Position numbers and translations under genes: made by a program. Shown one piece after another: positions 1-64,000 of a stretch of DNA of 64,000 nucleotides; position 1 is the first letter of the stretch, and every line of letters starts with the position of its first letter. Source of the stretch: Clostridia bacterium (GTDB lineage: Bacteria > Bacillota > Clostridia > Oscillospirales > Acutalibacteraceae); NCBI GenBank assembly GCA_017380575.1, contig JAFODS010000072.1:1-64000 (forward strand), in the 5' to 3' direction. Below the pieces are notes generated by a model. It was given only the letters and a program-made list of their open reading frames with translations. It was not told where the DNA came from and searched no databases.

Positions 1-1483
1 AATGGGATATATCTCTGTTGTTATTGTCAAAGACCTTTCACGATTAGGCAGAGATTATGTTTCGGTTGGTCATTATACAGACAACTATTTCCCTGAGCAT
101 AATGTAAGGTTTATTGCTGTTAATGATATGGTTGACAGTGATGAGGGTGAAAACGAAATTGCACCCTTCAAGAATGTTATGAATGAAATGTATGCGAGAG
201 ATATTTCAAGAAAAGTACGCTCCGCACACAGAATCAGAGGCAACATGGGAGAGCCGTTATCACAGCCACCATACGGGTATATGAAAAGTCCTGAGAACAA
301 GAAAAAATGGATAATTGATACCGAAGCTGCAGAGGTGGTCAGGGATATTTACATAATGTGTCTTGAGGGTATGGGTAACGAAGCGATAGCAAGAGAATTG
401 CAGAATCGTGAAGTTCTTATCCCTATGGCATATTGGCAAAGTAAAGGCTTGAACCGTGGCGGTAAGAAAACACAGCCTAATCCGTATAAGTGGTGTAAGA
501 CAACGGTACAGAAAATTCTCTGTCAACAGGAATACTGCGGTGATGTTATCAACTTCAAGACCTATTCCAAAAATTTCAAGAACAAAACACGTATTGATAA
601 TCCCGTAGAGAATTGGAAAATCTTCAAGGATGTTCACGAGCCCATCATTGACCGTGATACTTGGGAAACAGTACAAAAGCTTGTGGCAAGGACAAAACGC
701 AGAGCACCTAAAAAAGAAAATGCAAGAAAGCACATTTTCAGCGGTCTTATACGCTGTGCAGATTGCGGCAGTAATATGAGGTATCACACTAATACCGTCA
801 ACAAGGATATTCATTATTTCAGTTGTGGTAATTATGTAAAGGATACACGTGGTACTTGTCAGGCAAGACACTATATCCGTGCAGATGCTCTTGAACAGAT
901 AGTCATTTATGAGCTGAAACGCCTTGCAATAATGCTTCAAAAGGATGAAGACCTTCTTGTAGATATTCTTGAAAGGAAGACTAATAAGGATTTCTATGAC
1001 GAGAAAAAGCATTTTGAGGAGCAGTTGCAGAAAGCAATAGTCCGTCAACAGACAGTTGCTTCTCTTTACGAGAAGCTGTATGAGGACAATGCTACGGGCA
1101 AGGTTACGGATGAGTGGTTTACCCACATGTCCCATAAGTATGAGGTTGAACGAGCAGAGCTGAAGATTAAAATATTTAACCTGAGAGAGCAGGTAGCAAA
1201 TATGCAGACAGTTCAGCACAGCAAGGATATGTTTATTGGTGCGGTAAGAAAGTTTCTTGATATGGATACTATCACGGCACCACTCATTCACGAGCTTATT
1301 GACCATATTGATGTTTACGAGGCAGAGGGCAAAGGCAAGAACAAGACACAGAGAGTTGTAATTCACTACAACTTTGTAGGCTATCTTGAAATACCTGAAA
1401 ATGATGAGCCTTGTTTCACGGCAGATACCCGTCAAGGAGTAGCAATAGGTTATATTGCAAAACCTACAGAAAAGTCAGCATAA
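1..1483 (+). CDS. Large serine recombinase, 5' truncated by window edge
   Basis: The visible 493 residues lack the extreme N terminus that carries the nucleophilic serine, so the gene begins outside the window; the ATG at 2 is unlikely to be the real start. Present are the end of the resolvase catalytic domain (KDLSRLGRDY near residue 10, then the long helix E region), the recombinase domain (about 75-230, with the PPYGY signature), a zinc ribbon (RCADCGSNMRY ... CGNY ... C, about 252-285), and a coiled-coil C terminus of the kind seen in TndX/TnpX proteins. These enzymes excise and integrate conjugative or mobilizable transposons by a 2-bp staggered cut. Gene position suggests this is the terminal gene of such an element, with the element end just downstream. 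No other element genes are visible. Confidence 0.93.
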   Translation, partial: MGYISVVIVKDLSRLGRDYVSVGHYTDNYFPEHNVRFIAVNDMVDSDEGENEIAPFKNVMNEMYARDISRKVRSAHRIRGNMGEPLSQPPYGYMKSPENKKKWIIDTEAAEVVRDIYIMCLEGMGNEAIARELQNREVLIPMAYWQSKGLNRGGKKTQPNPYKWCKTTVQKILCQQEYCGDVINFKTYSKNFKNKTRIDNPVENWKIFKDVHEPIIDRDTWETVQKLVARTKRRAPKKENARKHIFSGLIRCADCGSNMRYHTNTVNKDIHYFSCGNYVKDTRGTCQARHYIRADALEQIVIYELKRLAIMLQKDEDLLVDILERKTNKDFYDEKKHFEEQLQKAIVRQQTVASLYEKLYEDNATGKVTDEWFTHMSHKYEVERAELKIKIFNLREQVANMQTVQHSKDMFIGAVRKFLDMDTITAPLIHELIDHIDVYEAEGKGKNKTQRVVIHYNFVGYLEIPENDEPCFTADTRQGVAIGYIAKPTEKSA

Positions 1484-1489
1484 CAAAAA

Positions 1490-1513
1490 GTCGCACTCCG
1501 AAAGGAATGCGAC
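1490..1513 (+). terminator. Hairpin after recombinase gene
   Basis: GTCGCA and TGCGAC arms plus an inner TCC/GGA pair around a GAAA loop lie 7 nt after the recombinase stop. There is no real U tract, so termination strength is uncertain. Confidence 0.5.
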
Positions 1514-1558
1514 GATACATAAAAATGATAAAAATATATACAAAACTCTATTTTAAGC

Positions 1559-1604
1559 AAAAAAATTGAGTATTCACAGGTCAAATCCCTTATGAATACT
1601 CAAT
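1559..1604 (-). terminator. Rho-independent terminator of tRNA-Pro
   Basis: Read on the minus strand, a perfect 12-bp stem (ATTGAGTATTCA at 1593-1604 with its complement at 1565-1576) with a 16-nt loop is followed by seven U residues. It starts one or two bases after the encoded CCA of the tRNA. Confidence 0.85.
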
Positions 1605-1605
1605 A

Positions 1606-1681
1606 TGGTCGGAGTGGCGGGATTTGAACCCACGGCCTCTTGGTCCCGAACCAAGCACGCTACCATCTGCGCTACACCCCG
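1606..1681 (-). tRNA. tRNA-Pro (anticodon CGG)
   Basis: The minus strand folds into a full cloverleaf. The acceptor stem CGGGGTG pairs with CACTCCG (one G-U). The anticodon stem CTTGG/CCAAG holds the loop TTCGGGA, giving anticodon CGG, which reads CCG. The T arm carries GGTTCAAATCC, and discriminator A plus CCA is encoded. It is a solitary tRNA gene with its own promoter and terminator, 123 bp from the mobile-element recombinase stop. Confidence 0.96.
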
Positions 1682-1695
1682 TTGATTGCTCAATG

Positions 1696-1724
1696 ATTAT
1701 ATACCATATCTCTGATAAAATCAA
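1696..1724 (-). promoter_or_regulatory. Promoter of tRNA-Pro
   Basis: On the minus strand TTGATT (1719-1724), 17-bp spacer, TATAAT (1696-1701). The -10 box sits 14 bp before the mature tRNA 5' end. Confidence 0.8.
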
Positions 1725-1811
1725 GTCTTTTTTGAGAAATTTTTTAATTAAATTATCATTATTTACAAAAAGTAAACGACAATCTTGTTTAATTGGTAGA
1801 CCTCGATTCAC

Positions 1812-1840
1812 TTGCACTTTTTAATGTTTTCCTTTATAAT
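1812..1840 (+). promoter_or_regulatory. Sigma-A type promoter of the dockerin protein gene
   Basis: TTGCAC (1812-1817), 17-bp spacer, TATAAT (1835-1840), about 70 bp before the start codon. The remainder of 1484-1911 holds the recombinase hairpin, the tRNA unit and AT-rich sequence with nothing else recognisable. Confidence 0.75.
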
Positions 1841-1911
1841 ATAATGGTTAAAGTATAATAGTAGATTTATGTCTTGCTTTATATATGGATATGTTTACAA
1901 GGAGGAGTATT

Positions 1912-4900
1912 ATGAAACGAAAGATTCTGTCGGTTATTGTTTCATTGATTTTAATAATAGGAGCGGTTTATCCTGCGTTGACGGTAGCGAGTGCGGCATG
2001 GAGCGGTTCAATGACAACGCCTCCGATTTCAGGCGGTTTCTATCAGATTTCAACTGCTGAACAGCTTGCATGGTTTGCCAATGCGGTCAATAACGGAACA
2101 ACCACGATAAAGGCTGTACTCACAGCTGATATCGAACTTAACGCTCCGGGTTCAACTGAAAACGAATGGACACCTATCGGAACAACAGAACATCCGTTTG
2201 AAGGAACATTTGACGGTGCGGGTCATACAATCAGCGGTGTTTATGTTAATACAACAGCAAGTAATGTCGGTCTTTTCGGAAAGATAAGTAATACAGCAGA
2301 CGAAGGTAAGACGGAAAGCGTTGCACCTGAATTTATCGTATCAAAGAAGATGATTTTGATTAAAAATCTCCGTGTTACTGATTCTGATATTACCGGACAT
2401 CAGAATGTCGGCGGTATCGTCGGCAACAGCGATGGTGCGGGCATAAAAGATTGTTATTTTGAAGGAAATGTTAAGGGTACATATAACAGTGTCGGTGCGA
2501 TTGTCGGCCTCGCAAACGCTGAAACTGTAGTCAATCAGTGCCAGACAACGGGTACGGTAACAGGTGAACAGCGTACAGGCGGTGTTGTCGGTTATGCAAA
2601 CGGTAACTCTGTTGTTTCAAAGTGTTACAGTAATGCAAGCGTTGCAGGTACAAGAAACGTCGGCGGTATTGTCGGAACTCTTTCGGGCGGAAGCCTTGTC
2701 GGTTGTTTCTTCCGCGGAAACGTTACAGCTGACAACAGAGTCGGCGGTATTATCGGCTATTCAACAATGAGCGTTGTTCGCGGTGCTTATGCTATCGGCG
2801 GAGTTAACAGTGCAGGAGCAGATAAGGGCGGTGCCGTAGGCATTATTTTCGGCGGTGAGTTTGCAAGCATTTTCTATTGCTTTGAAATGTCACAGTGCGA
2901 CGGACCTGTCGGTATCGGACGAACAATGGACGAGCTTTACACAGCTGATTTTGTTAAAGAGCTCAACAAGGCGATGCCGTATTTCTGCTTTGACTATACT
3001 GAAATTAACGACGGCTTCCCTGTACTTATGTGGATGCTTCAGTCTGATGTATGGTCGGGTGAGCTTGAGGTTCCGAAGAAAAACGATTCAGGATATTATC
3101 TTATTTACAAGCCTTCGGAACTTGCCTGGTTTGCAGGTCTTGTAAACGGTACTATTCCGGGTGTTAACGCTAACCCTTCGGCAAATGCAGAGGTTATGGA
3201 TAACCTTCTTTTCAACATAAACGTTTATGACGATTCAATGGCCATTACTGAATGGACACCTATCGGCACCTCAAGTAAGCCGTATACAGGTTCGTTCAAG
3301 GGTGGCGGATTCAACATAGCAGGTATATATACATCTGTTAACGCAACGGAAGACGGTAAAAATATCGGTTTCTTCGGCTATGTCGGCTCAGGTGCACAGA
3401 TTGATAACGTTCTTATTATGGACGGTCTTATCTGCGGCGTTGAAAATGTCGGCGGTATTGCGGGTTACGTAATGGGTGCTCAGGTTTCAAACTGTGTATC
3501 AAACAGCGAAGTTCGCGGCGACAAGGCTGTCGGCGGTGTTGCAGGTAATATACTTGCAGGTGCAAAAATTACGGGATGCGGTATGATCGGCTCAATCAAT
3601 GCAACTAATACAACAGGCGATCAGTCCTTCGTTCAGAATATAGGCGGTGTTGTAGGATACAATAACCGTTCAGAGGTTAAGAAGAGCTTTTCTTATTCAG
3701 ACATCAATGCTGCAATTGCAAGATATGTCGGCGGTGTTGTAGGTAATAACGTTGGCGGTACAATTCAGAATTGCTACAGTACATCTACCATTACAGGTAA
3801 TACAAACTGTGGTGGTATTGTAGGTTACTACAATCAGGGTTCAGCTTCAAAATGCTACACAGCAGGTAAGGTTACAGCGTCTTCTCTTTCAGGTATTGCT
3901 TTCGGACAGATAACAGGCACAGGTATTTCAGAGTGCTTCTATGATTCAGCATACCTGACAATTTCAAATACAATTTCGGGTGCTACAGCAAAGACAACAC
4001 AAGAAATGTCAGGCACACGTGCTATCAATGCACTTGGTCTTTATACAAGTGAGTGGCGTTTCCTCAATGATGACGAATATTTCTATTATTATCCGCAGAT
4101 CAACACAATGGCATATGCGGCATCAAGAACAATCAAGGAAACTTCAAAGGAAAGCGTAAGACGAGTTCAGCCACAGTATGTTGCAAGAGTTGAAATCGAC
4201 GGCAGAACAGATACATATTATCAGACGCTTGATGCGGCTCTTGAATATGCTTCAACAACAGCTTCAGTTGTTCTTCCTACGGTTTACCTTGTACGTGACT
4301 TTGAGCTTTCGGAAACTCTTGAGGTTTCATCAACAATCGGTATTTTCGGTGAGGACGGTGCAACTCTTAAAAGGGCAGCAGGCTTTAACGGAACAATGAT
4401 CAATGTAACGGGCAAGCTTACAATCGGTTCTGCTGTTTATGGCTTTGACGATTCTCCTGCATTCTATGTTGACGGTAATTTTGTTGAAGGTGTGGCTTCT
4501 GCAATTACTGTGCAGAAATATGGCGTTCTTACAATCGAAGACGGTGTTCAGTTCCGCAATTTCAAAACGGTTCCTCTTTCAACAACAGCTGTACGAGGTG
4601 CTGTGATTAATGTTAAGACAGGTTCCCTCGTTGTTAACGGAGGCTCGTTCTATCAGAATGTTTCAAAGTCAACGGGCGGTGTTATTTATAACGACAGCGG
4701 TACTGTAACCGTTACTGACGGTAATTTTAAATCAAATGAGGCAACACAGGGTGCTGCGATTTATAACTATGACGGCACGCTGACAATAACAGGCGGTAAG
4801 TTTGAAGGTAATATTTCAAGCCTTAAGGGCGGTGCCTGTGCAACATACGGCCTTTACGGCAAGACAACGATTGCTAATTCGGCTGAATTTGTCGGTAATC

Positions 4901-6825
4901 AGTCAACGGATGGCGGTGCACTGAGTGCTGATTATTACGGTACAATCAACATAGAAGGTGGTTCGTTCACAGGTAACGTTGCCTACTCTTCGGGCGGTGT
5001 TGTGTTTGTCAATGAAGGTGCAACGCTTAATATGACAGGCGGTTATATGGCAAACAACTCTTCAAACCATTCAAAGGGTGGAGCTGTTTACAATACAGGA
5101 GCCTTTACAATGAAAGGTCTTGCACAGATTGATTCTTCGAACGATGTTTACCTTGCAAAGGATAAGTATATTGCAATCACAGACAGACTTGACTGTGCAG
5201 GTTATGCGGCTGTTGTAACTCCTGAAAGTTATTCTGAGGGTCAGCAGGTGCTCAGCGGTGATTTCGTAGGTACGGGATATGCTAAATTCGGTGTAACAAA
5301 TTCCAATTGGTACATCCTTGCTAACGGTAACCTTACGAGCCTCGCTTCAAAGACGATTGCAGTGGTAACCAAAGAAAATGCGTTCTCTGTTCAGTTCACA
5401 AACCTTTACGATGCTTTTGAATCCGTAAAGGCAGGCGAGCAGGCTATCATTACCGTTGTTGCAGATAACTCCATTACAAAACCGATTACGGTAAGAGGTG
5501 ACATTCTTCTTACATGCGACGAGGAAACCTTTGTTTCTATGCGAGGCGGTGCATTCAACGGAGTTATGTTTACTGTTGAAAACGGAGCAGTTCTTCGTCT
5601 TGGCGACGAAGTTGTGAATCCTGAACAGCAGGCTCAGAAGGATTATGCTACAGGCACACGTACTGAGGGTCAGATGATTCTTGACGGTGGATTAGGTCAT
5701 ACAGGCGTTGTCGGTGCAGCAGCAATCGATGTTAAATCGGGTGGCGAGCTTCATCTTTATGACGATGCAATAATTCAGAACTTTAAAAATACAACATCAA
5801 GTGTGGTTACCATTTCAGGCAAAATGTATATGTACGGCGGTACAATCTGCGATAACATTTCAACCTACGGCGGAGCTGTTTATGTTAAAACAGGCGGCGA
5901 GCTTCATACAATGGGCGGTGTAATCTGTAACAACACTGCAACCAAAGGCGGTAATGCAGTTTACTCGGACGGCAAGGTAGTAAGAACGGTTTATTCTTAT
6001 GACTACCTTTATATGGAACACGTTTATGATGCTGACGGAAAATATGTCGAAACCAAAGACCCTGTTTATTATTCAACAGTCAGTACGGATATTTTCATAA
6101 AGCACGGTGATGCTGTTTACCTTACGAATAACCTTATGTATACCGCAAAGGAAAGCAAGGAAACAATTATAACAAATACGAACAATGTGCCTGTTGAGGA
6201 CAATTTAAGTCTTGGCACAATGACGCTTGACTTCGCAAAGTATACTCTCGGCTCGGTTGTTCTTACCGGTGCTTATGTTTCAAACTTCTGTATCGCTTTT
6301 GACACCGCTGAATACGGATATTATATTCTCAGTAACGGTACGCTTGGTATCAACAAGCTTATTCCGAAGGAAACATCAGGACTTGAGCTTAACAAGGACA
6401 AGGCTTTGATTTCGGGCCTTGACCTCACGAAGATGACAGTAGGCAACTACTTGCAGAAGTTTGAAAACAGTTCATCACTCATAAAGTTCTACAGTCCGAA
6501 GAGTAGCAGAGTGGCACTTAAAAACACAGACCTGCTTACAACTGGTTGCTACATTCAGCTTCGTGACAGTACCGATACAAGCAAGGTTATTGATACGGTA
6601 ACAATTGTAGTTTACGGTGATACGAACTGTGACTATGCGATTGACGGTCAGGACTCGGTTCTCATCGGTGCAATTGCAGAAGGTTTGCTTACAGCTGAAA
6701 ATACGTCAGTGGCGGTTCTTGAAGCTGCAGACATTAACTTTGACGGCAAGGTAAACTCAATTGATGCAGAGCATACGGATATGAGCGGACTGTTCCTTCA
6801 GACAATCGGACAGAACAAAGCATAA
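1912..6825 (+). CDS. Secreted beta-helix repeat protein with C-terminal type I dockerin-like domain
   Basis: Start chosen at ATG 1912 because AAGGAGGAG lies 5-13 nt upstream; an in-frame ATG at 1885 has no such site. The 1637-residue product begins with a signal peptide (MKRK then a hydrophobic run ending near ASA). Residues about 30-740 contain two tandem copies of a module opening with QLAWFAN / ELAWFAG and EWTPIGT and continuing as GLUG-type repeats (NVGGIVG, NVGGIAG). Residues about 770-1500 contain two pectin-lyase-like beta-helix modules rich in GG-x-V/A-Y-N turns. The last 70 residues hold two calcium-loop motifs (DTNCDYAIDGQD and DINFDGKVNSID), as in type I dockerins. It is probably a cell-surface or cohesin-bound adhesin or carbohydrate-binding scaffold; no catalytic residues are recognised and there is no LPXTG anchor. 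Confidence 0.85.
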   Translation: MKRKILSVIVSLILIIGAVYPALTVASAAWSGSMTTPPISGGFYQISTAEQLAWFANAVNNGTTTIKAVLTADIELNAPGSTENEWTPIGTTEHPFEGTFDGAGHTISGVYVNTTASNVGLFGKISNTADEGKTESVAPEFIVSKKMILIKNLRVTDSDITGHQNVGGIVGNSDGAGIKDCYFEGNVKGTYNSVGAIVGLANAETVVNQCQTTGTVTGEQRTGGVVGYANGNSVVSKCYSNASVAGTRNVGGIVGTLSGGSLVGCFFRGNVTADNRVGGIIGYSTMSVVRGAYAIGGVNSAGADKGGAVGIIFGGEFASIFYCFEMSQCDGPVGIGRTMDELYTADFVKELNKAMPYFCFDYTEINDGFPVLMWMLQSDVWSGELEVPKKNDSGYYLIYKPSELAWFAGLVNGTIPGVNANPSANAEVMDNLLFNINVYDDSMAITEWTPIGTSSKPYTGSFKGGGFNIAGIYTSVNATEDGKNIGFFGYVGSGAQIDNVLIMDGLICGVENVGGIAGYVMGAQVSNCVSNSEVRGDKAVGGVAGNILAGAKITGCGMIGSINATNTTGDQSFVQNIGGVVGYNNRSEVKKSFSYSDINAAIARYVGGVVGNNVGGTIQNCYSTSTITGNTNCGGIVGYYNQGSASKCYTAGKVTASSLSGIAFGQITGTGISECFYDSAYLTISNTISGATAKTTQEMSGTRAINALGLYTSEWRFLNDDEYFYYYPQINTMAYAASRTIKETSKESVRRVQPQYVARVEIDGRTDTYYQTLDAALEYASTTASVVLPTVYLVRDFELSETLEVSSTIGIFGEDGATLKRAAGFNGTMINVTGKLTIGSAVYGFDDSPAFYVDGNFVEGVASAITVQKYGVLTIEDGVQFRNFKTVPLSTTAVRGAVINVKTGSLVVNGGSFYQNVSKSTGGVIYNDSGTVTVTDGNFKSNEATQGAAIYNYDGTLTITGGKFEGNISSLKGGACATYGLYGKTTIANSAEFVGNQSTDGGALSADYYGTINIEGGSFTGNVAYSSGGVVFVNEGATLNMTGGYMANNSSNHSKGGAVYNTGAFTMKGLAQIDSSNDVYLAKDKYIAITDRLDCAGYAAVVTPESYSEGQQVLSGDFVGTGYAKFGVTNSNWYILANGNLTSLASKTIAVVTKENAFSVQFTNLYDAFESVKAGEQAIITVVADNSITKPITVRGDILLTCDEETFVSMRGGAFNGVMFTVENGAVLRLGDEVVNPEQQAQKDYATGTRTEGQMILDGGLGHTGVVGAAAIDVKSGGELHLYDDAIIQNFKNTTSSVVTISGKMYMYGGTICDNISTYGGAVYVKTGGELHTMGGVICNNTATKGGNAVYSDGKVVRTVYSYDYLYMEHVYDADGKYVETKDPVYYSTVSTDIFIKHGDAVYLTNNLMYTAKESKETIITNTNNVPVEDNLSLGTMTLDFAKYTLGSVVLTGAYVSNFCIAFDTAEYGYYILSNGTLGINKLIPKETSGLELNKDKALISGLDLTKMTVGNYLQKFENSSSLIKFYSPKSSRVALKNTDLLTTGCYIQLRDSTDTSKVIDTVTIVVYGDTNCDYAIDGQDSVLIGAIAEGLLTAENTSVAVLEAADINFDGKVNSIDAEHTDMSGLFLQTIGQNKA

Positions 6826-6830
6826 TTAAA

Positions 6831-6856
6831 TAAATCCGCCCACTCGGGCGGATTTA
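6831..6856 (+). terminator. Intrinsic terminator-like hairpin
   Basis: TAAATCCGCC and GGCGGATTTA form a perfect 10-bp stem around CACTCG, directly after the dockerin protein gene. The U run is short, so some read-through into thiN is possible. Confidence 0.65.
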
Positions 6857-6880
6857 ATCTTGATAACGGGAGGCGAAACA

Positions 6881-7492
6881 ATGGGAGTTTGTTATATTGT
6901 GGCAGCAGGTGATATGTTCGATGAGTTCCCGATTATTAAACCTGATGATTTGCTCATAGCTGCAGATGCAGGATATTTACACTTGCAAAAGCTCAATATG
7001 GAGCCACATATTCTTCTTGGTGATTTCGATTCAATGTCAGCTCCCGAAAATAAGGATATCATTGTTCATCCCGTTATGAAGGATGATACAGACACAATGC
7101 TTGCGGTTAAGCTCGGATTTGAAAAGGGCTATACTGAATTTGTGATTTACGGTGCACTTGGCGGTGAGCGGACAGACCATACCGTTGCCAATATACAGTC
7201 TCTTGCTTTTATAGCGGAAAAAGGCGGTAAGGGAACACTTGTCGGAAACGGTGAGATTTTCACATTAATCAAGAATACTGCAATTGAAATTTTTAAGGGT
7301 GTTAATCCTACTTTCTCTGTCTTTGCTTACGGAAGAGAAGCAGAGGGTGTAACGATTAAGGGTTCATTGTTCGACGTTGAGAATGCTTCGCTTTCTCCCT
7401 TCTTTCCTCTTGGTGTGAGCAATAAGATTAAAGAAGAAAAAGTCCTGATCAGCGTTGAAAACGGATATCTTTTAATTGTTTATAACCGATAA
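6881..7492 (+). CDS. thiN: Thiamine pyrophosphokinase
   Basis: This cytosolic enzyme transfers pyrophosphate from ATP to thiamine, giving thiamine diphosphate. The 203-residue length is normal for the family. The catalytic-domain motifs GDFDS (47-51) and KDDTD (67-71) and the following GALGGERTDH motif are intact, and a C-terminal beta-sandwich substrate-binding domain follows. Start set at 6881: GGGAGG lies 7 nt upstream, whereas the upstream in-frame ATG at 6860 precedes that site. In many clostridia thiN sits after the rsgA-rpe genes; here it stands alone behind the dockerin gene. Confidence 0.93.
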   Translation: MGVCYIVAAGDMFDEFPIIKPDDLLIAADAGYLHLQKLNMEPHILLGDFDSMSAPENKDIIVHPVMKDDTDTMLAVKLGFEKGYTEFVIYGALGGERTDHTVANIQSLAFIAEKGGKGTLVGNGEIFTLIKNTAIEIFKGVNPTFSVFAYGREAEGVTIKGSLFDVENASLSPFFPLGVSNKIKEEKVLISVENGYLLIVYNR

Positions 7493-7496
7493 AAAT

Positions 7497-7530
7497 AACC
7501 TGCTGACGAAAATCAGCAGGTTTAATTTTT
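7497..7530. terminator. Bidirectional terminator between thiN and prmA
   Basis: AACCTGCTGA and TCAGCAGGTT make a perfect 10-bp stem with loop CGAAAA, flanked by A-rich and T-rich tracts on the two sides. It can end transcripts from both convergent genes. Confidence 0.85.
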
Positions 7531-8455
7531 ATTTCTTAAGTTTTGTTTCAAAACAGAGCCAACCGCAGCTTTCGTGTCTGCCGATGACCTCGAAACCGTA
7601 CTTTTCAAAAGCATCAAGAACATCCTGTTCTCTTGTATCAATGATTCCCGATGTGATATAAACACCGTCATCTTTAAGGAACTGACCTACGTTTTCTGTA
7701 AACATAACGATGATGTCGGCAACGATATTTGCGACAACAACGTCGTATTTGCCCGTAACCTTATCGGTAAGATTGCCCTCAAAAACAGTGAATTTCGGCT
7801 CTTCGAAACCGTTGATTGTTCCGTTTTCTTTTGCTGTTTTAACTGCGAGAGCGTCAATGTCAACTCCCGTTGCGCTCTTTGCACCGAGGAGAAGACCTGC
7901 GATTCCGAGAATACCGCTTCCACATCCGATGTCAAGAAGCTCAACCTCAGGGTTGATGTGCTTTTCAAGAGTTTCAAGGCAGAGTCTTGTTGTGTCGTGT
8001 CCGCCGTTACCGAAAGCAAGACCGGGTTCAATGTCAAGAACGATTCGTCCGTCTGCATCGTATTCATCCTCCCAGACAGGACGGATAAGAAGCTTATCAC
8101 CGACAGGAAGAGGCTTGAAGTAAGCTTTCCAGTTGTTTTCCCAATCCTGGTTTCTGCAGATGCTAAGGTCGATTTCGTGCTCAATACCTTCTGCGTTATA
8201 TCTTTCTGAAAGGAAAGCTACAGCCTCTGCAGGACTTTCTTCGGGAGAAATATAAATATGTACAACGGCTTTGTTTCTGTCCTTCTGAAGAAGGTCTTCG
8301 TCGATGAGGTCGATGTGGGCAATTTCCCACGCAGCCTCCTCAAGGTCGCTGTAATCTTCAATGTAGATGCCGTAGGGGACAACCATTTGTGCAATGTCTC
8401 CCGCCTTGTCAACGTCTTTTGTGTTAACGTTTATTTTAACTTCTGTCCATTCCAT
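7529..8455 (-). CDS. prmA: Ribosomal protein L11 methyltransferase
   Basis: SAM-dependent enzyme that trimethylates lysines and the N terminus of ribosomal protein L11. The 308-residue product has the typical small N-terminal substrate-recognition domain, a linker, and a class I methyltransferase domain with the SAM loop LLDIGCGSGILGI (about 174-186), plus the NPGLAFGTG-equivalent DIEPGLAFGNGGH and the catalytic-loop VANI motif. The start follows AAGAGG on the minus strand. It lies 10 bp downstream of yhaM and is probably cotranscribed with it. Confidence 0.95.
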   Translation of the reverse strand: MEWTEVKINVNTKDVDKAGDIAQMVVPYGIYIEDYSDLEEAAWEIAHIDLIDEDLLQKDRNKAVVHIYISPEESPAEAVAFLSERYNAEGIEHEIDLSICRNQDWENNWKAYFKPLPVGDKLLIRPVWEDEYDADGRIVLDIEPGLAFGNGGHDTTRLCLETLEKHINPEVELLDIGCGSGILGIAGLLLGAKSATGVDIDALAVKTAKENGTINGFEEPKFTVFEGNLTDKVTGKYDVVVANIVADIIVMFTENVGQFLKDDGVYITSGIIDTREQDVLDAFEKYGFEVIGRHESCGWLCFETKLKK

Positions 8456-8465
8456 AGTATACCTC

Positions 8466-9437
8466 TTATAATAAATCAGCCTTAGGCTTAATTTCTTTTA
8501 ACCCGTGGTTGTAAAGCTTTCTGTTGTCAAGTGCCCACTGACGGGGAGTGAAGTCACCCGGTTCAACTTCGGACACAGCCTGTGAAATTTCATATATTCG
8601 TGCATCAAGCAAGTCAAGCTGAGAAAGAATCTCTGCCTCAAGGAACATCGGGCGAACAGCCGCACCGAACTCAGGCTCACCGTGATGTGAAAGTATCATA
8701 TGCTCGATAAGCATAAGAAGCTCTCTGTCAATTCCGAGTTCTTCACCGACTTTTTCGATGTTCATTGCACCCTTAACAAGGTGACCGATGAGTGAACCTT
8801 CAACTGTGTATCCTGAAACAACACCTGTTTCGCTTACGTCAAATTCCTGAATTTTTGCAACATCGTGAAGGATAACACCTGCATAAAGCAATTCTCTTTC
8901 AAGGCTCGGGTAAATATCGCACACAGCCTTTGCAAGCTTGAGAATTGAAAGAGTGTGGTAAAGCAGACCTCCGCGGATTGCGTGATGAAGCTTGAAAGCT
9001 GCAGGCCAGTAAAGAAGATTTTCTTTGTTCCTCTCAAGTACGGTAAGAATAAGCTTCTTGAGCTGAGTGTTTTCGAAAACGTTCACTGTGCTGACGATGT
9101 AGTCGTACATATCTTTACCGCTGTAATCAGCACTCGGAACAAAATCCTCCATGTTAACTCCGTCGCTTTCAATCGCAGGGCGAACACGGTCAATACGAAG
9201 CTGAAGTGCATCGTTGAACATTGAAACAGTACCTCTTATTTTGATAAGCGAATTGAGCTTGATACCGCCGTGAACATCTTCCTTGTAATCCCAGAGCTTT
9301 GCACCGATTTCACCTGAGCTGTCTGTAAGAATCAGGTCAAGGAAGGGCACACCCTTGGCAGTCTTTTTAACTTCAAGGCTTTTAACAAGGCAGAAGCCCT
9401 CAACACCGCCGTTTGAGTTGATTTCAGTAAAATTCAA
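8466..9437 (-). CDS. yhaM: 3'-5' exoribonuclease YhaM family
   Basis: The 323-residue protein joins an N-terminal OB-fold nucleic-acid-binding domain (about 1-95, FLDLILTDSSGEIGAKLWD) to an HD phosphohydrolase domain (about 150-270; HHAIRGGLLYHT and GVILHDVAKI supply the metal-binding His/Asp residues). This is the arrangement of Bacillus YhaM, an mRNA-turnover and DNA-repair exonuclease. The likely start is TTG at 9437, placed 7 nt after GAGGG; an ATG start is not available nearby. It is the first gene of a two-gene operon with prmA. Confidence 0.9.
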   Translation of the reverse strand: MNFTEINSNGGVEGFCLVKSLEVKKTAKGVPFLDLILTDSSGEIGAKLWDYKEDVHGGIKLNSLIKIRGTVSMFNDALQLRIDRVRPAIESDGVNMEDFVPSADYSGKDMYDYIVSTVNVFENTQLKKLILTVLERNKENLLYWPAAFKLHHAIRGGLLYHTLSILKLAKAVCDIYPSLERELLYAGVILHDVAKIQEFDVSETGVVSGYTVEGSLIGHLVKGAMNIEKVGEELGIDRELLMLIEHMILSHHGEPEFGAAVRPMFLEAEILSQLDLLDARIYEISQAVSEVEPGDFTPRQWALDNRKLYNHGLKEIKPKADLL

Positions 9438-9508
9438 AAAAATCCCTCACAATCACGAGAATATAATTAATTATATCATATATAAAATATAAATAAAAGA
9501 TATTTTTC

Positions 9509-9537
9509 TTGCAAATAAGTTTTCTGTATGATAAAAT
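9509..9537 (+). promoter_or_regulatory. Promoter of the HD nucleotidase gene
   Basis: TTGCAA (9509-9514), 17-bp spacer, TAAAAT (9532-9537), with the start codon about 30 bp further on. Confidence 0.65.
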
Positions 9538-9568
9538 TTTTCTATTAAGGTTTAAAGAGGGTATAGCT

Positions 9569-10168
9569 ATGTCAAAAAAGAAAAATCATTTTTTTGCAAT
9601 GCTTTCAAGAATGAAATATATCAACCGTTGGGCACTGATGAGAAACACTCACAACGAGAATATCAGCGAGCATTCTCTTGAGGTTGCAACTGTTGCACAC
9701 GCTCTTGCGGTTATTCATAACACACGTTTCGGCGGTAATATCAACGCTGACCGTGTTGCTGTGCTCGGCGTTTTTCACGATGCACCCGAAATTCTTACAG
9801 GTGATATGCCGACACCGATAAAATACTACAGCAAGCAGATTCAGGAGGCTTACAGCCAGATTGAGGACGATGCATGTAATGCACTTCTTGATATGCTTCC
9901 TGAAGATTTAAGGGAACAGTATGCACCTTACTTCATTAAAAGAGAAGAAGACCGTCAGCTCTGGAAGTTCGTTAAGGCTGCGGATAAAATCTGTGCTTAC
10001 ACAAAGTGCATTGAAGAGGCGAAAGCAGGCAACCACGATTTTGACAAGGCGGCAAAAACCAACCTGAAAAATCTTGAAGAAATCGAAATGCCTGAGGTTA
10101 AGTGCTTTATGGAAGATTTCCTTAAAAGCTACAGCCTTACACTTGACGAAATGAATTTGGAAAACTGA
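9569..10168 (+). CDS. HD-domain 5'-deoxynucleotidase, YfbR-like
   Basis: The 199-residue product aligns by motif with YfbR-type 5'-deoxyribonucleotidases, which remove phosphate from dNMPs. The expected metal ligands are present: H35 (in SEHS), H70-D71 (VFHDAPE) and D139 (KAADK), together with the N-terminal RMKYINRWALM stretch. A TTG further upstream at 9509 is in frame but lies in the promoter; ATG 9569 follows AAAGAGGGT and is preferred. It is a single-gene unit between yhaM (divergent) and glnA. Confidence 0.88.
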   Translation: MSKKKNHFFAMLSRMKYINRWALMRNTHNENISEHSLEVATVAHALAVIHNTRFGGNINADRVAVLGVFHDAPEILTGDMPTPIKYYSKQIQEAYSQIEDDACNALLDMLPEDLREQYAPYFIKREEDRQLWKFVKAADKICAYTKCIEEAKAGNHDFDKAAKTNLKNLEEIEMPEVKCFMEDFLKSYSLTLDEMNLEN

Positions 10169-10178
10169 TTATATTCAG

Positions 10179-10206
10179 TTGACTTTTGCATAAAATGCTA
10201 TATAAT
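10179..10206 (+). promoter_or_regulatory. Promoter of glnA
   Basis: TTGACT (10179-10184), 16-bp spacer, TATAAT (10201-10206), 35 bp before the glnA start. No clear GlnR/TnrA operator (TGTNAN7TNACA) was found. Confidence 0.75.
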
Positions 10207-10241
10207 CTATTCTGGAATTTTTACTATTGAGAGGTAATAAT

Positions 10242-11579
10242 ATGGGCAAGTACACAAAAGAAGACATTCTCCGTCTTGCAAAAGAGCAGAACGTGCGTTT
10301 TGTAAGACTTCAGTTTACCGACATCCTCGGTTGTATGAAAAACGTTGCTATCACAATCAACCAGCTTGAAAGAGCTCTTAACAATGAGTGTATGGCAGAC
10401 GGTTCATCAATTGAAGGCTTTGTCCGTGTAGAAGAGTCGGATATGTACCTTTATCCCGATTACGATTCTTTTGTTGTACTTCCGTGGGAGCACGAAAGAT
10501 TCGGAACAACTGCACGTCTTATCTGTGACGTTTACAATGCAGACAGAACTCCGTTCATCGGTGACCCGCGTAACGTTCTTAAGCGCGCAATTGAAAAAGC
10601 AGATAAAATGGGTTACACATTCAATGTTGGTCCCGAGCTTGAATTCTTCCTTTTCTATAACGACGAAGAGGGTAGACCGACAACAAAGACTCACGACAGA
10701 GGTGGATATTTCGATCTTGATAACGTTGACCTTGGCGGTAACTGCCGTCGTGATATGTGTATCGCACTTGAGGATATGGGCTTTGAAATCGAAGCTTCTC
10801 ATCACGAATGTGCTGAAGGTCAGCACGAAATCGATTTCAAGTACGGCGATGTGCTTGACGTTGCAGACAAGGTTATGACCTTTAAATATGTTGTTAAAAA
10901 GTATGCTCAGCTTCACGGACTTTATGCTACATTCCTTCCGAAGCCGATTTACGGTATTGCAGGTTCAGGTATGCATACAAATATGTCACTTTTTGATAAG
11001 GACGGAAACAACGCTTTCTATGATCCTGACGGAGAGTTCGGACTTTCGGATACTGCACTTCACTTCATCGCAGGTATTATGAAGCATATAAGAGCAACAA
11101 CAGCTATCAACAATCCGCTTGTTAACTCATATAAGCGTCTTGTTCCGGGTTATGAAGCTCCCGTTTATATTGCGTGGTCAGCATCAAACCGTTCGGCACT
11201 TGTTCGTGTACCTAAGGCAAGAGGTAAGGGAACAAGAATCGAGCTTCGCAGTGCAGACCCTGCATGTAATCCGTATCTTGAAATGGCACTCTGCCTTCTT
11301 GCAGGTCTTGACGGTATTGAAAAAGGATATATGCCTCCGAAATCAACCGTTAAGAATATCTTTGATATGACTCCCGAAGAAAGAGAAGCGGACGGTATCA
11401 CATCGCTTCCCGGCTCTCTTGAAGAAGCAGTTGATGCTTTTGAAGCAAGTGACTTCATCAAAGAATCTCTCGGTGAACACGTTTATACAAAGTTTATCGA
11501 AGCAAAGAGAAAAGAGTGGGAAGGCTACCGCACTTCAATCTCCCAGTGGGAAATCGACACATACCTTGCTAAATATTAA
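10242..11579 (+). CDS. glnA: Glutamine synthetase, type I (alpha)
   Basis: Makes glutamine from glutamate, ammonia and ATP in the cytosol as a dodecamer. The 445-residue length fits the GSI-alpha class of Firmicutes, which lacks the adenylylation loop. Landmarks are DGSSIEGF (53-60), Arg62 (the residue linked to feedback inhibition in Bacillus subtilis), GPELEFFLF and the [13 protein letters not shown] and [10 protein letters not shown] regions. ATG 10242 is chosen because GAGAGGTA lies 6-13 nt upstream. It has its own promoter and terminator, with no adjacent glnR. Confidence 0.97.
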
Positions 11580-11589
11580 TTGAAAATCC

Positions 11590-11622
11590 AACCTACCGAG
11601 CAATCGGGAGGTTTTCGCTTTT
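11590..11622 (+). terminator. Intrinsic terminator of glnA
   Basis: AACCTACCGA and TCGGGAGGTT pair with one A-G mismatch around GCAA and are followed by TTTTCGCTTTT. Confidence 0.8.
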
Positions 11623-11636
11623 CCTGTGTTAAGCGT

Positions 11637-11892
11637 ACAAATTCGGGTTTGTGGAGTTCTTTGATTTCTCACAATCTGATTCTGTGTTCGTAGGGATGGG
11701 CTTCCCGGACCATCCTCAGATTCTGCTGAGTTAACGGACGGTCGAGGACGCCCGTCCCTACGCAGTTGACTGAAGCAGGGTTCGTAGGGGCGCGCATTGC
11801 GCGTCCGTTGAATTACGCAGGATTTTTGCGGACGACCGATGGTCGCCCCTACAATGCGGATTGAATATTCTACTCCACAAACCCGAATTTGT
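11637..11892. mobile_element. MITE-like element with 20-bp terminal inverted repeats
   Basis: A 256-bp non-coding block is bounded by a perfect 20-bp inverted repeat (11637-11656 and 11873-11892; core AATTCGGGTTTGTGG). Inside are two further palindromes: CGTAGGGATGGGC (11689-11701) against GCCCGTCCCTACG (11750-11762), and GTAGGGGCG (11784-11792) against CGCCCCTAC (11844-11852). It contains no ORF and is GC-richer than its surroundings. No convincing target-site duplication is seen. It fills most of the glnA to 11971 gap. Confidence 0.7.
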
Positions 11893-11917
11893 TGAATTGT
11901 TTTAACTGATGTTCTGA

Positions 11918-11946
11918 TTGTAAAATTTTGATGTTCGTGTTATAAT
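11918..11946 (+). promoter_or_regulatory. Promoter of the 11971 gene
   Basis: TTGTAA (11918-11923), 17-bp spacer, TATAAT (11941-11946). It starts 26 bp beyond the edge of the inverted-repeat element. Confidence 0.65.
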
Positions 11947-11970
11947 CAAAAACGGAAGGGTGGATAAAAT

Positions 11971-12693
11971 ATGAAAAAAACTAAAAAAGGCTGTCTGATA
12001 TTTATTGTAATAGTGCTTGTATCATTAACGGCAATTCTGATTTTTGTGCCCGATGTAATTAATGCATTAAAGTTTTTTTCTCGACCAAAGGATCAGTTTT
12101 GGTTTGATTCATTGTGTATTGATACCGAGATTGAGTTAAGTCAACCTGTTGAACATACCGATAACGGATATTCTTTTAACGGAAAAGAGTATATAGAGGC
12201 AGAAGATTATAATTATGAAGCAGTGAAACATTTGCCTATGAATGAAAGGCCGACTGTGGATATGTACTATATCGAAGACAGTTATTTAGGTTGTTACAGT
12301 TCTTCTAATTATGTTGCTGCTTTTGGCACTTCAGAAAAGGATGTTGATTTTCTTCTTCTTTTTGGTGAAAGCCCTCTGAGACACTATAGGTGGTATGTAG
12401 ATGAGAATTATGTTTTTCCGAGCATCTCAAAAGATGAAGTGTCTTCTTTGTTGATCACGAAGAGTGAATCAATGGTAGTAGCTTACGAATTATCCGCTTT
12501 TGACAGGGTGAAACAATCAGAAGCAACGGCAAAAATTACAGATCGCACAGTTATTGACGATGTAATCAAAAATGAGAATTATGATGTGCTTAATGAATAT
12601 ATTGAAGATGATGAACAGTATGTCGTTTTAGCACAGTTTGACGGACATATTATTTACGAAACAATTACTGTGCTGAATGATGCAAATCTTTAA
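11971..12693 (+). CDS. Orphan membrane-anchored protein
   Basis: I do not recognise this 240-residue protein. It has a basic N terminus (MKKTKKG), one transmembrane helix at about 8-29, and an acidic extracytoplasmic domain rich in Tyr, Asp and Glu with no obvious motif. AGGG precedes the start. It is more AT-rich than its neighbours, lies just after a MITE-like element and ends at a strong terminator, so a recent insertion or a strain-specific gene is possible. Topology (N-in, C-out) is inferred. Confidence 0.75.
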   Translation: MKKTKKGCLIFIVIVLVSLTAILIFVPDVINALKFFSRPKDQFWFDSLCIDTEIELSQPVEHTDNGYSFNGKEYIEAEDYNYEAVKHLPMNERPTVDMYYIEDSYLGCYSSSNYVAAFGTSEKDVDFLLLFGESPLRHYRWYVDENYVFPSISKDEVSSLLITKSESMVVAYELSAFDRVKQSEATAKITDRTVIDDVIKNENYDVLNEYIEDDEQYVVLAQFDGHIIYETITVLNDANL

Positions 12694-12705
12694 GATGAAA
12701 CAAAT

Positions 12706-12740
12706 AATCCCTGCAGAGCAATCTGCAGGGATTGAACTTT
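12706..12740. terminator. Bidirectional terminator
   Basis: AATCCCTGCAGA and TCTGCAGGGATT form a perfect 12-bp stem with a GCAA tetraloop, between the convergent orphan gene and the M28 peptidase gene. Confidence 0.88.
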
Positions 12741-13997
12741 TTATTTGCACTTTGTAAGGTGGTAACCGTTTTTCTTGTGATGCTCGTGAATCTGCTCTGT
12801 AACATCAATGATAATGTCAACGCTCTTTTCAAGAGTATTCATATCAAGTCCGTCACAAGTGTCGCGGTATGTATGGTAGTAATCTGTAACGTCAGGCTTC
12901 TGTGCGGCAAATGTGATTGTCTTATAACCAGCACGGCAGATCGGTGTACTGTCGCAGCCGCCAACGGGATTAACGATGATATTAGGCTTAACACCTGCAT
13001 TTTCAAATGCTTTTACAAGCATATTCTTCATATCATCGTCAAACTTTGACATAAGCCAGGAGTCACCCTTAACAGCATTGAAATGCTCGTAGTCGCGAAG
13101 ACTGTCGATGTTGAAGAAATACGGGTTGATAAGAAGGTTATCATCGCCTGCGTGAGCCTTCATAAATGCTTCCGATCCCTTAAGTCCTGCTTCTTCACTG
13201 CCAAGAGATGCGATAATTACACGGCAGTTGTCGGGAAGCTTGTCGGGATTTTCCTTAAAGTACTTACCCATAAAGATTGAAGCGCCGACACCTGTGAGGT
13301 TGTCCATAGCACCGGGTGAAGCCTTTTTCTTGTCGTGAGTAAGATAAACACAGAGTGAATAAAGTCCGTATACGAAAAGAAGAGGAGTGATAAGGAGGAA
13401 GAGATAATAACCTGTAGAAAGCTCTTCAGGTTTAATAACGCTCCACATACCTGCGAAGAAACGAAGAAGAGAACCGATGATGATTGAAACAACGCCTACA
13501 ACACCGAGCACTGTACGGAGAATCATTGTTTTTGGGTTCTTTGCCGCCATCTGCCAGAGCCAGCTGCTGTCTGCGTGACCGCTGAATACGATTGTGTGGT
13601 CAATCGGGCCTTTACCGTCCATAACGGAATATACGTTACAGCTTTCTTCCTGCTTGAAAAATCTGTCAAACCAGCCTTTGTATGTAAATACCTGTACAAC
13701 TGCAAAAAGCAATGTGCAGAGTGAAACAATGAATGCAGGAATCGGATGAATGTAATAAAGTGCAAGAGCAACAAAGCCTGCGTATCCAAGATAGGGGATT
13801 GCACCGATACTTGCTCTTGGAGCAAGCATAAACTTTTCCACTTTAGGTTTAACACCTGTTGCGTTTTCCATAATTGCAGCGATGTCCTTCTGTGCTGCTT
13901 TTTCTTCGGCACTGCCCGGAAGACGCGGACCGTGCTTGTCGATAATTACCTTGCAAAAATCAAAAATCATTTTTGCGCCCTGCTGAGCTGTTGACAT
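12741..13997 (-). CDS. Membrane-embedded M28-family zinc aminopeptidase
   Basis: The 418-residue protein carries all five M28 zinc-site residues: H141 (SGHADS), D232 (GAMDNLTGVG), E268/E269 (LGSEEAG), D298 (NIDSL) and H375 (YHTYRDT). Four hydrophobic segments are visible at about 64-84, 88-104, 157-178 and 196-219. The last two lie between the first two zinc ligands, which are normally about a dozen residues apart. Positive charges flank the catalytic side (TYKGWFDRFFK, THDKKK), so a cytoplasmic active site is inferred. There is no signal peptide. Substrate is unknown; family members remove N-terminal residues from peptides. GGAGGG precedes the start on the minus strand. Confidence 0.85.
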   Translation of the reverse strand: MSTAQQGAKMIFDFCKVIIDKHGPRLPGSAEEKAAQKDIAAIMENATGVKPKVEKFMLAPRASIGAIPYLGYAGFVALALYYIHPIPAFIVSLCTLLFAVVQVFTYKGWFDRFFKQEESCNVYSVMDGKGPIDHTIVFSGHADSSWLWQMAAKNPKTMILRTVLGVVGVVSIIIGSLLRFFAGMWSVIKPEELSTGYYLFLLITPLLFVYGLYSLCVYLTHDKKKASPGAMDNLTGVGASIFMGKYFKENPDKLPDNCRVIIASLGSEEAGLKGSEAFMKAHAGDDNLLINPYFFNIDSLRDYEHFNAVKGDSWLMSKFDDDMKNMLVKAFENAGVKPNIIVNPVGGCDSTPICRAGYKTITFAAQKPDVTDYYHTYRDTCDGLDMNTLEKSVDIIIDVTEQIHEHHKKNGYHLTKCK

Positions 13998-14064
13998 AAA
14001 AATCCCTCCAAGATTTAATTTATTAATGAATAAAATATATCATAGTTTGTTTTTTCCGTCAAGA

Positions 14065-14090
14065 AAAAACAGACGGCTTTTGCCGTCTGC
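14065..14090 (-). terminator. Terminator of the 14098-14652 lipoprotein gene
   Basis: On the minus strand CAGACGGC, loop AAAA, GCCGTCTG, then a run of six T. Confidence 0.88.
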
Positions 14091-14097
14091 TTTGATG

Positions 14098-14652
14098 TTA
14101 TTTTGAAATTATAACGTAAAGTGCCTCATAGTTTGAAAGCGAGATTTTTCCGTCTTTTGAAATATCATCATATTTTTCAATGTGATCCTTCAATACATCG
14201 GGATTATCAATGATATTTCTTGCATAGTAATCAATTTCGGGAAGGTTTTCTTCATAAATAAGCTTGTCGGTTTCGTCAAGCGAATCAAGGAAAAACTGAT
14301 AATCCTGACGTACTTCATCAACAGTGAAATTACTGTTCTGTGTGAAGTTAAGAAGCTTGTATGCAATCAGGTATCCCTTGGTTGTTGAACCTGCGGTTCC
14401 TGAAGGGAAATCCTTGATGTTATGAAGAATGGTTTCAAGGCTGTCAACCTCAATTTTCTTTACTGTTGTGGTAGTTGAGGTTTCAGTCGGTTTTTTATAC
14501 TCTGTTTTGCTTTGAGTAGGTTCTTCAAGCTCCGAAAGAGAGGGCATGGTTGTTGTTTCCTGCTCGCCGAAGCTGATTTCACAAGCACAGAAAACAGTAA
14601 TTATCGTCAGAAAAACTGCAACAGCGGAGATTATTTTAAAAGTCTGTTTCAT
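14098..14652 (-). CDS. Putative lipoprotein with EF-hand-like C terminus
   Basis: 184 residues, no family recognised. An N-terminal hydrophobic segment ends in VFCAC, a plausible but imperfect lipobox. A Thr/Glu/Ser-rich linker (about 25-60) leads to an acidic helical domain ending in DISKDGKISLSNYEAL, which resembles one half of a dockerin or a single EF-hand loop. Start is ATG 14652, 8 nt after AAAGGAG; a GTG three codons earlier overlaps that site. It has its own promoter and terminator. Confidence 0.75.
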   Translation of the reverse strand: MKQTFKIISAVAVFLTIITVFCACEISFGEQETTTMPSLSELEEPTQSKTEYKKPTETSTTTTVKKIEVDSLETILHNIKDFPSGTAGSTTKGYLIAYKLLNFTQNSNFTVDEVRQDYQFFLDSLDETDKLIYEENLPEIDYYARNIIDNPDVLKDHIEKYDDISKDGKISLSNYEALYVIISK

Positions 14653-14675
14653 ATCGGACACTCCTTTCTGTAATT

Positions 14676-14703
14676 ATTATATCAGTATTCAGTTTTTTTT
14701 CAA
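14676..14703 (-). promoter_or_regulatory. Promoter of the 14652 lipoprotein gene
   Basis: Minus strand TTGAAA (14698-14703), 16-bp spacer, TATAAT (14676-14681). It is back-to-back with the promoter of the divergent GT2 gene. Confidence 0.7.
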
Positions 14704-14715
14704 GTACAAATAAAT

Positions 14716-14744
14716 TTGATTTTTGTCTGTGCCTAATGTATAAT
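14716..14744 (+). promoter_or_regulatory. Promoter of the GT2 gene
   Basis: TTGATT (14716-14721), 17-bp spacer, TATAAT (14739-14744). Confidence 0.75.
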
Positions 14745-14778
14745 ATAAATATATTAAACAAAGGCAGAGGTGCTTTTT

Positions 14779-15792
14779 GTGAAGCTGAGCTATATTGTAC
14801 CTGTTTATAAAGTTGAAAAATATCTTGAAGAGTGTATAGAGTCGATACTGTCGCAGTCGATGGATGATTATGAAATTATCCTCGTCGATGACGGTTCACC
14901 TGACGCTTGCCCCGAAATATGTGACCGCTATGCCGAAAAATATCCCGAGAAAATCCGCGTTGTGCATAAGGAAAACGGTGGTTTGGCCTCTGCCCGTAAT
15001 GCAGGTCTTAAGGTTGCCGAGGGTGATTATATTTTCTTTCTTGACAGTGACGATTATCTTGCTTCAGATAGAGTAAAAGAACTTTATGAAAAAGCGGTAG
15101 AATTTGATGCTGATGTTTTGCAGACATCTTATTTTAGTTTGAATGAGGAAAACGGCGAGAAAAATCTTGTGAAAACTTCATTTGAAATCCAAAAGCTCCA
15201 TACTCACAAGGACATGGATCGGGAACTTTGTTTTATTTCATCAAAAAGAAGAATTATTTTTGTCTGGCGAAATCTTTACAAAAGAGCGTTCCTTCAAAAA
15301 CACGGAATCGTTTTTGAAGAAGGTCTGAAGATGATAGAGGACGGGCCGTTCAATATGCAGGCTTTTTCTTCAGCAGAACGCTTCGTTGCTGTCGATATCC
15401 CTGTCCTTTGCTACAGGATAAGGGAGGACAGTCTTCAGCGTCAGAGGTATGTTCCCGATTATGACAAATGGCTTTATTGGAATTGGTCGCTTAAGCTTAA
15501 ATATTATTCGGAAAACTGCACTCCTTCGCAGGTTTTCTATGAGGATATAGGCGAGTATACCGTTAAGGTGATTCTGCCTCTTCTTCTTGGAAATGTTTAC
15601 AGAAACAAACCTGAAGAGAGTTATATGGTGTTAAAACGTCTCGGAAATTCCGAAATGATGCGTCGTTCATTTGCTGATTATGATATAAATAAGTTTAAAT
15701 CAAAATCGGTTGACTGGCTGATGACGCGGTTTGTTAAAAATAAGCTTTATCTTTTGGCCCACATAATCTGTAAATTCATTCTTTATAAATAA
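14779..15792 (+). CDS. Family 2 glycosyltransferase
   Basis: The 337-residue cytosolic or membrane-associated enzyme has a GT-A fold: SYIVPVYKVEKYLEECI at the N terminus, VDDGS (about 40), ENGGLASARNAGL, and the DSDD metal/nucleotide motif near 97. The C-terminal 200 residues are the variable acceptor domain; there are no membrane helices. A role in surface polysaccharide or teichoic-acid decoration is likely, but sugar and acceptor cannot be told. Start GTG 14779 is 8 nt from GGCAGAGG; an alternative GTG at 14770 overlaps that site. It is monocistronic, ended by a terminator. Confidence 0.9.
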   Translation: MKLSYIVPVYKVEKYLEECIESILSQSMDDYEIILVDDGSPDACPEICDRYAEKYPEKIRVVHKENGGLASARNAGLKVAEGDYIFFLDSDDYLASDRVKELYEKAVEFDADVLQTSYFSLNEENGEKNLVKTSFEIQKLHTHKDMDRELCFISSKRRIIFVWRNLYKRAFLQKHGIVFEEGLKMIEDGPFNMQAFSSAERFVAVDIPVLCYRIREDSLQRQRYVPDYDKWLYWNWSLKLKYYSENCTPSQVFYEDIGEYTVKVILPLLLGNVYRNKPEESYMVLKRLGNSEMMRRSFADYDINKFKSKSVDWLMTRFVKNKLYLLAHIICKFILYK

Positions 15793-15802
15793 ACGAATAA
15801 AT

Positions 15803-15836
15803 GTCGGAGTTTAACAGCTCCGACGTTTTCTTTTTC
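15803..15836 (+). terminator. Terminator of the GT2 gene
   Basis: GTCGGAG and CTCCGAC pair around an 8-nt loop, followed by GTTTTCTTTTT. Confidence 0.85.
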
Positions 15837-15845
15837 TCTGCCCGT

Positions 15846-15880
15846 TTGTGACAAATTTTTCCTCGCGGAGTTTTTATAAT
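15846..15880 (+). promoter_or_regulatory. Putative spoIIG promoter with extended spacing
   Basis: TATAAT (15875-15880) has no -35 hexamer at 17 bp. TTGTGACAAA (15846-15855) lies 21-23 bp upstream, which recalls the 22-bp spacing of the Bacillus spoIIG promoter where Spo0A binds. The TTTGTGACAAA palindrome is only loosely like a 0A box (TGTCGAA). Confidence 0.45.
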
Positions 15881-15898
15881 ACCTGTGAGGTGGTCGAG

Positions 15899-16774
15899 AT
15901 GGTTGTTTATGCGGACGTGCTTCTGATTGTAAATCTTTTTGTGAATTATGTGCTTCTTCTGTGCTCATCAATGATAATGAAAAAGCATACACAACGGTTA
16001 CGGATGTTGTTGGGTGCGGCAATCGGTGCTTTTTACGGCTTTGTTGTGTTTTTGCCTGAACTACCGTCGTTGGCTGAATTTGCTTTACGGATTGCGACAA
16101 CTGTGCTGATTGTGCTGGGGGCTTTCGGTTATAAGAATCTTCCGTCATTTCTGCGGAGTTTTTTTACCTTTTTTGCTGTCAGCTTTGCGTTCGGGGGCAT
16201 AATGCTTGTGCTTTGGGTGACTGTTGCACCGATAGGTATGATTTACAATAACGGTGCGGTTTATTTTGATATAGACCTTGCGGTGCTTGCAATTTCGACT
16301 GTCGTCAGCTTTGCTGTTGTCAGCCTGATTGCACATTTTACGGCAAGACGTGCACCGAAGGATAGTATTGCTCTTGTGAAGATTTCGTACAAAGGTAAAG
16401 AAGTTAAGCTGGCCGCACTCATTGATACAGGAAACTCACTTTGTGAAACGTTCAGCGGATATCCTGTTGTCCTCGGAGAAGCGGAAAGTCTTGAAAAAAT
16501 AATGCCTGATGCCGTAAGGGCGTTCATTGACGGGGATGATGTTTCATCTTCACACGAAATGAGGCTCGTTATGCACAAAACTGTTTCAGGTACGGGTGTT
16601 TTACCTGTTTTCAGACCTGATTATATAGAAGTAAAGTCTGTGTCACACAGCATTAAAACAAGTGAAGTTTATGTTGCAGTAACCAAAAACAATCTTGCAA
16701 GGGGAGAGTACGAAATGATACTCAACCCCGCTTTGTTTGAAGAGGAGAAACGATATGCTCAAGCTTTTAAATAA
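15899..16774 (+). CDS. spoIIGA: Sigma-E processing peptidase SpoIIGA
   Basis: The 291-residue protein has five or so membrane helices in its first 150 residues and then a soluble aspartic-protease-like half with ALIDTGNSL, where D176 is the expected catalytic Asp. In sporulation it removes the pro-sequence of sigma-E in the mother cell after a signal from SpoIIR. Start at ATG 15899 follows GTGAGGTGG; the longer ORF reads back through the promoter. It overlaps sigE by 20 bp, the usual spoIIG operon. Confidence 0.95.
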
Positions 16775-17465
16775 AATACGCGAACTTGTTTTAAAACTGA
16801 AAACATCCGAATATGATACTGTTTTTTACGTAAACGGTCCCGAAACTCTTCCGCCGCCTTTATCAAAAGAGGAAGAACAGGAGCTTATGGACAGACTTGG
16901 TGACGGTGACGAAGCTGTCAGGGAAAAGCTGATTGTTCATAATCTGCGACTTGTGGTTTACATAGCTAAAAAGTTTGAAAGCTCAGGTGTGGGACTTGAG
17001 GATCTTGTTTCAATCGGTACGATAGGACTTATAAAAGCCGTTAATACCTTCCGTACCGACAAGAACATCAAGCTCGCAACTTACGCTTCAAGGTGTATAG
17101 AAAATGAAATACTTATGTTCCTTAGGAAAACAAGTCAGCTTCGCAACGAGGTTTCAATCGATGAGCCTCTGAATGTTGATTGGGACGGAAACGAATTGCT
17201 TTTATCCGATATTCTCGGAAGCGATGCTGATGTTGTAAACAAGGATATCGAATTTGAGGATGAAAAGAATCTGCTTATAAAAACAATCAATTCAATGAAT
17301 GAGCGTGAACGTACGATAATGTCTATGCGCTTCGGACTTGACGGCGGAAAGGAACATACGCAAAAGGAAGTTGCGGATATTTTAGGCATTTCTCAAAGCT
17401 ATATTTCGAGGTTGGAAAAAAGGATTATCGAAAGACTTCGCAGGGAGATAGAAAAAGTTTCCTGA
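16755..17465 (+). CDS. sigE: RNA polymerase sporulation sigma factor, pro-sigma-E
   Basis: 236 residues. The N-terminal pro-sequence of about 27-29 residues ([16 protein letters not shown], amphipathic) is followed by FYVNG and the conserved [12 protein letters not shown]. Region 2 ([49 protein letters not shown]) and region 4 ([35 protein letters not shown]) are intact. It directs early mother-cell transcription. ATG 16755 has GAGGAG 7 nt upstream. There is no sigG gene directly downstream, unlike in many Clostridia. Confidence 0.97.
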
Positions 17466-17479
17466 TTTCAAATTTTCTG

Positions 17480-17508
17480 TTGAAATATCCTTCTCTGTAT
17501 TGTATACT
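17480..17508 (+). promoter_or_regulatory. Promoter of the exonuclease gene
   Basis: TTGAAA (17480-17485), 17-bp spacer, TATACT (17503-17508). Confidence 0.75.
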
Positions 17509-17539
17509 TATTCTATCCTTATTCAGGAGAGGAGAAGCG

Positions 17540-18397
17540 ATGCACTACATTGTTATGGACCTCGAATGGAATAACACTTACGCAAAGCGCATCAAAGGGT
17601 TTATCAACGAAGTTATTGAAGTCGGAGCTGTGATGCTTGACGAAAACTTCAATTACGTTGGCGAGTTTTCCCGTATGGTGCGTTCGCAGATTGGAAAGAA
17701 GCTTCGCGGAAACGTTAAAAGGCTGACTCATATCACAAACGATGAGGTCAGAAACGGCGAACCTTTTACAAAGGTTATGAGCGACTTCAAAAATTGGATC
17801 GGCGACAGGGAAAATGTTATTCTTACTTGGGGCGACGGAGACATCAGAGTGCTTATTGAAAACTTCCGTTATCTTAACGGACTACAGGTTTTACCGTTTC
17901 TCACGAATTATCTCGACATCCAACATTATTTCCAGGTTAAAAAGGAAATTCCTAAAGCGAAGCAGATCGGTCTTTTTGCTGCAGCCGAGCTTGTGGATAT
18001 CGACCCGGAGCTTTTTGCTCATCACAGAGCGCTTGATGACAGTATGGTAACCGCCGAGTGCCTTAAAAAAGTTTTTGACAAAAAAGATTTCTTTAAACAC
18101 GTTGTGAAATGCGACGATGCTTTTTATCAGAAACTGCAGTATAAGCCTCATGCAATCGGCAACATCAACCATCCGTTGGTTGATAAATCTCTTCTGTCGT
18201 TCACCTGTGAAAAGTGCGGTTCAAGCGGAGAACAGCTGACAGACTGGCGTTATTCAAACCAGTTTTTCAGAGCAAATTTCCATTGTCCTGTATGCAATTA
18301 TGATGCACGTGTAGCCGTGAGATTCAAAAAGTACTTTGACAGACTGGAAACAAAAAAGAATGTTTCCATAATCAGCAACGAAAAAGTGAAAAAGTGA
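17540..18397 (+). CDS. DEDDh 3'-5' exonuclease with C-terminal zinc ribbon
   Basis: The 285-residue protein opens with MHYIVMDLEWN, the first acidic motif of RNase T/KapD-like exonucleases (D and E bind metals). TWGDGD near 95 carries the second Asp, and AHHRALDDSMVTA near 157 the third motif with its His and Asp. About residue 223 on, CEKCG ... CPVCNY forms a four-Cys zinc ribbon. Family members trim RNA or DNA 3' ends; the substrate here is unknown. Start at ATG 17540 follows AGGAGAGGAG. It has its own promoter and terminator. Confidence 0.88.
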   Translation: MHYIVMDLEWNNTYAKRIKGFINEVIEVGAVMLDENFNYVGEFSRMVRSQIGKKLRGNVKRLTHITNDEVRNGEPFTKVMSDFKNWIGDRENVILTWGDGDIRVLIENFRYLNGLQVLPFLTNYLDIQHYFQVKKEIPKAKQIGLFAAAELVDIDPELFAHHRALDDSMVTAECLKKVFDKKDFFKHVVKCDDAFYQKLQYKPHAIGNINHPLVDKSLLSFTCEKCGSSGEQLTDWRYSNQFFRANFHCPVCNYDARVAVRFKKYFDRLETKKNVSIISNEKVKK

Positions 18398-18413
18398 GCT
18401 GATTAAGCAGTGA

Positions 18414-18446
18414 AGCCTTGGATATAAAATCCAAGGCTGCTTTTTT
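18414..18446 (+). terminator. Terminator of the exonuclease gene
   Basis: AGCCTTGGAT and ATCCAAGGCT, a perfect 10-bp stem with a 5-nt loop, then six T. Confidence 0.92.
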
Positions 18447-18486
18447 GTTCAAAAGTTAGAAAATATTGTTCGTCTACCATATCTTG

Positions 18487-18515
18487 TTGACAAGTGTCGT
18501 TTTGTGATATAAAAT
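18487..18515 (+). promoter_or_regulatory. Promoter of the uraA leader transcript
   Basis: TTGACA (18487-18492), 17-bp spacer, TAAAAT (18510-18515). It lies 185 bp upstream of the coding start, leaving a long leader. Confidence 0.78.
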
Positions 18516-18546
18516 TATACAAAAGGGATCTAAGAAGCAATAAGTC

Positions 18547-18668
18547 AATGCCGACAGGATTTAAAGAATATAGTTTTTGTGTCTTGTCAGTAAGTTTGAC
18601 GGGGCATTTTTCTTTATCGGGGTAACGAATGACGTTAGTGAGCATTTTAAATGTTTCTCAAATCGTCA
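18547..18668 (+). promoter_or_regulatory. Unclassified structured leader of the uracil permease gene
   Basis: Two RNA structures can be drawn. First, AATGCC (18547-18552) pairs with GGCATT (18603-18608) and encloses GACAGGA (18553-18559) with TCTTGTC (18582-18588); a T-rich tract TTTTTCTTTAT follows, so this may act as a terminator or aptamer. Second, TGACG-TGAG-CATTT (about 18630-18646) pairs in register with AAATG-CTCA-CGTCA (about 18649-18668), just before the ribosome site. It fits neither the purine riboswitch core nor a PyrR-binding loop that I can recognise. Confidence 0.5.
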
Positions 18669-18699
18669 TCGGATATAAATAATTGAAGGGATGATATTA

Positions 18700-20142
18700 A
18701 TGGCAAAAAAAGAAAAATTTGTCATCGGTGACCAGGGTATTCACGATGCGTCTGTGCTCGGTTGGCCGAAAATGTTAGTGCTTGGTGTTCAGCACACATT
18801 TGCAATGTTCGGTGCGACGGTTCTTGTTCCGCTTCTTACCGGACTTGATGTTGCAACAACACTTCTTATGGCAGGTCTTGGTACACTGTTCTTCCACCTT
18901 GTAACAAAAGGTAAGGTTCCTGCTTTCCTCGGTTCATCATTTGCTTTCCTCGGCGGTTATGCAGCTGTGGCTCCGTTTCTCGACAAATACGGAAATGTCT
19001 GGGTAGAAGGAGCGGGTGAAAAATTTGCAAATCTTGAAATGCTTCCGTACGCTTGTCTTGGCGTTGCTGTTGCAGGTCTTATCTATCTTGTATTTTCTTT
19101 GCTTATTAAAGTTGTAGGCGTTAAGAAGGTTATGAAGTTCTTCCCGCCTGTTGTTACAGGTCCGATTATTATCGCAATCGGTCTTAGCCTTGCGGGTTCA
19201 GCTGTTAATAACTGTAAAACCTGCTGGCCTCTTGCACTTATCGCACTTGCAATTGTTGTTATTTTCAACATCTGGGGTAAGGGAATGGCAAAAATTGTTC
19301 CGATTCTCCTCGGTGTTGTCGGTTCATATATCATTGCTCTTATCGTAGGTAACTGGTTCGGTTACGAGCCGATGGCAATTAATTTTTCAAAAGTTCAGAT
19401 TATCATTGACAACATCGCAAACGGTAAAATCCTTGGTGCGGATGCTCTTATCGGTTGGCCGATTACAAAGGAAGCAACTATCCTTGGTGTTGATTTCAGT
19501 CAGACATCTAAGGTTGTAAGCTCAATCATCGCAATTGCTCCTATCGCACTTGCAACAATGATGGAACATATCGGTGATATTTCTGCTATCAGTGCAACCT
19601 GCGGCAGAAACTTCATTTCTGAACCCGGTCTTCACAGAACACTTATCGGTGACGGTGTTGCAACAACACTTGCATCACTTGTCGGTGCACCTGCAAACAC
19701 AACATACGGCGAAAATACAGGCGTTCTTGCTCTTTCAAAGGTTTATGACCCGAAGGTTGTAAGAATTGCGGCTATCTTCGCAGTTGGTATTTCATTCTTC
19801 CCGATCGTTTCTGCAATCATCAGCTCTATCCCGACAGCAATCATCGGCGGTATTTCATTCATCCTCTATGGTATGATTTCAGGTATCGGTGTAAGAAACG
19901 TTGTTGAAAACAAGGTTGACTTCTCAAAGAGCCGTAACCTCATCGTTGCAGCAGTTATCCTTGTTTGTGCACTCGGTCTTGGAAGCGTAAGCTTCACAAT
20001 CGGCAAGGTTAGCATTACACTTACAGCTCTCGCAGTTGCTGCTATTGCAGGTATTCTTCTTAATGCAATCCTTCCCGGCAACGACTATGTTTTCGATGCA
20101 GAGTCTTACGACAACGCAAAGAAATCCAAAGGCGACAAATAA
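18700..20142 (+). CDS. uraA: Uracil permease (NCS2 family)
   Basis: The 480-residue, roughly 14-helix transporter imports a nucleobase with protons. MMEHIGDISA (TM8 Glu) and GAPANTTYGENTG (TM10) match the uracil-type branch of NCS2 rather than xanthine/urate members (NQ motif). ATG 18700 is chosen, 9 nt after GAAGGG; an ATG at 18691 abuts that site. It is monocistronic, with a structured leader and a strong terminator, so leader-based control by a pyrimidine or purine signal is likely. Confidence 0.9.
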   Translation: MAKKEKFVIGDQGIHDASVLGWPKMLVLGVQHTFAMFGATVLVPLLTGLDVATTLLMAGLGTLFFHLVTKGKVPAFLGSSFAFLGGYAAVAPFLDKYGNVWVEGAGEKFANLEMLPYACLGVAVAGLIYLVFSLLIKVVGVKKVMKFFPPVVTGPIIIAIGLSLAGSAVNNCKTCWPLALIALAIVVIFNIWGKGMAKIVPILLGVVGSYIIALIVGNWFGYEPMAINFSKVQIIIDNIANGKILGADALIGWPITKEATILGVDFSQTSKVVSSIIAIAPIALATMMEHIGDISAISATCGRNFISEPGLHRTLIGDGVATTLASLVGAPANTTYGENTGVLALSKVYDPKVVRIAAIFAVGISFFPIVSAIISSIPTAIIGGISFILYGMISGIGVRNVVENKVDFSKSRNLIVAAVILVCALGLGSVSFTIGKVSITLTALAVAAIAGILLNAILPGNDYVFDAESYDNAKKSKGDK

Positions 20143-20156
20143 TTTATAATATCAGG

Positions 20157-20186
20157 ACAGGGCTGTTTAACAGCCCTGTTTTTTTA
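20157..20186 (+). terminator. Terminator of uraA
   Basis: ACAGGGCTG and CAGCCCTGT around TTTAA, then eight T. Confidence 0.95.
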
Positions 20187-20214
20187 TGTCTGAAACCGAC
20201 AGCTTTTAAGCAAG

Positions 20215-20251
20215 ACAAAACCCGTTAAAAGTTTCTTTAACTTTTAACGGG
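20215..20251 (-). terminator. Terminator of the DUF4838-GH92 operon
   Basis: CCCGTTAAAAGTT and AACTTTTAACGGG form a perfect 13-bp stem; on the minus strand it is followed by TTTTG. Confidence 0.88.
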
Positions 20252-20268
20252 TTGTTTGTTTGATTTAT

Positions 20269-22158
20269 TTATCTCCAGTTGAACGGGCGGAGCATAAAGT
20301 CGACGTCTTCTTTGTTTTCGGGGATAAGACCGAAGGAGGAAACTCTGCTTATTCCGTGCGATTTGAAAGCATCGTAAAGCTCCTCGTTAGCCTTGAGTCT
20401 GAATGGGTTAAGGAAGAAGTACTCACCGAGGAATTGGTTAGCCTTGAAATATTCCCAGCTTAAGTTTGCAACTTCAACGTTGAATCGCTGTTCATCCGTG
20501 ATGTCTGCATTAAGTGCTTTTTTCCAAAGGCGGTCAAGCTTTGATATCGTGTGAATCGGATAGTATCCGGACTGATAATGCCAGTCAAAGTCGAAAGCGT
20601 GAGCTGTTGCGGCAATCTGTGCTGTCTGAATATCAAGGATTTCTTTGATATATGGTGCTGCATCTTCACCGTAATATGCTTTGATGAAGTCCATCATATG
20701 ATATTCAACGTCGCAGTCAACATCCCACTGAAGCTTTGTGAGAAGATAGTTTCTGAGTTCGTTGAATGCCGCGTAGTGTCCGTCACCGCAGTTGTAAATG
20801 TAACCTGTAATGCCGATGTCGTGCATATACTTAATTGTTGACTGCATTGTGCCGAAGTTTGAGAAAAACTGAGCAACGTTAAGGAAATTGATTGTGTAAT
20901 CGTAGATGTAAGTTGTTTCTGCAACCTTTGTCCAGTTGAGGAAATCTTCAGCAATTCTCGGCTCGTGTTCACCGTAAGCTGTAAGAAGTGTTTCTTCCTG
21001 AACATCCTCGTTACCACATTCTGTGAGCGGATGGCTTCGGCAGGCACTGTGGAGTCCGCAGAGAACAGGAGCAACATTTTTATTGCACTTAAGGCTTAAA
21101 TCCTGCGGAGGTCTTTCAGTTTCAAGATAAGCGAAGAATGTGAACATAAAGTCAGGATAATCTTCGTCGAGTGCATCTGCAAGGTTGTTTGTGAAGATAA
21201 GAGTCGGAGCACAGACGCTGCCGTACTTTTCGTAAAGAGCCTCACAGCTTTCACAATGGCAGTAGTTCTGATTGTCCTTCTGTCCGATATGAACATATTT
21301 TGCACCGATTGTGTTCGCTTCAATTTTTTCTCTTACGCTTGCAATTGTGATATCGAGAACATCCGGGTTTGAAAGGCATACGTGGTCGGTTGAACGTGTA
21401 CCGTCTTCCTGAAGAGCAAAGTATTCGGGATGCTCAGCAAAAAGTGAATCAGGAACAAGAGAGGGGAGTGAAGCGTCCCATACAACATAAGTAAGTGCAC
21501 CGCCGTATGCTGTTGCAGGCTGCCAGAAAGAAACGTTCATCTTGGTTCTTGCTCTGTGTGCATCGTTTGTTCCTGCGCAGTCGTTTCTTCTTACTGAGAA
21601 TGACGGTTCAACCGTTCTGTCGATATCAGCATCAACAATGATATCTTCGTTCTCGGGAACAACTTCGAGTGTCGGTGTGAACCAACGAACACCGAGATAT
21701 TCCTCAAGGAAGGTGTAAACACCGTAGAGTGTGCCTCGGCTGTCTGCACCTGTAATTATGAAATAATCACCGTCGGAATAAAGTCTGAAACCATCAGTTT
21801 TGATTTCGGAACGGTCGATTGCAACAATACTTTCTTCAAGCTCTGTTTCACCGACGATGAAAGCTTTACTGCCTTTCGGAAGATTGCTTTCTGTGACGAT
21901 ATCAAGCTTTGCACCGCTGATTTTTTCAATGTATGTCTGCAATTCTTCGGTTGCGGTAACAATACATTCGTCAGGGTTTTCAGCTGTAACAATATAATAT
22001 TCAGAAACTCCGTTATCAACAATTACCATTTCGGTTGCGACTGACGGGGGAGTGTAAACTCCTCCGCCGTAGTCGATGTTTTTGTCAACCGGAATAAGGC
22101 CCATTGAAAGAAACAGAACTTCAATAACGCAGAATAACGCTTTGATATATTCTAACAT
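20269..22158 (-). CDS. DUF4838 domain protein (glycan-active, GH67-like architecture)
   Basis: 629 residues with one N-terminal hydrophobic segment (about 5-22, signal or anchor). Residues about 40-180 form the alpha-glucuronidase-like N-terminal alpha/beta domain (TATEELQTYIEKISG, FIVGET, TLYGVYTFLEEYLGVRWFTP), followed by the DUF4838 TIM-barrel-like region with NYCHCESCEALYEKYG and HSACRSHPLTECGN. Such proteins occur in polysaccharide-degradation clusters; activity is unproven. Stop-to-start gap from GH92 is 12 bp, so they form an operon with the mannosidase upstream. The pairing suggests host or plant glycan trimming. Confidence 0.82.
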   Translation of the reverse strand: MLEYIKALFCVIEVLFLSMGLIPVDKNIDYGGGVYTPPSVATEMVIVDNGVSEYYIVTAENPDECIVTATEELQTYIEKISGAKLDIVTESNLPKGSKAFIVGETELEESIVAIDRSEIKTDGFRLYSDGDYFIITGADSRGTLYGVYTFLEEYLGVRWFTPTLEVVPENEDIIVDADIDRTVEPSFSVRRNDCAGTNDAHRARTKMNVSFWQPATAYGGALTYVVWDASLPSLVPDSLFAEHPEYFALQEDGTRSTDHVCLSNPDVLDITIASVREKIEANTIGAKYVHIGQKDNQNYCHCESCEALYEKYGSVCAPTLIFTNNLADALDEDYPDFMFTFFAYLETERPPQDLSLKCNKNVAPVLCGLHSACRSHPLTECGNEDVQEETLLTAYGEHEPRIAEDFLNWTKVAETTYIYDYTINFLNVAQFFSNFGTMQSTIKYMHDIGITGYIYNCGDGHYAAFNELRNYLLTKLQWDVDCDVEYHMMDFIKAYYGEDAAPYIKEILDIQTAQIAATAHAFDFDWHYQSGYYPIHTISKLDRLWKKALNADITDEQRFNVEVANLSWEYFKANQFLGEYFFLNPFRLKANEELYDAFKSHGISRVSSFGLIPENKEDVDFMLRPFNWR

Positions 22159-22170
22159 AAGGTCACATCC

Positions 22171-24426
22171 TTACTTTGCTTTGTTTGCCATTGTAAATTC
22201 AAGCTCGCCACCGCCCATAAGCTGGTCGTGAGTGATATAGCAACCGTCAAGCTCAACACCGTTAAGCCTGATTGATTCAACATAAACATTTTTCTTACCC
22301 TGGTTGTGAGCTGTAACTTTAAGAGTCTTGCCGTTGCCGAGAGCGATTTCAGCACTGTCAAGGTTCGGTGAACCGAGCCAGTATTTGTCGCTGCCTGCAA
22401 GCGGATAGAAACCCATTGCGGAGAATACGTACCAGGAGCTGAGTGTACCGCCGTCATCGTTACCGTCAAGTCCGTTTATGTCGTCGCTGAAACGTTCGGA
22501 AAGTGTCCAGCGAACCCACTTCTGTGTAAGGTCGGGTCTGCCTGCGTTTGCGAAGAGGTAAGGCGTATGGATATCGTGCTGATTACCGATCCAGAAGCCG
22601 TGACTCGGGTCGATTGCCGCACGGTTGAGCGAAGCATCCTGCATAAACTTGTTAAGCTCGGAAACGAAGTATTCTTCTGAACCGAAAAGTTCAATCATTC
22701 CGTCGATATCGTGAATAGCGCTCCAACGCCACTGTCTTGCACTGCCTTCACTGTAGCAGGATGCGAACTTTTTGATCATAACTGCATCATAGAATGCTGT
22801 GATATAAGGGCTGAAGTTCCATACGAATGTGCCGTCGGAATTTCTTGCCTGGAAGTACTTTGTTTCAGGGTTGAAAAGGTTTTTGTAATACATAGCCTTT
22901 TCGCTGTATCTTTCAACGTCTTCAGTATAACCGAGCTGTTCGGCAAGAACGGCAATTGCATTGTCTTCCCACGCATACTCAAGTGTAAAACTTACAGATT
23001 CTTCACCGTTTGCAAGGTCATCGGGAATGTAGCCGTACTCGTTATATTCCTTGATGAAGTTTCTGCCCGAACGGTTTACGCTGTTTTCTGATGAGTTTTT
23101 CATATATTTGTAAAGAGTTTCAACATCAAAATCACGGAAGCCTTTAAGATAGCTTTCTGTAATCATAATGTTTGTCGGGTCACCGTGCATTGAAGAAGCA
23201 TAACCCGCACCCATCGGCCATCTCGGAATTGATCCGCCGATCTTTGTCATTTCAACAAGGCTGTTGAGGCAGTCGTTCTGGATTTCGGGCTCAATAAGAG
23301 TGTAAAGTGAGTGAGTATCACGGCATGTATCCCAGAGTGACATATCGGATCTGTAAGTATAGCCGTCAGCAACGTGAACCTTTTTGTCAAATCCGAGGTA
23401 TTCACCGTTAACGTCAGTGAAATCTGTCGGCATAATCATGCTGTGGTAAAGAGCGGTATAGAATACTCGCATAATCTCTTCGTCAGAGCTCTTAACCTTG
23501 ATTTCTGAAAGATTTTCGTCCCAATTTTCAACGGCTTTGTTTCTTACACCGTCAAAGTCGAGGTCACCTGTTTCAGCTTCAAGATTAAGCTTTGCGTTTT
23601 CAACGCTTACAAAGCTTACTGCAAGCTTAAGTTCAACGCTGTCGTCCTTGATATTTCCGAAGTTGATATCAACTCCGAGGTCTGAAGAATCGCCTGTAAC
23701 TTCAAATGACTTGATTTCTTTGTCTGCTTTAGCGGCAAAATAAACGGGAAGACCGTCGTATCTGCTGGAGAAAGCGGCGTAAATAACGCTTCCGCCTGTA
23801 ATAAGACCTGTTTCAGGGTCATATTCTGCAAAGCCACTGTCAGAACCGTAGTTACCGGCTGTGCTTGTCACGTCAATAAAAAGTCGGGCATCTTTGGAAT
23901 TGCCGAAAGTATATCTGTGAACACCTGTGTGGTCATCCGCTGTAAGCTCAACAAGGCAGTCAACAGATTTCAGATGAACAGCATAATATCCGGGAGCTGC
24001 AACCTCGTTTTTATGAGAGTACGGGAGAATGTCAACCTTACTGTTTCCGACAGTAGGTGTTACACGGAAAATCTGATAATCTTCCGCACCTGTACCTGAA
24101 AGTCGGGAATGGCTGAAACCTTTAATATGTCCGTGTTCGTAATAATATCCCGATGTGTTTGTTTTGAATATGTATGCACCGCCGATGAATGAGGTATCAG
24201 AACCGAGTCTTACTGCACCGAAGGGTGTGCATGCTGCGGGGCTGAGCATACCGCAAGCCCAGGGTGTACCGCCTGTGCCGATAAACGGATCAACGTACTG
24301 TGTGTACTCTCCGACAACAGGTTCGGGCATTTCAACAGGCATCATTGCGATACCGTTAAAAAGTCCTGCAAACGCAGTTTCAAAAACAATAAATACGGAA
24401 ACGATTATTCTTATGATTGGCCACAT
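22171..24426 (-). CDS. GH92 family alpha-mannosidase, exported or membrane-anchored
   Basis: The 751-residue enzyme belongs to the calcium-dependent, inverting exo-alpha-mannosidases. Family marks are YVDPFIGTGG at about 54, PFGAVRLGSD, GFSHSRLSGTG, the DTCRDTHSLY region, and GNDDGGTLSSWYVFSAMGFYP near the C terminus. The N-terminal WPIIRIIVSVFIVF segment acts as a signal or anchor. Start at 24426 has TTGGAGGG just upstream; the longer frame to 24459 lacks such a site. Mannose cut from N-glycans or yeast mannan is the expected product. Confidence 0.9.
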   Translation of the reverse strand: MWPIIRIIVSVFIVFETAFAGLFNGIAMMPVEMPEPVVGEYTQYVDPFIGTGGTPWACGMLSPAACTPFGAVRLGSDTSFIGGAYIFKTNTSGYYYEHGHIKGFSHSRLSGTGAEDYQIFRVTPTVGNSKVDILPYSHKNEVAAPGYYAVHLKSVDCLVELTADDHTGVHRYTFGNSKDARLFIDVTSTAGNYGSDSGFAEYDPETGLITGGSVIYAAFSSRYDGLPVYFAAKADKEIKSFEVTGDSSDLGVDINFGNIKDDSVELKLAVSFVSVENAKLNLEAETGDLDFDGVRNKAVENWDENLSEIKVKSSDEEIMRVFYTALYHSMIMPTDFTDVNGEYLGFDKKVHVADGYTYRSDMSLWDTCRDTHSLYTLIEPEIQNDCLNSLVEMTKIGGSIPRWPMGAGYASSMHGDPTNIMITESYLKGFRDFDVETLYKYMKNSSENSVNRSGRNFIKEYNEYGYIPDDLANGEESVSFTLEYAWEDNAIAVLAEQLGYTEDVERYSEKAMYYKNLFNPETKYFQARNSDGTFVWNFSPYITAFYDAVMIKKFASCYSEGSARQWRWSAIHDIDGMIELFGSEEYFVSELNKFMQDASLNRAAIDPSHGFWIGNQHDIHTPYLFANAGRPDLTQKWVRWTLSERFSDDINGLDGNDDGGTLSSWYVFSAMGFYPLAGSDKYWLGSPNLDSAEIALGNGKTLKVTAHNQGKKNVYVESIRLNGVELDGCYITHDQLMGGGELEFTMANKAK

Positions 24427-24514
24427 AAAAAATCCCTCCAAAGAATTATTATAATTCAACTATATATTAGAAACAGAAAAAAGTCAAATTTTATTAAAAG
24501 AAAAAAGGGGCTGT

Positions 24515-24554
24515 AAAAAAGGGAGCTGTAAAAACAATTTGTTTTTACAGCTCC
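24515..24554 (-). terminator. Terminator of the GT2-TagF gene
   Basis: GGAGCTGTAAAAACA and TGTTTTTACAGCTCC, a 15-bp perfect stem, then a T-rich run on the minus strand. A partial copy (GGGGCTGTAAAAAA) lies just beyond it. Confidence 0.9.
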
Positions 24555-24561
24555 TTGTGAG

Positions 24562-27174
24562 TTATTTAATAAGTTCGTAAAGTCTGTCGCGGTGTTTTGT
24601 ATCTCTTTCACCGAAGAAATCGTCCGTTCTCTTTTTGTAAACGGGATCAGCCTCAAAGTTGTTTTCAGCAAGCTTTCTGACGGATTCAATAAGCTCAGCG
24701 GATGTAAGTGTTATATCGCCGAAGCCTTCTTCAAGCGGAAGGTCGAGCTTGTGGTAACCGTGAGTAACACCTGCACGGAACTGATCGTAATCCGGCACAA
24801 AATAGATAATCGGTCTGCTGAGATAAACAAAGTCGAAAACAACGGAAGAATAGTCGGTAATCATTGCAAGATAATCCTGCATATTGATACCTTCCTGAGT
24901 TACGTTGATTCTCGGGTTGTCAACCTTGATATATTTATCGTAGTCACTGAAAATCGGATGATTCTTAAAGTCAAGAGTGAGGTCGTGCTTTTCAAGGATT
25001 TCCGCAAGCTCCTTTGAATTGAGGAAGCTGTGAATTTCCTTGTAGAACGGAGAATCAAGGAATTTGTCAACGAAAAGCTCACGTGTGTTATCAACGTACT
25101 CACCGATAAGGTTTTTACGCCAGGACGGAGAGAAGAGAATTTTTCTCTTTGCGGGAACGGAAACGTCGATTGTGTCAAATCGCGGCATACCGCTGTAAAG
25201 AAGATCCGATTCCTTGAAACGGTAAATTTCGCAGAAATTCTTTCTTTCAAACTCAGAGGAAATAACAACCTTGTCAACGTTGGATTTTTCCTTTGTGTAC
25301 ATAAACGGAAGGTTTGCATGAAGCACACCGTGCTGAAGATAGATGATGTCAAGGTCCATAATGTCGTAATACCATCTTAAAGGAAGGTTTCCGAATGGAC
25401 TGATGATTGAAATTGAGCTGAAAGATGTAAGAACCTTCTTCGCATTGAGGAAAAGTATTCTGTGCTTTAAGCTCTTGAATTCAACAAGATATTTTCTGTG
25501 CTTGAAAGAGAAATATTTACTCTTATCCTTGAGATTGTCGATGATGTAATATCTCTGCACACCGTCTTTGATTTCAAAGTCGTGGATAAACTGCTGGTAA
25601 GCGTTGTCAAAGATATTTTCTCTGTCACAGTAAAGCCAGATTTCTTTTCCGTTTCTCTTGAATTTAGCAGTTTTTCTGTAAATAAAAGCGTTTCTGTTTT
25701 CCTTTGATGTTGCAATGTCAGCTCTGTTACCGACTGCCTTAAGCTCAGCTTCAGATGCAGATTTTACGGTAATGCCTCTTGATGCCTTATCAAAGTTAAC
25801 AACATATTTTCCGCAGGCAGCAACGTTTCTTACGTTGTTGACTACGCACTTGAAGCTGAAAAATACGGACGGTGAAATGTATGTGTCGCCGATAAGAATT
25901 TTGAATCCGATGTAGTTATTGCCTGTAAGATTAACGTCAATCTCGAATCCGCCGAAATTATTGGTTATTCCCTTTGCTTTGTAACAGCTGAAAAGGGTAT
26001 CAGTCATCGGAATTTCCTGAAGATTGTTCTTGCCGTTATCGTAGAAAAGGCGAAGCTCAGTATAGGGGATGACGCCCGTCTTCACAAAGCCTGAAATATT
26101 GATTCTGTCGTCGATAATACGGACTGTATCAAAAACAATTGTATGCGGCTGTGAAAACCAAAGCTGATTTTTACTGAATACGCTCAAGGATGTGTTGTTA
26201 CAAGCGTAATCGTAATCAAGCTCCTTAAGACGCATAAAGCATTCAATGTGGTACGGGTCAACGTAAATTGAGCTTACAATGATACTCTCGTCAATCTTTT
26301 TGAGAATTTCCTTAATAACAGAGAGCTGTTTTGCTTCAAGCTCCTTGTCAGCGTGGGTAACAAGAAGGTCAGAAGTGATTCTCCAGTTAAGGTTGTAAAC
26401 AACCATTGCCTGAGCTGTCGGATGCGGTTTGCCGTCGGGTGTTTTAAGCACGCCGAGAAGCTTGTTGAAAAAGCCGATGTACTGATCAAAGCAGTAATAC
26501 GGGTCGTTATAAATTGAACTTGCGGAGCCTGAATGGCGGAAATAAGTGTAAACAGCTTCCTTGACAAATCCGAATTTCTGCTTACGTGAAATCCAGTAGA
26601 AGATGAAAAGCTGATCCTCGCCGAGCGTAAGGCTTTCGTCAAAAAGGATACGGTCTTTCGCATCAACGTTTTTAACGCAGACGTTCATTGTTGTCTGCAT
26701 AAGGTTAGAGTCAGTGTTGATATCGTAAATTCCTGTGTGGTTTACAACGTCGTATCTCTTATGAGTTGTAATTTTTCCCGTTTCGCTGAGGTAGTCGATT
26801 GTATAAGTAACAAGGTCAACCTCGTTATAATTCTTTTCAAAAAAGTTATAGATGTCCAGAAGTGTGTTGTTGGAAATTGAGTCGTCAGCGTCAAGGAAGA
26901 GGATATACTTACCCTCAGCAAGCTCAAGACCTTTGTTACGTGCGGAGGAAACACCGCCGTTTTCTTTTTTATAGTAAAGAACGTTACTGCAACTCTCCTT
27001 GAGTCGGGTGCAAATCTCGTCACTTTTGTCCTTGGAGCCGTCGTTGATAAAAACAACCTGAAAATCAGAAGAACTCATTGTCTGCTGATTAAGGCTGTTC
27101 ATACACTTTTCTAAATGTTTTTCGCAGTTATAAACAGGGATTACAACTGAAATTTTGTAAGCAAAATCCGACAT
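24562..27174 (-). CDS. GT2 glycosyltransferase fused to CDP-glycerol glycerophosphotransferase
   Basis: 870 residues in three parts. Residues about 1-240 are a GT-A glycosyltransferase (VVIPVYNCEKHLEKCM, FINDGSKD, ENGGVSSARNKGLELA, LDADDS). Residues about 330-480 are a beta-rich linker of unknown role. Residues about 500-865 are the TagF/CDP-glycerol glycerophosphotransferase domain (LQHGVLHANLP, ILFSPSWRKN, DYSSVVFDFVYLSRPIIYF). It probably builds a glycosylated poly(glycerol-phosphate) or teichoic-like surface polymer at the inner face of the membrane. It has its own promoter and terminator. Confidence 0.9.
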   Translation of the reverse strand: MSDFAYKISVVIPVYNCEKHLEKCMNSLNQQTMSSSDFQVVFINDGSKDKSDEICTRLKESCSNVLYYKKENGGVSSARNKGLELAEGKYILFLDADDSISNNTLLDIYNFFEKNYNEVDLVTYTIDYLSETGKITTHKRYDVVNHTGIYDINTDSNLMQTTMNVCVKNVDAKDRILFDESLTLGEDQLFIFYWISRKQKFGFVKEAVYTYFRHSGSASSIYNDPYYCFDQYIGFFNKLLGVLKTPDGKPHPTAQAMVVYNLNWRITSDLLVTHADKELEAKQLSVIKEILKKIDESIIVSSIYVDPYHIECFMRLKELDYDYACNNTSLSVFSKNQLWFSQPHTIVFDTVRIIDDRINISGFVKTGVIPYTELRLFYDNGKNNLQEIPMTDTLFSCYKAKGITNNFGGFEIDVNLTGNNYIGFKILIGDTYISPSVFFSFKCVVNNVRNVAACGKYVVNFDKASRGITVKSASEAELKAVGNRADIATSKENRNAFIYRKTAKFKRNGKEIWLYCDRENIFDNAYQQFIHDFEIKDGVQRYYIIDNLKDKSKYFSFKHRKYLVEFKSLKHRILFLNAKKVLTSFSSISIISPFGNLPLRWYYDIMDLDIIYLQHGVLHANLPFMYTKEKSNVDKVVISSEFERKNFCEIYRFKESDLLYSGMPRFDTIDVSVPAKRKILFSPSWRKNLIGEYVDNTRELFVDKFLDSPFYKEIHSFLNSKELAEILEKHDLTLDFKNHPIFSDYDKYIKVDNPRINVTQEGINMQDYLAMITDYSSVVFDFVYLSRPIIYFVPDYDQFRAGVTHGYHKLDLPLEEGFGDITLTSAELIESVRKLAENNFEADPVYKKRTDDFFGERDTKHRDRLYELIK

Positions 27175-27208
27175 CTGAACAAGTCCTTTTCAAAATATTT
27201 TTCATTTT

Positions 27209-27237
27209 ATTTTACAATAGTACGAAGAAAAAATCAA
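27209..27237 (-). promoter_or_regulatory. Promoter of the GT2-TagF gene
   Basis: Minus strand TTGATT (27232-27237), 17-bp spacer, TAAAAT (27209-27214). Confidence 0.65.
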
Positions 27238-27284
27238 TATAAACTGACAATTAAAGTGTTTTGACAGTATATTTTCCCTCCTGA

Positions 27285-27313
27285 TTGACTTTTTAAAGGT
27301 GAAATATTATAAT
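27285..27313 (+). promoter_or_regulatory. Promoter of the acyltransferase gene
   Basis: TTGACT (27285-27290), 17-bp spacer, TATAAT (27308-27313), 36 bp before the start. Confidence 0.8.
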
Positions 27314-27348
27314 ACGAAAGGAAATTTTCCGACAGAGGGGGAGGAAAA

Positions 27349-28425
27349 ATGATTCTGTTTTTTATCATTCTGGCGTTGGTTTGCGTTTACGGAATGAAAA
27401 TTTACGGACCTAAAGAGTTTAATCAGGATTATATCTCAATGAGCAATACTACTGCGGTTAAGGGCGTTTTCGTTTTTCTTATCTTTATGAGCCACTTTTT
27501 GCAGTATTATACACCGGTTGACGCTTTTGATATGCAGTATAAAGCGATACGCGTGTTCATCGGTCAGCTTGTTGTTGTAATGTTTTTCTTTTATTCGGGA
27601 TACGGTATACTTGAAAGTGTTAAGCGTAAAGGTACAGATTACATAAAAGGTTTTCCTGTTAACCGTATTTTAAAGACATTGTTGCACCTTGATCTGGCTT
27701 TGGTGCTTTATATTATCCGCAACCTGATAATGAACGTGAAAATGAAGCCTATGCAGATTATTCTTTCTCTTTTCGGTTGGGATACTGTAGGTAACAGCAA
27801 CTGGTTTATGTTTGCGGTTTTAATTCTTTATGTTGCAATTTACCTTTCGTTTATGCTGTTCAGAAAGCATAAATTCCTTGCAATTCTTGCCTCAACTGTC
27901 CTTACAGGTGTATACGTAATTGCTATGCACGAATTTTCAGGTAAGGAAGAGTATTGGTACAATACGGTAATGTGTCTGCCACTCGGTATGTATTATTCTT
28001 TCTTCAAGGAAAAAATACACAGTATCGTTATGAAAAACGATATAATTTATCATATCGCACTTGTGGCTGTTTTTGTTGCATTTATGTTTGCACACGAAAA
28101 CAAACGTCCGTTTGTCATCTATACAATGTGGACTCTGCTTTTCACAGTTCTTGTTGTTCTTGTAACAATGAAGGTGAAGATAGGCAACAAGGCATTGTAC
28201 TGGCTCGGAAATCACGTTTTCAGCGTTTATATCCTGCAACGTTTCCCGATGGCAATTTTCAAAAGAATAGATGTAATCGATTCAAACAGATATCTTTTCT
28301 TCATCCTTAGTTTTGTTGCAACGGTTATTATGGCAGAACTCTTTGACAGGGGAGTTGCCGCACTCGATAAAGTTCTTTTCGACAGAAAAAAGAGACCTGC
28401 AAAAGCAGATCTCAAAAAAGTTTAA
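27349..28425 (+). CDS. Membrane acyltransferase family 3 protein
   Basis: The 358-residue protein has about ten hydrophobic helices. After TM1 (IILALVCVYGMKIYG) comes TTAVKGVFVFLIFMSHFLQYY, where the His near residue 46 fits the catalytic His of acyltransferase-3/OafA proteins. These O-acylate surface sugars. GGGGGAGG precedes the start. Its stop overlaps the stop of the convergent SIS gene by 4 bp, and no terminator is seen between them. Its place beside the TagF fusion suggests modification of the same surface polymer. Confidence 0.8.
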   Translation: MILFFIILALVCVYGMKIYGPKEFNQDYISMSNTTAVKGVFVFLIFMSHFLQYYTPVDAFDMQYKAIRVFIGQLVVVMFFFYSGYGILESVKRKGTDYIKGFPVNRILKTLLHLDLALVLYIIRNLIMNVKMKPMQIILSLFGWDTVGNSNWFMFAVLILYVAIYLSFMLFRKHKFLAILASTVLTGVYVIAMHEFSGKEEYWYNTVMCLPLGMYYSFFKEKIHSIVMKNDIIYHIALVAVFVAFMFAHENKRPFVIYTMWTLLFTVLVVLVTMKVKIGNKALYWLGNHVFSVYILQRFPMAIFKRIDVIDSNRYLFFILSFVATVIMAELFDRGVAALDKVLFDRKKRPAKADLKKV

Positions 28426-29159
28426 AGTGATTTGATTATATCTCTGTATTTGTTAAGGTAGGCTTCGTTTACGGCATCGCCGCCGTCAACGTTACTGCTT
28501 GAAAAAACCTCGGGCTCGAATCCGTCCTCGAGCATTTTTTCAATGCATCCTGCTACAACAGCGTTAAGCATCGCTGCTCCTGCACTTGTTGATGTGGGGG
28601 CAGCGTTTTTGTTTATTTCGGGGAAATAAACGCTCGCATCTCCGACACAACCCATATTGTCGAGCACAATGTCCGCAAATTCATAAAGCTTCTTCCCGCT
28701 CGGATGGCGTGATGACATGCTCTTTGAATGGTTAAGGTTTGTAAGAGCAATAACAGTCAGTCCGTTTTCCTTTGCAAGCTGAGCCATATCAACACAGACA
28801 CCGTTTCTGCCCGAGTTGGAAATGATAACGATAACGTCATTTTCTTTCATTGAATAGTCGCTGAAAAGCTTGTCCGCATAGCCTTCAAGTCTTTCAAACT
28901 CGGTGCTTTTTGAAGCTGAAATATGAAGCATAAGGTCTTCTTCAAAAACAGGCTGGATTTTAACAAGTCCGCCGGCTCTGTAAAAAAGCTCCTCTGCAAG
29001 CATATGCGAATGACCTGTACCGAACAGGAAAATGTTTCTGCCGTTTTCAAGTGCGACGGCAAAAGCTTCGGCAGCCTTTCCAATCGAATCAAGCTGTTTT
29101 TCTCTTATTTCGTCAAGAACACGTGAAAGGTTATCAAAATATTCAATATGTTTTTTCAT
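28422..29159 (-). CDS. SIS-domain sugar-phosphate protein
   Basis: The 245-residue protein has a single sugar isomerase (SIS) fold of the UPF0309/SIS_2 type: NIFLFGTGHSHMLAEELFYRAGG near 42, VIIISNSGRNG near 110, and GDASV later. SIS proteins bind or isomerise phosphorylated amino sugars. It is the last gene of the GNAT-GlcNAc kinase-SIS operon, 2 bp after the kinase stop, which suggests GlcNAc-6-phosphate or a related compound as ligand. Catalysis is not established. Confidence 0.85.
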   Translation of the reverse strand: MKKHIEYFDNLSRVLDEIREKQLDSIGKAAEAFAVALENGRNIFLFGTGHSHMLAEELFYRAGGLVKIQPVFEEDLMLHISASKSTEFERLEGYADKLFSDYSMKENDVIVIISNSGRNGVCVDMAQLAKENGLTVIALTNLNHSKSMSSRHPSGKKLYEFADIVLDNMGCVGDASVYFPEINKNAAPTSTSAGAAMLNAVVAGCIEKMLEDGFEPEVFSSSNVDGGDAVNEAYLNKYRDIIKSL

Positions 29160-29161
29160 AA

Positions 29162-30064
29162 TTATTCTCCGTCCGTTTTTATTGCGGCAAAAACAGCACC
29201 GTATTCGGGTGCATATTCAAGCACGTTGATTTTCGTTTCGGGAAAATTTTCGCTGATGATTGAAGAAAACAAGGTTCTGAATTTTTCGTAGTTTTCAAAA
29301 ATTCCGCCCCAAAGACCGAGGGGAGTACCCGACGGCATCTTTCGGAGTAAAGCAGAAACAGTATCTGCAAGAAGCTTTGCGTGTTTTTCAACAATATCGT
29401 TTGCAACCACATCGTTTTCAGCACATCTGAAAATTACGGGGACAAGCTTTGCAATTTCACTTCTCGGCATCGGCGGGTCGTAGAAAATATCGATGAGCTT
29501 CATCATATCGTTAACCTGATAATACTCCTTGATTGCATCCGTAAGAAGTGTTTCGGGTGCACTGCCCTCATAACCGCAGATTGCTGCCCTGAGTGCATCA
29601 ATTGCGATTGCATAGCCCGAGCCTTCATCGCCGAGGATGTAGCCCCAACCGCCCGTATGTATAATTTCACCGTCAGCAAGCCTGCCGACAGCCATTGAAC
29701 CTGTTCCGCTGATGACCATAGCTGCGGAACCGTCACAGCGCATAGCTTCAAGACCGATGTAAACGTCGCTGTCCATTGTGATTTTATCGCAGTCGATAAT
29801 TCCGTCGCAGAGCTTTTTGGTGAATTCATTGTCAGCTCTTTCTGCAATTGCAGACATTCCGATAAAAGCGGCGCTGAGCTTGATGCTCTTTCCGTCAATC
29901 GCACCGTCAACCGTAGCTCTGAGGTTTTTTCTTGCCTCTTCCATTCCGACAGAATTGAAGTTGATGCTTTCACCCACAAATCGGGAAACAAGATTCAGTT
30001 TTTCATCGCAGATAATGGCTGTTGTTTTTGAACCGCCACCGTCTATTCCGAGATAATACTTCAT
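29162..30064 (-). CDS. N-acetylglucosamine kinase-like ASKHA ATPase (BadF/BadG family)
   Basis: 300 residues. GIDGGGSKTTAI at 6-17 is the phosphate-1 loop, ISGTGSMAVG near 118 the phosphate-2 loop, and GGWGYILGDEGSGY next to it is the typical GlcNAc-kinase signature. LWGGIFEN marks the adenosine region. It should phosphorylate GlcNAc (or glucosamine) to the 6-phosphate with ATP in the cytosol. Context with a cytosolic GH84 hexosaminidase and a SIS protein supports an amino-sugar salvage role. Confidence 0.88.
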   Translation of the reverse strand: MKYYLGIDGGGSKTTAIICDEKLNLVSRFVGESINFNSVGMEEARKNLRATVDGAIDGKSIKLSAAFIGMSAIAERADNEFTKKLCDGIIDCDKITMDSDVYIGLEAMRCDGSAAMVISGTGSMAVGRLADGEIIHTGGWGYILGDEGSGYAIAIDALRAAICGYEGSAPETLLTDAIKEYYQVNDMMKLIDIFYDPPMPRSEIAKLVPVIFRCAENDVVANDIVEKHAKLLADTVSALLRKMPSGTPLGLWGGIFENYEKFRTLFSSIISENFPETKINVLEYAPEYGAVFAAIKTDGE

Positions 30065-30092
30065 AAAGCTACCTCCAATTTATAATGTTTCC

Positions 30093-30659
30093 TTAACACT
30101 TCAAACCGAAAGCTACGTCGTCACCGCACTGTTCAAGAAATTCAAAGCCGTACTTGTTGTAAAACGCCTTGCCTCTTTCGTTTTGAGAACCGACGGTCAG
30201 CATAACACCGCACACACCTTTTTTGTGAAGATGTTCTTTGAGCGTGTTAACAAGCATATGTCCGATACCCTGACGGTGATATTCGGGAAGCACATCAATG
30301 TGCAGGTGAGCAGGGTAGTCGTTTTTATATTTTTCCTGAAGCTTGAAAGAGGTTCTGGCTCCCTCTCTTGCGTTACCGCCCCATACTATAAGATTTTCGT
30401 CAAGACGCGGAACGTATTCTTCAAGAAAAACTTTTTTGTATTTGTCAAAATTCTCTGTGCAGATGATATAAGCTATTGCTTTGTCATCTTCGTCAGCGGC
30501 AACAAAACAGTTGTGTCCTTCGTTTTCAATGTAGTAATTGCAGTATGTTGTAAGGATGTAATGTGACTCGTCAGGTGTCATTTGACAGGGACCTTCGCTG
30601 TTAAGGCAGACAAAACGCACATTTTCCTTGTCTTTTTCTTCAAAAGGTCTTATAATCAT
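30093..30659 (-). CDS. GNAT family N-acetyltransferase
   Basis: 188 residues. The acetyl-CoA binding motif LPEYHRQGIGHMLVNTLKEHL (about 128-148) and the C-terminal NERGKAFYNKYGFEFLEQ are clear GNAT marks. The start at 30659 follows AGGAGA; the longer frame to 30725 runs into the promoter. Substrate is unknown; close relatives are sometimes fused to or next to GH84 enzymes. First gene of the amino-sugar operon. Confidence 0.87.
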   Translation of the reverse strand: MIIRPFEEKDKENVRFVCLNSEGPCQMTPDESHYILTTYCNYYIENEGHNCFVAADEDDKAIAYIICTENFDKYKKVFLEEYVPRLDENLIVWGGNAREGARTSFKLQEKYKNDYPAHLHIDVLPEYHRQGIGHMLVNTLKEHLHKKGVCGVMLTVGSQNERGKAFYNKYGFEFLEQCGDDVAFGLKC

Positions 30660-30696
30660 ATTGTAATCTCCTATATTAGAAAATACTTTCGATAAA

Positions 30697-30725
30697 ATCT
30701 TAACATTAAATTTCATAAAAATCAA
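30697..30725 (-). promoter_or_regulatory. Promoter of the GNAT-kinase-SIS operon
   Basis: Minus strand TTGATT (30720-30725), 17-bp spacer, TAAGAT (30697-30702). The divergent GH84 gene starts only 18 bp away, so the two units share this short control region. Confidence 0.5.
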
Positions 30726-30742
30726 CTTTCGGAGGTTTGTTT

Positions 30743-32299
30743 ATGATAAAAAATTTCGTGATGCCTGATTTCCTTAAGGATATCGATGCTGAAATCACGG
30801 TGACAGAGAAAAATAACAGAAGCGTTTGCTACTGCGAAAAAACACACAGAGTAACAGATGAAAAATATATTCTTAAAGTTTCAGCAGAAAAGAGAATTGA
30901 AATTGAATGCTCGGGCGAAAAGAGCCTTTACTATGCTTTGATTGATATAAAAAACAGAATTGATAACGGAACGCTCGCAGAGGGCGAATATATCTGTGCA
31001 CCAACCTTTAAAGTAAGAGGATATATTGAAGGCTTTTACGGTACACCCTGGAGCCACGAAAAAAGAAAATCCGTTATGCTTCTTATGGCGAAGAACAGGA
31101 TGAATACTGTTTACTATGCTCCGAAGGACGACGATTATCACCGAGAGCTCTGGCGCGATCTTTATCCCGAAGCTGACCTTGCAAGACTCAAGGAGCTTGT
31201 TGACCTCGCAAAGAGTTGTTATATGGATTTTTATTGGTGTATCGCACCCGGTCTTTCAATGGAGTATTCATCCGAAGCTGAGTTTGAAGCCCTGATCGCA
31301 AAAACAAAACAGCTTTATTCAATCGGTGTCCGCAGTTTTGGTTTGTTGCTTGACGATATCAACGAAGAGCTTGAGTTTGAAAGCGACAAGGCTGTTTACG
31401 GTGAAACTGTTAATGCACACATCGCTCTTGTTGAAAGATATTACAGCACTCTTCTTGAAATGGATTCTGCAAACAAGCTTACAGTCTGTCCGACACTCTA
31501 TAACGGTATAGGCGACGAATACTATATATCAAAATTGGGACAGAATATTTCTCCGCTTATCTCGCTTTTCTGGACGGGTAAGGATATCTGCTCAAGAGAG
31601 CTTCGCAGTGCCGATGCAATAAAATTCGTTGAGGGTACATACCACAAGCCACTTTATTGGGACAATTATCCTGTTAATGATATGGCTATGTTCAACGAAA
31701 TGCACATTTCTCCGATAATCAACCGTGATGCTGATTTGTGGAAATACTCAGAGGGTATCATTTCAAATTGTATGGAATATGCAGAGTGTTCAAAGATTCC
31801 GCTTATAACCTTTGCAGACTATCTCTGGGACAGCGAAGGCTATAATCCCGACGAATCCTGGATGAATGCAATTTCTCAGGTTGTCGGAAAGGAAAAAGCT
31901 GAAAAATTCGCTGTTTTTGCAGACCATCTTTATGTTTCCTGCCTTAAGGATGAGCCGTCAAAGCTTATGAAAAAGCATTTTGAAAAGGTGCTTATGCTTA
32001 TTAAAAAGGGCGAAACAGAAAAGGCGATTGAAATTGCTGAGGAATACATTGCAAAAATGAAAGAAACAAGCGATTACCTTCGTCAGGATTTGCCGATATG
32101 CAATGAACTCAGCAAATGGAGCGAAAAATTCTTTGTTGCCTGTGAAATTTTTGAAAAGCTTATGGCTACTCTCAAAGATAAGACAGAAGAAAACGTAAAA
32201 GCTCTTTATGCGGTAATTGATAAGTTTGATTCAATGCCCGTCAAGCTTTCCGAAGAGATGAATATGAAGCTCTTCCTCGGAATAATGTTCGGAATATAA
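30743..32299 (+). CDS. GH84 beta-N-acetylglucosaminidase, cytosolic
   Basis: The 518-residue enzyme shows GYIEGFYGTPW (94-104) and GLLLDDI with the catalytic Asp pair D204/D205, used in the substrate-assisted mechanism of O-GlcNAcase/NagJ enzymes. It has only the short N-terminal GH20b-like domain, the barrel and a helical C-terminal domain (to about 515). No signal peptide or binding modules are present, unlike the large secreted clostridial GH84 enzymes. It is expected to release GlcNAc from imported glycosides. ATG 30743 is 7 nt after GGAGG. Confidence 0.92.
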   Translation: MIKNFVMPDFLKDIDAEITVTEKNNRSVCYCEKTHRVTDEKYILKVSAEKRIEIECSGEKSLYYALIDIKNRIDNGTLAEGEYICAPTFKVRGYIEGFYGTPWSHEKRKSVMLLMAKNRMNTVYYAPKDDDYHRELWRDLYPEADLARLKELVDLAKSCYMDFYWCIAPGLSMEYSSEAEFEALIAKTKQLYSIGVRSFGLLLDDINEELEFESDKAVYGETVNAHIALVERYYSTLLEMDSANKLTVCPTLYNGIGDEYYISKLGQNISPLISLFWTGKDICSRELRSADAIKFVEGTYHKPLYWDNYPVNDMAMFNEMHISPIINRDADLWKYSEGIISNCMEYAECSKIPLITFADYLWDSEGYNPDESWMNAISQVVGKEKAEKFAVFADHLYVSCLKDEPSKLMKKHFEKVLMLIKKGETEKAIEIAEEYIAKMKETSDYLRQDLPICNELSKWSEKFFVACEIFEKLMATLKDKTEENVKALYAVIDKFDSMPVKLSEEMNMKLFLGIMFGI

Positions 32300-32338
32300 A
32301 TTTAACTTGTTTCGGGAGTTATTTTAAAAGGTGATTTT

Positions 32339-32827
32339 ATGAATCCTTATGTGATAATAGGAATAATGATTGCGATTGACCTGATTATGTTGCCGCTTAT
32401 AATCAAAAAAATGCTGAAAAAAGACGGAAAAAATAAAGGCTTGAAAATCGTTGCGTTGATTGTTGCTTTTGTTGCAGTTGAAGCTGTCTGCTCGGTTGTT
32501 TATATAAATTCGAACACGTATTTCGACCGCCTCGGCAACAGATACGAAACAGTCGAGAGTGTGAGATATTACGACAGGGACGAAAACCAATATGTGATAA
32601 CCGAAGATCCGTCAGGGCGTGAATATTTCAGCTCTCTTAACGGGAGATTTATGCGAATTGCAGAGATAACATATATCGACGAAGAAGGATATCTTTATTT
32701 CGATATTGAGAAAAAGCTTGAAAAGCAAGAGAATGTGAACTACATTCATCTTGACGAAAACGGAAAAATTTATTATCCGTATGATACGGTAAAATGGACT
32801 TCCAAAGGCGAATTAAAGCTCAGATAA
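32339..32827 (+). CDS. Small membrane protein of unknown function
   Basis: 162 residues with two hydrophobic helices (about 4-21 and 37-57), then an acidic, Tyr-rich C-terminal domain with repeated Y/D/E stretches that is probably outside the cell. No family recognised. It lies 39 bp after GH84 with AAAGGTG before the start and may be cotranscribed. Codon use is like its neighbours. Confidence 0.7.
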   Translation: MNPYVIIGIMIAIDLIMLPLIIKKMLKKDGKNKGLKIVALIVAFVAVEAVCSVVYINSNTYFDRLGNRYETVESVRYYDRDENQYVITEDPSGREYFSSLNGRFMRIAEITYIDEEGYLYFDIEKKLEKQENVNYIHLDENGKIYYPYDTVKWTSKGELKLR

Positions 32828-32859
32828 AGTTGATAAACAACATTAATTGTTAAAAATCG

Positions 32860-32888
32860 TTGACATTTATCCTTGTCAATGATAGAAT
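32860..32888 (+). promoter_or_regulatory. Promoter of the lysine-riboswitch transcript
   Basis: TTGACA (32860-32865), 17-bp spacer, TAGAAT (32883-32888). Confidence 0.82.
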
Positions 32889-32916
32889 TTTTATAATAGG
32901 AAACAGAATATGGTTG

Positions 32917-33122
32917 ATGATGGAGGCGCGGTTAATACAATTAACTCTTAAAGGTAAGGCAACGCAGAGAGCCAAAAGATTGACCGCCGAAGCGAAGGGA
33001 AAATGCCTTTTGACCTTTTGCTGGGACGTTGCAGAATATGTAACGTACTGTCACGGTTGTGGAGTGCTATCAATGAAGTCTTCGGACATGGTTGGTGATC
33101 TTGCTCAACCATGTCCTTTTTC
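32917..33122 (+). promoter_or_regulatory. Lysine riboswitch (L box) with intrinsic terminator
   Basis: The aptamer spans about 32917-33073: P1 TGAT/ATCA arms, GGAGGCGCG after P1, the conserved GACCGCCGAAGCG core (32981-32993), GCTGGGACG, and ACTGTCACGG before the closing GGAGTGCTATC. All are L-box hallmarks in the right order. A perfect 11-bp terminator stem (GGACATGGTTG 33084-33094 with CAACCATGTCC 33106-33116) and T run follow, so lysine should switch the downstream transporter off. Confidence 0.93.
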
Positions 33123-33149
33123 TTTAAAATTAAATGGAGGGTTTATACT

Positions 33150-34826
33150 ATGTCAAAAACAAAGAAAATTGTCTTGGCAGTAGTCGCAGTTGCAATTGTT
33201 GCTCTTCTTGCATTTGCATCTTTCAACGGCGGTCATCTTGCAACAGCAGCTTGTGTTGACTGTGGCGGTGCAGGTATTGTTGATGAAGCAGCTTGCGAAA
33301 CCTGCGGCGGCGAAGGCAATGTAACAGCATCATGGTGGGCTCTTGTTCCCCCGGTTATTGCTATCGGTCTTGCACTTATCACAAAGGAAGTTTACAGCTC
33401 ATTGTTCATCGGTATCGTTGCCGGTGCAATCCTTGGCTCAGACTTCAAATTCACAGGCACAATGGATCTTATCACAAACAATGGTTTGATTGATGCGGTT
33501 TCAGGTACAGCGGGTATCTTCATTTTCCTTGTTGTTCTTGGTGTTATCGTTGCTCTTATCAATAAGTCAGGCGGTTCTGCTGCTTTTGGTGCCTGGGCAG
33601 AAAAGCACATCAAGTCAAGAGTAGGCGCAATGCTTGCAACTTTCGTTCTTGGTGTTCTTATCTTTATCGATGACTACTTCAACTGTCTTACAGTCGGCTC
33701 AGTTATGCGTCCTGTTACAGACAGCAAGAAGGTTTCACGTGCGAAGCTTTCTTACCTTATCGACGCAACAGCAGCTCCGATCTGTATGATCGCACCTATT
33801 TCTTCATGGGCAGCAGCAGTTGCTTCTTACGCTCCTGAAGGACAGGGACTTTCACTTTTCATTAAGGCAATTCCTTATAACTTCTATTCACTTCTTACAC
33901 TTGTTTTCATCGTTGCAATCAGCCTTATGAAGTTCGATTACGGCCCGATGAGAATTCACGAAGTTAATGCAAAGCTTAAGGGCGACCTTTACACAGCAGG
34001 TGAGAAGGCAGAAGTTGCTGACGAAGGTCATTCTTCAAAGGGTAAGGTTATTGACCTTGTTCTTCCGATTCTCGTTCTTATCGTTGCTTGCGTATTTGCT
34101 CTTGTTTATAACGGTGGTATCTTTGACGGTGCAAACTTCATTGATGCATTCTCAAATACAGATGCAACTGTCGGTCTTCCTTGGGGTAGCCTTATTGCTC
34201 TTGTTTTTGCAATTGCATACTTCTGCATCCGTAAGGTTGTTACATTCAAGGAAGCAATGGAAGCTATTCCTAAGGGCTTCATTGCAATGGTTCCCGCTAT
34301 CCTTATTCTTACATTCGCAACAGCGCTTAAGAATATGACAGGCGTTCTCGGTGCAAAGCCGTTTGTTAACGAAGTTATGAGCAATGTTCCTGATGGTCTT
34401 GCAAGCTTTATTCCTGCAATTGTATTCCTTGTTGCTTGCTTCATTTCTTTCGCAACAGGTACATCATGGGGTACATTCGGTATCCTTATTCCGATTGTTA
34501 TCACAATCTTTGATGCAGCAGATCCGCTTCAGATCGTTGCAATGTCAGCTTGTCTTGCAGGTTCAGTCTGCGGCGACCACTGCTCACCGATTTCTGATAC
34601 AACAATTATGTCATCAGCAGGCGGTCAGTGTAACCACCTTAACCACGTTTCAACACAGCTTCCGTATGCAATTTCAGTTGCTGCAATCTCATTTGTAATG
34701 TATGTTCTTGCAGGTTTTGTACAGAGTGCTGCAATCGTGCTTCCGGTTGGTGTTGCTGTAACGGTTGTATTCCTCTTCCTTATGAAGATGGTTATGGTAA
34801 AGAAATACGGCAAAGAAAACGTATAA
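33150..34826 (+). CDS. lysW: NhaC-family antiporter, probable lysine transporter LysW
   Basis: 558 residues, about 12 membrane helices, NhaC-type antiporter. Control by a lysine riboswitch is the classical reason to assign such NhaC members to lysine uptake (LysW); the sequence alone does not show substrate. Residues 1-30 form an extra helix, followed by CVDCGGAG (35-42) and CETCGGEG (49-56), a DnaJ-like zinc-finger pair, before the core begins at about 62. GGAGGG precedes ATG 33150. The symbol rests on the riboswitch. Confidence 0.85.
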   Translation: MSKTKKIVLAVVAVAIVALLAFASFNGGHLATAACVDCGGAGIVDEAACETCGGEGNVTASWWALVPPVIAIGLALITKEVYSSLFIGIVAGAILGSDFKFTGTMDLITNNGLIDAVSGTAGIFIFLVVLGVIVALINKSGGSAAFGAWAEKHIKSRVGAMLATFVLGVLIFIDDYFNCLTVGSVMRPVTDSKKVSRAKLSYLIDATAAPICMIAPISSWAAAVASYAPEGQGLSLFIKAIPYNFYSLLTLVFIVAISLMKFDYGPMRIHEVNAKLKGDLYTAGEKAEVADEGHSSKGKVIDLVLPILVLIVACVFALVYNGGIFDGANFIDAFSNTDATVGLPWGSLIALVFAIAYFCIRKVVTFKEAMEAIPKGFIAMVPAILILTFATALKNMTGVLGAKPFVNEVMSNVPDGLASFIPAIVFLVACFISFATGTSWGTFGILIPIVITIFDAADPLQIVAMSACLAGSVCGDHCSPISDTTIMSSAGGQCNHLNHVSTQLPYAISVAAISFVMYVLAGFVQSAAIVLPVGVAVTVVFLFLMKMVMVKKYGKENV

Positions 34827-34840
34827 TTTCTGACTTTTTA

Positions 34841-34873
34841 AGACCTCGGCTTTTGTCGGGGTCTTATTTTTTA
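34841..34873 (+). terminator. Terminator of the lysine transporter gene
   Basis: AAGACCTCG and CGGGGTCTT pair with one T-G, followed by ATTTTTTATT. Confidence 0.88.
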
Positions 34874-34924
34874 TTAAGAAATTGTAAATTGATTAAGATA
34901 ACGTAAAAAAATCCGTTTTTACTC

Positions 34925-34953
34925 TTGTAAAAATCTTTCAAATAGTTTAAAAT
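34925..34953 (+). promoter_or_regulatory. Promoter of the foldase gene
   Basis: TTGTAA (34925-34930), 17-bp spacer, TAAAAT (34948-34953). A small GCCG/CGGC hairpin lies in the short leader. Confidence 0.6.
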
Positions 34954-35005
34954 ACTTGTGTTATGCCGTACCTTGCGGCGAAAACATAAGTAAAGGATGA
35001 AAATT

Positions 35006-36715
35006 ATGGCTATCGAAAAGTCAAAGGCTGAGCAGTACCGTGACGAACGTAAGGCACGTATTGCAGAAGCAGCAAAGAAAAATGCAAAAGATATGCAGAA
35101 GAAAAATGCAACAAAGAAGGTTGTAAAGAAGGTTGTTGCAATCGTTCTTGCAGTTGCAATCGTTCTTGGTGCAGTAGCAGTTGCTCTTAACTACTACGGT
35201 GTTTGGGACAGAACCTTAAGAGCAGGTTACGTAGGTTCTGAGGACAAGTTCTCAATGGCTGAATATGAGTATCATTATTGGGTAATGTATAACACATTAT
35301 TGGAAAAAGTTTCTAATCAGTACTCAACAGGCATCAATTATAACTACGATACAAACCTTCCCCCCGATAAGCAGACATCAACTGCTGAAGACGAGAAGGG
35401 TAACCCGATTTCCTGGGTTGAGTTTATCCGTAAGCAGACTCTTGATGATATCAAGCGTAGTAATATCCAGTACAACGAAGCTGTTAAGATGGGTCTCGGT
35501 GAGCTTACAGCTGCAGATGAGAAGCAGATTGACGAAACAGTTAACAGACTTCGTGAGCAGGCTTCAGGTGCAAATGCAGCAGAAGGTTCAACACAGCCGA
35601 AGTACACACTCAACGCTTACCTTCGTATGAACTTTGGTGAATATATGAACGAAAGATTCCTTCGCAAGATTATGGAGAAGGAAATCATCGCTCAGAAGTA
35701 CCTTGAGGCAAGACTTAAGGAAATCGCAGCTTCATATGACCAGAAGGATATCGACGCTGAGTACAACAAGGATAAGAGCTCTTTTGACCTTGTTGACTTC
35801 CGTTTGTATGCGTTCTCAAAGACAACTCTTACAGCTGAAACAGGCGAATCAAAGACAGCACTTGAAAAGCGTCAGAAGGAAGCTGACGAAAAGGTTAAGA
35901 AGGATGCAGATGCATTCCTTGCAGCTGTTACAGACGAAGCTACATTCCTTGCAAAAGCAAAGGATCTTAATAAGGATAACAAGGAATACGACGAAGATTC
36001 AGCAACTAACGGCAGCAGTACACTTAAGTCAGAAGCAACAAACATTTCAAAGGATCTTGGCGAGTGGGCATTCAATGCCGACACAAAGGTTAACGATAAG
36101 AAGATCTTCACATCAGCTGACGGTTCAAAGTATTATGTAGCTCTTCTTACAGCTAAGCCGTATCAGGTTGAAACTGTAAGCGTACGTCATATCCTTTTCT
36201 CAAACTCAGATGCACAGACAGGCGAAAAGCTTTCAGCAGATGAGATTGCACAGAAGGAAAAGGATGCAAAGGCTGTTCTTGACGAGTGGTCAAAGGGCGA
36301 CAAGACAGAAGACAGCTTTGCAGTTCTTGCAACAGAGCATACAGAAGACACAGGTTCTGCACAGTCAGGCGGTCTTTATGCAAACGTTCGTCCGGGTCGT
36401 ATGGTTCCCGAGTTTGATCAGTGGATCTTCGACAAGAACCGTAAGGCAGGCGACACAGAAATCGTTGAAACAGTTTACGGTTACCACGTAATGTACTTCG
36501 TTGCTAACGACGGTAAGTACTACGATGCAACAATCAGAAATTCAAAGGCACAGATTGACCTTCAGGCAGAGCTTGATGAACTCTTCAAGTCAGATGACTA
36601 CAAGGTTACTTACGGTCCGCGTACAGTTGAGTATGCAGAGAAGAAGTTGAACGACAGAATCGCAACTATCATCGCACAGCAGGCAGCTCAGCAGTCATAC
36701 GCTCCGCAGTATTAA
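35006..36715 (+). CDS. Membrane-anchored parvulin-type foldase (PrsA-like)
   Basis: 569 residues. A very basic cytoplasmic N terminus (about 1-41) precedes one helix (about 42-62). The extracytoplasmic part has a SurA/PrsA-like chaperone region (about 75-370) and a PPIC rotamase domain (about 395-495: VSVRHILFSNS ... SAQSGGLYANVRPGRMVPEFDQWIF ... VYGYHVMYF). It probably folds exported proteins. Unlike Bacillus PrsA it is not a lipoprotein. ATG 35006 is 8 nt from AAAGGA; ATG 34997 overlaps that site. The Ala/Lys/Thr-rich composition suggests high expression. Confidence 0.9.
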   Translation: MAIEKSKAEQYRDERKARIAEAAKKNAKDMQKKNATKKVVKKVVAIVLAVAIVLGAVAVALNYYGVWDRTLRAGYVGSEDKFSMAEYEYHYWVMYNTLLEKVSNQYSTGINYNYDTNLPPDKQTSTAEDEKGNPISWVEFIRKQTLDDIKRSNIQYNEAVKMGLGELTAADEKQIDETVNRLREQASGANAAEGSTQPKYTLNAYLRMNFGEYMNERFLRKIMEKEIIAQKYLEARLKEIAASYDQKDIDAEYNKDKSSFDLVDFRLYAFSKTTLTAETGESKTALEKRQKEADEKVKKDADAFLAAVTDEATFLAKAKDLNKDNKEYDEDSATNGSSTLKSEATNISKDLGEWAFNADTKVNDKKIFTSADGSKYYVALLTAKPYQVETVSVRHILFSNSDAQTGEKLSADEIAQKEKDAKAVLDEWSKGDKTEDSFAVLATEHTEDTGSAQSGGLYANVRPGRMVPEFDQWIFDKNRKAGDTEIVETVYGYHVMYFVANDGKYYDATIRNSKAQIDLQAELDELFKSDDYKVTYGPRTVEYAEKKLNDRIATIIAQQAAQQSYAPQY

Positions 36716-36729
36716 TTCAATCAAAACAA

Positions 36730-36765
36730 AAGACCGAGGCTTTAAAACCTCGGTCTTAATTTTTT
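36730..36765. terminator. Bidirectional terminator
   Basis: AAGACCGAGG and CCTCGGTCTT, perfect 10-bp stem, with A- and T-rich flanks, between the convergent foldase and alpha-galactosidase genes. Confidence 0.92.
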
Positions 36766-38947
36766 AAGCTTCTTTGAAGTGAACCATAAAGTTCATACCG
36801 CCGTTGATGTCACCGCCGATTGTGAGGTTTACACCTGCATTCATAAGCAATGCACCTGAATAAACTTCACCGTCTTCTTCGTTAACATACATCTTGTTTT
36901 CGTCAAGACCCTTAAGCTTTACGTTAAGGAAGTTGTGCGGAGTACGGTTTTTGATAACAACCGTAAGAAGTGTTTCGCTCTTGTCCTTTGAAACAAATGA
37001 CCATGCACACTTGAATTCATCCTCTGTGGGAGCGATTATTCTGTAAAGGTCACCGTAGTGAGTAAGGTCGTAATATTTGTGATAAAGTGCAGAAGTCTTT
37101 TTAACAATTTCCTTATCCTCATCAGTAAGGTGTTTCGGGTCAAGCTCGTAACCGAATGTGCCCCAGAGTGCAACTGCTGCTTTTGTTTCAATTCCTGTTC
37201 GGCTGCATGCTGAAACGTGAGCGCCCATACTTGAAGCAGGATAACACATTGATGTACCGAATTGAATTCTCAGTCTTTCAATCGGGTCTGTGTTATCTGA
37301 ACACCATGTCTGCGGCATATAGTAGAGAATACCCGGGTCGTATCTTCCGCCACCGCCTGCACAGCTTTCGAAGAGAATGTCAGGGAAAGCGGAGGTGATT
37401 CTGTCCATAAGCTCGTATGTGCCGAGGATGAATCTGTGGAAGAATTCTTTCTGATGCTTTTTGTCAAGACCCATTGAAGCGGGTTCTGAAATCGGACGGT
37501 TATAGTCCCATTTGAGGTAAGCGATATTATTCTTTGAAAGCACGTCGTACATCTGATTGAAGATATTGTCACGAACGTCCTGTCTTGTCATATCGATAAC
37601 ATACTGCTGTCTTGCAGGTGAAATATCTCTTCCTTCAACGTGAACGCACCAGTCAGGATGTGCTCTGTAAATATCGGAATCGGGAGAAATCATTTCAGGC
37701 TCGTACCATATGCCGAATTCCATACCCTCAGCGTTTACTCTTTCAATAAGCTTTGAAAGCGGACCGTTGAGCTTTTCTTCGTTTACGTACCAGTCACCAA
37801 GAGATGAATCGTCTCTGTTTCTTACACCGAACCAACCGTCGTCCATAACGAGAAGCTCGCAACCGAGTTCCTTTGCCTGCTTTGCATAGCGTACAAGAGT
37901 TTCGTCGTCAAAGTCAAAGCCTGAGCCTTCCCAGCTGTTGATAAGAAGCGGACGCTTTTTCTTTTTCCATGTGCCGCGGATAAGGTTGTTAGCATAAAAA
38001 TCGTGGAATGTACGGCTCATACCGCCAAGTCCGTTTGGTGAGTATGCCATAACAGCCTCAGGTGCCTGGAATTCTTCGCCGGGTTCAAGGTACCAGTTGA
38101 AATCAATCGGATTGATACCCATAACAAGACGTGTGCAATCCATATAATCAGTTTCAATGTCGATTGCAAAGTTTCCGCTGTAAACAAAGTTAAAGCCGAA
38201 TGCATCACCGTAATCTTCTCCGCCTTTGTCATCAACAAGGGCTACAAACGGGTTGTGATTGTGGCTTGATGAGCCTCTCTTACTTGCGACGGACTGAATT
38301 CCGTGAGCAAGATGACGTGTCTGTACGGTTCTTTCTCTTAACCATGTGCCGTAGAGGTTAATCATGTTATAGCTCATTGAAGGGAAGTTTACACAGCAAC
38401 TTGCAACTTTTTCAATGTCAAAAGCTTCGTTTCCTGTGTTTTCTATCTTGACACTTTGTGTAATTATGCTATGATTTTTAAAAGCGGTAAAACAAAGTGT
38501 AACCTTTGCTCCCGTGAATTTATCAATGGTGATAATCTCAAGTGTGTCTGCTTCGTCGTCGGAGTTGCAGTATGTTGCGGGAAGACCCTTAAGCTTCGGT
38601 TTACCACTGTAAATCTTATGGTCAAGGTATCTTATATCCGTTGTTGCTCTGCCTTCGCTGTCCCTGATTGCAAGTGCTGCAAGGCGGAAATCACCGTTGC
38701 CGTTGCAGGAATAAGCCATCGGCTGAATGTCCATAGAGAAAACACCGTTGTCGGCAGTTGATGCTGTCAGGGGAGAGATTGAAGCAAATCCGCCTCTGTA
38801 AGCTGTTGAAATAAGATTGGTGTCGGGGATTTTCTTTCCGTAATAAAGCTGGACAAGGAAATCACCCTCGAAAATACCAATCGCATAAGTTGATTCAAGT
38901 GAATCAATCTTAAAAATTTTACGTTCTTTATCAAATGTAATCGGCAT
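36764..38947 (-). CDS. GH36 alpha-galactosidase, cytosolic
   Basis: The 727-residue length fits bacterial tetrameric GH36 alpha-galactosidases. The N-terminal beta-sandwich (to about 330) precedes the barrel with NSWEGSGFDF, LLVMDDGWFG and the nucleophile D481 in LKWDYNR; D551 in WCSDNTD is the acid/base. It also has the ESCAGGGGRYD loop. It hydrolyses terminal alpha-1,6-galactose of melibiose or raffinose-type sugars. No signal peptide, so sugars must be imported; no transporter gene is adjacent. AAAGGATG precedes the start. Confidence 0.95.
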   Translation of the reverse strand: MPITFDKERKIFKIDSLESTYAIGIFEGDFLVQLYYGKKIPDTNLISTAYRGGFASISPLTASTADNGVFSMDIQPMAYSCNGNGDFRLAALAIRDSEGRATTDIRYLDHKIYSGKPKLKGLPATYCNSDDEADTLEIITIDKFTGAKVTLCFTAFKNHSIITQSVKIENTGNEAFDIEKVASCCVNFPSMSYNMINLYGTWLRERTVQTRHLAHGIQSVASKRGSSSHNHNPFVALVDDKGGEDYGDAFGFNFVYSGNFAIDIETDYMDCTRLVMGINPIDFNWYLEPGEEFQAPEAVMAYSPNGLGGMSRTFHDFYANNLIRGTWKKKKRPLLINSWEGSGFDFDDETLVRYAKQAKELGCELLVMDDGWFGVRNRDDSSLGDWYVNEEKLNGPLSKLIERVNAEGMEFGIWYEPEMISPDSDIYRAHPDWCVHVEGRDISPARQQYVIDMTRQDVRDNIFNQMYDVLSKNNIAYLKWDYNRPISEPASMGLDKKHQKEFFHRFILGTYELMDRITSAFPDILFESCAGGGGRYDPGILYYMPQTWCSDNTDPIERLRIQFGTSMCYPASSMGAHVSACSRTGIETKAAVALWGTFGYELDPKHLTDEDKEIVKKTSALYHKYYDLTHYGDLYRIIAPTEDEFKCAWSFVSKDKSETLLTVVIKNRTPHNFLNVKLKGLDENKMYVNEEDGEVYSGALLMNAGVNLTIGGDINGGMNFMVHFKEA

Positions 38948-38960
38948 AAAATCATCCTTT

Positions 38961-38978
38961 CTCAGGTGAAACCACCTG
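38961..38978 (-). promoter_or_regulatory. Leader hairpin / possible operator of the GH36 gene
   Basis: TCAGGTG and CACCTGA arms of 7 bp around a 4-nt loop, between the -10 box and the ribosome site of the alpha-galactosidase gene. Confidence 0.4.
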
Positions 38979-38982
38979 AAAA

Positions 38983-39013
38983 GATTTTAGCATACATCTA
39001 TATTGACAGTCAA
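38983..39013 (-). promoter_or_regulatory. Promoter of the GH36 gene
   Basis: Minus strand TTGACT (39008-39013) and TAAAAT (38983-38988) with a 19-bp spacer. The -35 sits in the palindrome TTGACAGTCAA (39003-39013). Confidence 0.5.
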
Positions 39014-39038
39014 TGTAAATTGCAAAGGATTTTTGGTT

Positions 39039-39731
39039 ATGGAGAAGAAAAACATTCACAAAGACCACAGACAAAGAGTACGTTCAAGATACTTCAAAGA
39101 AGGTATCGGCTCTATGGCTGACCACAATATAATAGAGTTCCTGCTTTTTTACGGTATACCGTTCAAGGATACAAACAATGTCGCCCACGGTCTTGTTGAA
39201 AAGTTCGGTGACCTCAACGGCATACTTGAAGCTCCGAAAGAGGAGCTGATGAAGGTTGACGGAGTCGGCGAAAATACAGCTGCACTGATACGACTTACGC
39301 ACGACGTTGCACTTCTTTATAACGAAAGAAAACAGCAACGTGCTCTTGACGAAACGGAAAAAGCTTTTATACCTTATATAGAAGCAAAATATTCGGGTGA
39401 AAGAAGAGAAATTGTTTATCTTATCTGCCTTGATGCAAACGGAAAGCTTCAACGCTGTATAAAAGTCTGCGACGGTTCACCCGATACCGCAGTTGTTGAC
39501 ACTCGTGCGATTGTTGAAACTGTTGTACGTTTTGATTCAAAGCACGTTGTTCTTGCACATAACCATCCGAACGGATTTGCGGTTCCTTCGTTGGCTGACG
39601 TAAAAACAACGGAAGACCTGATTCCCGTGCTTGATGCAATCGGTGTCAATCTTGTTGACCACATTATCGTTTCTACGGACGATACTTTTTCAATGGCACA
39701 AAGCAATAAGTACGGATATTTATTCAATTAG
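39039..39731 (+). CDS. radC: RadC/JAB-domain protein
   Basis: 230 residues. An N-terminal UPF0758 helix-hairpin-helix part (KVDGVGENTAALIRL near 70) precedes a JAMM/MPN+ metalloprotease-like domain with HNHPNGFAVPSLAD as the zinc site. The long-assumed DNA-repair role of RadC is doubtful; function remains open. Start is ATG 39039, 9 nt from AAAGGA. Its last 8 bp overlap the end of the convergent yqfD gene. Confidence 0.9.
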   Translation: MEKKNIHKDHRQRVRSRYFKEGIGSMADHNIIEFLLFYGIPFKDTNNVAHGLVEKFGDLNGILEAPKEELMKVDGVGENTAALIRLTHDVALLYNERKQQRALDETEKAFIPYIEAKYSGERREIVYLICLDANGKLQRCIKVCDGSPDTAVVDTRAIVETVVRFDSKHVVLAHNHPNGFAVPSLADVKTTEDLIPVLDAIGVNLVDHIIVSTDDTFSMAQSNKYGYLFN

Positions 39732-40908
39732 TTTCTTCGATCTCGGCTTCTTCAATATCGAAAGGTACACTTTTTCCGATGTTTTCATAACAGAAATAGT
39801 TTCCGTTAATTTCAATGAAATCATCTTTTTCGGTCATTGAAACCTCCTGATTTATAATCTGTGTGTGTTGTGTTTCCGAGTGGCTTTTAAGTGCATATTC
39901 TGTCATCGCCATGAGTTCTGCCTGAGCTTTACTCATGGTGATTTCTTTTTCGTCTTCGTAAGTTGTGTAAATACGGTAATTGATTCCGAACGGCAATTCT
40001 TTTCCGTTTATTTTAAGTCTTGAACGGTGAATGTAACAGTCGCCGTCATCCTTCGGAGGAAAGATTTCCACACCTAAAAAGAAAATTGACCAGACTTTCT
40101 TTTCTTCAGGCGTGCAAACAGTAATTTTTTTGTCTGTTTCACTTTTTACTTTAATATTTGTTTTTGCAACGGCATAACCGTCGGCATCGGTGAAAAGATT
40201 TGTCTGCAGTCTGCTTTCTGTAATTCCGCTGATAAGAAGATCACCCTCAAGCACGGGCTGACCGATTCCGACAGCTGCGGAACCGCGGTAAACCTCAAGG
40301 ATTTCTACCTGTCCGTCTTTTGAAGCGACTATATTTGAAGTGCCGTGATGTGTTTCGATTTCAGGCGTTTTTTTCAGTTCACGTATTTTTATTTCCGCAG
40401 TACACCCGTGTATGCTGATTGCTGCCCAGGAAGCATTGCCGAGCTTCTGCATAGCGGAACTTTCTATCTGTGCAAACTTAAGATTGTTTATCCTTTTTCC
40501 GATTTTAAGTCCCGATTCTTCAAAAGCTTCAAGCACTTCGCTGTCTGTCAGATGCTCATTTCCCGAAACCTCGATAATCCATACGTGTCCCGTGAGAAGC
40601 ACAAGAATAAGGAAAGCGACAACAAAGCCTGAAATAAGAGCTGTACGTCGCGAATAGCGGTTAATGAAAAACGGCAGACCGTATTTGTGTTTTATGCGTA
40701 CCTTCATAGAGCTTTTTCTTGCAGGTGAACGTATTCTGCGGTAGCCTTTGGCGGTTGTTTTTGCTGAAATTAAACCGTCTTTTTTTGCAACATCCCAAAG
40801 CGGGATATTATTTACTGTGCAGGAATTTATAAATCTTTCGCTGAATCCGTTTTCGGCAGTGAATTCGACGCACCCGAAAACAAAATTAAGTATATCTCTT
40901 GTTACCAT
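39724..40908 (-). CDS. yqfD: Sporulation protein YqfD
   Basis: 394 residues. A soluble N-terminal part (about 1-88) precedes one membrane helix (about 89-110) and a POTRA-like extracytoplasmic domain starting VSGNEHLTDSEVLEAFEESGL. C-terminal WSIFFLGVEIFPP also fits the family. It is a sigma-E-dependent mother-cell membrane protein essential for sporulation in some Firmicutes. Translationally coupled to yqfC by an ATGA overlap. Confidence 0.93.
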   Translation of the reverse strand: MVTRDILNFVFGCVEFTAENGFSERFINSCTVNNIPLWDVAKKDGLISAKTTAKGYRRIRSPARKSSMKVRIKHKYGLPFFINRYSRRTALISGFVVAFLILVLLTGHVWIIEVSGNEHLTDSEVLEAFEESGLKIGKRINNLKFAQIESSAMQKLGNASWAAISIHGCTAEIKIRELKKTPEIETHHGTSNIVASKDGQVEILEVYRGSAAVGIGQPVLEGDLLISGITESRLQTNLFTDADGYAVAKTNIKVKSETDKKITVCTPEEKKVWSIFFLGVEIFPPKDDGDCYIHRSRLKINGKELPFGINYRIYTTYEDEKEITMSKAQAELMAMTEYALKSHSETQHTQIINQEVSMTEKDDFIEINGNYFCYENIGKSVPFDIEEAEIEETN

Positions 40909-41201
40909 CAGCCGCTGAACTCCACGTTGACAATGAATCCCTCTACCAAAGCCTGCTCCATGGAAAGGGATTTGATTGTCAGCGAATTTCCTTCAAAGGT
41001 AACGCTCTTTTTACCAAGGCTGAGAGTGATTAGATTTTCGCTGTACTCCGAAACTCCTTTGCAGCCGTCAATAAGAGCACAGCGGTTGGACATAATTTCA
41101 ATGTATCCGCAGTTTGTACATACATCCTCGTCAATTTCGAGCTTGTCGCAAATACGGTGTGAAAGGGGAGTGCGGTTCTGCCTGTAATCTGAAAAAGCCA
41201 T
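40908..41201 (-). CDS. yqfC: Sporulation protein YqfC (YabP family)
   Basis: 97 residues with a YabP/YqfC beta-rich fold (CGYIEIMSNRCALIDGCKGVSEYSENLITLSLG). An atypical CTNC motif sits at about 28-31. It is the first gene of the yqfC-yqfD pair expressed in the mother cell. AGGAGG precedes the start. phoH and ybeY, which usually follow yqfD, are absent here. Confidence 0.9.
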   Translation of the reverse strand: MAFSDYRQNRTPLSHRICDKLEIDEDVCTNCGYIEIMSNRCALIDGCKGVSEYSENLITLSLGKKSVTFEGNSLTIKSLSMEQALVEGFIVNVEFSG

Positions 41202-41214
41202 AAAAACCTCCTAT

Positions 41215-41243
41215 CATAATAAGGCGATTTCTTCTCATATATA
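41215..41243 (+). promoter_or_regulatory. Possible sigma-E type promoter of ylbJ
   Basis: ATAATA (41215-41220), 15-bp spacer, CATATATA (41236-41243) resembles the sigma-E pattern ATA ... CATACAAT. Weak, but the gene is a known sigma-E target in Bacillus. Confidence 0.35.
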
Positions 41244-41259
41244 TTTACGGGTGATTCGC

Positions 41260-42321
41260 ATGAAAAATTACAGAGTAAGGTTCGTTTTATGTTTTTTTGC
41301 AGTAATTGTTTTTATAACGGCTTTTTTCATAAGTCCCGAAACGGTGATAGGAGGGGTAAGTAACGGACTGAAGCTTTGTGCCGTGTCAGTAATTCCGTCG
41401 CTGTTTCCGTTTATTGTGCTTTCGGATTATCTTATCCGATCAAGGTCAGTTGAAATTTTCGGAAGATTTCTTGAGCCTGTTACAAAAGCTGTTTTCCGTC
41501 TGCCGGGGAGTGCAGGCTGTGCCGTAATTATGAGCCTTGTCGGCGGATATCCCGTTGGTGCAGGGATGATTGTAAAGCTCCTTGAAAACGGAAGCATAAG
41601 TCAGAATCAGGCTAAACGTATGATGTTGTTTTGTGTTAATGCAGGACCTGCTTTTGTTATCGGCACAGTAGGTACGGTGATGTTTTCAAACAGAAAAGCA
41701 GGTATAATTCTTTATCTGTCTATGATAGTATCTGCGTTGGTAATGGGAGCGTTCTTTCGTTTCTTTGAAAGCTCAGCGTTGGAAATAAAAACAAAAACAC
41801 CCGAATTTAAATCGGGCGTTATGAATCAGAGCGTAACAAACAGCATAAATTCAATGTTTAACCTTTGTGCCTGGGTGGTGCTCTTTTCGTGCGTAAATGC
41901 TTTGCTTGAAAGCTTCAGTATTCCTGACAGCGTAATGATGTGGATTAAAATGATAACGGAAGTAACGGGAGGGTGTGTTGCGGCTTCGGGGAAATATCCC
42001 GTAAGTATTCAGGCTTTGATAATTGGATGGGCCGGTCTGTCCGTTCACTGTCAGCTTTTGCCGTACATAAAAGAAACGCAGGTGAAATACCTGCACTTTA
42101 TCTTATCTCGTTTGTTTCACGGAGCGTTATCCGCTACAATTGCTGAATTTTTGTTCTGGCTTTTCCCTTGTCAGACGAGTGTTTTTTCGACAAATACAGA
42201 AGTGTTACCACAGTTATATTCGGTCTCTGTTCCTGCGGCAGTTGCAACCGTGATTCTTGCATTAATGCTTACCGCAGAGATGACGACAGTGTTCAGAAAT
42301 AAAAATAACGGCGAAGCATAA
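41260..42321 (+). CDS. ylbJ: Sporulation integral membrane protein YlbJ
   Basis: 353 residues and about eight helices with nucleoside-recognition-domain repeats: SNGLKLCAVSVIPSLFPFIVLSDYL, GCAVIMSLVGGYPVGAGM, NAGPAFVIGTVG. YlbJ is needed for spore cortex formation. ATG 41260 is preferred to GTG 41251, although the ribosome site (GGGTG) is weak either way. It is transcribed away from yqfC-yqfD, which clusters sporulation genes at this spot. Confidence 0.9.
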   Translation: MKNYRVRFVLCFFAVIVFITAFFISPETVIGGVSNGLKLCAVSVIPSLFPFIVLSDYLIRSRSVEIFGRFLEPVTKAVFRLPGSAGCAVIMSLVGGYPVGAGMIVKLLENGSISQNQAKRMMLFCVNAGPAFVIGTVGTVMFSNRKAGIILYLSMIVSALVMGAFFRFFESSALEIKTKTPEFKSGVMNQSVTNSINSMFNLCAWVVLFSCVNALLESFSIPDSVMMWIKMITEVTGGCVAASGKYPVSIQALIIGWAGLSVHCQLLPYIKETQVKYLHFILSRLFHGALSATIAEFLFWLFPCQTSVFSTNTEVLPQLYSVSVPAAVATVILALMLTAEMTTVFRNKNNGEA

Positions 42322-42329
42322 CTTCGTCG

Positions 42330-42536
42330 TTATCTGTTAATTTCAGGATTATCGGTTCTTTCCAAAAGGTAATCGATAGACACGTTAAAGTAATCGGCAA
42401 TCGCAATAAGCTCGGCGTAGCCGGCTTCGCGTTCCCCGGTTTCGTATCTGCTGATTGTGTTTTGGTTCATGTTTAATTCCATTGCTAATTTTAATTGAGA
42501 TATGTTGCGGCTTTTGCGGAGTTCTTTCAACTTCAT
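42330..42536 (-). CDS. Xre-family transcriptional regulator
   Basis: 68 residues, essentially one helix-turn-helix (LKLAMELNMNQNTISRYETGERE) plus the common tail IAIADYFNVSIDYLLERTDN. Start at ATG 42536, about 8 nt from AGAGG; an in-frame TTG at 42545 overlaps that site. Target unknown. Its stop lies 8 bp from the convergent ylbJ stop with no terminator between. Confidence 0.9.
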   Translation of the reverse strand: MKLKELRKSRNISQLKLAMELNMNQNTISRYETGEREAGYAELIAIADYFNVSIDYLLERTDNPEINR

Positions 42537-42680
42537 ACAAATCAACCTCTTTTGTTAATTATATCGAATTTGTTATACTTTTAACATCCCAATGTGGTAT
42601 AAAAATATGCTTGATAATACGTTGTTTTCTTATTATTCTTACAAATTTGTTATGAAGTTTGTCGTTAATTTTCCAATCTC

Positions 42681-42709
42681 TTGAAAGAGAAAAAATAATA
42701 TGATATAAT
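42681..42709 (+). promoter_or_regulatory. Promoter of the 42749 gene
   Basis: TTGAAA (42681-42686), 17-bp spacer, TATAAT (42704-42709). Confidence 0.82.
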
Positions 42710-42748
42710 AATTAAGTTATTAAGACTATACTCCGAAGGATGATAAAA

Positions 42749-42967
42749 ATGAGGAAGAATATTATAAATTCGCAAGAAAGAACTCCTGCGTGCCGTATAT
42801 GCTCTCACGGCATACTCTCGCCCGACGGTGAAAGTGTACTCTGCGTTAAAACAGGCATAAGACAGCTTGATTCAAGCTGCAGAAGCTTTAAATACGATCC
42901 GCTTAAAAGAGTGCCTGAACGTGCTCCGACAGCAGGTGGATTTACAAAAGAAGATTTTGAACTTTAA
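42749..42967 (+). CDS. Small Cys-rich protein of unknown function
   Basis: 72 residues with CRICSHG (about 14-20), a single Cys at about 31 and another near 43, a pattern that could bind one zinc or a cluster. The Pro/Arg-rich C terminus ends FTKEDFEL. ATG 42749 is 8 nt from GAAGGA. It has a near-consensus promoter, so it is probably a real expressed gene. No family recognised. Confidence 0.75.
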   Translation: MRKNIINSQERTPACRICSHGILSPDGESVLCVKTGIRQLDSSCRSFKYDPLKRVPERAPTAGGFTKEDFEL

Positions 42968-42971
42968 TTCA

Positions 42972-43266
42972 CGGGGCGTTCGCCGAGTTCCCATAAGGAA
43001 GTTTTTGTTTCTCGAACAAAATTCCTTGTATTATTGCCAAAAGCCTCGCAAGGCGCCAGCCTTGCTACATTTTTGGCTTCAATTCAAGAAATTTTGCCTT
43101 CCTACGAAACTGCGAAGCACTTTAAAATGCGAAATTGCGTGTGCAAGAAAAGGCGAAAACCATCAATAACGCTGACGCGTACCGATGGTTTTCAACGCAT
43201 TATTGTGCCGCAAGTTCACATTTTAAAGAAAAACTGCCTTACGGGAGCTCGGCGTAATACGTCCCT
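42972..43266. mobile_element. MITE-like element with about 40-bp imperfect terminal inverted repeats
   Basis: The left end (42973-43013) reads GGGCGTTCGCCGAGTTCCC then TAAGGAAGTTTTTGTTT. The right end (43224-43265), reverse-complemented, reads nearly the same (ACGCCGAGCTCCC, TAAGGCAGTTTTTCTTT). Internally GAAAACCATC and GATGGTTTTC form a perfect 10-bp palindrome, and AAGGC/GCCTT make another. No convincing ORF is inside. The block begins 5 bp after one stop and ends just before the glycerate kinase ribosome site, so its transcript would be strongly folded. Confidence 0.65.
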
Positions 43267-43285
43267 TTTTCTTTAGGAGGATTTT

Positions 43286-44398
43286 ATGATAATAATTGCT
43301 CCCGATTCCTTCAAAGGCACAATGTCTGCTGTTGAAGTATGCGAAACGGTTAAAAGCGAATTTTTGAAAATTATACCTGATGAAGAAATCATCTGTCTGC
43401 CGATTGCTGACGGCGGTGAGGGTACGGTTGATGCATTGCTTTTTAACGGAGGGGAAAGGATTTCTGTTACAGTAAAAGATCCGTATTTTAACGACATAGA
43501 ATCATTTTTCGGAATTCTGCCCGACGGTACTGCTGTTATAGAAATGGCAGCGGCAAGCGGATTGCCTCTTGTCGGTGAAAATAAAAATCCTTTGCTTACA
43601 ACAACCTACGGCACAGGTCAGCTCATAAAAGCGGCACTTGATAAAGGTTGCCGTGAAATTCTTATCGGTATCGGCGGAAGTGCAACAAACGACGGTGGTA
43701 TAGGCTGTGCGGCGGCTCTTGGTGCAAAGTTCCTTGATGAAAACGGTGACGAGGTCAGCCTTAACGGTGCGGGACTTGCTGATATACGAAAAATTGACCT
43801 CAGTAGTATCGATAAGCGACTTGCAGAAACAAAGATAAAAGTTCTTTGCGATGTTGTAAGTCCTCTCTACGGTCCCAACGGTGCGGCATTTGTCTTCGCT
43901 CCGCAGAAGGGCGCGGATGAGCAAACTGTCAGACTTCTAGATAACGGACTCCGCAACCTTGCAGAAATTACGAAAAGAACTGTCGGAGTTGATAATGCTT
44001 CCCTTGAAGGTGCAGGCGCGGCAGGCGGTCTTGGTTTTGCTCTCGTCAGCTTTCTTAACGGAGAGCTTGTGAAGGGTGCTCCCACGGTACTGAAGGCTAT
44101 GGGGTTTGACACTCTTGCGAAAAATGCCGGACTTGTTATTACAGGTGAGGGCTGTTTTGATGAACAGTCGCTCCTCGGTAAAGCTCCGTATTGGGTTGCT
44201 GAAATGGCAGGGGATACTGAAGTTATCGCTGTTGCGGGATGCTGTAAGATTGAGCTTCCCGAAATTTCAAAAATCAGGAAAGTATACGTAACCGATAAAG
44301 TGGGAAAGAGTTTTGAAGAACTTAAGAAATCCTGTTTTAAAGACCTTAGAAATACAGCAAAAACAATGGCGGAAGAATATTCTGAAAGTAAGTTTTAA
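43286..44398 (+). CDS. glxK: Glycerate kinase (type I)
   Basis: The 370-residue cytosolic enzyme phosphorylates D-glycerate, most likely to 2-phosphoglycerate. Family marks: APDSFKGTMSA at the N terminus, PIADGGEGTVDAL, GIGGSATNDGGIGCAAALGA, GAAGGLGFAL and VITGEGCFDEQSLLGKAP. AGGAGG lies 5 nt before the ATG. It is separated from its upstream neighbour by the inverted-repeat element, and no terminator is clear after it. Confidence 0.94.
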   Translation: MIIIAPDSFKGTMSAVEVCETVKSEFLKIIPDEEIICLPIADGGEGTVDALLFNGGERISVTVKDPYFNDIESFFGILPDGTAVIEMAAASGLPLVGENKNPLLTTTYGTGQLIKAALDKGCREILIGIGGSATNDGGIGCAAALGAKFLDENGDEVSLNGAGLADIRKIDLSSIDKRLAETKIKVLCDVVSPLYGPNGAAFVFAPQKGADEQTVRLLDNGLRNLAEITKRTVGVDNASLEGAGAAGGLGFALVSFLNGELVKGAPTVLKAMGFDTLAKNAGLVITGEGCFDEQSLLGKAPYWVAEMAGDTEVIAVAGCCKIELPEISKIRKVYVTDKVGKSFEELKKSCFKDLRNTAKTMAEEYSESKF

Positions 44399-44471
44399 AC
44401 ACTTTCAACATAGTTTCCCACACCTTTTGGGCATATACAGAGCTTTAAAAGAATATGGAACACAATATCTT

Positions 44472-44527
44472 GGACAGAAAATGGTTTTCCACATAACTTT
44501 CCACAAAACTGTGTGGAAAATCTGTCC
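44472..44527. promoter_or_regulatory. DnaA-box-like cluster in a palindrome
   Basis: TTTTCCACA (44485-44493), CTTTCCACA (44497-44505) and, inverted, TGTGGAAAA (44512-44520) match or nearly match TTWTNCACA. The outer arms GGACAGA and TCTGTCC close the palindrome. A further TTTCCCACA lies at 44414-44422. No origin genes are in the window. Confidence 0.5.
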
Positions 44528-44559
44528 GTAAAAATCATTCAAAAATCTTCAAAAAGTGC

Positions 44560-44588
44560 TTGACAATATGCATTCTATACTGTATAAT
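44560..44588 (+). promoter_or_regulatory. Consensus promoter of the ylxM-ffh operon
   Basis: TTGACA (44560-44565), 17-bp spacer, TATAAT (44583-44588), a perfect sigma-A match. Confidence 0.92.
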
Positions 44589-44590
44589 GA

Positions 44591-44626
44591 CTGCCTGTAA
44601 AGAAAAAAACTTTACAGGCAGTTTTT
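44591..44626 (+). promoter_or_regulatory. 5'-terminal stem-loop of the ylxM-ffh mRNA
   Basis: CTGCCTGTAAAG and CTTTACAGGCAG (12 bp) around seven A, followed by TTTTT and then at once by the ribosome site. Transcription should begin at about 44595, inside the left arm, so the RNA stem would be shorter (about 8 bp). It may stabilise the mRNA or act as a weak attenuator. Confidence 0.6.
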
Positions 44627-44642
44627 GAAAGGAGTCTTTGTT

Positions 44643-45017
44643 GTGAGTAAAAATCTTGATATAACTCTTTTGCTTGATTTTTACGGCGATATGCTTACGG
44701 ACAAGCAACGCAGTTTTATCAGCTATTACTACAATGACGATCTTTCTCTTTCAGAGATTGCTGCTGACGAGGGTATTACACGTCAGGGTGTACGCGATGC
44801 AATCAAAAGGGCAGAAACCCAGCTTATTGCAATGGAAGAACGCCTCGGACTTGTTGCCCGTTTTGAAAATATGAAAATCGGTTTAAGTGAAATAATCGAA
44901 TATGCCGAGGAAATCGCGATATATAACCGAAAAAACTCTCTCTCAATGGAAGTTAACGACAACACAGCCAAAATAAAGGCTATTGCACAGACACTTCTTG
45001 CAGAGAATTACTCTTAA
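44643..45017 (+). CDS. ylxM: YlxM, signal-recognition-particle-associated HTH protein
   Basis: 124 residues. LLLDFYGDMLTDKQRSFISYYYNDDLSLSEIAADEGITRQGVRDAIKRAE is the sigma-70 region 4-like HTH of YlxM, which in streptococci modulates SRP GTPase activity. Start is GTG 44643, 8 nt after GAAAGGAG. The gene lies 15 bp upstream of ffh, its standard place. Confidence 0.92.
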   Translation: MSKNLDITLLLDFYGDMLTDKQRSFISYYYNDDLSLSEIAADEGITRQGVRDAIKRAETQLIAMEERLGLVARFENMKIGLSEIIEYAEEIAIYNRKNSLSMEVNDNTAKIKAIAQTLLAENYS

Positions 45018-45032
45018 AAAGGTGGTACCGCT

Positions 45033-46382
45033 ATGGCATTTGAGGGCCTTTCTGACAGACTCGAAGCCGCGTTTCAAAGGCTGAAGAGTAAAGGTGCCTT
45101 GACGGAAGCTGACGTAAGAAGTGCGATGCGTGAAGTTCGCCTTGCGTTGCTTGAAGCTGACGTTAACTACAAGGTTGCCAAGGACTTTACCGAAAAGGTT
45201 AGCCAGAGAGCCGTCGGTGAGCAGGTTATGGAAAGTCTTACACCTGCACAGATGGTTATTAAAATAGTAAATGAAGAGCTTACCGAACTTATGGGCGGAA
45301 CAAAATCCCGTCTTGCGATTGCAAATCATCCGCCGACAGTCGTTATGATGTGCGGTCTTCAGGGTTCAGGTAAAACAACTCACAGTGCAAAGATTGCATT
45401 AAGACTCAAAAACGAAGGACACCGTCCTTTGCTTGTAGCCTGTGACATTTACCGTCCGGCTGCTATCAAGCAGTTGCAGGTTGTCGGTGAAAGCATCGGA
45501 GTTCCTGTTTTTGAAATGGGACAGATCAATCCCGTTGAAATTGCACGCGAGGCTATCAAGCTTGCAAAAGATCAGGGTTATGACTACGTATTCCTTGATA
45601 CTGCCGGCCGACTTCACATTGACGAAGAGCTTATGACTGAGCTTAAGAACGTCAAGGCTGAAGTAAAGCCACACGAAATCCTTCTTGTTGTTGACTCAAT
45701 GACAGGTCAGGACGCAGTTAACGTTGCAACAAGCTTCAACGACGCTTTGGGAATCGACGGTATCGTTCTCACAAAGCTCGACGGTGATACACGAGGCGGT
45801 GCGGCACTTTCAACAAGAGCCGTTACGGGTAAGCCGATCAAGTTCGTCGGTATCGGTGAAAAGCTTACAGATCTCGATATTTTCCACCCCGACCGTATGG
45901 CTTCAAGAATCCTTGGAATGGGTGATATGCTTTCTCTTATTGAAAAGGCTGAACAGGCTCTTGACGAAAAGAAAGCTATGGAACTTGAAAAGAAGCTCCG
46001 TCAGAATAAGTTTGACCTCAACGACCTTATGGAACAGCTCGATCAGGTTCGTAAGATGGGTTCAATCAAGGACACTCTTTCAATGATTCCGGGTATGGAA
46101 AAGAAAATCAAGGATGTTGAAATTGACGAAAGACAGTTTGATAAAATCAAGGCTGTTATTCAGTCAATGACACCGCAGGAGAGAGAAAAGCCTGAAATCA
46201 TCAACCCGTCAAGAAAACGAAGAATCGCTCAGGGTTGCGGTCAGGATGTTGAAGCAGTCAACAGACTTCTTTCTCAGCACAAGCAGATGCAGAAAATGTT
46301 CAAGCAACTTAATCCCAAGGGCAAGAAACGCAGAAGAGGCGGTAGGCCTGACCTCTCTCAGCTTAAGGGATTCAATATCTAA
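45033..46382 (+). CDS. ffh: Signal recognition particle protein Ffh
   Basis: 449 residues. N domain (1-90), G domain with GLQGSGKTT (108-116), DTAGR, TKLDGDTRGGAALS and the GIGEK insertion end, then the methionine-rich M domain (about 300-449) with RIAQGCGQDVEAVNRLL and a basic GKKRRRGGRP tail. It binds signal sequences and 4.5S RNA to target membrane proteins. GGTGG precedes the start. The SRP RNA gene is not in this window. Confidence 0.97.
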   Translation: MAFEGLSDRLEAAFQRLKSKGALTEADVRSAMREVRLALLEADVNYKVAKDFTEKVSQRAVGEQVMESLTPAQMVIKIVNEELTELMGGTKSRLAIANHPPTVVMMCGLQGSGKTTHSAKIALRLKNEGHRPLLVACDIYRPAAIKQLQVVGESIGVPVFEMGQINPVEIAREAIKLAKDQGYDYVFLDTAGRLHIDEELMTELKNVKAEVKPHEILLVVDSMTGQDAVNVATSFNDALGIDGIVLTKLDGDTRGGAALSTRAVTGKPIKFVGIGEKLTDLDIFHPDRMASRILGMGDMLSLIEKAEQALDEKKAMELEKKLRQNKFDLNDLMEQLDQVRKMGSIKDTLSMIPGMEKKIKDVEIDERQFDKIKAVIQSMTPQEREKPEIINPSRKRRIAQGCGQDVEAVNRLLSQHKQMQKMFKQLNPKGKKRRRGGRPDLSQLKGFNI

Positions 46383-46453
46383 ACTTCAACACGCACAATT
46401 CACTTGCGTGATTGATATATAAACAATTAATTTTTATTTTGGAGGAATTTATT

Positions 46454-46696
46454 ATGGTTAAAATCAGACTTCGTCGTATGGGTGCAAAGAGAGCTCCTTT
46501 CTATCGTGTAGTTGTAGCAGATTCAAAGTATCCCCGTGACGGCAGATTCATCGAAGAGATCGGTACTTACAATCCGATGACAGAGCCTGCAGAGATCAAC
46601 ATCGATGCAGAGAAGGCTGCAAAGTGGATTGCTAACGGCGCTCAGCCCACAGACACAGTTAAGGATCTCTTTAAGAAGAACGGCATCATCAAGTAA
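46454..46696 (+). CDS. rpsP: 30S ribosomal protein S16
   Basis: 80 residues. [25 protein letters not shown] is the conserved S16 N terminus, and [11 protein letters not shown] follows. GGAGG sits 8 nt before ATG 46454. It is 71 bp from ffh across a leader holding a small CACGCA/TGCGTG hairpin. Standard ffh-rpsP-khpA-rimM-trmD order. Confidence 0.97.
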
Positions 46697-46734
46697 TTAC
46701 TCGCAAAAAATTACTCAGAGGAGTTAGTTTAAAG

Positions 46735-46968
46735 ATGAAAGAGTTATTGACACAGATCGCTCAGGGCCTTGTAAACGATCCCGAGGCTGTTTCAGTTGTT
46801 GTTGACGAGCCGGATGAGGATGGCGTAATTGTTTATCATCTTCATGTTGCTCCCGACGATATGGGACGTGTTATCGGCAAGCAGGGCAGAATTGCAAAGG
46901 CTATAAGAATAGTTATGCGTTCAGCGGCAAACCGCAGCGAGCAGAAAATCTCTGTTGAAATTGACTAA
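46735..46968 (+). CDS. khpA: KH-domain RNA-binding protein KhpA (YlqC)
   Basis: 77 residues forming one type II KH domain, with VIGKQGRIAKAI (47-58) holding the GxxG RNA-binding loop. KhpA pairs with KhpB/Jag to bind RNA and influence cell division in streptococci. GAGGAG precedes it. Followed by a terminator-like hairpin before rimM. Confidence 0.95.
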   Translation: MKELLTQIAQGLVNDPEAVSVVVDEPDEDGVIVYHLHVAPDDMGRVIGKQGRIAKAIRIVMRSAANRSEQKISVEID

Positions 46969-46979
46969 GCTAAACGAAG

Positions 46980-47004
46980 AGGGTCGCTTTTTGCGACCCT
47001 TTTT
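46980..47004 (+). terminator. Intrinsic terminator or attenuator between khpA and rimM
   Basis: AGGGTCGC and GCGACCCT around TTTTT, then TTTT. With rimM starting 17 bp later, partial read-through would set the ratio of rimM-trmD to rpsP-khpA. Confidence 0.85.
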
Positions 47005-47021
47005 GAAATTCAGGTGATTTT

Positions 47022-47540
47022 ATGATTAAAGAATTTCTTGAAGTAGGACAGATTGTAGGCACTCACGGTGTACGCGGTGAAATGCGTCTTAATCCGTGGG
47101 CGGACGGTCCCGAATTTGTGAAACAATTCAAAACTTTTTACTATGATAATAGTGGGGCAAAAAGCGTGAAAGTAATTTCCGCAAGACCTCACGGTAATGT
47201 TGCAATCGTTAAGCTTGACGGTATTGACACTGTTGAAAAAGCTTCTGCGATGCGTAACAAGGTGCTTTATATTAGACGTGCTGATGCTAAAATCAAAGAA
47301 GGTTCTTATTTCATTTCTGAGCTTATCGGCTGTGATGTTTTTGATGCAGAAGACGGTAATATCTGTTACGGTGTTCTTTCGGATGTAAGCGAAACAGGTG
47401 CAAACGATGTGTGGCATATTAAAAAGGATGGCGAGGAGTATCTTATTCCTGCAATTCCGAGTGTTGTTATAAACGTTGATGTTGAATCCAACAGAGTGGA
47501 AATAAAGCCTTTGAGAGGAATTTTTGACGATGAGAATTGA
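47022..47540 (+). CDS. rimM: Ribosome maturation factor RimM
   Basis: 172 residues: N-terminal RimM beta-barrel (VGQIVGTHGVRGEMRLNPW) and C-terminal PRC-barrel (LIGCDVFDAEDGN, LIPAIPSVVINVDVESNRVEIKPLRGI). It assists 30S subunit 3'-domain assembly by binding S19. It overlaps trmD by 11 bp. Confidence 0.96.
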   Translation: MIKEFLEVGQIVGTHGVRGEMRLNPWADGPEFVKQFKTFYYDNSGAKSVKVISARPHGNVAIVKLDGIDTVEKASAMRNKVLYIRRADAKIKEGSYFISELIGCDVFDAEDGNICYGVLSDVSETGANDVWHIKKDGEEYLIPAIPSVVINVDVESNRVEIKPLRGIFDDEN

Positions 47541-48270
47541 CATAATGACGCTTTTTCCCGAAATGTGCGAGCGAGTGCTCAGCGAAAGCATAATCGGTCG
47601 CTCACGTGAAGGCGGACTTGTTGAAATAAATTGTGTTAATATAAGAGATTATTCAAAAGATAAGCACCGCAGAGTTGATGATGCAACCTACGGTGGCGGT
47701 CTCGGTATGCTTATGCAGGTTGATCCTATCTACGATTGCTTCTGTGATTTGGAAGAGAAAATCGGTTCAAGACCGCACCTTATCTATATGTCACCGCAGG
47801 GCAAAACTCTTACTCAGGAAAGAGTAAAAGAGCTTTCGCAGATGGACAATATCGCAATTCTTTGCGGTCATTACGAGGGTGTTGACGAAAGAGTCATAGA
47901 AGAGATTGTTGATGAGGAAATCTCAATCGGTGACTATGTTCTTACGGGCGGTGAGCTTCCGGCACTTGTGCTTGCGGACAGCATTTCAAGAATGCTTCCG
48001 GGTGTGCTTGCGGAGGATGCCGCATTTGAAGAGGAAAGCCATTACAACTCTCTTCTTGAGTATCCGCAGTATACAAGACCTTACGAATGGCACGGAAAGA
48101 AGGTTCCCGATGTACTTATTTCCGGTCACCACGCCAATATAAACAAATGGCGCAGAGAGCAGTCTTTGATGCGAACATATTACAGGCGTCCTGACCTGCT
48201 TGAAACAGCAGAATTAGACAAAAAAGACAAACAATTTTTGGAAAATCTTAAAAATTGCGAAGAAAAATAG
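47530..48270 (+). CDS. trmD: tRNA (guanine-N1)-methyltransferase
   Basis: 246 residues. TrmD methylates G37 of tRNAs with SAM. MRIDIMTLFPEMCERVLSESI, DDATYGGGLGMLMQ, ILCGHYEGVDERV and the knot region IGDYVLTGGELPALVLADS are typical. ATG 47530 has GAGAGG upstream. rplS normally follows trmD but is missing here. Confidence 0.96.
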   Translation: MRIDIMTLFPEMCERVLSESIIGRSREGGLVEINCVNIRDYSKDKHRRVDDATYGGGLGMLMQVDPIYDCFCDLEEKIGSRPHLIYMSPQGKTLTQERVKELSQMDNIAILCGHYEGVDERVIEEIVDEEISIGDYVLTGGELPALVLADSISRMLPGVLAEDAAFEEESHYNSLLEYPQYTRPYEWHGKKVPDVLISGHHANINKWRREQSLMRTYYRRPDLLETAELDKKDKQFLENLKNCEEK

Positions 48271-48383
48271 TCATAGTGCATTAAAATATTTTATAAGCAT
48301 AGTTATTATGCACAAACAAAGGGTTTATAAAATCTTAACATTTGGAGCACAATACGAATTATTTTTAAAGTGAAGTTTATTTG

Positions 48384-48411
48384 TTGACGATGAAAAGTTT
48401 TGTGATATAAT
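48384..48411 (+). promoter_or_regulatory. Promoter of the HPr-like gene
   Basis: TTGACG (48384-48389), 16-bp spacer, TATAAT (48406-48411). The rest of the 208-bp gap after trmD is AT-rich, with a loose GTGCAT/ATGCAC inverted repeat. Confidence 0.75.
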
Positions 48412-48478
48412 AATTAACAAGTAGTAAGCTGGTAGATAAGCATTGCTTTGAATTTATTTGAATTGGGAGATATAGGTT

Positions 48479-48742
48479 ATGTTTGAGAAAGAAGTTACAG
48501 TACAGAATCAGGTTGGCTTGAGTGCACGTCCTGCTACATTCTTCATTCAGAAGGCAAATTGCTTCAAATCATCAATCTGGATTGAGAAGGAAGAACGTCG
48601 TGCTAATGCAAAGAGTTTGCTTGGCGTACTTTCATTGGGTATTGACGGTGGCACAACTGTTAAGGTTATCGCTGCAGGTCCCGATGAGGAGCAGGCTGTT
48701 GAAGAACTTGTTAAGCTTGTAAATTCAGGTTTTGCTGTATAA
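48479..48742 (+). CDS. HPr-family protein with Ser at position 15 (Crh-like)
   Basis: 87 residues with the full HPr fold. The usual GLHARPA loop reads GLSARPA, so position 15, where the PEP-dependent phospho-histidine should be, is serine. Position 46 (NAKSLLGVLSLGI) keeps the serine phosphorylated by HPr kinase. This resembles Crh (Gln15), a regulator of catabolite control with no PTS transfer role. GGGAG precedes the start. Upstream of uvrC, as HPr-like genes often are in Clostridia. Confidence 0.9.
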   Translation: MFEKEVTVQNQVGLSARPATFFIQKANCFKSSIWIEKEERRANAKSLLGVLSLGIDGGTTVKVIAAGPDEEQAVEELVKLVNSGFAV

Positions 48743-48760
48743 TTATATTTTGATTTGAAG

Positions 48761-48788
48761 AGGTTGCCTGAATACGGCAACCTTTTTT
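48761..48788 (+). terminator. Terminator of the HPr-like gene
   Basis: AGGTTGCC and GGCAACCT with a 7-nt loop, then six T, before the uvrC ribosome site. Confidence 0.92.
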
Positions 48789-48823
48789 GTTTATATTCAG
48801 TATTTAAAACGGAGGTGAGTGTT

Positions 48824-50674
48824 ATGCAGATTCAGGAGTTAAGAAAAAAGGCAATGTCCTTGCCCAAAACTCCGGGTGTTTACCTTATGAAAAACGAAAA
48901 GGGTACGATTATATATGTCGGCAAGGCGAAGGCACTTAAAAACCGTGTCAGCCAGTATTTCGGTTCGCAGAACACTCATTCAGTAAAGGTAAGGAAAATG
49001 GTTGAAAACGTCTTTGATTTTGACTATATTCTTACGGATAGCGAATTTGAAGCACTCGTGCTTGAATGTTCATTAATTAAGCAGTATACCCCGAAATACA
49101 ATATTCTTTTAAAGGATGACAAGGGTTATTCATATATCAGGGTTACGAAGGGCGAATGGCCGAAAATTACGGCTGTTCTGCAGAAGGGCAAGGACGATGC
49201 ACGTTACATCGGACCGTACACAAGCTCGTTCAGCGTAACCTCATCCGTTGACGAAGCACTTAAAATTTTTATGCTTCCGAGATGCAACAAAAGCTTTCCG
49301 CGTGAAATAGGAAAGGGCAGACCGTGCCTTAATTATTTCATAAAGCAATGTTCAGCTCCGTGTGCGGGTAAAATCACACGTGATGAATACAACGAAGCTG
49401 TTGATGCAGCTGTCAAATTCCTTCAGGGCGACAGTGCAAAAATTGTTTCCGAGCTGACGGCTGAAATGGAAGAAGCGGCTGAAAACCTTGAGTTTGAAAA
49501 AGCTGCAAGACTTCGTGACAGAATAAACTCAATTAAAAAAATCAATGAAAAGCAAAAGGTTGCAGGCTCAGACGTCAAGGAGCAGGACGTTTTTGCAATT
49601 GCTCAGGCGGAGGATAAATTCTGCCTTTCGGTTCTCCGTTTCTTTGACGGCAGACTCCGTGATAACGAATGGTTTATATTTGACGAAATGAATTCTCTTC
49701 CCGAGATGAGAAGCGAGCTTATAACCCGTTTTTATTCGATGGGACGAACAGTTCCTAAAAGAGTTACCGTCGATGGTGAAGTAAGCGATTCCGAATTGCT
49801 TACACAGTGGCTTTCCGAGGTTGCAGGACGTAAGGTGGAAATCCACATTCCGCAGCGTGGCAGACAGCTTGAGCTTGTTGCAATGTGTCGCAACAACGCT
49901 TCGCAGAAGCTTGCACTTTCAATGGGCAGAAGCGGTAAAGCAACAGCAGCACTTGATGAACTTTCAAGGCTTCTTAATCTGCCGAAGCCACCCGTGTTTA
50001 TTGAGTCTTACGATATTTCACACACGGCAGGCAGTGATAATGTTGCAGGTATGGTAGTTTTCAAAAACGGATTACCTTATAAAAAGAATTACCGTCGCTT
50101 TTCAATCAAGGGATTTGACGGTCAGGACGACTATGCTTCAATGGCAGAGGTAATCTCTCGTCGCCTTAACCGATATATGGAAGAAAAAGATACGGAAGAA
50201 GGCTTCGGCATTTTGCCCGACCTTATTCTCCTTGACGGTGGTATGGGTCAGGTCAATGCAGTTTTGCCGATTATAAAAGCGTTCGGATTTGACATACCTG
50301 TTTACGGTATGGTCAAGGATAACAAGCACCGCACAAGAGCGATTGCATTCGACGGTGGTGAAATTGCAATCAACTCAAAACGTCAGGCTTTTACTCTGAT
50401 TTCAACTATTCAGGAAGAGGTACACCGTTATTCGGTTGCATACCATCATTCGAAACATAAAAAGTCAATGTTCAATGCAACTCTTACCAAAATTGAAGGT
50501 GTCGGCGAGAAAAAGAGCAAGGCTCTGCTCAAGCATTTCAAAACAGTTTCCGCAATTAAAGAGGCAAGTGTTGATGAGCTTTGCAAGGCAGAGGGTATAA
50601 ACCGTTCAACTGCGGAAAAAGTTTATAATTATTTCAGAAAAGATATTGACAACACACCCGAAAAAATGGGATAA
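48824..50674 (+). CDS. uvrC: Excinuclease ABC subunit C
   Basis: 616 residues. GIY-YIG nuclease domain (GVYLMKNEKGTIIYVGKAKALKNRV, about 17-41), a UVR motif (ENLEFEKAARLRDRI near 225), the RNase H-like C-terminal nuclease (SYDISHTAGSDNVAGMVVF, LLDGGMGQVNA) and a helix-hairpin-helix end (IEGVGEKKSKALLKHF). It makes both cuts in nucleotide-excision repair. ATG 48824 follows GGAGGTGA; the longer frame crosses a terminator. Confidence 0.97.
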   Translation: MQIQELRKKAMSLPKTPGVYLMKNEKGTIIYVGKAKALKNRVSQYFGSQNTHSVKVRKMVENVFDFDYILTDSEFEALVLECSLIKQYTPKYNILLKDDKGYSYIRVTKGEWPKITAVLQKGKDDARYIGPYTSSFSVTSSVDEALKIFMLPRCNKSFPREIGKGRPCLNYFIKQCSAPCAGKITRDEYNEAVDAAVKFLQGDSAKIVSELTAEMEEAAENLEFEKAARLRDRINSIKKINEKQKVAGSDVKEQDVFAIAQAEDKFCLSVLRFFDGRLRDNEWFIFDEMNSLPEMRSELITRFYSMGRTVPKRVTVDGEVSDSELLTQWLSEVAGRKVEIHIPQRGRQLELVAMCRNNASQKLALSMGRSGKATAALDELSRLLNLPKPPVFIESYDISHTAGSDNVAGMVVFKNGLPYKKNYRRFSIKGFDGQDDYASMAEVISRRLNRYMEEKDTEEGFGILPDLILLDGGMGQVNAVLPIIKAFGFDIPVYGMVKDNKHRTRAIAFDGGEIAINSKRQAFTLISTIQEEVHRYSVAYHHSKHKKSMFNATLTKIEGVGEKKSKALLKHFKTVSAIKEASVDELCKAEGINRSTAEKVYNYFRKDIDNTPEKMG

Positions 50675-50708
50675 TAAAATGTAAAATAATATGATGGGAG
50701 CTTGTACT

Positions 50709-51263
50709 GTGCGAGTAATAACAGGTTCAGCAAGAGGTCGCGTTCTTAAAACTCTTGAGGGTGAGGATGTACGTCCGACCACAGACAGAGTAAAAGAAGC
50801 GATATTCAGCATAATACAGTTCGAAATCGAAGGCAGGGAAGTCCTTGACCTTTTTGCAGGTTCGGGACAGCTCGGAATCGAAGCTTTAAGCAGAGGTGCA
50901 GCTTATTCAACTTTTGTTGATCTTAATAAGGATGCAGTCAGCGTTATCAAGTCCAACCTCCTTGCAACAGGTTTGCATAGGAATTCTGCAGTATTGCAGT
51001 CTGATGCCTTCGCATTTCTCAGAAACAGCAAGAAAAAATTTGATATAGTTTTTATGGATCCACCGTATTCAAAGGGACTTTTGCAGAAAGCTCTTCCGTT
51101 GGTTGCTGATGTTATGAACGACGGCGGAGTGATTATTTGCGAGCATCCCTACGGCGAAGAAATGCCGCAGAATGTCGGAAGGTTTTCAATTTACCGTGAG
51201 TATAAATACAGTAAGCTTGCTCTTACGGTTTACAGACTTGATGAAGGAGTGGATGCTAAATGA
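50709..51263 (+). CDS. rsmD: 16S rRNA (guanine-966 N2)-methyltransferase RsmD
   Basis: 184 residues. RVITGSARGRVLKTL, VRPTTDRVKEAIFSI, the SAM loop LDLFAGSGQLGIEALSRGA and the catalytic DPPY motif are all present. GTG 50709 is chosen, 8 nt after GGGAG, giving the standard MRVI start; an ATG at 50691 would add six odd residues. Its stop overlaps coaD by ATGA. Confidence 0.94.
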   Translation: MRVITGSARGRVLKTLEGEDVRPTTDRVKEAIFSIIQFEIEGREVLDLFAGSGQLGIEALSRGAAYSTFVDLNKDAVSVIKSNLLATGLHRNSAVLQSDAFAFLRNSKKKFDIVFMDPPYSKGLLQKALPLVADVMNDGGVIICEHPYGEEMPQNVGRFSIYREYKYSKLALTVYRLDEGVDAK

Positions 51264-51748
51264 AAATTGCAATCTACCCCGGCAGCTTTGACCCGATAAC
51301 AAACGGTCACCTCAGCGTGATCCGACGTGCGGCAAAGCTTTTTGACGAAGTGCTTGTAGTGGTTATGATTAACCATAAAAAGCCTGTCGGATGCTTCAGC
51401 TATGAAGAAAGAATGGAGCTTATCAAACGTTGCACAAAGGATATTCCGAATGTCAAGGTTGATTATTACGCAGGCTTGCTTGCAGACTATGCAAGAGAAA
51501 AGGATGCAACCGCAATTGTAAAGGGTTTGCGAGCCGTTTCTGACTTTGAGCATGAATTTCAGCAGGCACTTACAAACAAGGAGCTTAATCCTGATGTTGA
51601 AACAGTCTTTGTAACGGCAGGTGCCGATTATATGTACCTTTCGTCAAGCATAGTTAAGCAGGTTTGTCAGTTTGGCGGAGATGTTTCGAAGTTTGTACCT
51701 CCTGAGGTATATGAAGATATTGTTAAAGGCATAAAAAAGAAAGGATGA
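51260..51748 (+). CDS. coaD: Phosphopantetheine adenylyltransferase
   Basis: 162 residues. IYPGSFDPITNGHLSVI holds the TNGH nucleotidyl-transfer motif (14-17); VKGLRAVSDFEHE and YLSSSIVKQV complete the active site. Catalyses the fourth step of coenzyme A synthesis. Coupled to rsmD, the usual pair. Confidence 0.97.
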   Translation: MKIAIYPGSFDPITNGHLSVIRRAAKLFDEVLVVVMINHKKPVGCFSYEERMELIKRCTKDIPNVKVDYYAGLLADYAREKDATAIVKGLRAVSDFEHEFQQALTNKELNPDVETVFVTAGADYMYLSSSIVKQVCQFGGDVSKFVPPEVYEDIVKGIKKKG

Positions 51749-51755
51749 ACTTAAA

Positions 51756-52406
51756 ATGAACGTACAGGCATTACTTGATAAAATTGAAGATACCATTGAA
51801 ACAGGCAGTAAGCTTCCTCTTTCAGGTGGCAAAATTGCAGTTAACCCCGAAGTAATCAAGCAGTGTGTTGAGGATATCCGTTATGACCTTCCGATCGAAA
51901 TCGAGAAGGCTCAGGAAGTTGTTGCTCATCACAACAACCTTATCGCAAAGGCTAATAACGAGGCTTCTTCAATCGTTTCTTCTGCACAGACAGAGGCTGA
52001 CGGTCTTATTGCTGATGCAAAGGAAAAGGCAGCTTCAATTGCTGCAACTGCTGAGTCAAACGCTAACGCTACAATCGAAGCAGCTTCAGAGCAGGCTCGT
52101 CAGATGGTTGAAAATTCAGAAATCGCACGTCTTTCACACGAGTATTCTGACCGTGTAAGAGCTCAGGCAGCAGCTGAGGCTGAAAAAATCCTTAAGGATG
52201 CACAGGCAAGTGCTGAAGCAATCCTTCTTGATGCTAACAATCAGGCAACAGAAATGAAGACGAAGGCTGAAAAGTGGTCTAACGAAATCCGTGCAGGTGC
52301 TGCAGAGTTTGTTGAAGACATTATGAGAAACAGCGATGAAGTTCTTTCTTCAAATATCGCTGAAATCCGTAAGGCACGTCAGAGTCTTTTCGGCGGTAAC
52401 AGATAA
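51756..52406 (+). CDS. Alanine-rich coiled-coil protein (DivIVA/F0-b-like)
   Basis: 216 residues. A short N-terminal domain (1-60, MNVQALLDKIEDTIETGSKLP) is followed by a long Ala/Glu/Lys coiled coil (about 60-205). Similar proteins follow coaD in many Clostridia and are often labelled ATPase or DivIVA-like; the true role is unknown. It starts 7 bp after coaD and is the last gene before a terminator. Confidence 0.82.
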   Translation: MNVQALLDKIEDTIETGSKLPLSGGKIAVNPEVIKQCVEDIRYDLPIEIEKAQEVVAHHNNLIAKANNEASSIVSSAQTEADGLIADAKEKAASIAATAESNANATIEAASEQARQMVENSEIARLSHEYSDRVRAQAAAEAEKILKDAQASAEAILLDANNQATEMKTKAEKWSNEIRAGAAEFVEDIMRNSDEVLSSNIAEIRKARQSLFGGNR

Positions 52407-52423
52407 TTAATATATCATAATAC

Positions 52424-52451
52424 GGGCGGTCGTTTTCCGCCCTATTTTTTT
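52424..52451 (+). terminator. Terminator of the rsmD-coaD operon
   Basis: GGGCGG and CCGCCC, then TATTTTTTT. The next gene's ribosome site (GGAG) follows at once. Confidence 0.82.
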
Positions 52452-52465
52452 GGAGCAGGTTTATT

Positions 52466-52654
52466 ATGAAAAAACAGTGTGATTGTTGTTATAAACGTTT
52501 TGAAGTGGTACGTGATACAAGTGTGCCGATTTCAACGGACTTGTCTGCACCGATGGATCATATCTATTGTCCGTGGTGCGGAGCTGAAAACGGAGCTGTT
52601 GAAAAAGGCTCTTTGATAAGAACTCAGCGTTGCAACGCTGAATGTGAGTTCTGA
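52466..52654 (+). CDS. Small zinc-ribbon-like protein
   Basis: 62 residues with CDCC (5-8) and CPWC (35-38), a four-cysteine zinc-ribbon pattern, and two more Cys near the end. No family recognised. GGAGCAGG lies before the start, inside the U-tract side of the preceding terminator. It ends 22 bp before murD. Confidence 0.72.
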   Translation: MKKQCDCCYKRFEVVRDTSVPISTDLSAPMDHIYCPWCGAENGAVEKGSLIRTQRCNAECEF

Positions 52655-52676
52655 TTTTTTTATGGAGATGTTGGCA

Positions 52677-53975
52677 ATGTGTCAGAATTTGGTTGATTTT
52701 TTAAAGGATAAAAACATTGTTATTCTCGGCTTCGGCAGGGAAGGTGTTTCAACTTATAACTATATAAGAAAGTATTTTCCTGAAAAACCGATTGCAATTG
52801 CGGATAAAAAGGAAATCGAGCTTGATGATGAAAATGTTACCCTTCTTACGGGTGACGGATATATGGAGCATGTTTTTGACTACGAGCTTGTAATCAAAAC
52901 TCCGGGTGTGCCGATTGTGAATATCACTGTGCCCGAAAATGTCCTTATAACCTGTCAGGTTGATTTGTTTTTACAGTACGCACCGTGCAAGAAAATCGGA
53001 ATTACAGGTACAAAAGGCAAAACAACAACCTCAACACTTATATATAACCTTGTAAGTGAAGCGGGAAACGATGCTTATCTTGTCGGAAATATCGGTGTGC
53101 CTGTTTTTGATATCATTGACGAGTGCGAAGGCAAGGTTGCGGTTATCGAAATGTCCTGCCATCAGCTTGAATTCTGCCGAACATCACCTGATGTAGCTGT
53201 CTTTACAAATATTTACGAAGAGCATCTTGACCATTACGACGGTTACAAAGGCTACATCAATGCAAAACTTAATATCGTAAGTCACCAGACGAGCGACAAT
53301 TATCTTATATACAATGCTGACCAGAATGTTGAAGGTCTTATTGATTTCCAACAGTACGAAAGCAAAAAAATAGCTGTCAGCGCTGAACCGAAAAACGATT
53401 ACCAGAAGAGCCTTACCTCGATTAATGACAGACTTGTCGGTAAGCATTGCCATCAGGACATCTTCTTTGCCGAATCTGTTGCAAGACTTTTCGGTGCGGA
53501 TGACGAGTCGATAATCCGCGGAGTTGAAAAGTTTGTCGGTATTCCGCACAGAATGGAGCCTGTAGGAGTTTTCAAAGGTATTTCTTTCTATAATGACAGT
53601 ATCGCTACTATTCCGCACGCAGTTGAGTGTGCTGTTGATGCACTCGGTAATATTGAAACTCTTATTTTCGGCGGACTTGACAGAGGTATTAATTACGATG
53701 ATTTCATCACCTATCTTGATGAATGTTCAATAACAAACATTATCGGAATGCCTGAAACGGGAACAAAAATCTGTAACGCTCTTATTGCAAGAGGTTCAAA
53801 GAAAAATGTTGTTCCTGTTGAAACAATGGAGGAGGCTGTCGAGGCAGCGTATAAGTATACCGCTGAAGGTAAAACCTGCCTTCTTTCTCCTGCAGCACCG
53901 AGCTATAATGTTTATAAAAACTTCGAATATAAGGGTAATCACTATAAAGAGGTAGTAAAAAAATTAGGTGAATAA
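52677..53975 (+). CDS. murD: UDP-N-acetylmuramoylalanine-D-glutamate ligase
   Basis: 432 residues. N-terminal Rossmann domain (VILGFGREGVSTYNYI), central ATPase with GTKGKTTTST (111-120) and TNIYEEHLDHYDGY, and C-terminal domain with NDSIATIPHAVECAV and LIFGGLDRG. It adds D-Glu to UDP-MurNAc-L-Ala. ATG 52677 is 9 nt from GGAG. It stands outside any dcw cluster. Confidence 0.92.
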   Translation: MCQNLVDFLKDKNIVILGFGREGVSTYNYIRKYFPEKPIAIADKKEIELDDENVTLLTGDGYMEHVFDYELVIKTPGVPIVNITVPENVLITCQVDLFLQYAPCKKIGITGTKGKTTTSTLIYNLVSEAGNDAYLVGNIGVPVFDIIDECEGKVAVIEMSCHQLEFCRTSPDVAVFTNIYEEHLDHYDGYKGYINAKLNIVSHQTSDNYLIYNADQNVEGLIDFQQYESKKIAVSAEPKNDYQKSLTSINDRLVGKHCHQDIFFAESVARLFGADDESIIRGVEKFVGIPHRMEPVGVFKGISFYNDSIATIPHAVECAVDALGNIETLIFGGLDRGINYDDFITYLDECSITNIIGMPETGTKICNALIARGSKKNVVPVETMEEAVEAAYKYTAEGKTCLLSPAAPSYNVYKNFEYKGNHYKEVVKKLGE

Positions 53976-54007
53976 ATCGATTTTAAACGAAATTTTGCAT
54001 TTGATTA

Positions 54008-54036
54008 TAGACATTATTGAAAAATGATGTTACAAT
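54008..54036 (+). promoter_or_regulatory. Promoter of the exopolysaccharide genes
   Basis: TAGACA (54008-54013), 17-bp spacer, TACAAT (54031-54036). Confidence 0.6.
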
Positions 54037-54069
54037 TAATTGATTATGTATATAAAAGGAGGAAGTGCG

Positions 54070-55320
54070 TTGAAAAATTGTCTTATCCTTTTGACAAACT
54101 CATATCCGTACTCCTCTGAAGAAGCTTTTCTTGAGCCTGAAATACCGTATCTTGCAAAAGAATTTGAAAAAATTATTATTCTTGCAATCGGACTTGGTAA
54201 GGATGCAAAAAAAACAAGGGAAGCTCCCCAAAACGCAGATTGCTACAACATCGGCAAAACATCAAAGCGTGTCAGCCGTATGATGTCATTTTTTAAGGGT
54301 GCTGTTAATTCTGTTCTGCCTTCCGATACTCCGAAGGATGCTGAAGCAAAAAGCAACTTTAAAAAGCGTGTTTTCTGTGAATATTTCTATGCACGCGGTG
54401 AACGTGAGTTTTCACTGTGTAAGGACATACTTGAAAAATATGATTTTTCAGAATATGACAGTGTAACGGTTTACAGCTATTGGTTTTTTGTTGCGGCACT
54501 TGTCGGAAGCAAAGTATGCGAGTTGATTTCTCCGAAATGTAAAAATATTAAGTTTGTTTCACGTGCACACGGCTACGATGTTTACCGATATGCAAACTCA
54601 CTCGGATATCTTCCTCTTCGTGAGTATCTTCTTGAAAGAGTGGATTCACTTCATCCTTGCTCAATTGATGGTGAAAGATATATTGCTGAACAGTTTCCTT
54701 ACTTCAGAGATAAAATAAAATCCCGTTATCTCGGCACAGATGATGACGGACTTTCCGAAATGAATGATGATTGTTTTCACATCGTTTCCTGTTCAAGATT
54801 GGTTGAGCTTAAGCGTGTTGAAAGAATCGCATCTGCACTCTCTTTGCTTGAAGGCGAAGGAAAGATACGCTGGACACATATCGGTGACGGTGAAACTATG
54901 CAGAAGGTGAAAGCTGTCTGCGACGAAAAGCTTGGATTTATGGAAGTCAACCTTGTGGGTCAGGTTTCCAACCAGCAGGTAAAAGATTTTTACAGAAATG
55001 AAAAGGTAGATCTTTGTGTTAATGCAAGCACTACCGAAGGGCTGCCTGTTTCGATGATGGAGGCGATTTCATTCTCCATTCCTGTTGTTGCAACGGATGT
55101 CGGCGGAGTCGGCGAAATTGTCAAAGACGGATATAACGGATTGCTGGTTTCTTTAGATTTTACAGATGAAGAGCTTGCAGAAAAGATCAGAAAGATAATA
55201 AATTCTTCAAAGGAAGAAAGAATAAATATGCGAAGAAATGCCCGTGACTTCTGGGAAAATAATTTTGATGCTCAGAAGAATTTTTCGCAGTTTGCAAAAG
55301 AAATTTCGGGCAAGAGCTGA
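54070..55320 (+). CDS. Family 4 glycosyltransferase
   Basis: 416 residues, GT-B fold. The C-terminal half holds SCSRLVELKRVERIASAL and the nucleotide-sugar motif ASTTEGLPVSMMEAISFSIPVVATDVGGVGEIV. TTG 54070 is preferred as start because AAAGGAGGAAG precedes it. First gene of a three-gene polysaccharide unit with a polymerase and a tyrosine kinase; sugar and linkage unknown. Confidence 0.92.
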   Translation: MKNCLILLTNSYPYSSEEAFLEPEIPYLAKEFEKIIILAIGLGKDAKKTREAPQNADCYNIGKTSKRVSRMMSFFKGAVNSVLPSDTPKDAEAKSNFKKRVFCEYFYARGEREFSLCKDILEKYDFSEYDSVTVYSYWFFVAALVGSKVCELISPKCKNIKFVSRAHGYDVYRYANSLGYLPLREYLLERVDSLHPCSIDGERYIAEQFPYFRDKIKSRYLGTDDDGLSEMNDDCFHIVSCSRLVELKRVERIASALSLLEGEGKIRWTHIGDGETMQKVKAVCDEKLGFMEVNLVGQVSNQQVKDFYRNEKVDLCVNASTTEGLPVSMMEAISFSIPVVATDVGGVGEIVKDGYNGLLVSLDFTDEELAEKIRKIINSSKEERINMRRNARDFWENNFDAQKNFSQFAKEISGKS

Positions 55321-55367
55321 GAATGGTAGCTGTTAATTATTTGGTTACTCAGAATTAAGGGGTGCTT

Positions 55368-56642
55368 ATGGTATCTTTTAAAAACGGTGTTCTCAAAGTT
55401 CAACGAGGGGAAGAAAACACCGCACGAACAATTTATGAAATATGTTTTTTTGTCAATACTGTAACGCTGTTTATATTCAATGATGTTAAATTCATCGGTA
55501 CAGCCACAGGTTTGTTGATGCTGTTTGCATCAATGCTTCTCTGGATTGGCAGAAGGGCAGAGAGGGTAGTTATTCCGTATAATACGGTGTGGTACGCTTT
55601 GTTTACTGCTTATTCGGCGTTGTCGAGTATGTGGTCGTCATATATCAATGCAGATATGGCTTCATACTTTCTGCGAATGGTTGTCATCATTGCAATGATA
55701 ACATCTATTTCAATTTACGTGGACAAGCCGGAAGATCTTGAACGGTTAATCAAGCTTTATATATTTTCGATGTTTTTGATTGTTCTTATAGAATTTTTAT
55801 CTGTTCCGGTTTCTGATTGGTCTAAGGGTAATATGGGTTCTCACTTCAGCGGTTCAAACTCAAACGGAGTTGCTTTCCTTGTTTTCTGTGCTGAATTGAT
55901 GGCTTTTTATGAATTTTATTCAAGAAACAAAAAAGGATATATACTGTTAGTTGCACTGTTCCTTGTTTTTATAATCCTTTCAAGCTCACGAAAAGGAATG
56001 TTTGCAGCGGTTGCAGGACCGATTTTGTTCGTTTTGTTTTCTGTTTACAAAAAGAATTATTTTTTCAATATCGTAGCAATTTTAACGCTTGCAGCTTTGG
56101 TTATTTTCTTCGTGATGACGGACGAATATGCATACAATGCGATCGGTAAACGTTTTGCTTCATTGGTAACTTTCTGGTTTGAAGAGAGAGATCATGAAGT
56201 TGATAACAGCCTTTATATGAGATCGTATTACATTAACCTTGCACAACGGATGTTCTCGGAAGCTCCGCTGCTTGGTAAGGGAATGGGTAACTTTGCAAAG
56301 ATAATTGATAATGTCTATATGCTTGACGGAGTTTACAGCCATAATAATTTCTGGCAGATACTCAGCGAACTCGGTCTTGTCGGATTCATTATTTACTATT
56401 CGCTGTACTTTGTTACAATTGTAAGGCTTATTAAAGGAGCGTTTATTAAAAAGAGCAGGATGAATATGCTTTTCCTGACTTTTATGATATTACTTGTTGT
56501 TCTTGAAACGGGTCTTGTTACTTACAATTCAAAAATGCCGCATGTTGTTATAGCGATTGCTTATGCATCAACATTCGTCGGTGAAATGGACGGACGGCAA
56601 TACAGTTATATAGAGAATAACGAAATGGAGGAATCGTTTTGA
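55368..56642 (+). CDS. O-antigen ligase/Wzy-like polymerase
   Basis: 424 residues with about 11 helices and one large external loop (about 260-320) ending in YSHNNFWQILSELGLVGF, the typical end of the Wzy_C/O-antigen ligase domain. It probably joins repeat units of surface polysaccharide. Starts at ATG 55368 after AAGGGG. Its stop overlaps the next gene (TTGA). Confidence 0.88.
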   Translation: MVSFKNGVLKVQRGEENTARTIYEICFFVNTVTLFIFNDVKFIGTATGLLMLFASMLLWIGRRAERVVIPYNTVWYALFTAYSALSSMWSSYINADMASYFLRMVVIIAMITSISIYVDKPEDLERLIKLYIFSMFLIVLIEFLSVPVSDWSKGNMGSHFSGSNSNGVAFLVFCAELMAFYEFYSRNKKGYILLVALFLVFIILSSSRKGMFAAVAGPILFVLFSVYKKNYFFNIVAILTLAALVIFFVMTDEYAYNAIGKRFASLVTFWFEERDHEVDNSLYMRSYYINLAQRMFSEAPLLGKGMGNFAKIIDNVYMLDGVYSHNNFWQILSELGLVGFIIYYSLYFVTIVRLIKGAFIKKSRMNMLFLTFMILLVVLETGLVTYNSKMPHVVIAIAYASTFVGEMDGRQYSYIENNEMEESF

Positions 56643-58114
56643 ATAATTATGAAAGTTCTAACAAACAGAAGGGTTTTGAACTGAATATCGTAGGATATTT
56701 GCTTGAACTCTCAAAGAAGATGTGGTTAATTGTAATCATCGCGATAGTTTTTGGCGTGCTTGGCGGAGTTGCCGGAAAGGTTACAAGTAAGGATGTATAC
56801 AAGTCCGAAGTTGCTTTCATCGTTAATACTCTTGCTGAAAACGAGGCAGTTGAAAACTCAGCGGTTACAGCACAGATCAACGTTACAAACACATTCAAAT
56901 ACATTCTTTCAGGACGTGTGCTCAAAGAGGCTGTAAGAGAAAAATGTCCCGGCAATCTTTCTTACAGACTTATTGACAGCAGTATCAAAGTTGATGCTGT
57001 TGATGCAACAAACGCAATTGAGCTTACAGTAACAACTGAGGATGCACAGATGTCTTACAATATAGCAAAGGCTGTTGTTGATGTTTATGCTGATGTTGTA
57101 GAGGAAATTTACCCGAATGCGAAGCTCAACGTCTGCGAAACTCCGGTACTTGCACAGTCTGCCGAAGAAAACCGTTCGGATGTTATCCTTGCAGTTATCA
57201 GTGCGGCGATGGGCGTGCTTGCGTATTGTGTTTTTGTTCTTGTTATGTTCATTGTTAAGGACACAATCAAGACATCCAACGAGCTCAGCGAAAAGCTCAA
57301 GATTCCCGTACTTGGTGCAGTTCAGCTTGTTTCTAATAAGAACAAAGCAAGCAAGGGCTTGCTTGTTGCAGACAGACGTACAGGCTTCTCGTTTATTGAA
57401 ACTTACAAAGCAATCCGTACAAAGATTGAAAACAACTCAGCAAAAACAGGCAACAAGGTTTACCTTATTACAAGTGCTTGTGAAAACGAAGGTAAGACAA
57501 CTGTTTCTGCGAACATTGCGCTTTCACTTGCAGAAAACGGAAAGTCAGTTCTTCTTATTGACGCTGACCTCAGAAAACCGTCAATCACAAAGATTCTTTC
57601 TCTTCCCGAAACAGGTGACGGCTTTGCAAGTGTAATCAAGCAGGAGGCTTCAATTACAGAAGCAATCAAGCTTATCAAGACATTCAATCTTTATGTTCTT
57701 GCCGATACTAAAGCGGTTTCAAATCCCTCAGAGCTTCTTTCAAGAAAAGTTACTGAAGAGATTATTAACGGTATCCGTGATGAGTTTGACTTTATAATTA
57801 TAGATACGGCACCTGCAAGTGTTGTTACTGACGCTTCAATCATCGCAGGCTTTGCTGATGCTGCAATTATTGTTGTTCGTGAGGATTTCTCTCCGTTCTC
57901 AAGAATCCGTATGTCAGTTGAAGATATTGACTCGAACGGTGCGGAAATCGTCGGCTGTATTTTCAATGCTGAAACAGAAACAACAATCAAAGCAGGTAAA
58001 TACGGCAACAGATACGGTAAGTACGGCAGATACGGCGGCAGATACGGTAAGTACGGCAAATACGGTTCTTACGGTAACTACGGCTACGGTTACGGTGCAA
58101 CACCGAAGAAATAA
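56639..58114 (+). CDS. Wzz-fused bacterial tyrosine autokinase
   Basis: 491 residues. The Wzz chain-length domain has two helices (about 29-47 and 182-206). The BY-kinase domain follows, with Walker A ACENEGKTT (280-288; ENEGK in place of PGEGK), Walker A' LLIDADLRKPS (305-315) and Walker B FIIIDTAPA. The tail (about 460-491) has about 11 tyrosines in KYG/RYG repeats, the likely autophosphorylation cluster. TTG start coupled to the upstream stop. No separate phosphatase or flippase gene is nearby. Confidence 0.93.
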   Translation: MNNYESSNKQKGFELNIVGYLLELSKKMWLIVIIAIVFGVLGGVAGKVTSKDVYKSEVAFIVNTLAENEAVENSAVTAQINVTNTFKYILSGRVLKEAVREKCPGNLSYRLIDSSIKVDAVDATNAIELTVTTEDAQMSYNIAKAVVDVYADVVEEIYPNAKLNVCETPVLAQSAEENRSDVILAVISAAMGVLAYCVFVLVMFIVKDTIKTSNELSEKLKIPVLGAVQLVSNKNKASKGLLVADRRTGFSFIETYKAIRTKIENNSAKTGNKVYLITSACENEGKTTVSANIALSLAENGKSVLLIDADLRKPSITKILSLPETGDGFASVIKQEASITEAIKLIKTFNLYVLADTKAVSNPSELLSRKVTEEIINGIRDEFDFIIIDTAPASVVTDASIIAGFADAAIIVVREDFSPFSRIRMSVEDIDSNGAEIVGCIFNAETETTIKAGKYGNRYGKYGRYGGRYGKYGKYGSYGNYGYGYGATPKK

Positions 58115-58124
58115 TAACAATCAA

Positions 58125-58164
58125 AACCTCTTTCGCATAGTATGTAAGCGAAGGAGGTTTTTTT
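58125..58164 (+). terminator. Terminator-attenuator that contains the next ribosome site
   Basis: AACCTCTTTCGC (58125-58136) and GCGAAGGAGGTT (58148-58159) form a 12-bp stem with one G-U, then seven T and the ATG of the next gene at 58165. The ribosome site AAGGAGG is the right arm of the hairpin. Confidence 0.82.
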
Positions 58165-58785
58165 ATGCATAATTTTGAAGATATGATTGAAAAATATAAG
58201 CGCGATCTGCTTGAATTTTCAAAACAGAATGCTGTACATACGGATGCTTATGAAGCCCCGCAGCGACAGACGGCGGATGTAATGGCACAGCCTGTTTTAC
58301 CGAGTCAGCCTGACGAAGTGAACGCACCTGAAGCTGTAATAACGGGACGGGTCCCGTTTGCGGATTACGATGAGTTTATTGCAAATAACCGTTCGGAGGG
58401 AATTTTACGTGTGCAGGTTTTTGCCGCGAACGGAAGCTTTCCTGTACCGAATGCAACGGTACGTGTATATGTGCAGCTTGATGATGGTGAACGGGAGGTT
58501 TTCAGCGGAATAACGGACGTTGACGGTGTAGCGGACGGAATCCGTCTTCCTGCTCCTGACAGCTCAATTTCATTTGATGAAAACAGTACGGTTGCTCCGT
58601 ATGCTGTATATAAGCTAAGGGTTGAACGGCAGGGTTATGCCCCCGCATATTTTGAAGGAATCCCTGTTTTTGATTCAGTTAAATCAATTCAACCTGTGGG
58701 ATTGGTGCCCCTGAGTGCCGACAGCTCGGACGATCCGACTGTTGTACCGAATGAACCTGAAGCCTTGTTCGGAGGTGAGCGCTGA
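58165..58785 (+). CDS. Unknown protein with transthyretin/CarboxypepD-reg-like domain
   Basis: 206 residues with no signal peptide. Residues about 75-170 look like a beta-sandwich (GILRVQVFAANGSFPVPNATVRVY, GITDVDGVADGIRLP, YKLRVERQGYAP) of the carboxypeptidase regulatory type. N and C termini are Pro/Asp-rich and disordered. Shares an operon with a PG-binding protein and a GerA-type protein (1-bp TGATG overlap), so a spore-coat or germination role is likely. Confidence 0.78.
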   Translation: MHNFEDMIEKYKRDLLEFSKQNAVHTDAYEAPQRQTADVMAQPVLPSQPDEVNAPEAVITGRVPFADYDEFIANNRSEGILRVQVFAANGSFPVPNATVRVYVQLDDGEREVFSGITDVDGVADGIRLPAPDSSISFDENSTVAPYAVYKLRVERQGYAPAYFEGIPVFDSVKSIQPVGLVPLSADSSDDPTVVPNEPEALFGGER

Positions 58786-60125
58786 TGGCTGTTGAAACAC
58801 CGACAATCCCTGAATTTATAACTGTTCATCTGGGTACGCCGTCCTCGAATGCGGAAAATATAAGGGTGACTTTTCCGAATTATATAAAGAATGTGGCTTC
58901 AAGTGAAATTTATCCTACATGGCCTGAAAATGCAATCCGTGCCAATATCTATGCACAGATAAGCTATGCACTTAACAGAGTCTATACGGAATATTACCGT
59001 TCACGCGGATATAATTTTGATATAACCAATTCAACTCAATACGATCAGGCGTTTGTCAAGAACAGAGATATTTTTGAAAATATCAGCAGAATCGTTGACG
59101 AGATTTTTAACGATTACGTTGTTAAACAGGGTCAGGTGCAACCTTACTTTACCCAATATTGTGCAGGGTCGTGTCCCGGTCTTTCGCAGTGGGGAACCGT
59201 TCCTCTCGCTCAGCAGGGTTACACTCCGTACAGGATTCTTCAGAACTATTACGGCAACGATATAAATATCGTGCAGAATGCACCGATAAAAAGCAATGTG
59301 CCGTCGTATCCGGGTACGGCATTAAGGTTAGGTAGTGTCGGTGAAGAAGTCAGCGACATTCAGCGTCAGCTCAACAGAGTAGCACTCAATTATCCGTCAA
59401 TTCCGAAAATAAGAAATCCGAACGGTATTTTTGAAGAAACAACTCTTGCTGCTGTACGTAAATTCCAAAGCATATTCAATCTTGCTCAGGACGGTATAGT
59501 GGGTAAAGAAACATGGTACAAAATCAAGTATATTTATAACGGAATCAAAGGTCTTTCGGAGCTTTATTCCGAGGGTCTTTCAATAAGCGACACTCAGAGG
59601 CAGTTTTCAAAAGTGCTCAAACGCGGTGACAGGGGTGTTCCTGTAAGAACGCTTCAGTATTATCTTGCATTTATCGGATTTTTTGACCCGGATTTTCCGC
59701 AGATATCTGTTGACGGAATCTTCGGTCAGGAAACCTACGATGCGGTTTTAACCTTCCAGAAGAAAAATAAGCTTAAGGTTGACGGTGTTGTCGGAAGAAG
59801 CACGTGGAATGCGATACAGGACGCCTACGACGGCATTTTAAGGACACTTCCGCCAAGGTATAAGAATTACTCAAATCTGATTTATCCAGGTTATTTCATT
59901 ACTACAGGAGCTACAGGCGACGTTGTGCGTCAGCTTCAGCGGTATCTCCGTGTTATCGGACAGAACAATCCGTCTGTTCCTGTAATCAGTGTGGACGGAC
60001 AGTACGGAAGCCGAACGAAGGCTGCGGTTGAAGCTGTACAAAGACTCAACGGACTTGAGCCTACGGGTCAGGTCGGGCCGATCACCTGGAATGCGATAAT
60101 AGACCTTTATCAGGATTACAGTTAG
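58785..60125 (+). CDS. SpoIID-like protein with three peptidoglycan-binding repeats
   Basis: 446 residues. Residues about 20-175 resemble the SpoIID lytic-transglycosylase fold (VASSEIYPTW, with a Glu where the SpoIID catalytic Glu lies, and CPGLSQWGTVPLAQQGYTPYRILQNYYG at its end). Three PG_binding_1 domains follow (about 185-262, 276-354, 370-446), each with a GxxGxxV ... LQ ... DGxxGxxT pattern. No signal peptide is present, as for some spore proteins. Start after GGAGGTGAG. Confidence 0.85.
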   Translation: MAVETPTIPEFITVHLGTPSSNAENIRVTFPNYIKNVASSEIYPTWPENAIRANIYAQISYALNRVYTEYYRSRGYNFDITNSTQYDQAFVKNRDIFENISRIVDEIFNDYVVKQGQVQPYFTQYCAGSCPGLSQWGTVPLAQQGYTPYRILQNYYGNDINIVQNAPIKSNVPSYPGTALRLGSVGEEVSDIQRQLNRVALNYPSIPKIRNPNGIFEETTLAAVRKFQSIFNLAQDGIVGKETWYKIKYIYNGIKGLSELYSEGLSISDTQRQFSKVLKRGDRGVPVRTLQYYLAFIGFFDPDFPQISVDGIFGQETYDAVLTFQKKNKLKVDGVVGRSTWNAIQDAYDGILRTLPPRYKNYSNLIYPGYFITTGATGDVVRQLQRYLRVIGQNNPSVPVISVDGQYGSRTKAAVEAVQRLNGLEPTGQVGPITWNAIIDLYQDYS

Positions 60126-60172
60126 AATAAATTGTAAGTTTCCGAAAACAATATTTTAAAGGAGTGACTTCT

Positions 60173-61597
60173 TTGAGTGATAAAATATTGTTTTCGGATA
60201 ATTTCTGTGAAAATGAAAAAATGCTTGACGGCTATTTCAAAGTAGATAAAAACTTTGATGTTGTTAATACACGCTTTTTTGTAGCACAAAGACAGGCGAA
60301 GATTTATTATATAGACGGCTTTGTAAATAATGAGATATCGGAACGTGTTCTTAATTTTATGATGAGCAGGACGGATAAACTTTCCGAGAAAACAACGCCT
60401 GAAGACTTTGTGCAGAGTGTTGTTTCGTACATCGAAATGGACATCAGTACGGATATGAATTCAATTTCAAAAGTGATTTATTCAGGTGCGATACTACTGA
60501 TAGTGGACGGATTCCCGACGGCATTTCTTATAAAAACCCGTAATTATCCGCGTCGTTCGGTGCAGGAACCTGATAATGACAAGGTGCTCAGAGGTGCACA
60601 CGACGGTTTTGTTGAAGCCTTGCTTATAAACACGGCACTTATACGGCGAAGAATCCGTGATCGAGATCTGATTATGGAAGTGCACGAGGCAGGCAAACGC
60701 TCAAGGACGGATGTTGCAATCTGCTATCTTGAAAGTAAGGCGGATACAAAAACAGTAAAAAAACTTAGGAAGAAAATTGCAGAAATTGATGTAAATACCC
60801 TGAGTATGAGTCAGGAAAGCCTTATTGAATGTCTTATAAAAAAGCAGGTGTTCAACCCTTTCCCTAAAGTGCGATATACCGAAAGACCCGATTCTGCCGC
60901 GGCTTGTATTGCTGAGGGAAGTATAATAGTGTTGGTGGACAACTCTCCTGCGGCAATGATTATACCTACAAGCTTTTTTGAATTTCTGCAGGACACGAAC
61001 GATTATTATTTTCCGCCGATTGTCGGAACGTATCTCCGTTTTATACGAATGCTTATTTTCGGACTTGCTCTGCTTCTTTCACCGACGTGGTATCTTTTGG
61101 TCAGCAATCCGAGCTACATTCCCGAGTGGCTTAGTTTTATAACAGTTAAAGAATATTACACAATTCCGATTATTGTTCAGCTTCTTATTATCGAAATCGT
61201 AATTGATACTTTAAAGCTTGCTTCGCTTAACACTCCGAATGCTTTGAGTAATTCGTTCAGCGTTATCGGTGCACTTGTTCTTGGTGACCTTGCAGTAACG
61301 GCAAAGCTTTTTTCGTCCGAGGTAGTTCTTTTTATGGCATTTGTAGCAATTGCAAATTTTGCACAGCCGAGCTTTGAACTTGGCTATGCATTCAAGCTGT
61401 CAAGAATTTTTATTCTGATATTGACAGCGATGTTCAATTTATGGGGATATGTTGCAGGTATTGTGATAGTATTGCTTCAGATGTTTTTCACCAAAACCGT
61501 AACGGGAAGGGGATATATGTATCCGCTTATTCCGTTCAATGCAAAAACGCTTTCAAGGCTTCTTGTACGGCATCCGATAAGCAAGGACAACACTTGA
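60173..61597 (+). CDS. GerA/SpoVAF family spore germination protein
   Basis: 474 residues. A large soluble N-terminal half with EPDNDKVLRGAHDGFVEALLINTALIRRRI (family signature) is followed by about five helices (about 280-440; FFPPIVGTYLRFIRMLIFGLALLLSPTWYLL). The class includes GerAA and SpoVAF; the solitary gene without gerAB/gerAC points more to SpoVAF. TTG 60173 is 8 nt after AAAGGAG. Acts in the spore inner membrane. Confidence 0.9.
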   Translation: MSDKILFSDNFCENEKMLDGYFKVDKNFDVVNTRFFVAQRQAKIYYIDGFVNNEISERVLNFMMSRTDKLSEKTTPEDFVQSVVSYIEMDISTDMNSISKVIYSGAILLIVDGFPTAFLIKTRNYPRRSVQEPDNDKVLRGAHDGFVEALLINTALIRRRIRDRDLIMEVHEAGKRSRTDVAICYLESKADTKTVKKLRKKIAEIDVNTLSMSQESLIECLIKKQVFNPFPKVRYTERPDSAAACIAEGSIIVLVDNSPAAMIIPTSFFEFLQDTNDYYFPPIVGTYLRFIRMLIFGLALLLSPTWYLLVSNPSYIPEWLSFITVKEYYTIPIIVQLLIIEIVIDTLKLASLNTPNALSNSFSVIGALVLGDLAVTAKLFSSEVVLFMAFVAIANFAQPSFELGYAFKLSRIFILILTAMFNLWGYVAGIVIVLLQMFFTKTVTGRGYMYPLIPFNAKTLSRLLVRHPISKDNT

Positions 61598-61627
61598 CAA
61601 AACCACATTAATAAGTTAATCTTATTA
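61594..61627 (+). promoter_or_regulatory. Promoter with palindrome, lipoprotein gene
   Basis: TTGACA (61594-61599, overlapping the upstream stop), 17-bp spacer, TAATCT (61617-61622). The inverted repeat TAATAAG/CTTATTA (61609-61615, 61621-61627) covers the -10 box, a possible operator. Confidence 0.5.
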
Positions 61628-61638
61628 GTGGTGATAAA

Positions 61639-62415
61639 ATGAAGAAGGTATTGTTGAATTGCATATCTTTTACAGTTGTTTTTTGTATGCTTTTCTCTCT
61701 TGCTTCCTGCAAAAAGGAACCTGCAGAGGTGCCCGAGGAGGATTTAACGCTTTCAACAAAAGTGACAACTAAACCCGTTGAAATCGTTGAAGTGCCTACG
61801 GATGAAGAAGAGCTTACAAAGATGCTTAATTCAGCTGTCGAGTATGTAGAGCTTTATTGTTATAATTACACTAAGAATGTAAACTGCAAGGTCAGCGATG
61901 TAAACCTTGGTTCGCTTTCAGCGGCATCAAATGCGGCTGAGGCTTTCAGGTCAATCTTCGGTGAAAAGAACATCACGATGAATTACAGCTATAACGCTTC
62001 AAGAGATGCTTTTTCAGCAAACTTCCCATCAAGCGGTTATACGGCAGAGGAAGTGCAGTCGATTTCTGCACAGCAGGTTGAAGATAAAATTGTCATAACC
62101 GCAGTTTTTCCGAACGAAGCAAATCCGAAGGATGATTCCGGTGTTCTTTATAGGCTGTGTTCTGATTATCAGAATACGGAAGACATCAAAAAAGCTTTGT
62201 CCGAGTTCGGATCATCCGCAACTTCAATGTCAGTCAATGCATCAGATATAACCGTAAAAGCTACTGTAAGAGCGAAAGACAGCGGTCTTGAAAAGCTCGA
62301 GGTTTCTTATACACAAAGATACACCTTGTCAGGCGTTACTCTTGTAAAGCTTGAGGGCTCATCTGTTACGGGTACAGCAAAAACGACAGTTATTTACTCA
62401 GGTATGGATGCATAA
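61639..62415 (+). CDS. Lipoprotein of unknown function
   Basis: 258 residues. Signal peptide ending in lipobox LASC (Cys about 24), then an acidic and Thr-rich linker and a folded domain from about 55. No family recognised. GTGG serves as a weak ribosome site. It shares its general plan with the 14098-14652 lipoprotein but no clear sequence. Confidence 0.82.
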   Translation: MKKVLLNCISFTVVFCMLFSLASCKKEPAEVPEEDLTLSTKVTTKPVEIVEVPTDEEELTKMLNSAVEYVELYCYNYTKNVNCKVSDVNLGSLSAASNAAEAFRSIFGEKNITMNYSYNASRDAFSANFPSSGYTAEEVQSISAQQVEDKIVITAVFPNEANPKDDSGVLYRLCSDYQNTEDIKKALSEFGSSATSMSVNASDITVKATVRAKDSGLEKLEVSYTQRYTLSGVTLVKLEGSSVTGTAKTTVIYSGMDA

Positions 62416-62488
62416 AATTTTAAAAAACTATGGAATTTGAAGAAAATGTGTGGTACAATAAAACGTATCAGATTTAAGGAGAATTTTT

Positions 62489-63466
62489 ATGAAAAAGAAT
62501 CCGTGGAAAAAATTTATTATAGTTGTATCAGCACTTTTAATTGTGATTATGGTGTGTGTTACAACAAACCTTATTACAAACTCAATCACAAACAGCCTCA
62601 GAATGCAGCCGTTAGGCGGTGTTCAGCAACAGCAGGGCGTTGTTAACGGTGGCGGTTTTGCACAGAATAACGGCGGGCAGATGGGCGTTACTCCCGATGT
62701 AAACGGTTCACTTGGCGGTGATTCGTCACTTGGCGGAGGTAATTCAGCCGGTCAGGATGTGACCGTAGCACCTCAGGGTGGTAATTCAGGCGGTACACAG
62801 ACTTCATCAAACGACCCGCTTAAGATGAACAAATCACAGCTTATCAGCTATTACAACTCCTGTCTTAAGAAGTCTTATTCACAGAAGATGAATGCGACAA
62901 AGACAGAACAGGTTGATGTTAACGTTGATGGCATTTCAGTTGGTGGTGGCGGTGCCGGCATTGATGTTTCTAAAATGGCTCAATCTATTATTGCAAATAA
63001 CACAAAGAAAAACGGTATTGTACAGGCTAAGAGTTTCGTAAACGGTAAAGCAACCGATGATGGTTCTGCTGTTGAAAAGTTTGTTCTTCCCGCAAATCTT
63101 TACGATGCAGCCGTTAAGACAATAAATGTTCAGAAGAGCGGTGCAGGCTATCAGGTTGTTATTGTTCTTAATCAGGAATCATGTGCACACAACGGTACAG
63201 CGAAGTATAACGCTTCATGCGCATGGCCTCTGGATGTAGGGGTTATTGATTTCGGATCAGCGGTAGATATCCAAAAATGTACGTTTAATTACCCCGGAAC
63301 AAAGCTTACTGCGATGATTGACGGTCAGGGCAGAGTAACTGCCGTAAAGACAGAAATGCCTCTCACTGTTACAAATGCAGAAGCAAAGGCTCTTGCTTTT
63401 ACAATCAAGGTTGCTACAATCAACGGTAAATGGACTTGCGTAAATGAAATGAAGTTTGCTGCATAA
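62489..63466 (+). CDS. Exported Gly/Asn/Gln-rich protein of unknown function
   Basis: 325 residues. Basic N terminus and one helix (about 8-30), then a low-complexity Gly/Gln/Asn linker (about 40-108) and a C-terminal domain with four Cys (one near 128, then CAHNGTAKYNASC and CTFN). AAGGAG precedes the start. No family recognised. It could be a wall-associated or sortase-independent surface protein. Confidence 0.8.
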   Translation: MKKNPWKKFIIVVSALLIVIMVCVTTNLITNSITNSLRMQPLGGVQQQQGVVNGGGFAQNNGGQMGVTPDVNGSLGGDSSLGGGNSAGQDVTVAPQGGNSGGTQTSSNDPLKMNKSQLISYYNSCLKKSYSQKMNATKTEQVDVNVDGISVGGGGAGIDVSKMAQSIIANNTKKNGIVQAKSFVNGKATDDGSAVEKFVLPANLYDAAVKTINVQKSGAGYQVVIVLNQESCAHNGTAKYNASCAWPLDVGVIDFGSAVDIQKCTFNYPGTKLTAMIDGQGRVTAVKTEMPLTVTNAEAKALAFTIKVATINGKWTCVNEMKFAA

Positions 63467-63476
63467 TTTCAGAGTT

Positions 63477-63515
63477 AAAACTCAGTTGTGTTGAAAAACG
63501 CAACTGAGTTTTTTG
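63477..63515 (+). terminator. Terminator of the 62489 gene
   Basis: AAAACTCAGTTG and CAACTGAGTTTT with extra inner pairs, then TTTTT. Confidence 0.9.
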
Positions 63516-63535
63516 TTGGTTTTTTAAATTTTAGG

Positions 63536-63564
63536 TTGACAAGTCAATACTATAGGTTTAAAAT
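63536..63564 (+). promoter_or_regulatory. Promoter of the mgtE leader
   Basis: TTGACA (63536-63541), 17-bp spacer, TAAAAT (63559-63564). Predicted transcript begins near 63571 with the small hairpin GCAGAA/TTCTGC. Confidence 0.82.
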
Positions 63565-63616
63565 ATTAAGGCAGAATATTTCTGCAGAATCTGAATTTTT
63601 AAAGAGGTGAATTTCT

Positions 63617-63721
63617 GTGAGTAGCGATGGTAGTTACGGGCAACGATTTTTAGCTTATTTTTTAAACAAATCATTATGTGGCGAAAAAATCGCCGTAGGT
63701 GCGTCAGTTTTCACAGATTGA
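63617..63721 (+). CDS. 34-residue leader peptide upstream of mgtE (putative)
   Basis: GTG 63617 has AAAGAGGTGA 7 nt upstream, a strong ribosome site. The 34-codon frame (begins MSSDGSYGQRF, ends GASVFTD) stops at 63721, 53 bp before mgtE. Its last codons contain GTAGGTGCGT, one partner of the alternative hairpins. Too short for standard gene calls; translation is inferred. Confidence 0.5.
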   Translation: MSSDGSYGQRFLAYFLNKSLCGEKIAVGASVFTD

Positions 63722-63774
63722 CCGAACACACCTGCGGGCGGTAGTTTCTGCCGCAGTAAAAGGGGTGTGTTCAA
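63680..63774 (+). promoter_or_regulatory. Candidate translational attenuator of mgtE
   Basis: GAACACACC (63724-63732) can pair with GGTGTGTTC (63764-63772), hiding the AAAAGGGG ribosome site, with TGCGG/CCGCA inside. The same strand segment ACACACCTGC (63726-63735) can pair instead with GTAGGTGCGT (63695-63704), 9 of 10 positions, which would free the site. No M-box core is recognisable. Confidence 0.55.
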
Positions 63775-64000
63775 ATGGACAGAATGGTTGAAGTCATCAG
63801 CAAGATGCTTGCAAGCAACAAGTTTTCGGCAATCAAAGAGATGCTCGGCGAAATGAACGTTGTCGACATTGCTTCCATGATGGAGGAGCTTGAAACCGAA
63901 GAACAGCAGGTACGCCTGTTCCGTTTGTTGCCGAAGCAGTCATCGGCTGATGTTTTTTCATATCTTGATAACGAAATCAGAGCAAATATTGTTAATGCAA
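63775..64000 (+). CDS. mgtE: Magnesium transporter MgtE, N-terminal part (runs off window)
   Basis: The first 75 residues (MDRMVEVISKMLASNKFSAIKEMLGEMNVVDIASMMEEL ... FRLLPKQSSADVFSYLD) match the MgtE N-terminal helical domain, which with CBS domains senses cytosolic Mg2+. The gene continues beyond the window edge, so membrane and CBS parts are not seen. AAAAGGGG lies about 9 nt before ATG 63775. Confidence 0.85.
   Translation, partial: MDRMVEVISKMLASNKFSAIKEMLGEMNVVDIASMMEELETEEQQVRLFRLLPKQSSADVFSYLDNEIRANIVNA

What the first reader, a model, noticed from the sequence alone, without database searches (positions are those of the whole stretch)
63536..63777. mgtE leader with a 34-codon upstream ORF and mutually exclusive hairpins
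Seen: a good promoter, then a strong ribosome site and a 34-codon ORF ending 53 bp before mgtE. ACACACCTGC can pair either with the end of the upstream ORF (GTAGGTGCGT) or, as part of GAACACACC, with GGTGTGTTC over the mgtE ribosome site. Ribosome position on the ORF could thus open or close mgtE translation. Firmicutes mgtE is usually under the M-box aptamer, which I cannot find here. If real, this would be a new magnesium-responsive leader-peptide or RNA switch.
Basis: partly seen in the sequence, partly recalled or inferred. Interest (0 to 1): 0.75.

Follow-up and report, generated by a model that had tools for sequence, protein, structure and literature searches.

The report
Magnesium-transporter leader peptide in Clostridia
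A tiny coding frame ahead of a bacterial magnesium-transporter gene keeps its first ten or so amino acids and its alternative RNA hairpins in related bacteria, so the translating ribosome itself probably serves as the gauge that switches the transporter on, a trick known from E. coli and Salmonella but not, as far as I could find, from this group.

Summary
In detail: a 34-codon GTG frame with its own ribosome site ends 53 nt before mgtE, the leader folds better than all 200 shuffles (z -4.4), and no M-box was found in the window or own genome. In the genus the frame is kept, but only codons 2-10 are constrained as peptide (pN/pS 0.19; codons 11-21 1.01). Helices 1:2 (frame start:end), 3:4 (over the mgtE ribosome site) and the alternative 2:3 are all kept. 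Beyond the genus, 95 of 198 non-redundant mgtE upstreams have a uORF starting Met-Asp/Glu, against 9 of 215 other genes (5 of the 9 are mgtE leaders). Similar uORFs precede corA (11 of 69). Some lie downstream of an M-box. Best reading: a leader-peptide attenuator in which poor translation of the N-terminus, probably at low Mg2+, frees the mgtE ribosome site; it works like Salmonella mgtQ and E. coli mgtL, but in Bacillota on another transporter family. The Mg2+ response and the stall or drop-off are inferred. The modelled switch shows in 7 of 9 genus leaders but hardly in the window's own copy. About half of the mgtE upstreams lack such a uORF. I found no published description.

The parts
63536..63564 (+). 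promoter-like site TTGACA-17-TAAAAT
   Evidence: 11 of 12 matches; 1.1 such sites expected by chance in the region; both hexamers recur in the genus upstreams
63604..63610 (+). ribosome site of the uORF (GAGGTGA)
   Evidence: conserved in alignments A2 and A3
63617..63721 (+). uORF, 34 codons, MSSDGSYGQRFLAYFLNKSLCGEKIAVGASVFTD, GTG start, TGA stop
   Evidence: frame kept in the genus
63617..63646 (+). codons 1-10, the part under peptide selection (MS[SG]D[GS][SG][YH]G[QR]R in the 11 frames compared)
   Evidence: codons 2-10 pN/pS 0.19
63614..63639 (+). region 1: start of the uORF, pairs with region 2
   Evidence: 92.8% of cells paired
63693..63717 (+). region 2: end of the uORF; pairs with region 1, or (63695-63704) with region 3
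63724..63735 (+). region 3: GAACACACCTGC; pairs with region 4 or with region 2
63763..63772 (+). region 4: GGGTGTGTTC, holds or abuts the mgtE ribosome site
   Evidence: 83.7% of cells paired
63775..64000 (+). start of mgtE (459 aa, ends at 65151 of the contig, outside the window)

Best explanation
The region is a leader-peptide attenuator of mgtE. A ribosome starts on the uORF. When Mg2+ is ample (inferred) it crosses the first codons and runs on; the leader settles with hairpins 1:2 and 3:4, and 3:4 buries the mgtE ribosome site: OFF. When Mg2+ is low (inferred) ribosomes stall on, or fall off, the conserved N-terminus (MSSDGSYGQR here; Met-Asp starts rich in Gly, Asn, Asp and Pro elsewhere), so region 1 stays covered while region 2 is not crossed; 2:3 forms and the mgtE ribosome site is freed: ON. 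Shown by computation: the uORF, its N-terminal peptide constraint, the three kept helices, the link to magnesium-transporter genes, and the direction of the switch in most genus leaders modelled. Inferred: Mg2+ as the signal, the stall or drop-off, the role of these residues, and that MgtE imports Mg2+ here.
For: Genus: 13 of 15 fetched mgtE upstreams show the uORF, the other 2 are cut by contig ends; codons 2-10 pN/pS 0.19 against 1.01 for codons 11-21; helices kept at 92.8% (1:2), 83.7% (3:4) and 97.5% (2:3) of cells in 9 leaders. Class: 95 of 198 mgtE upstreams with an M[DE] uORF against 9 of 215 control genes, p 6e-27, and against 20 of 1815 windows (98 of 198). Phylum outside the class 21 of 65. 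corA 11 of 69, ten M[DE]x[DE]P, 0 of 215 in controls. M-boxes beside some leaders. 106 leaders fold better than 110 control upstreams. Model: early ribosome opens the site in 7 of 9 genus leaders; over 106 leaders the effect exceeds that of region-shuffled leaders, p 1e-9. Precedent: mgtQ, mgtL, corL.
Against: No Mg2+ experiment. The window's own copy hardly switches in the equilibrium model. Over 106 leaders the median change is 0.001; 26 rise and 5 fall by more than 0.15, and a ribosome at the stop opens the site as much as an early one (p 0.74). The genus peptide has one Asp and no Pro, unlike the EPDP element of mgtL. 103 of 198 mgtE upstreams lack an M[DE] uORF by the rule used (the window's genus itself is among these). 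M[DE]x[DE]P is not enriched before class mgtE (2 of 198). mgtA is not significant (2 of 11, p 0.09).
Confidence: 0.6

Rival explanations
1. Same attenuator, another signal: the ribosome is slowed by charging of a tRNA, an antibiotic or general translation stress rather than by Mg2+.
For: Leader-peptide attenuators of these kinds are known (erm and amino-acid operons, recalled; the ilvB uORF in PMC11109978, passages read). The genus peptide lacks proline and a second acidic residue near its start.
Against: The uORFs stand before two unrelated magnesium-transporter families, some beside M-boxes; the peptides hold no long run of one codon.
Confidence: 0.15
2. RNA-only switch: the leader is a Mg2+- or metabolite-binding aptamer and the uORF is incidental.
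For: Very stable, conserved fold; the first codons are also region 1 of the RNA, so their conservation is partly RNA conservation.
Against: pN/pS 0.19 in codons 2-10, with changes of 60, 10 and 88 at codon positions 1, 2 and 3; the Met-Asp/Glu starts recur with differing RNA around them; no Rfam match in the leader.
Confidence: 0.12
3. Translational coupling or opposite polarity: finishing the uORF opens mgtE, as the terminating ribosome unfolds region 3.
For: In the model a ribosome at the stop codon opens the site, in the window's copy more than anything else (0.83; 0.56-0.70). In MDxxPLP-type relatives the uORF stops 0 to about 20 nt before mgtE, or overlaps it slightly.
Against: In the genus the stop lies 45-64 nt upstream of mgtE with a stable hairpin between, and this polarity would lower an importer when Mg2+ is short.
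Confidence: 0.08
4. The uORF encodes a micropeptide that acts in trans, for instance on MgtE.
For: A conserved N-terminal peptide sequence.
Against: Codons 11-21 are unconstrained (pN/pS 1.01) and later codons weakly so (0.62); lengths vary between 28 and 34 codons within the genus.
Confidence: 0.05

Closest known systems
Salmonella mgtQ leader of mgtB (PMC8092293, passages read)
   Same: Short uORF with early acidic codons; stem-loops 1:2 and 3:4 versus 2:3; transporter ribosome site buried in 3:4; destabilised ribosomes favour 2:3 and expression.
   Different: 8 codons against 34; between genes of an operon, behind a PhoP-controlled promoter, before mgtB; Gammaproteobacteria. Here mgtE in Clostridia, with a Ser/Gly/Asp start.
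E. coli and Salmonella mgtL and corL leaders (PMC11282234 and PMC11552253, passages read)
   Same: uORF before a Mg2+ transporter; acidic and proline codons make mgtL translation inefficient at low Mg2+; poor uORF translation raises the transporter.
   Different: Output there is Rho-dependent transcription termination; here a hairpin over the ribosome site. Other transporter family for mgtE. The corA uORFs of Clostridia (MDxDP) resemble the EPDP element.
M-box riboswitch (RF00380)
   Same: Controls mgtE-type transporters; found beside some of these leaders.
   Different: No match in the window, own genome or leader.
erm-type translational attenuators (recalled)
   Same: Leader peptide, 1:2/3:4 against 2:3, buried ribosome site.
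   Different: Antibiotic-induced stalling, resistance gene downstream.
mgtE motif of Thioalkalivibrio (PMC11109978, passages read)
   Same: Structured mgtE leader with ribosome site and start codon in a stem.
   Different: Proposed riboswitch candidate, one proteobacterial genus; the passages read mention no uORF for it. Not compared by sequence.

Membership tests
M-box riboswitch (RF00380) | covariance-model match at gathering score (44 bits) | tested here: not met
mgtL/corL/mgtQ-like magnesium leader peptides | translatable uORF with ribosome site before a Mg2+-transporter gene | tested here: met
   (translation itself not shown)
mgtL/corL/mgtQ-like magnesium leader peptides | early acidic and/or proline codons that destabilise or slow the ribosome | tested here: inconclusive
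   window peptide has one Asp (position 4) and no Pro; most relatives found start Met-Asp
mgtL/corL/mgtQ-like magnesium leader peptides | alternative RNA structures that depend on uORF translation | tested here: inconclusive
   all three helices kept; ribosome-dependent opening modelled in 7 of 9 genus leaders but barely in the window's copy
mgtL/corL/mgtQ-like magnesium leader peptides | transporter expression rises at low Mg2+ through the uORF | not testable with these tools
   needs reporters
mgtL/corL leaders of enterobacteria | Rho-dependent termination | not tested
   no rut-site analysis was run
erm-type translational attenuators | 3:4 hairpin buries the gene's ribosome site | tested here: met
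   site accessibility 0.01 without ribosome, 0.24 by another choice of site
erm-type translational attenuators | stall induced by an antibiotic, resistance gene downstream | tested here: not met
   downstream gene is mgtE; inducer not testable; so not filed as a member

The most novel reading that the evidence does not exclude
Bacillota use the ribosome's own need for Mg2+ as a general magnesium sensor: a large, undescribed set of leader peptides with short N-terminal destabilising or stalling codes (M[DE]x[DE]P before corA; MDxxPLP, MDxG..PR and MSSDGSYGQR before mgtE) controls unrelated Mg2+ transporters, sometimes downstream of an M-box, in parallel with mgtL, corL and mgtQ of enterobacteria. 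The proline-free Ser/Gly/Asp code of the window's genus would be a new type of Mg2+-sensitive nascent chain.
Probability: 0.5. Interest if true: 0.85.

Novelty: new variant of a known kind. Interest (0 to 1): 0.75.

Why it matters
Control of mgtE in Bacillota is usually credited to the M-box (recalled; the M-box as the B. subtilis ykoK switch seen in passages of PMC12810186). A leader-peptide layer before about half of the mgtE genes sampled here, before some corA genes, and beside some M-boxes would mean that sensing Mg2+ through translation arose or was kept in distant phyla. It gives a natural set of peptide variants for asking which N-terminal sequences make translation Mg2+-sensitive, and suggests how mgtE is controlled in genomes without an M-box.

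Tried and rejected
M-box or another Rfam family in the leader: rejected. The best low-threshold hit, a microRNA family on the minus strand (25.2 bits against a gathering score of 90), was taken as chance.

A strict DNA pattern for the genus motif over 394 genomes of the order hit only the window's own genome, once. That looked like a genus-only feature; reading upstreams of mgtE instead showed other codings.

M-box and leader as mutually exclusive: rejected. By comparing the tables by hand, 13 fetched same-family mgtE loci have an M-box within about 450 nt upstream; 6 of them also have a leader-like M[DE] uORF (L039, L065, L070, L076, L096, L100; L070 and L076 with a ribosome site of only 4 matching bases) and 7 do not (L041, L043, L058, L062, L066, L071, L092; L043 has a 65-codon MD frame with a weak ribosome site that I did not count).

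The whole 34-codon frame as a conserved protein: rejected. mgtA as a carrier: suggestive only, 2 of 11; L217 and L218 carry an acidic uORF that starts MSDES and was not counted. First ribosome model: early against stop-codon ribosome did not differ (p 0.74); kept as a limit. RNAalifold on 17 MDxxPLP leaders found only one helix, 11 pairs between the start region and the frame end.

Full report
WHAT IS THERE. At 63536-63777 there are a sigma-70-type promoter match (11 of 12), a ribosome site GAGGTGA, a 34-codon GTG frame (63617-63721) and, 53 nt later, the ATG of a 459-aa MgtE. A terminator-like hairpin (63477-63512) ends the gene before, so leader and mgtE probably form their own unit. The leader folds with z -4.38, 0 of 200 shuffles as good. 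No M-box was found in the window or own genome.

GENUS. A DNA search of 98 genomes matched 15: the own genome, 12 of 17 others of the genus and 2 of other genera. The matches of G017, G031 and G032 lie in mgtE itself. Of 15 genus mgtE upstreams fetched in all, 13 show the uORF (L001-L010, L012, L013, L020) and 2 are cut by contig ends (L011, L019). Three genomes of the genus without a DNA match (G008, G012, G016) were not read. Length changes keep the frame (34, 32, 28, 29 codons). Over 11 frames, codons 2-10 have pN/pS 0.19, with 60, 10 and 88 differences at codon positions 1, 2 and 3; over 8 equal-length frames codons 11-21 have 1.01 and codons 22-34 0.62. So the peptide is constrained at its start, MS[SG]D[GS][SG][YH]G[QR]R. 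Region 1 of the RNA overlaps these codons, which confounds the number in part; pairs among related sequences are not independent.

RNA. In 9 genus leaders (A2) helix 1:2 (63614-63639 with 63693-63717) is paired in 92.8% of cells, 3:4 (63724-63733 with 63763-63772) in 83.7%, and 2:3 (GTAGGTGCGT with ACACACCTGC) in 97.5% of 79 cells. For the 1:2 plus 3:4 structure, the shuffles reaching the observed value were 2 of 500 for cells paired, 0 of 500 for cells changed on both sides, 10 of 500 for the covariation score, 45 of 500 for pairs changed on both sides, and 456 of 500 for further pair types. For 2:3 the shuffles are uninformative (500 of 500); it has one-sided changes only, as expected of strands that also serve another helix. 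This is moderate evidence.

BEYOND THE GENUS. I read mgtE upstreams from the family (113 of 200 genomes with MgtE; 30 loci and 60 regions), from titled genomes (best 80) and from the class (176 of 291 genomes with MgtE; 29 new loci, the best matches). Of 198 non-redundant upstreams, 98 or 95 (slightly different start rule) have a uORF of 12-60 codons with at least 5 matching ribosome-site bases that starts Met-Asp or Met-Glu. Controls: 20 of 1815 windows of the same loci; 9 of 215 upstreams of other ORFs (p 6e-27). Five of the nine control peptides are the mgtE leaders of L129, L139, L163, L172 and L176, let in by an incomplete filter, so the control is too high. Relatedness was not corrected; the 200-genome family draw covers 135 genera. 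The genus of the window (MSSD...) does not count as positive here. Examples: MDAGSSGGAVPRERM (L056), MDTGNSSTSAKPRSS (L102), MDSKDGGNATVPVRLC (L021), MDSGPLPGHKFKL (L143), MDSSPLPGNK (L197). Against the control peptides, residues 3-12 are rich in Gly (2.6x), Asn (2.4x), Asp (2.1x) and Pro (1.8x) and poor in Leu, Phe and Trp; Arg is not enriched overall (0.72x), though 52 of 198 upstreams have a PR, GR or PLP after the M[DE] start against 2 of 215. In 36 disjoint pairs outside the genus, codons 2-12 have pN/pS 0.52 (pairs chosen on likeness, so biased) and codons 13-22 1.08. Outside the class, 21 of 65 mgtE upstreams of the phylum qualify.

OTHER GENES. corA: 11 of 69 upstreams have an M[DE] uORF (p 0.002), ten of them M[DE]x[DE]P, such as MDADPGEK and MDCDPGGSS, against 0 of 215 (p 4e-7). 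The same motif is rare before class mgtE (2 of 198) but occurs in 4 of 65 other phylum mgtE upstreams. mgtA: 2 of 11 (p 0.09). Other P-type ATPases: 0 of 19. The corA motif resembles the EPDP element of mgtL (PMC11282234, passages read). I did not search for the same uORFs before genes unrelated to magnesium, beyond these controls.

M-BOX. 26 of 200 family genomes have an M-box. Of 40 leader-bearing loci scanned (27 mgtE, 11 corA, 2 mgtA), an M-box lies upstream of the leader on the same strand in mgtE loci L193, L197, L206 and L211 (and about 500 nt off in L200) and corA loci L266, L282, L284 and L285. L217 has one elsewhere. Of 20 corA loci without the uORF, 4 have an M-box. So the uORF is neither part of the M-box nor its strict substitute. 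Positions were compared by hand.

DIRECTION. Leaders were folded with a stretch blocked as if by a ribosome. In 7 of 9 genus leaders (L002-L006, L008, L009) the mgtE site opens by at least 0.15 for some P-site codon within the first 12 or so, and returns near the ribosome-free level for most codons from about 17 to 30; L001 (0.24 to 0.29) and L007 (0.21 to 0.22) hardly move. In all 9 it opens again when the ribosome reaches the frame end. Over 106 leaders, blocking from the ribosome site to codon 16 changes mean accessibility from 0.250 to 0.342 (median change 0.001); with the downstream leader shuffled it goes from 0.383 to 0.341 (p 1e-9 for the difference). The site is more hidden than after shuffling in 85 of 106; 26 leaders rise and 5 fall by more than 0.15. 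In the first version, early ribosome against none was up in 30 and down in 8 of 106 (p 0.004), but early and stop-codon ribosomes did not differ (p 0.74). In 17 MDxxPLP-type leaders the uORF start region is complementary to the frame end; in 16 of 17 at most 6 of 300 mononucleotide shuffles do as well, L211 being the exception. The 106 leaders fold better (mean z -2.71) than 110 control upstreams (-1.07, p 1e-13). The polarity, ribosomes held or lost early gives ON, is that described for mgtQ (PMC8092293, passages read).

INFERRED, NOT SHOWN. That the signal is Mg2+; that ribosomes pause or drop off on the N-terminus; that the genus peptide, with one Asp and no Pro, behaves like the others; that the uORF is translated; that MgtE imports Mg2+ here. 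In the window's own copy the modelled opening is best at the stop codon, so co-transcriptional folding or another polarity must be kept in mind.

LITERATURE. Nine searches of the open-licence library listed no paper whose title or abstract start describes a uORF before mgtE or corA in Bacillota; lists were capped and subscription journals and preprints are mostly not held. Passages were read of PMC11282234, PMC8092293, PMC11552253, PMC11109978, PMC6429828 and PMC12810186. PMC6429828 reports a corA motif in Gammaproteobacteria as a riboswitch candidate. PMC13183943 (CliM, a Clostridia arrest peptide) was seen only in a listing. erm attenuation is recalled.

VERDICT. A real, conserved leader-peptide attenuator, best read as a Bacillota counterpart of the mgtQ and mgtL kind on another transporter family, with magnesium sensing by the ribosome the likely but untested input.

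Noticed in passing
window 32913-33077: Lysine riboswitch (RF00168, 88.8 bits) just before a 571-aa membrane-protein-like ORF at 33111-34826, whose family I did not test.
   Followed up: partly
window 58785-61597: Two neighbouring genes resemble spore proteins: 58785-60125 (SleB/SpoIID-like stretches) and 60164-61597 (GerXA-like, 201 bits), both below the NCBIfam cut-offs.
   Followed up: no
L033, between the uORF and mgtE: About five tandem copies of GGGGACGGTTCTCTGTTG inserted in the leader.
   Followed up: no
L201, L207: By eye the 3:4 hairpin (GACCGCCT...AGGAGGTC) runs into a T stretch, so it could be a terminator and a ribosome-site lock at once, with 2:3 as antiterminator.
   Followed up: no
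corA loci L266, L282, L284, L285; mgtE loci L193, L197, L206, L211: M-box followed by an acidic leader uORF before the same gene: two possible magnesium sensors in series.
   Followed up: partly
G025:C82, G594:C21, G628:C20, G682:C21, G702:C20, G748:C60, G888:C13: mgtE occurs as two neighbouring copies in several genomes.
   Followed up: no
L206:58-138: Clostridiales-2 RNA (RF02937) upstream of the M-box and leader.
   Followed up: no
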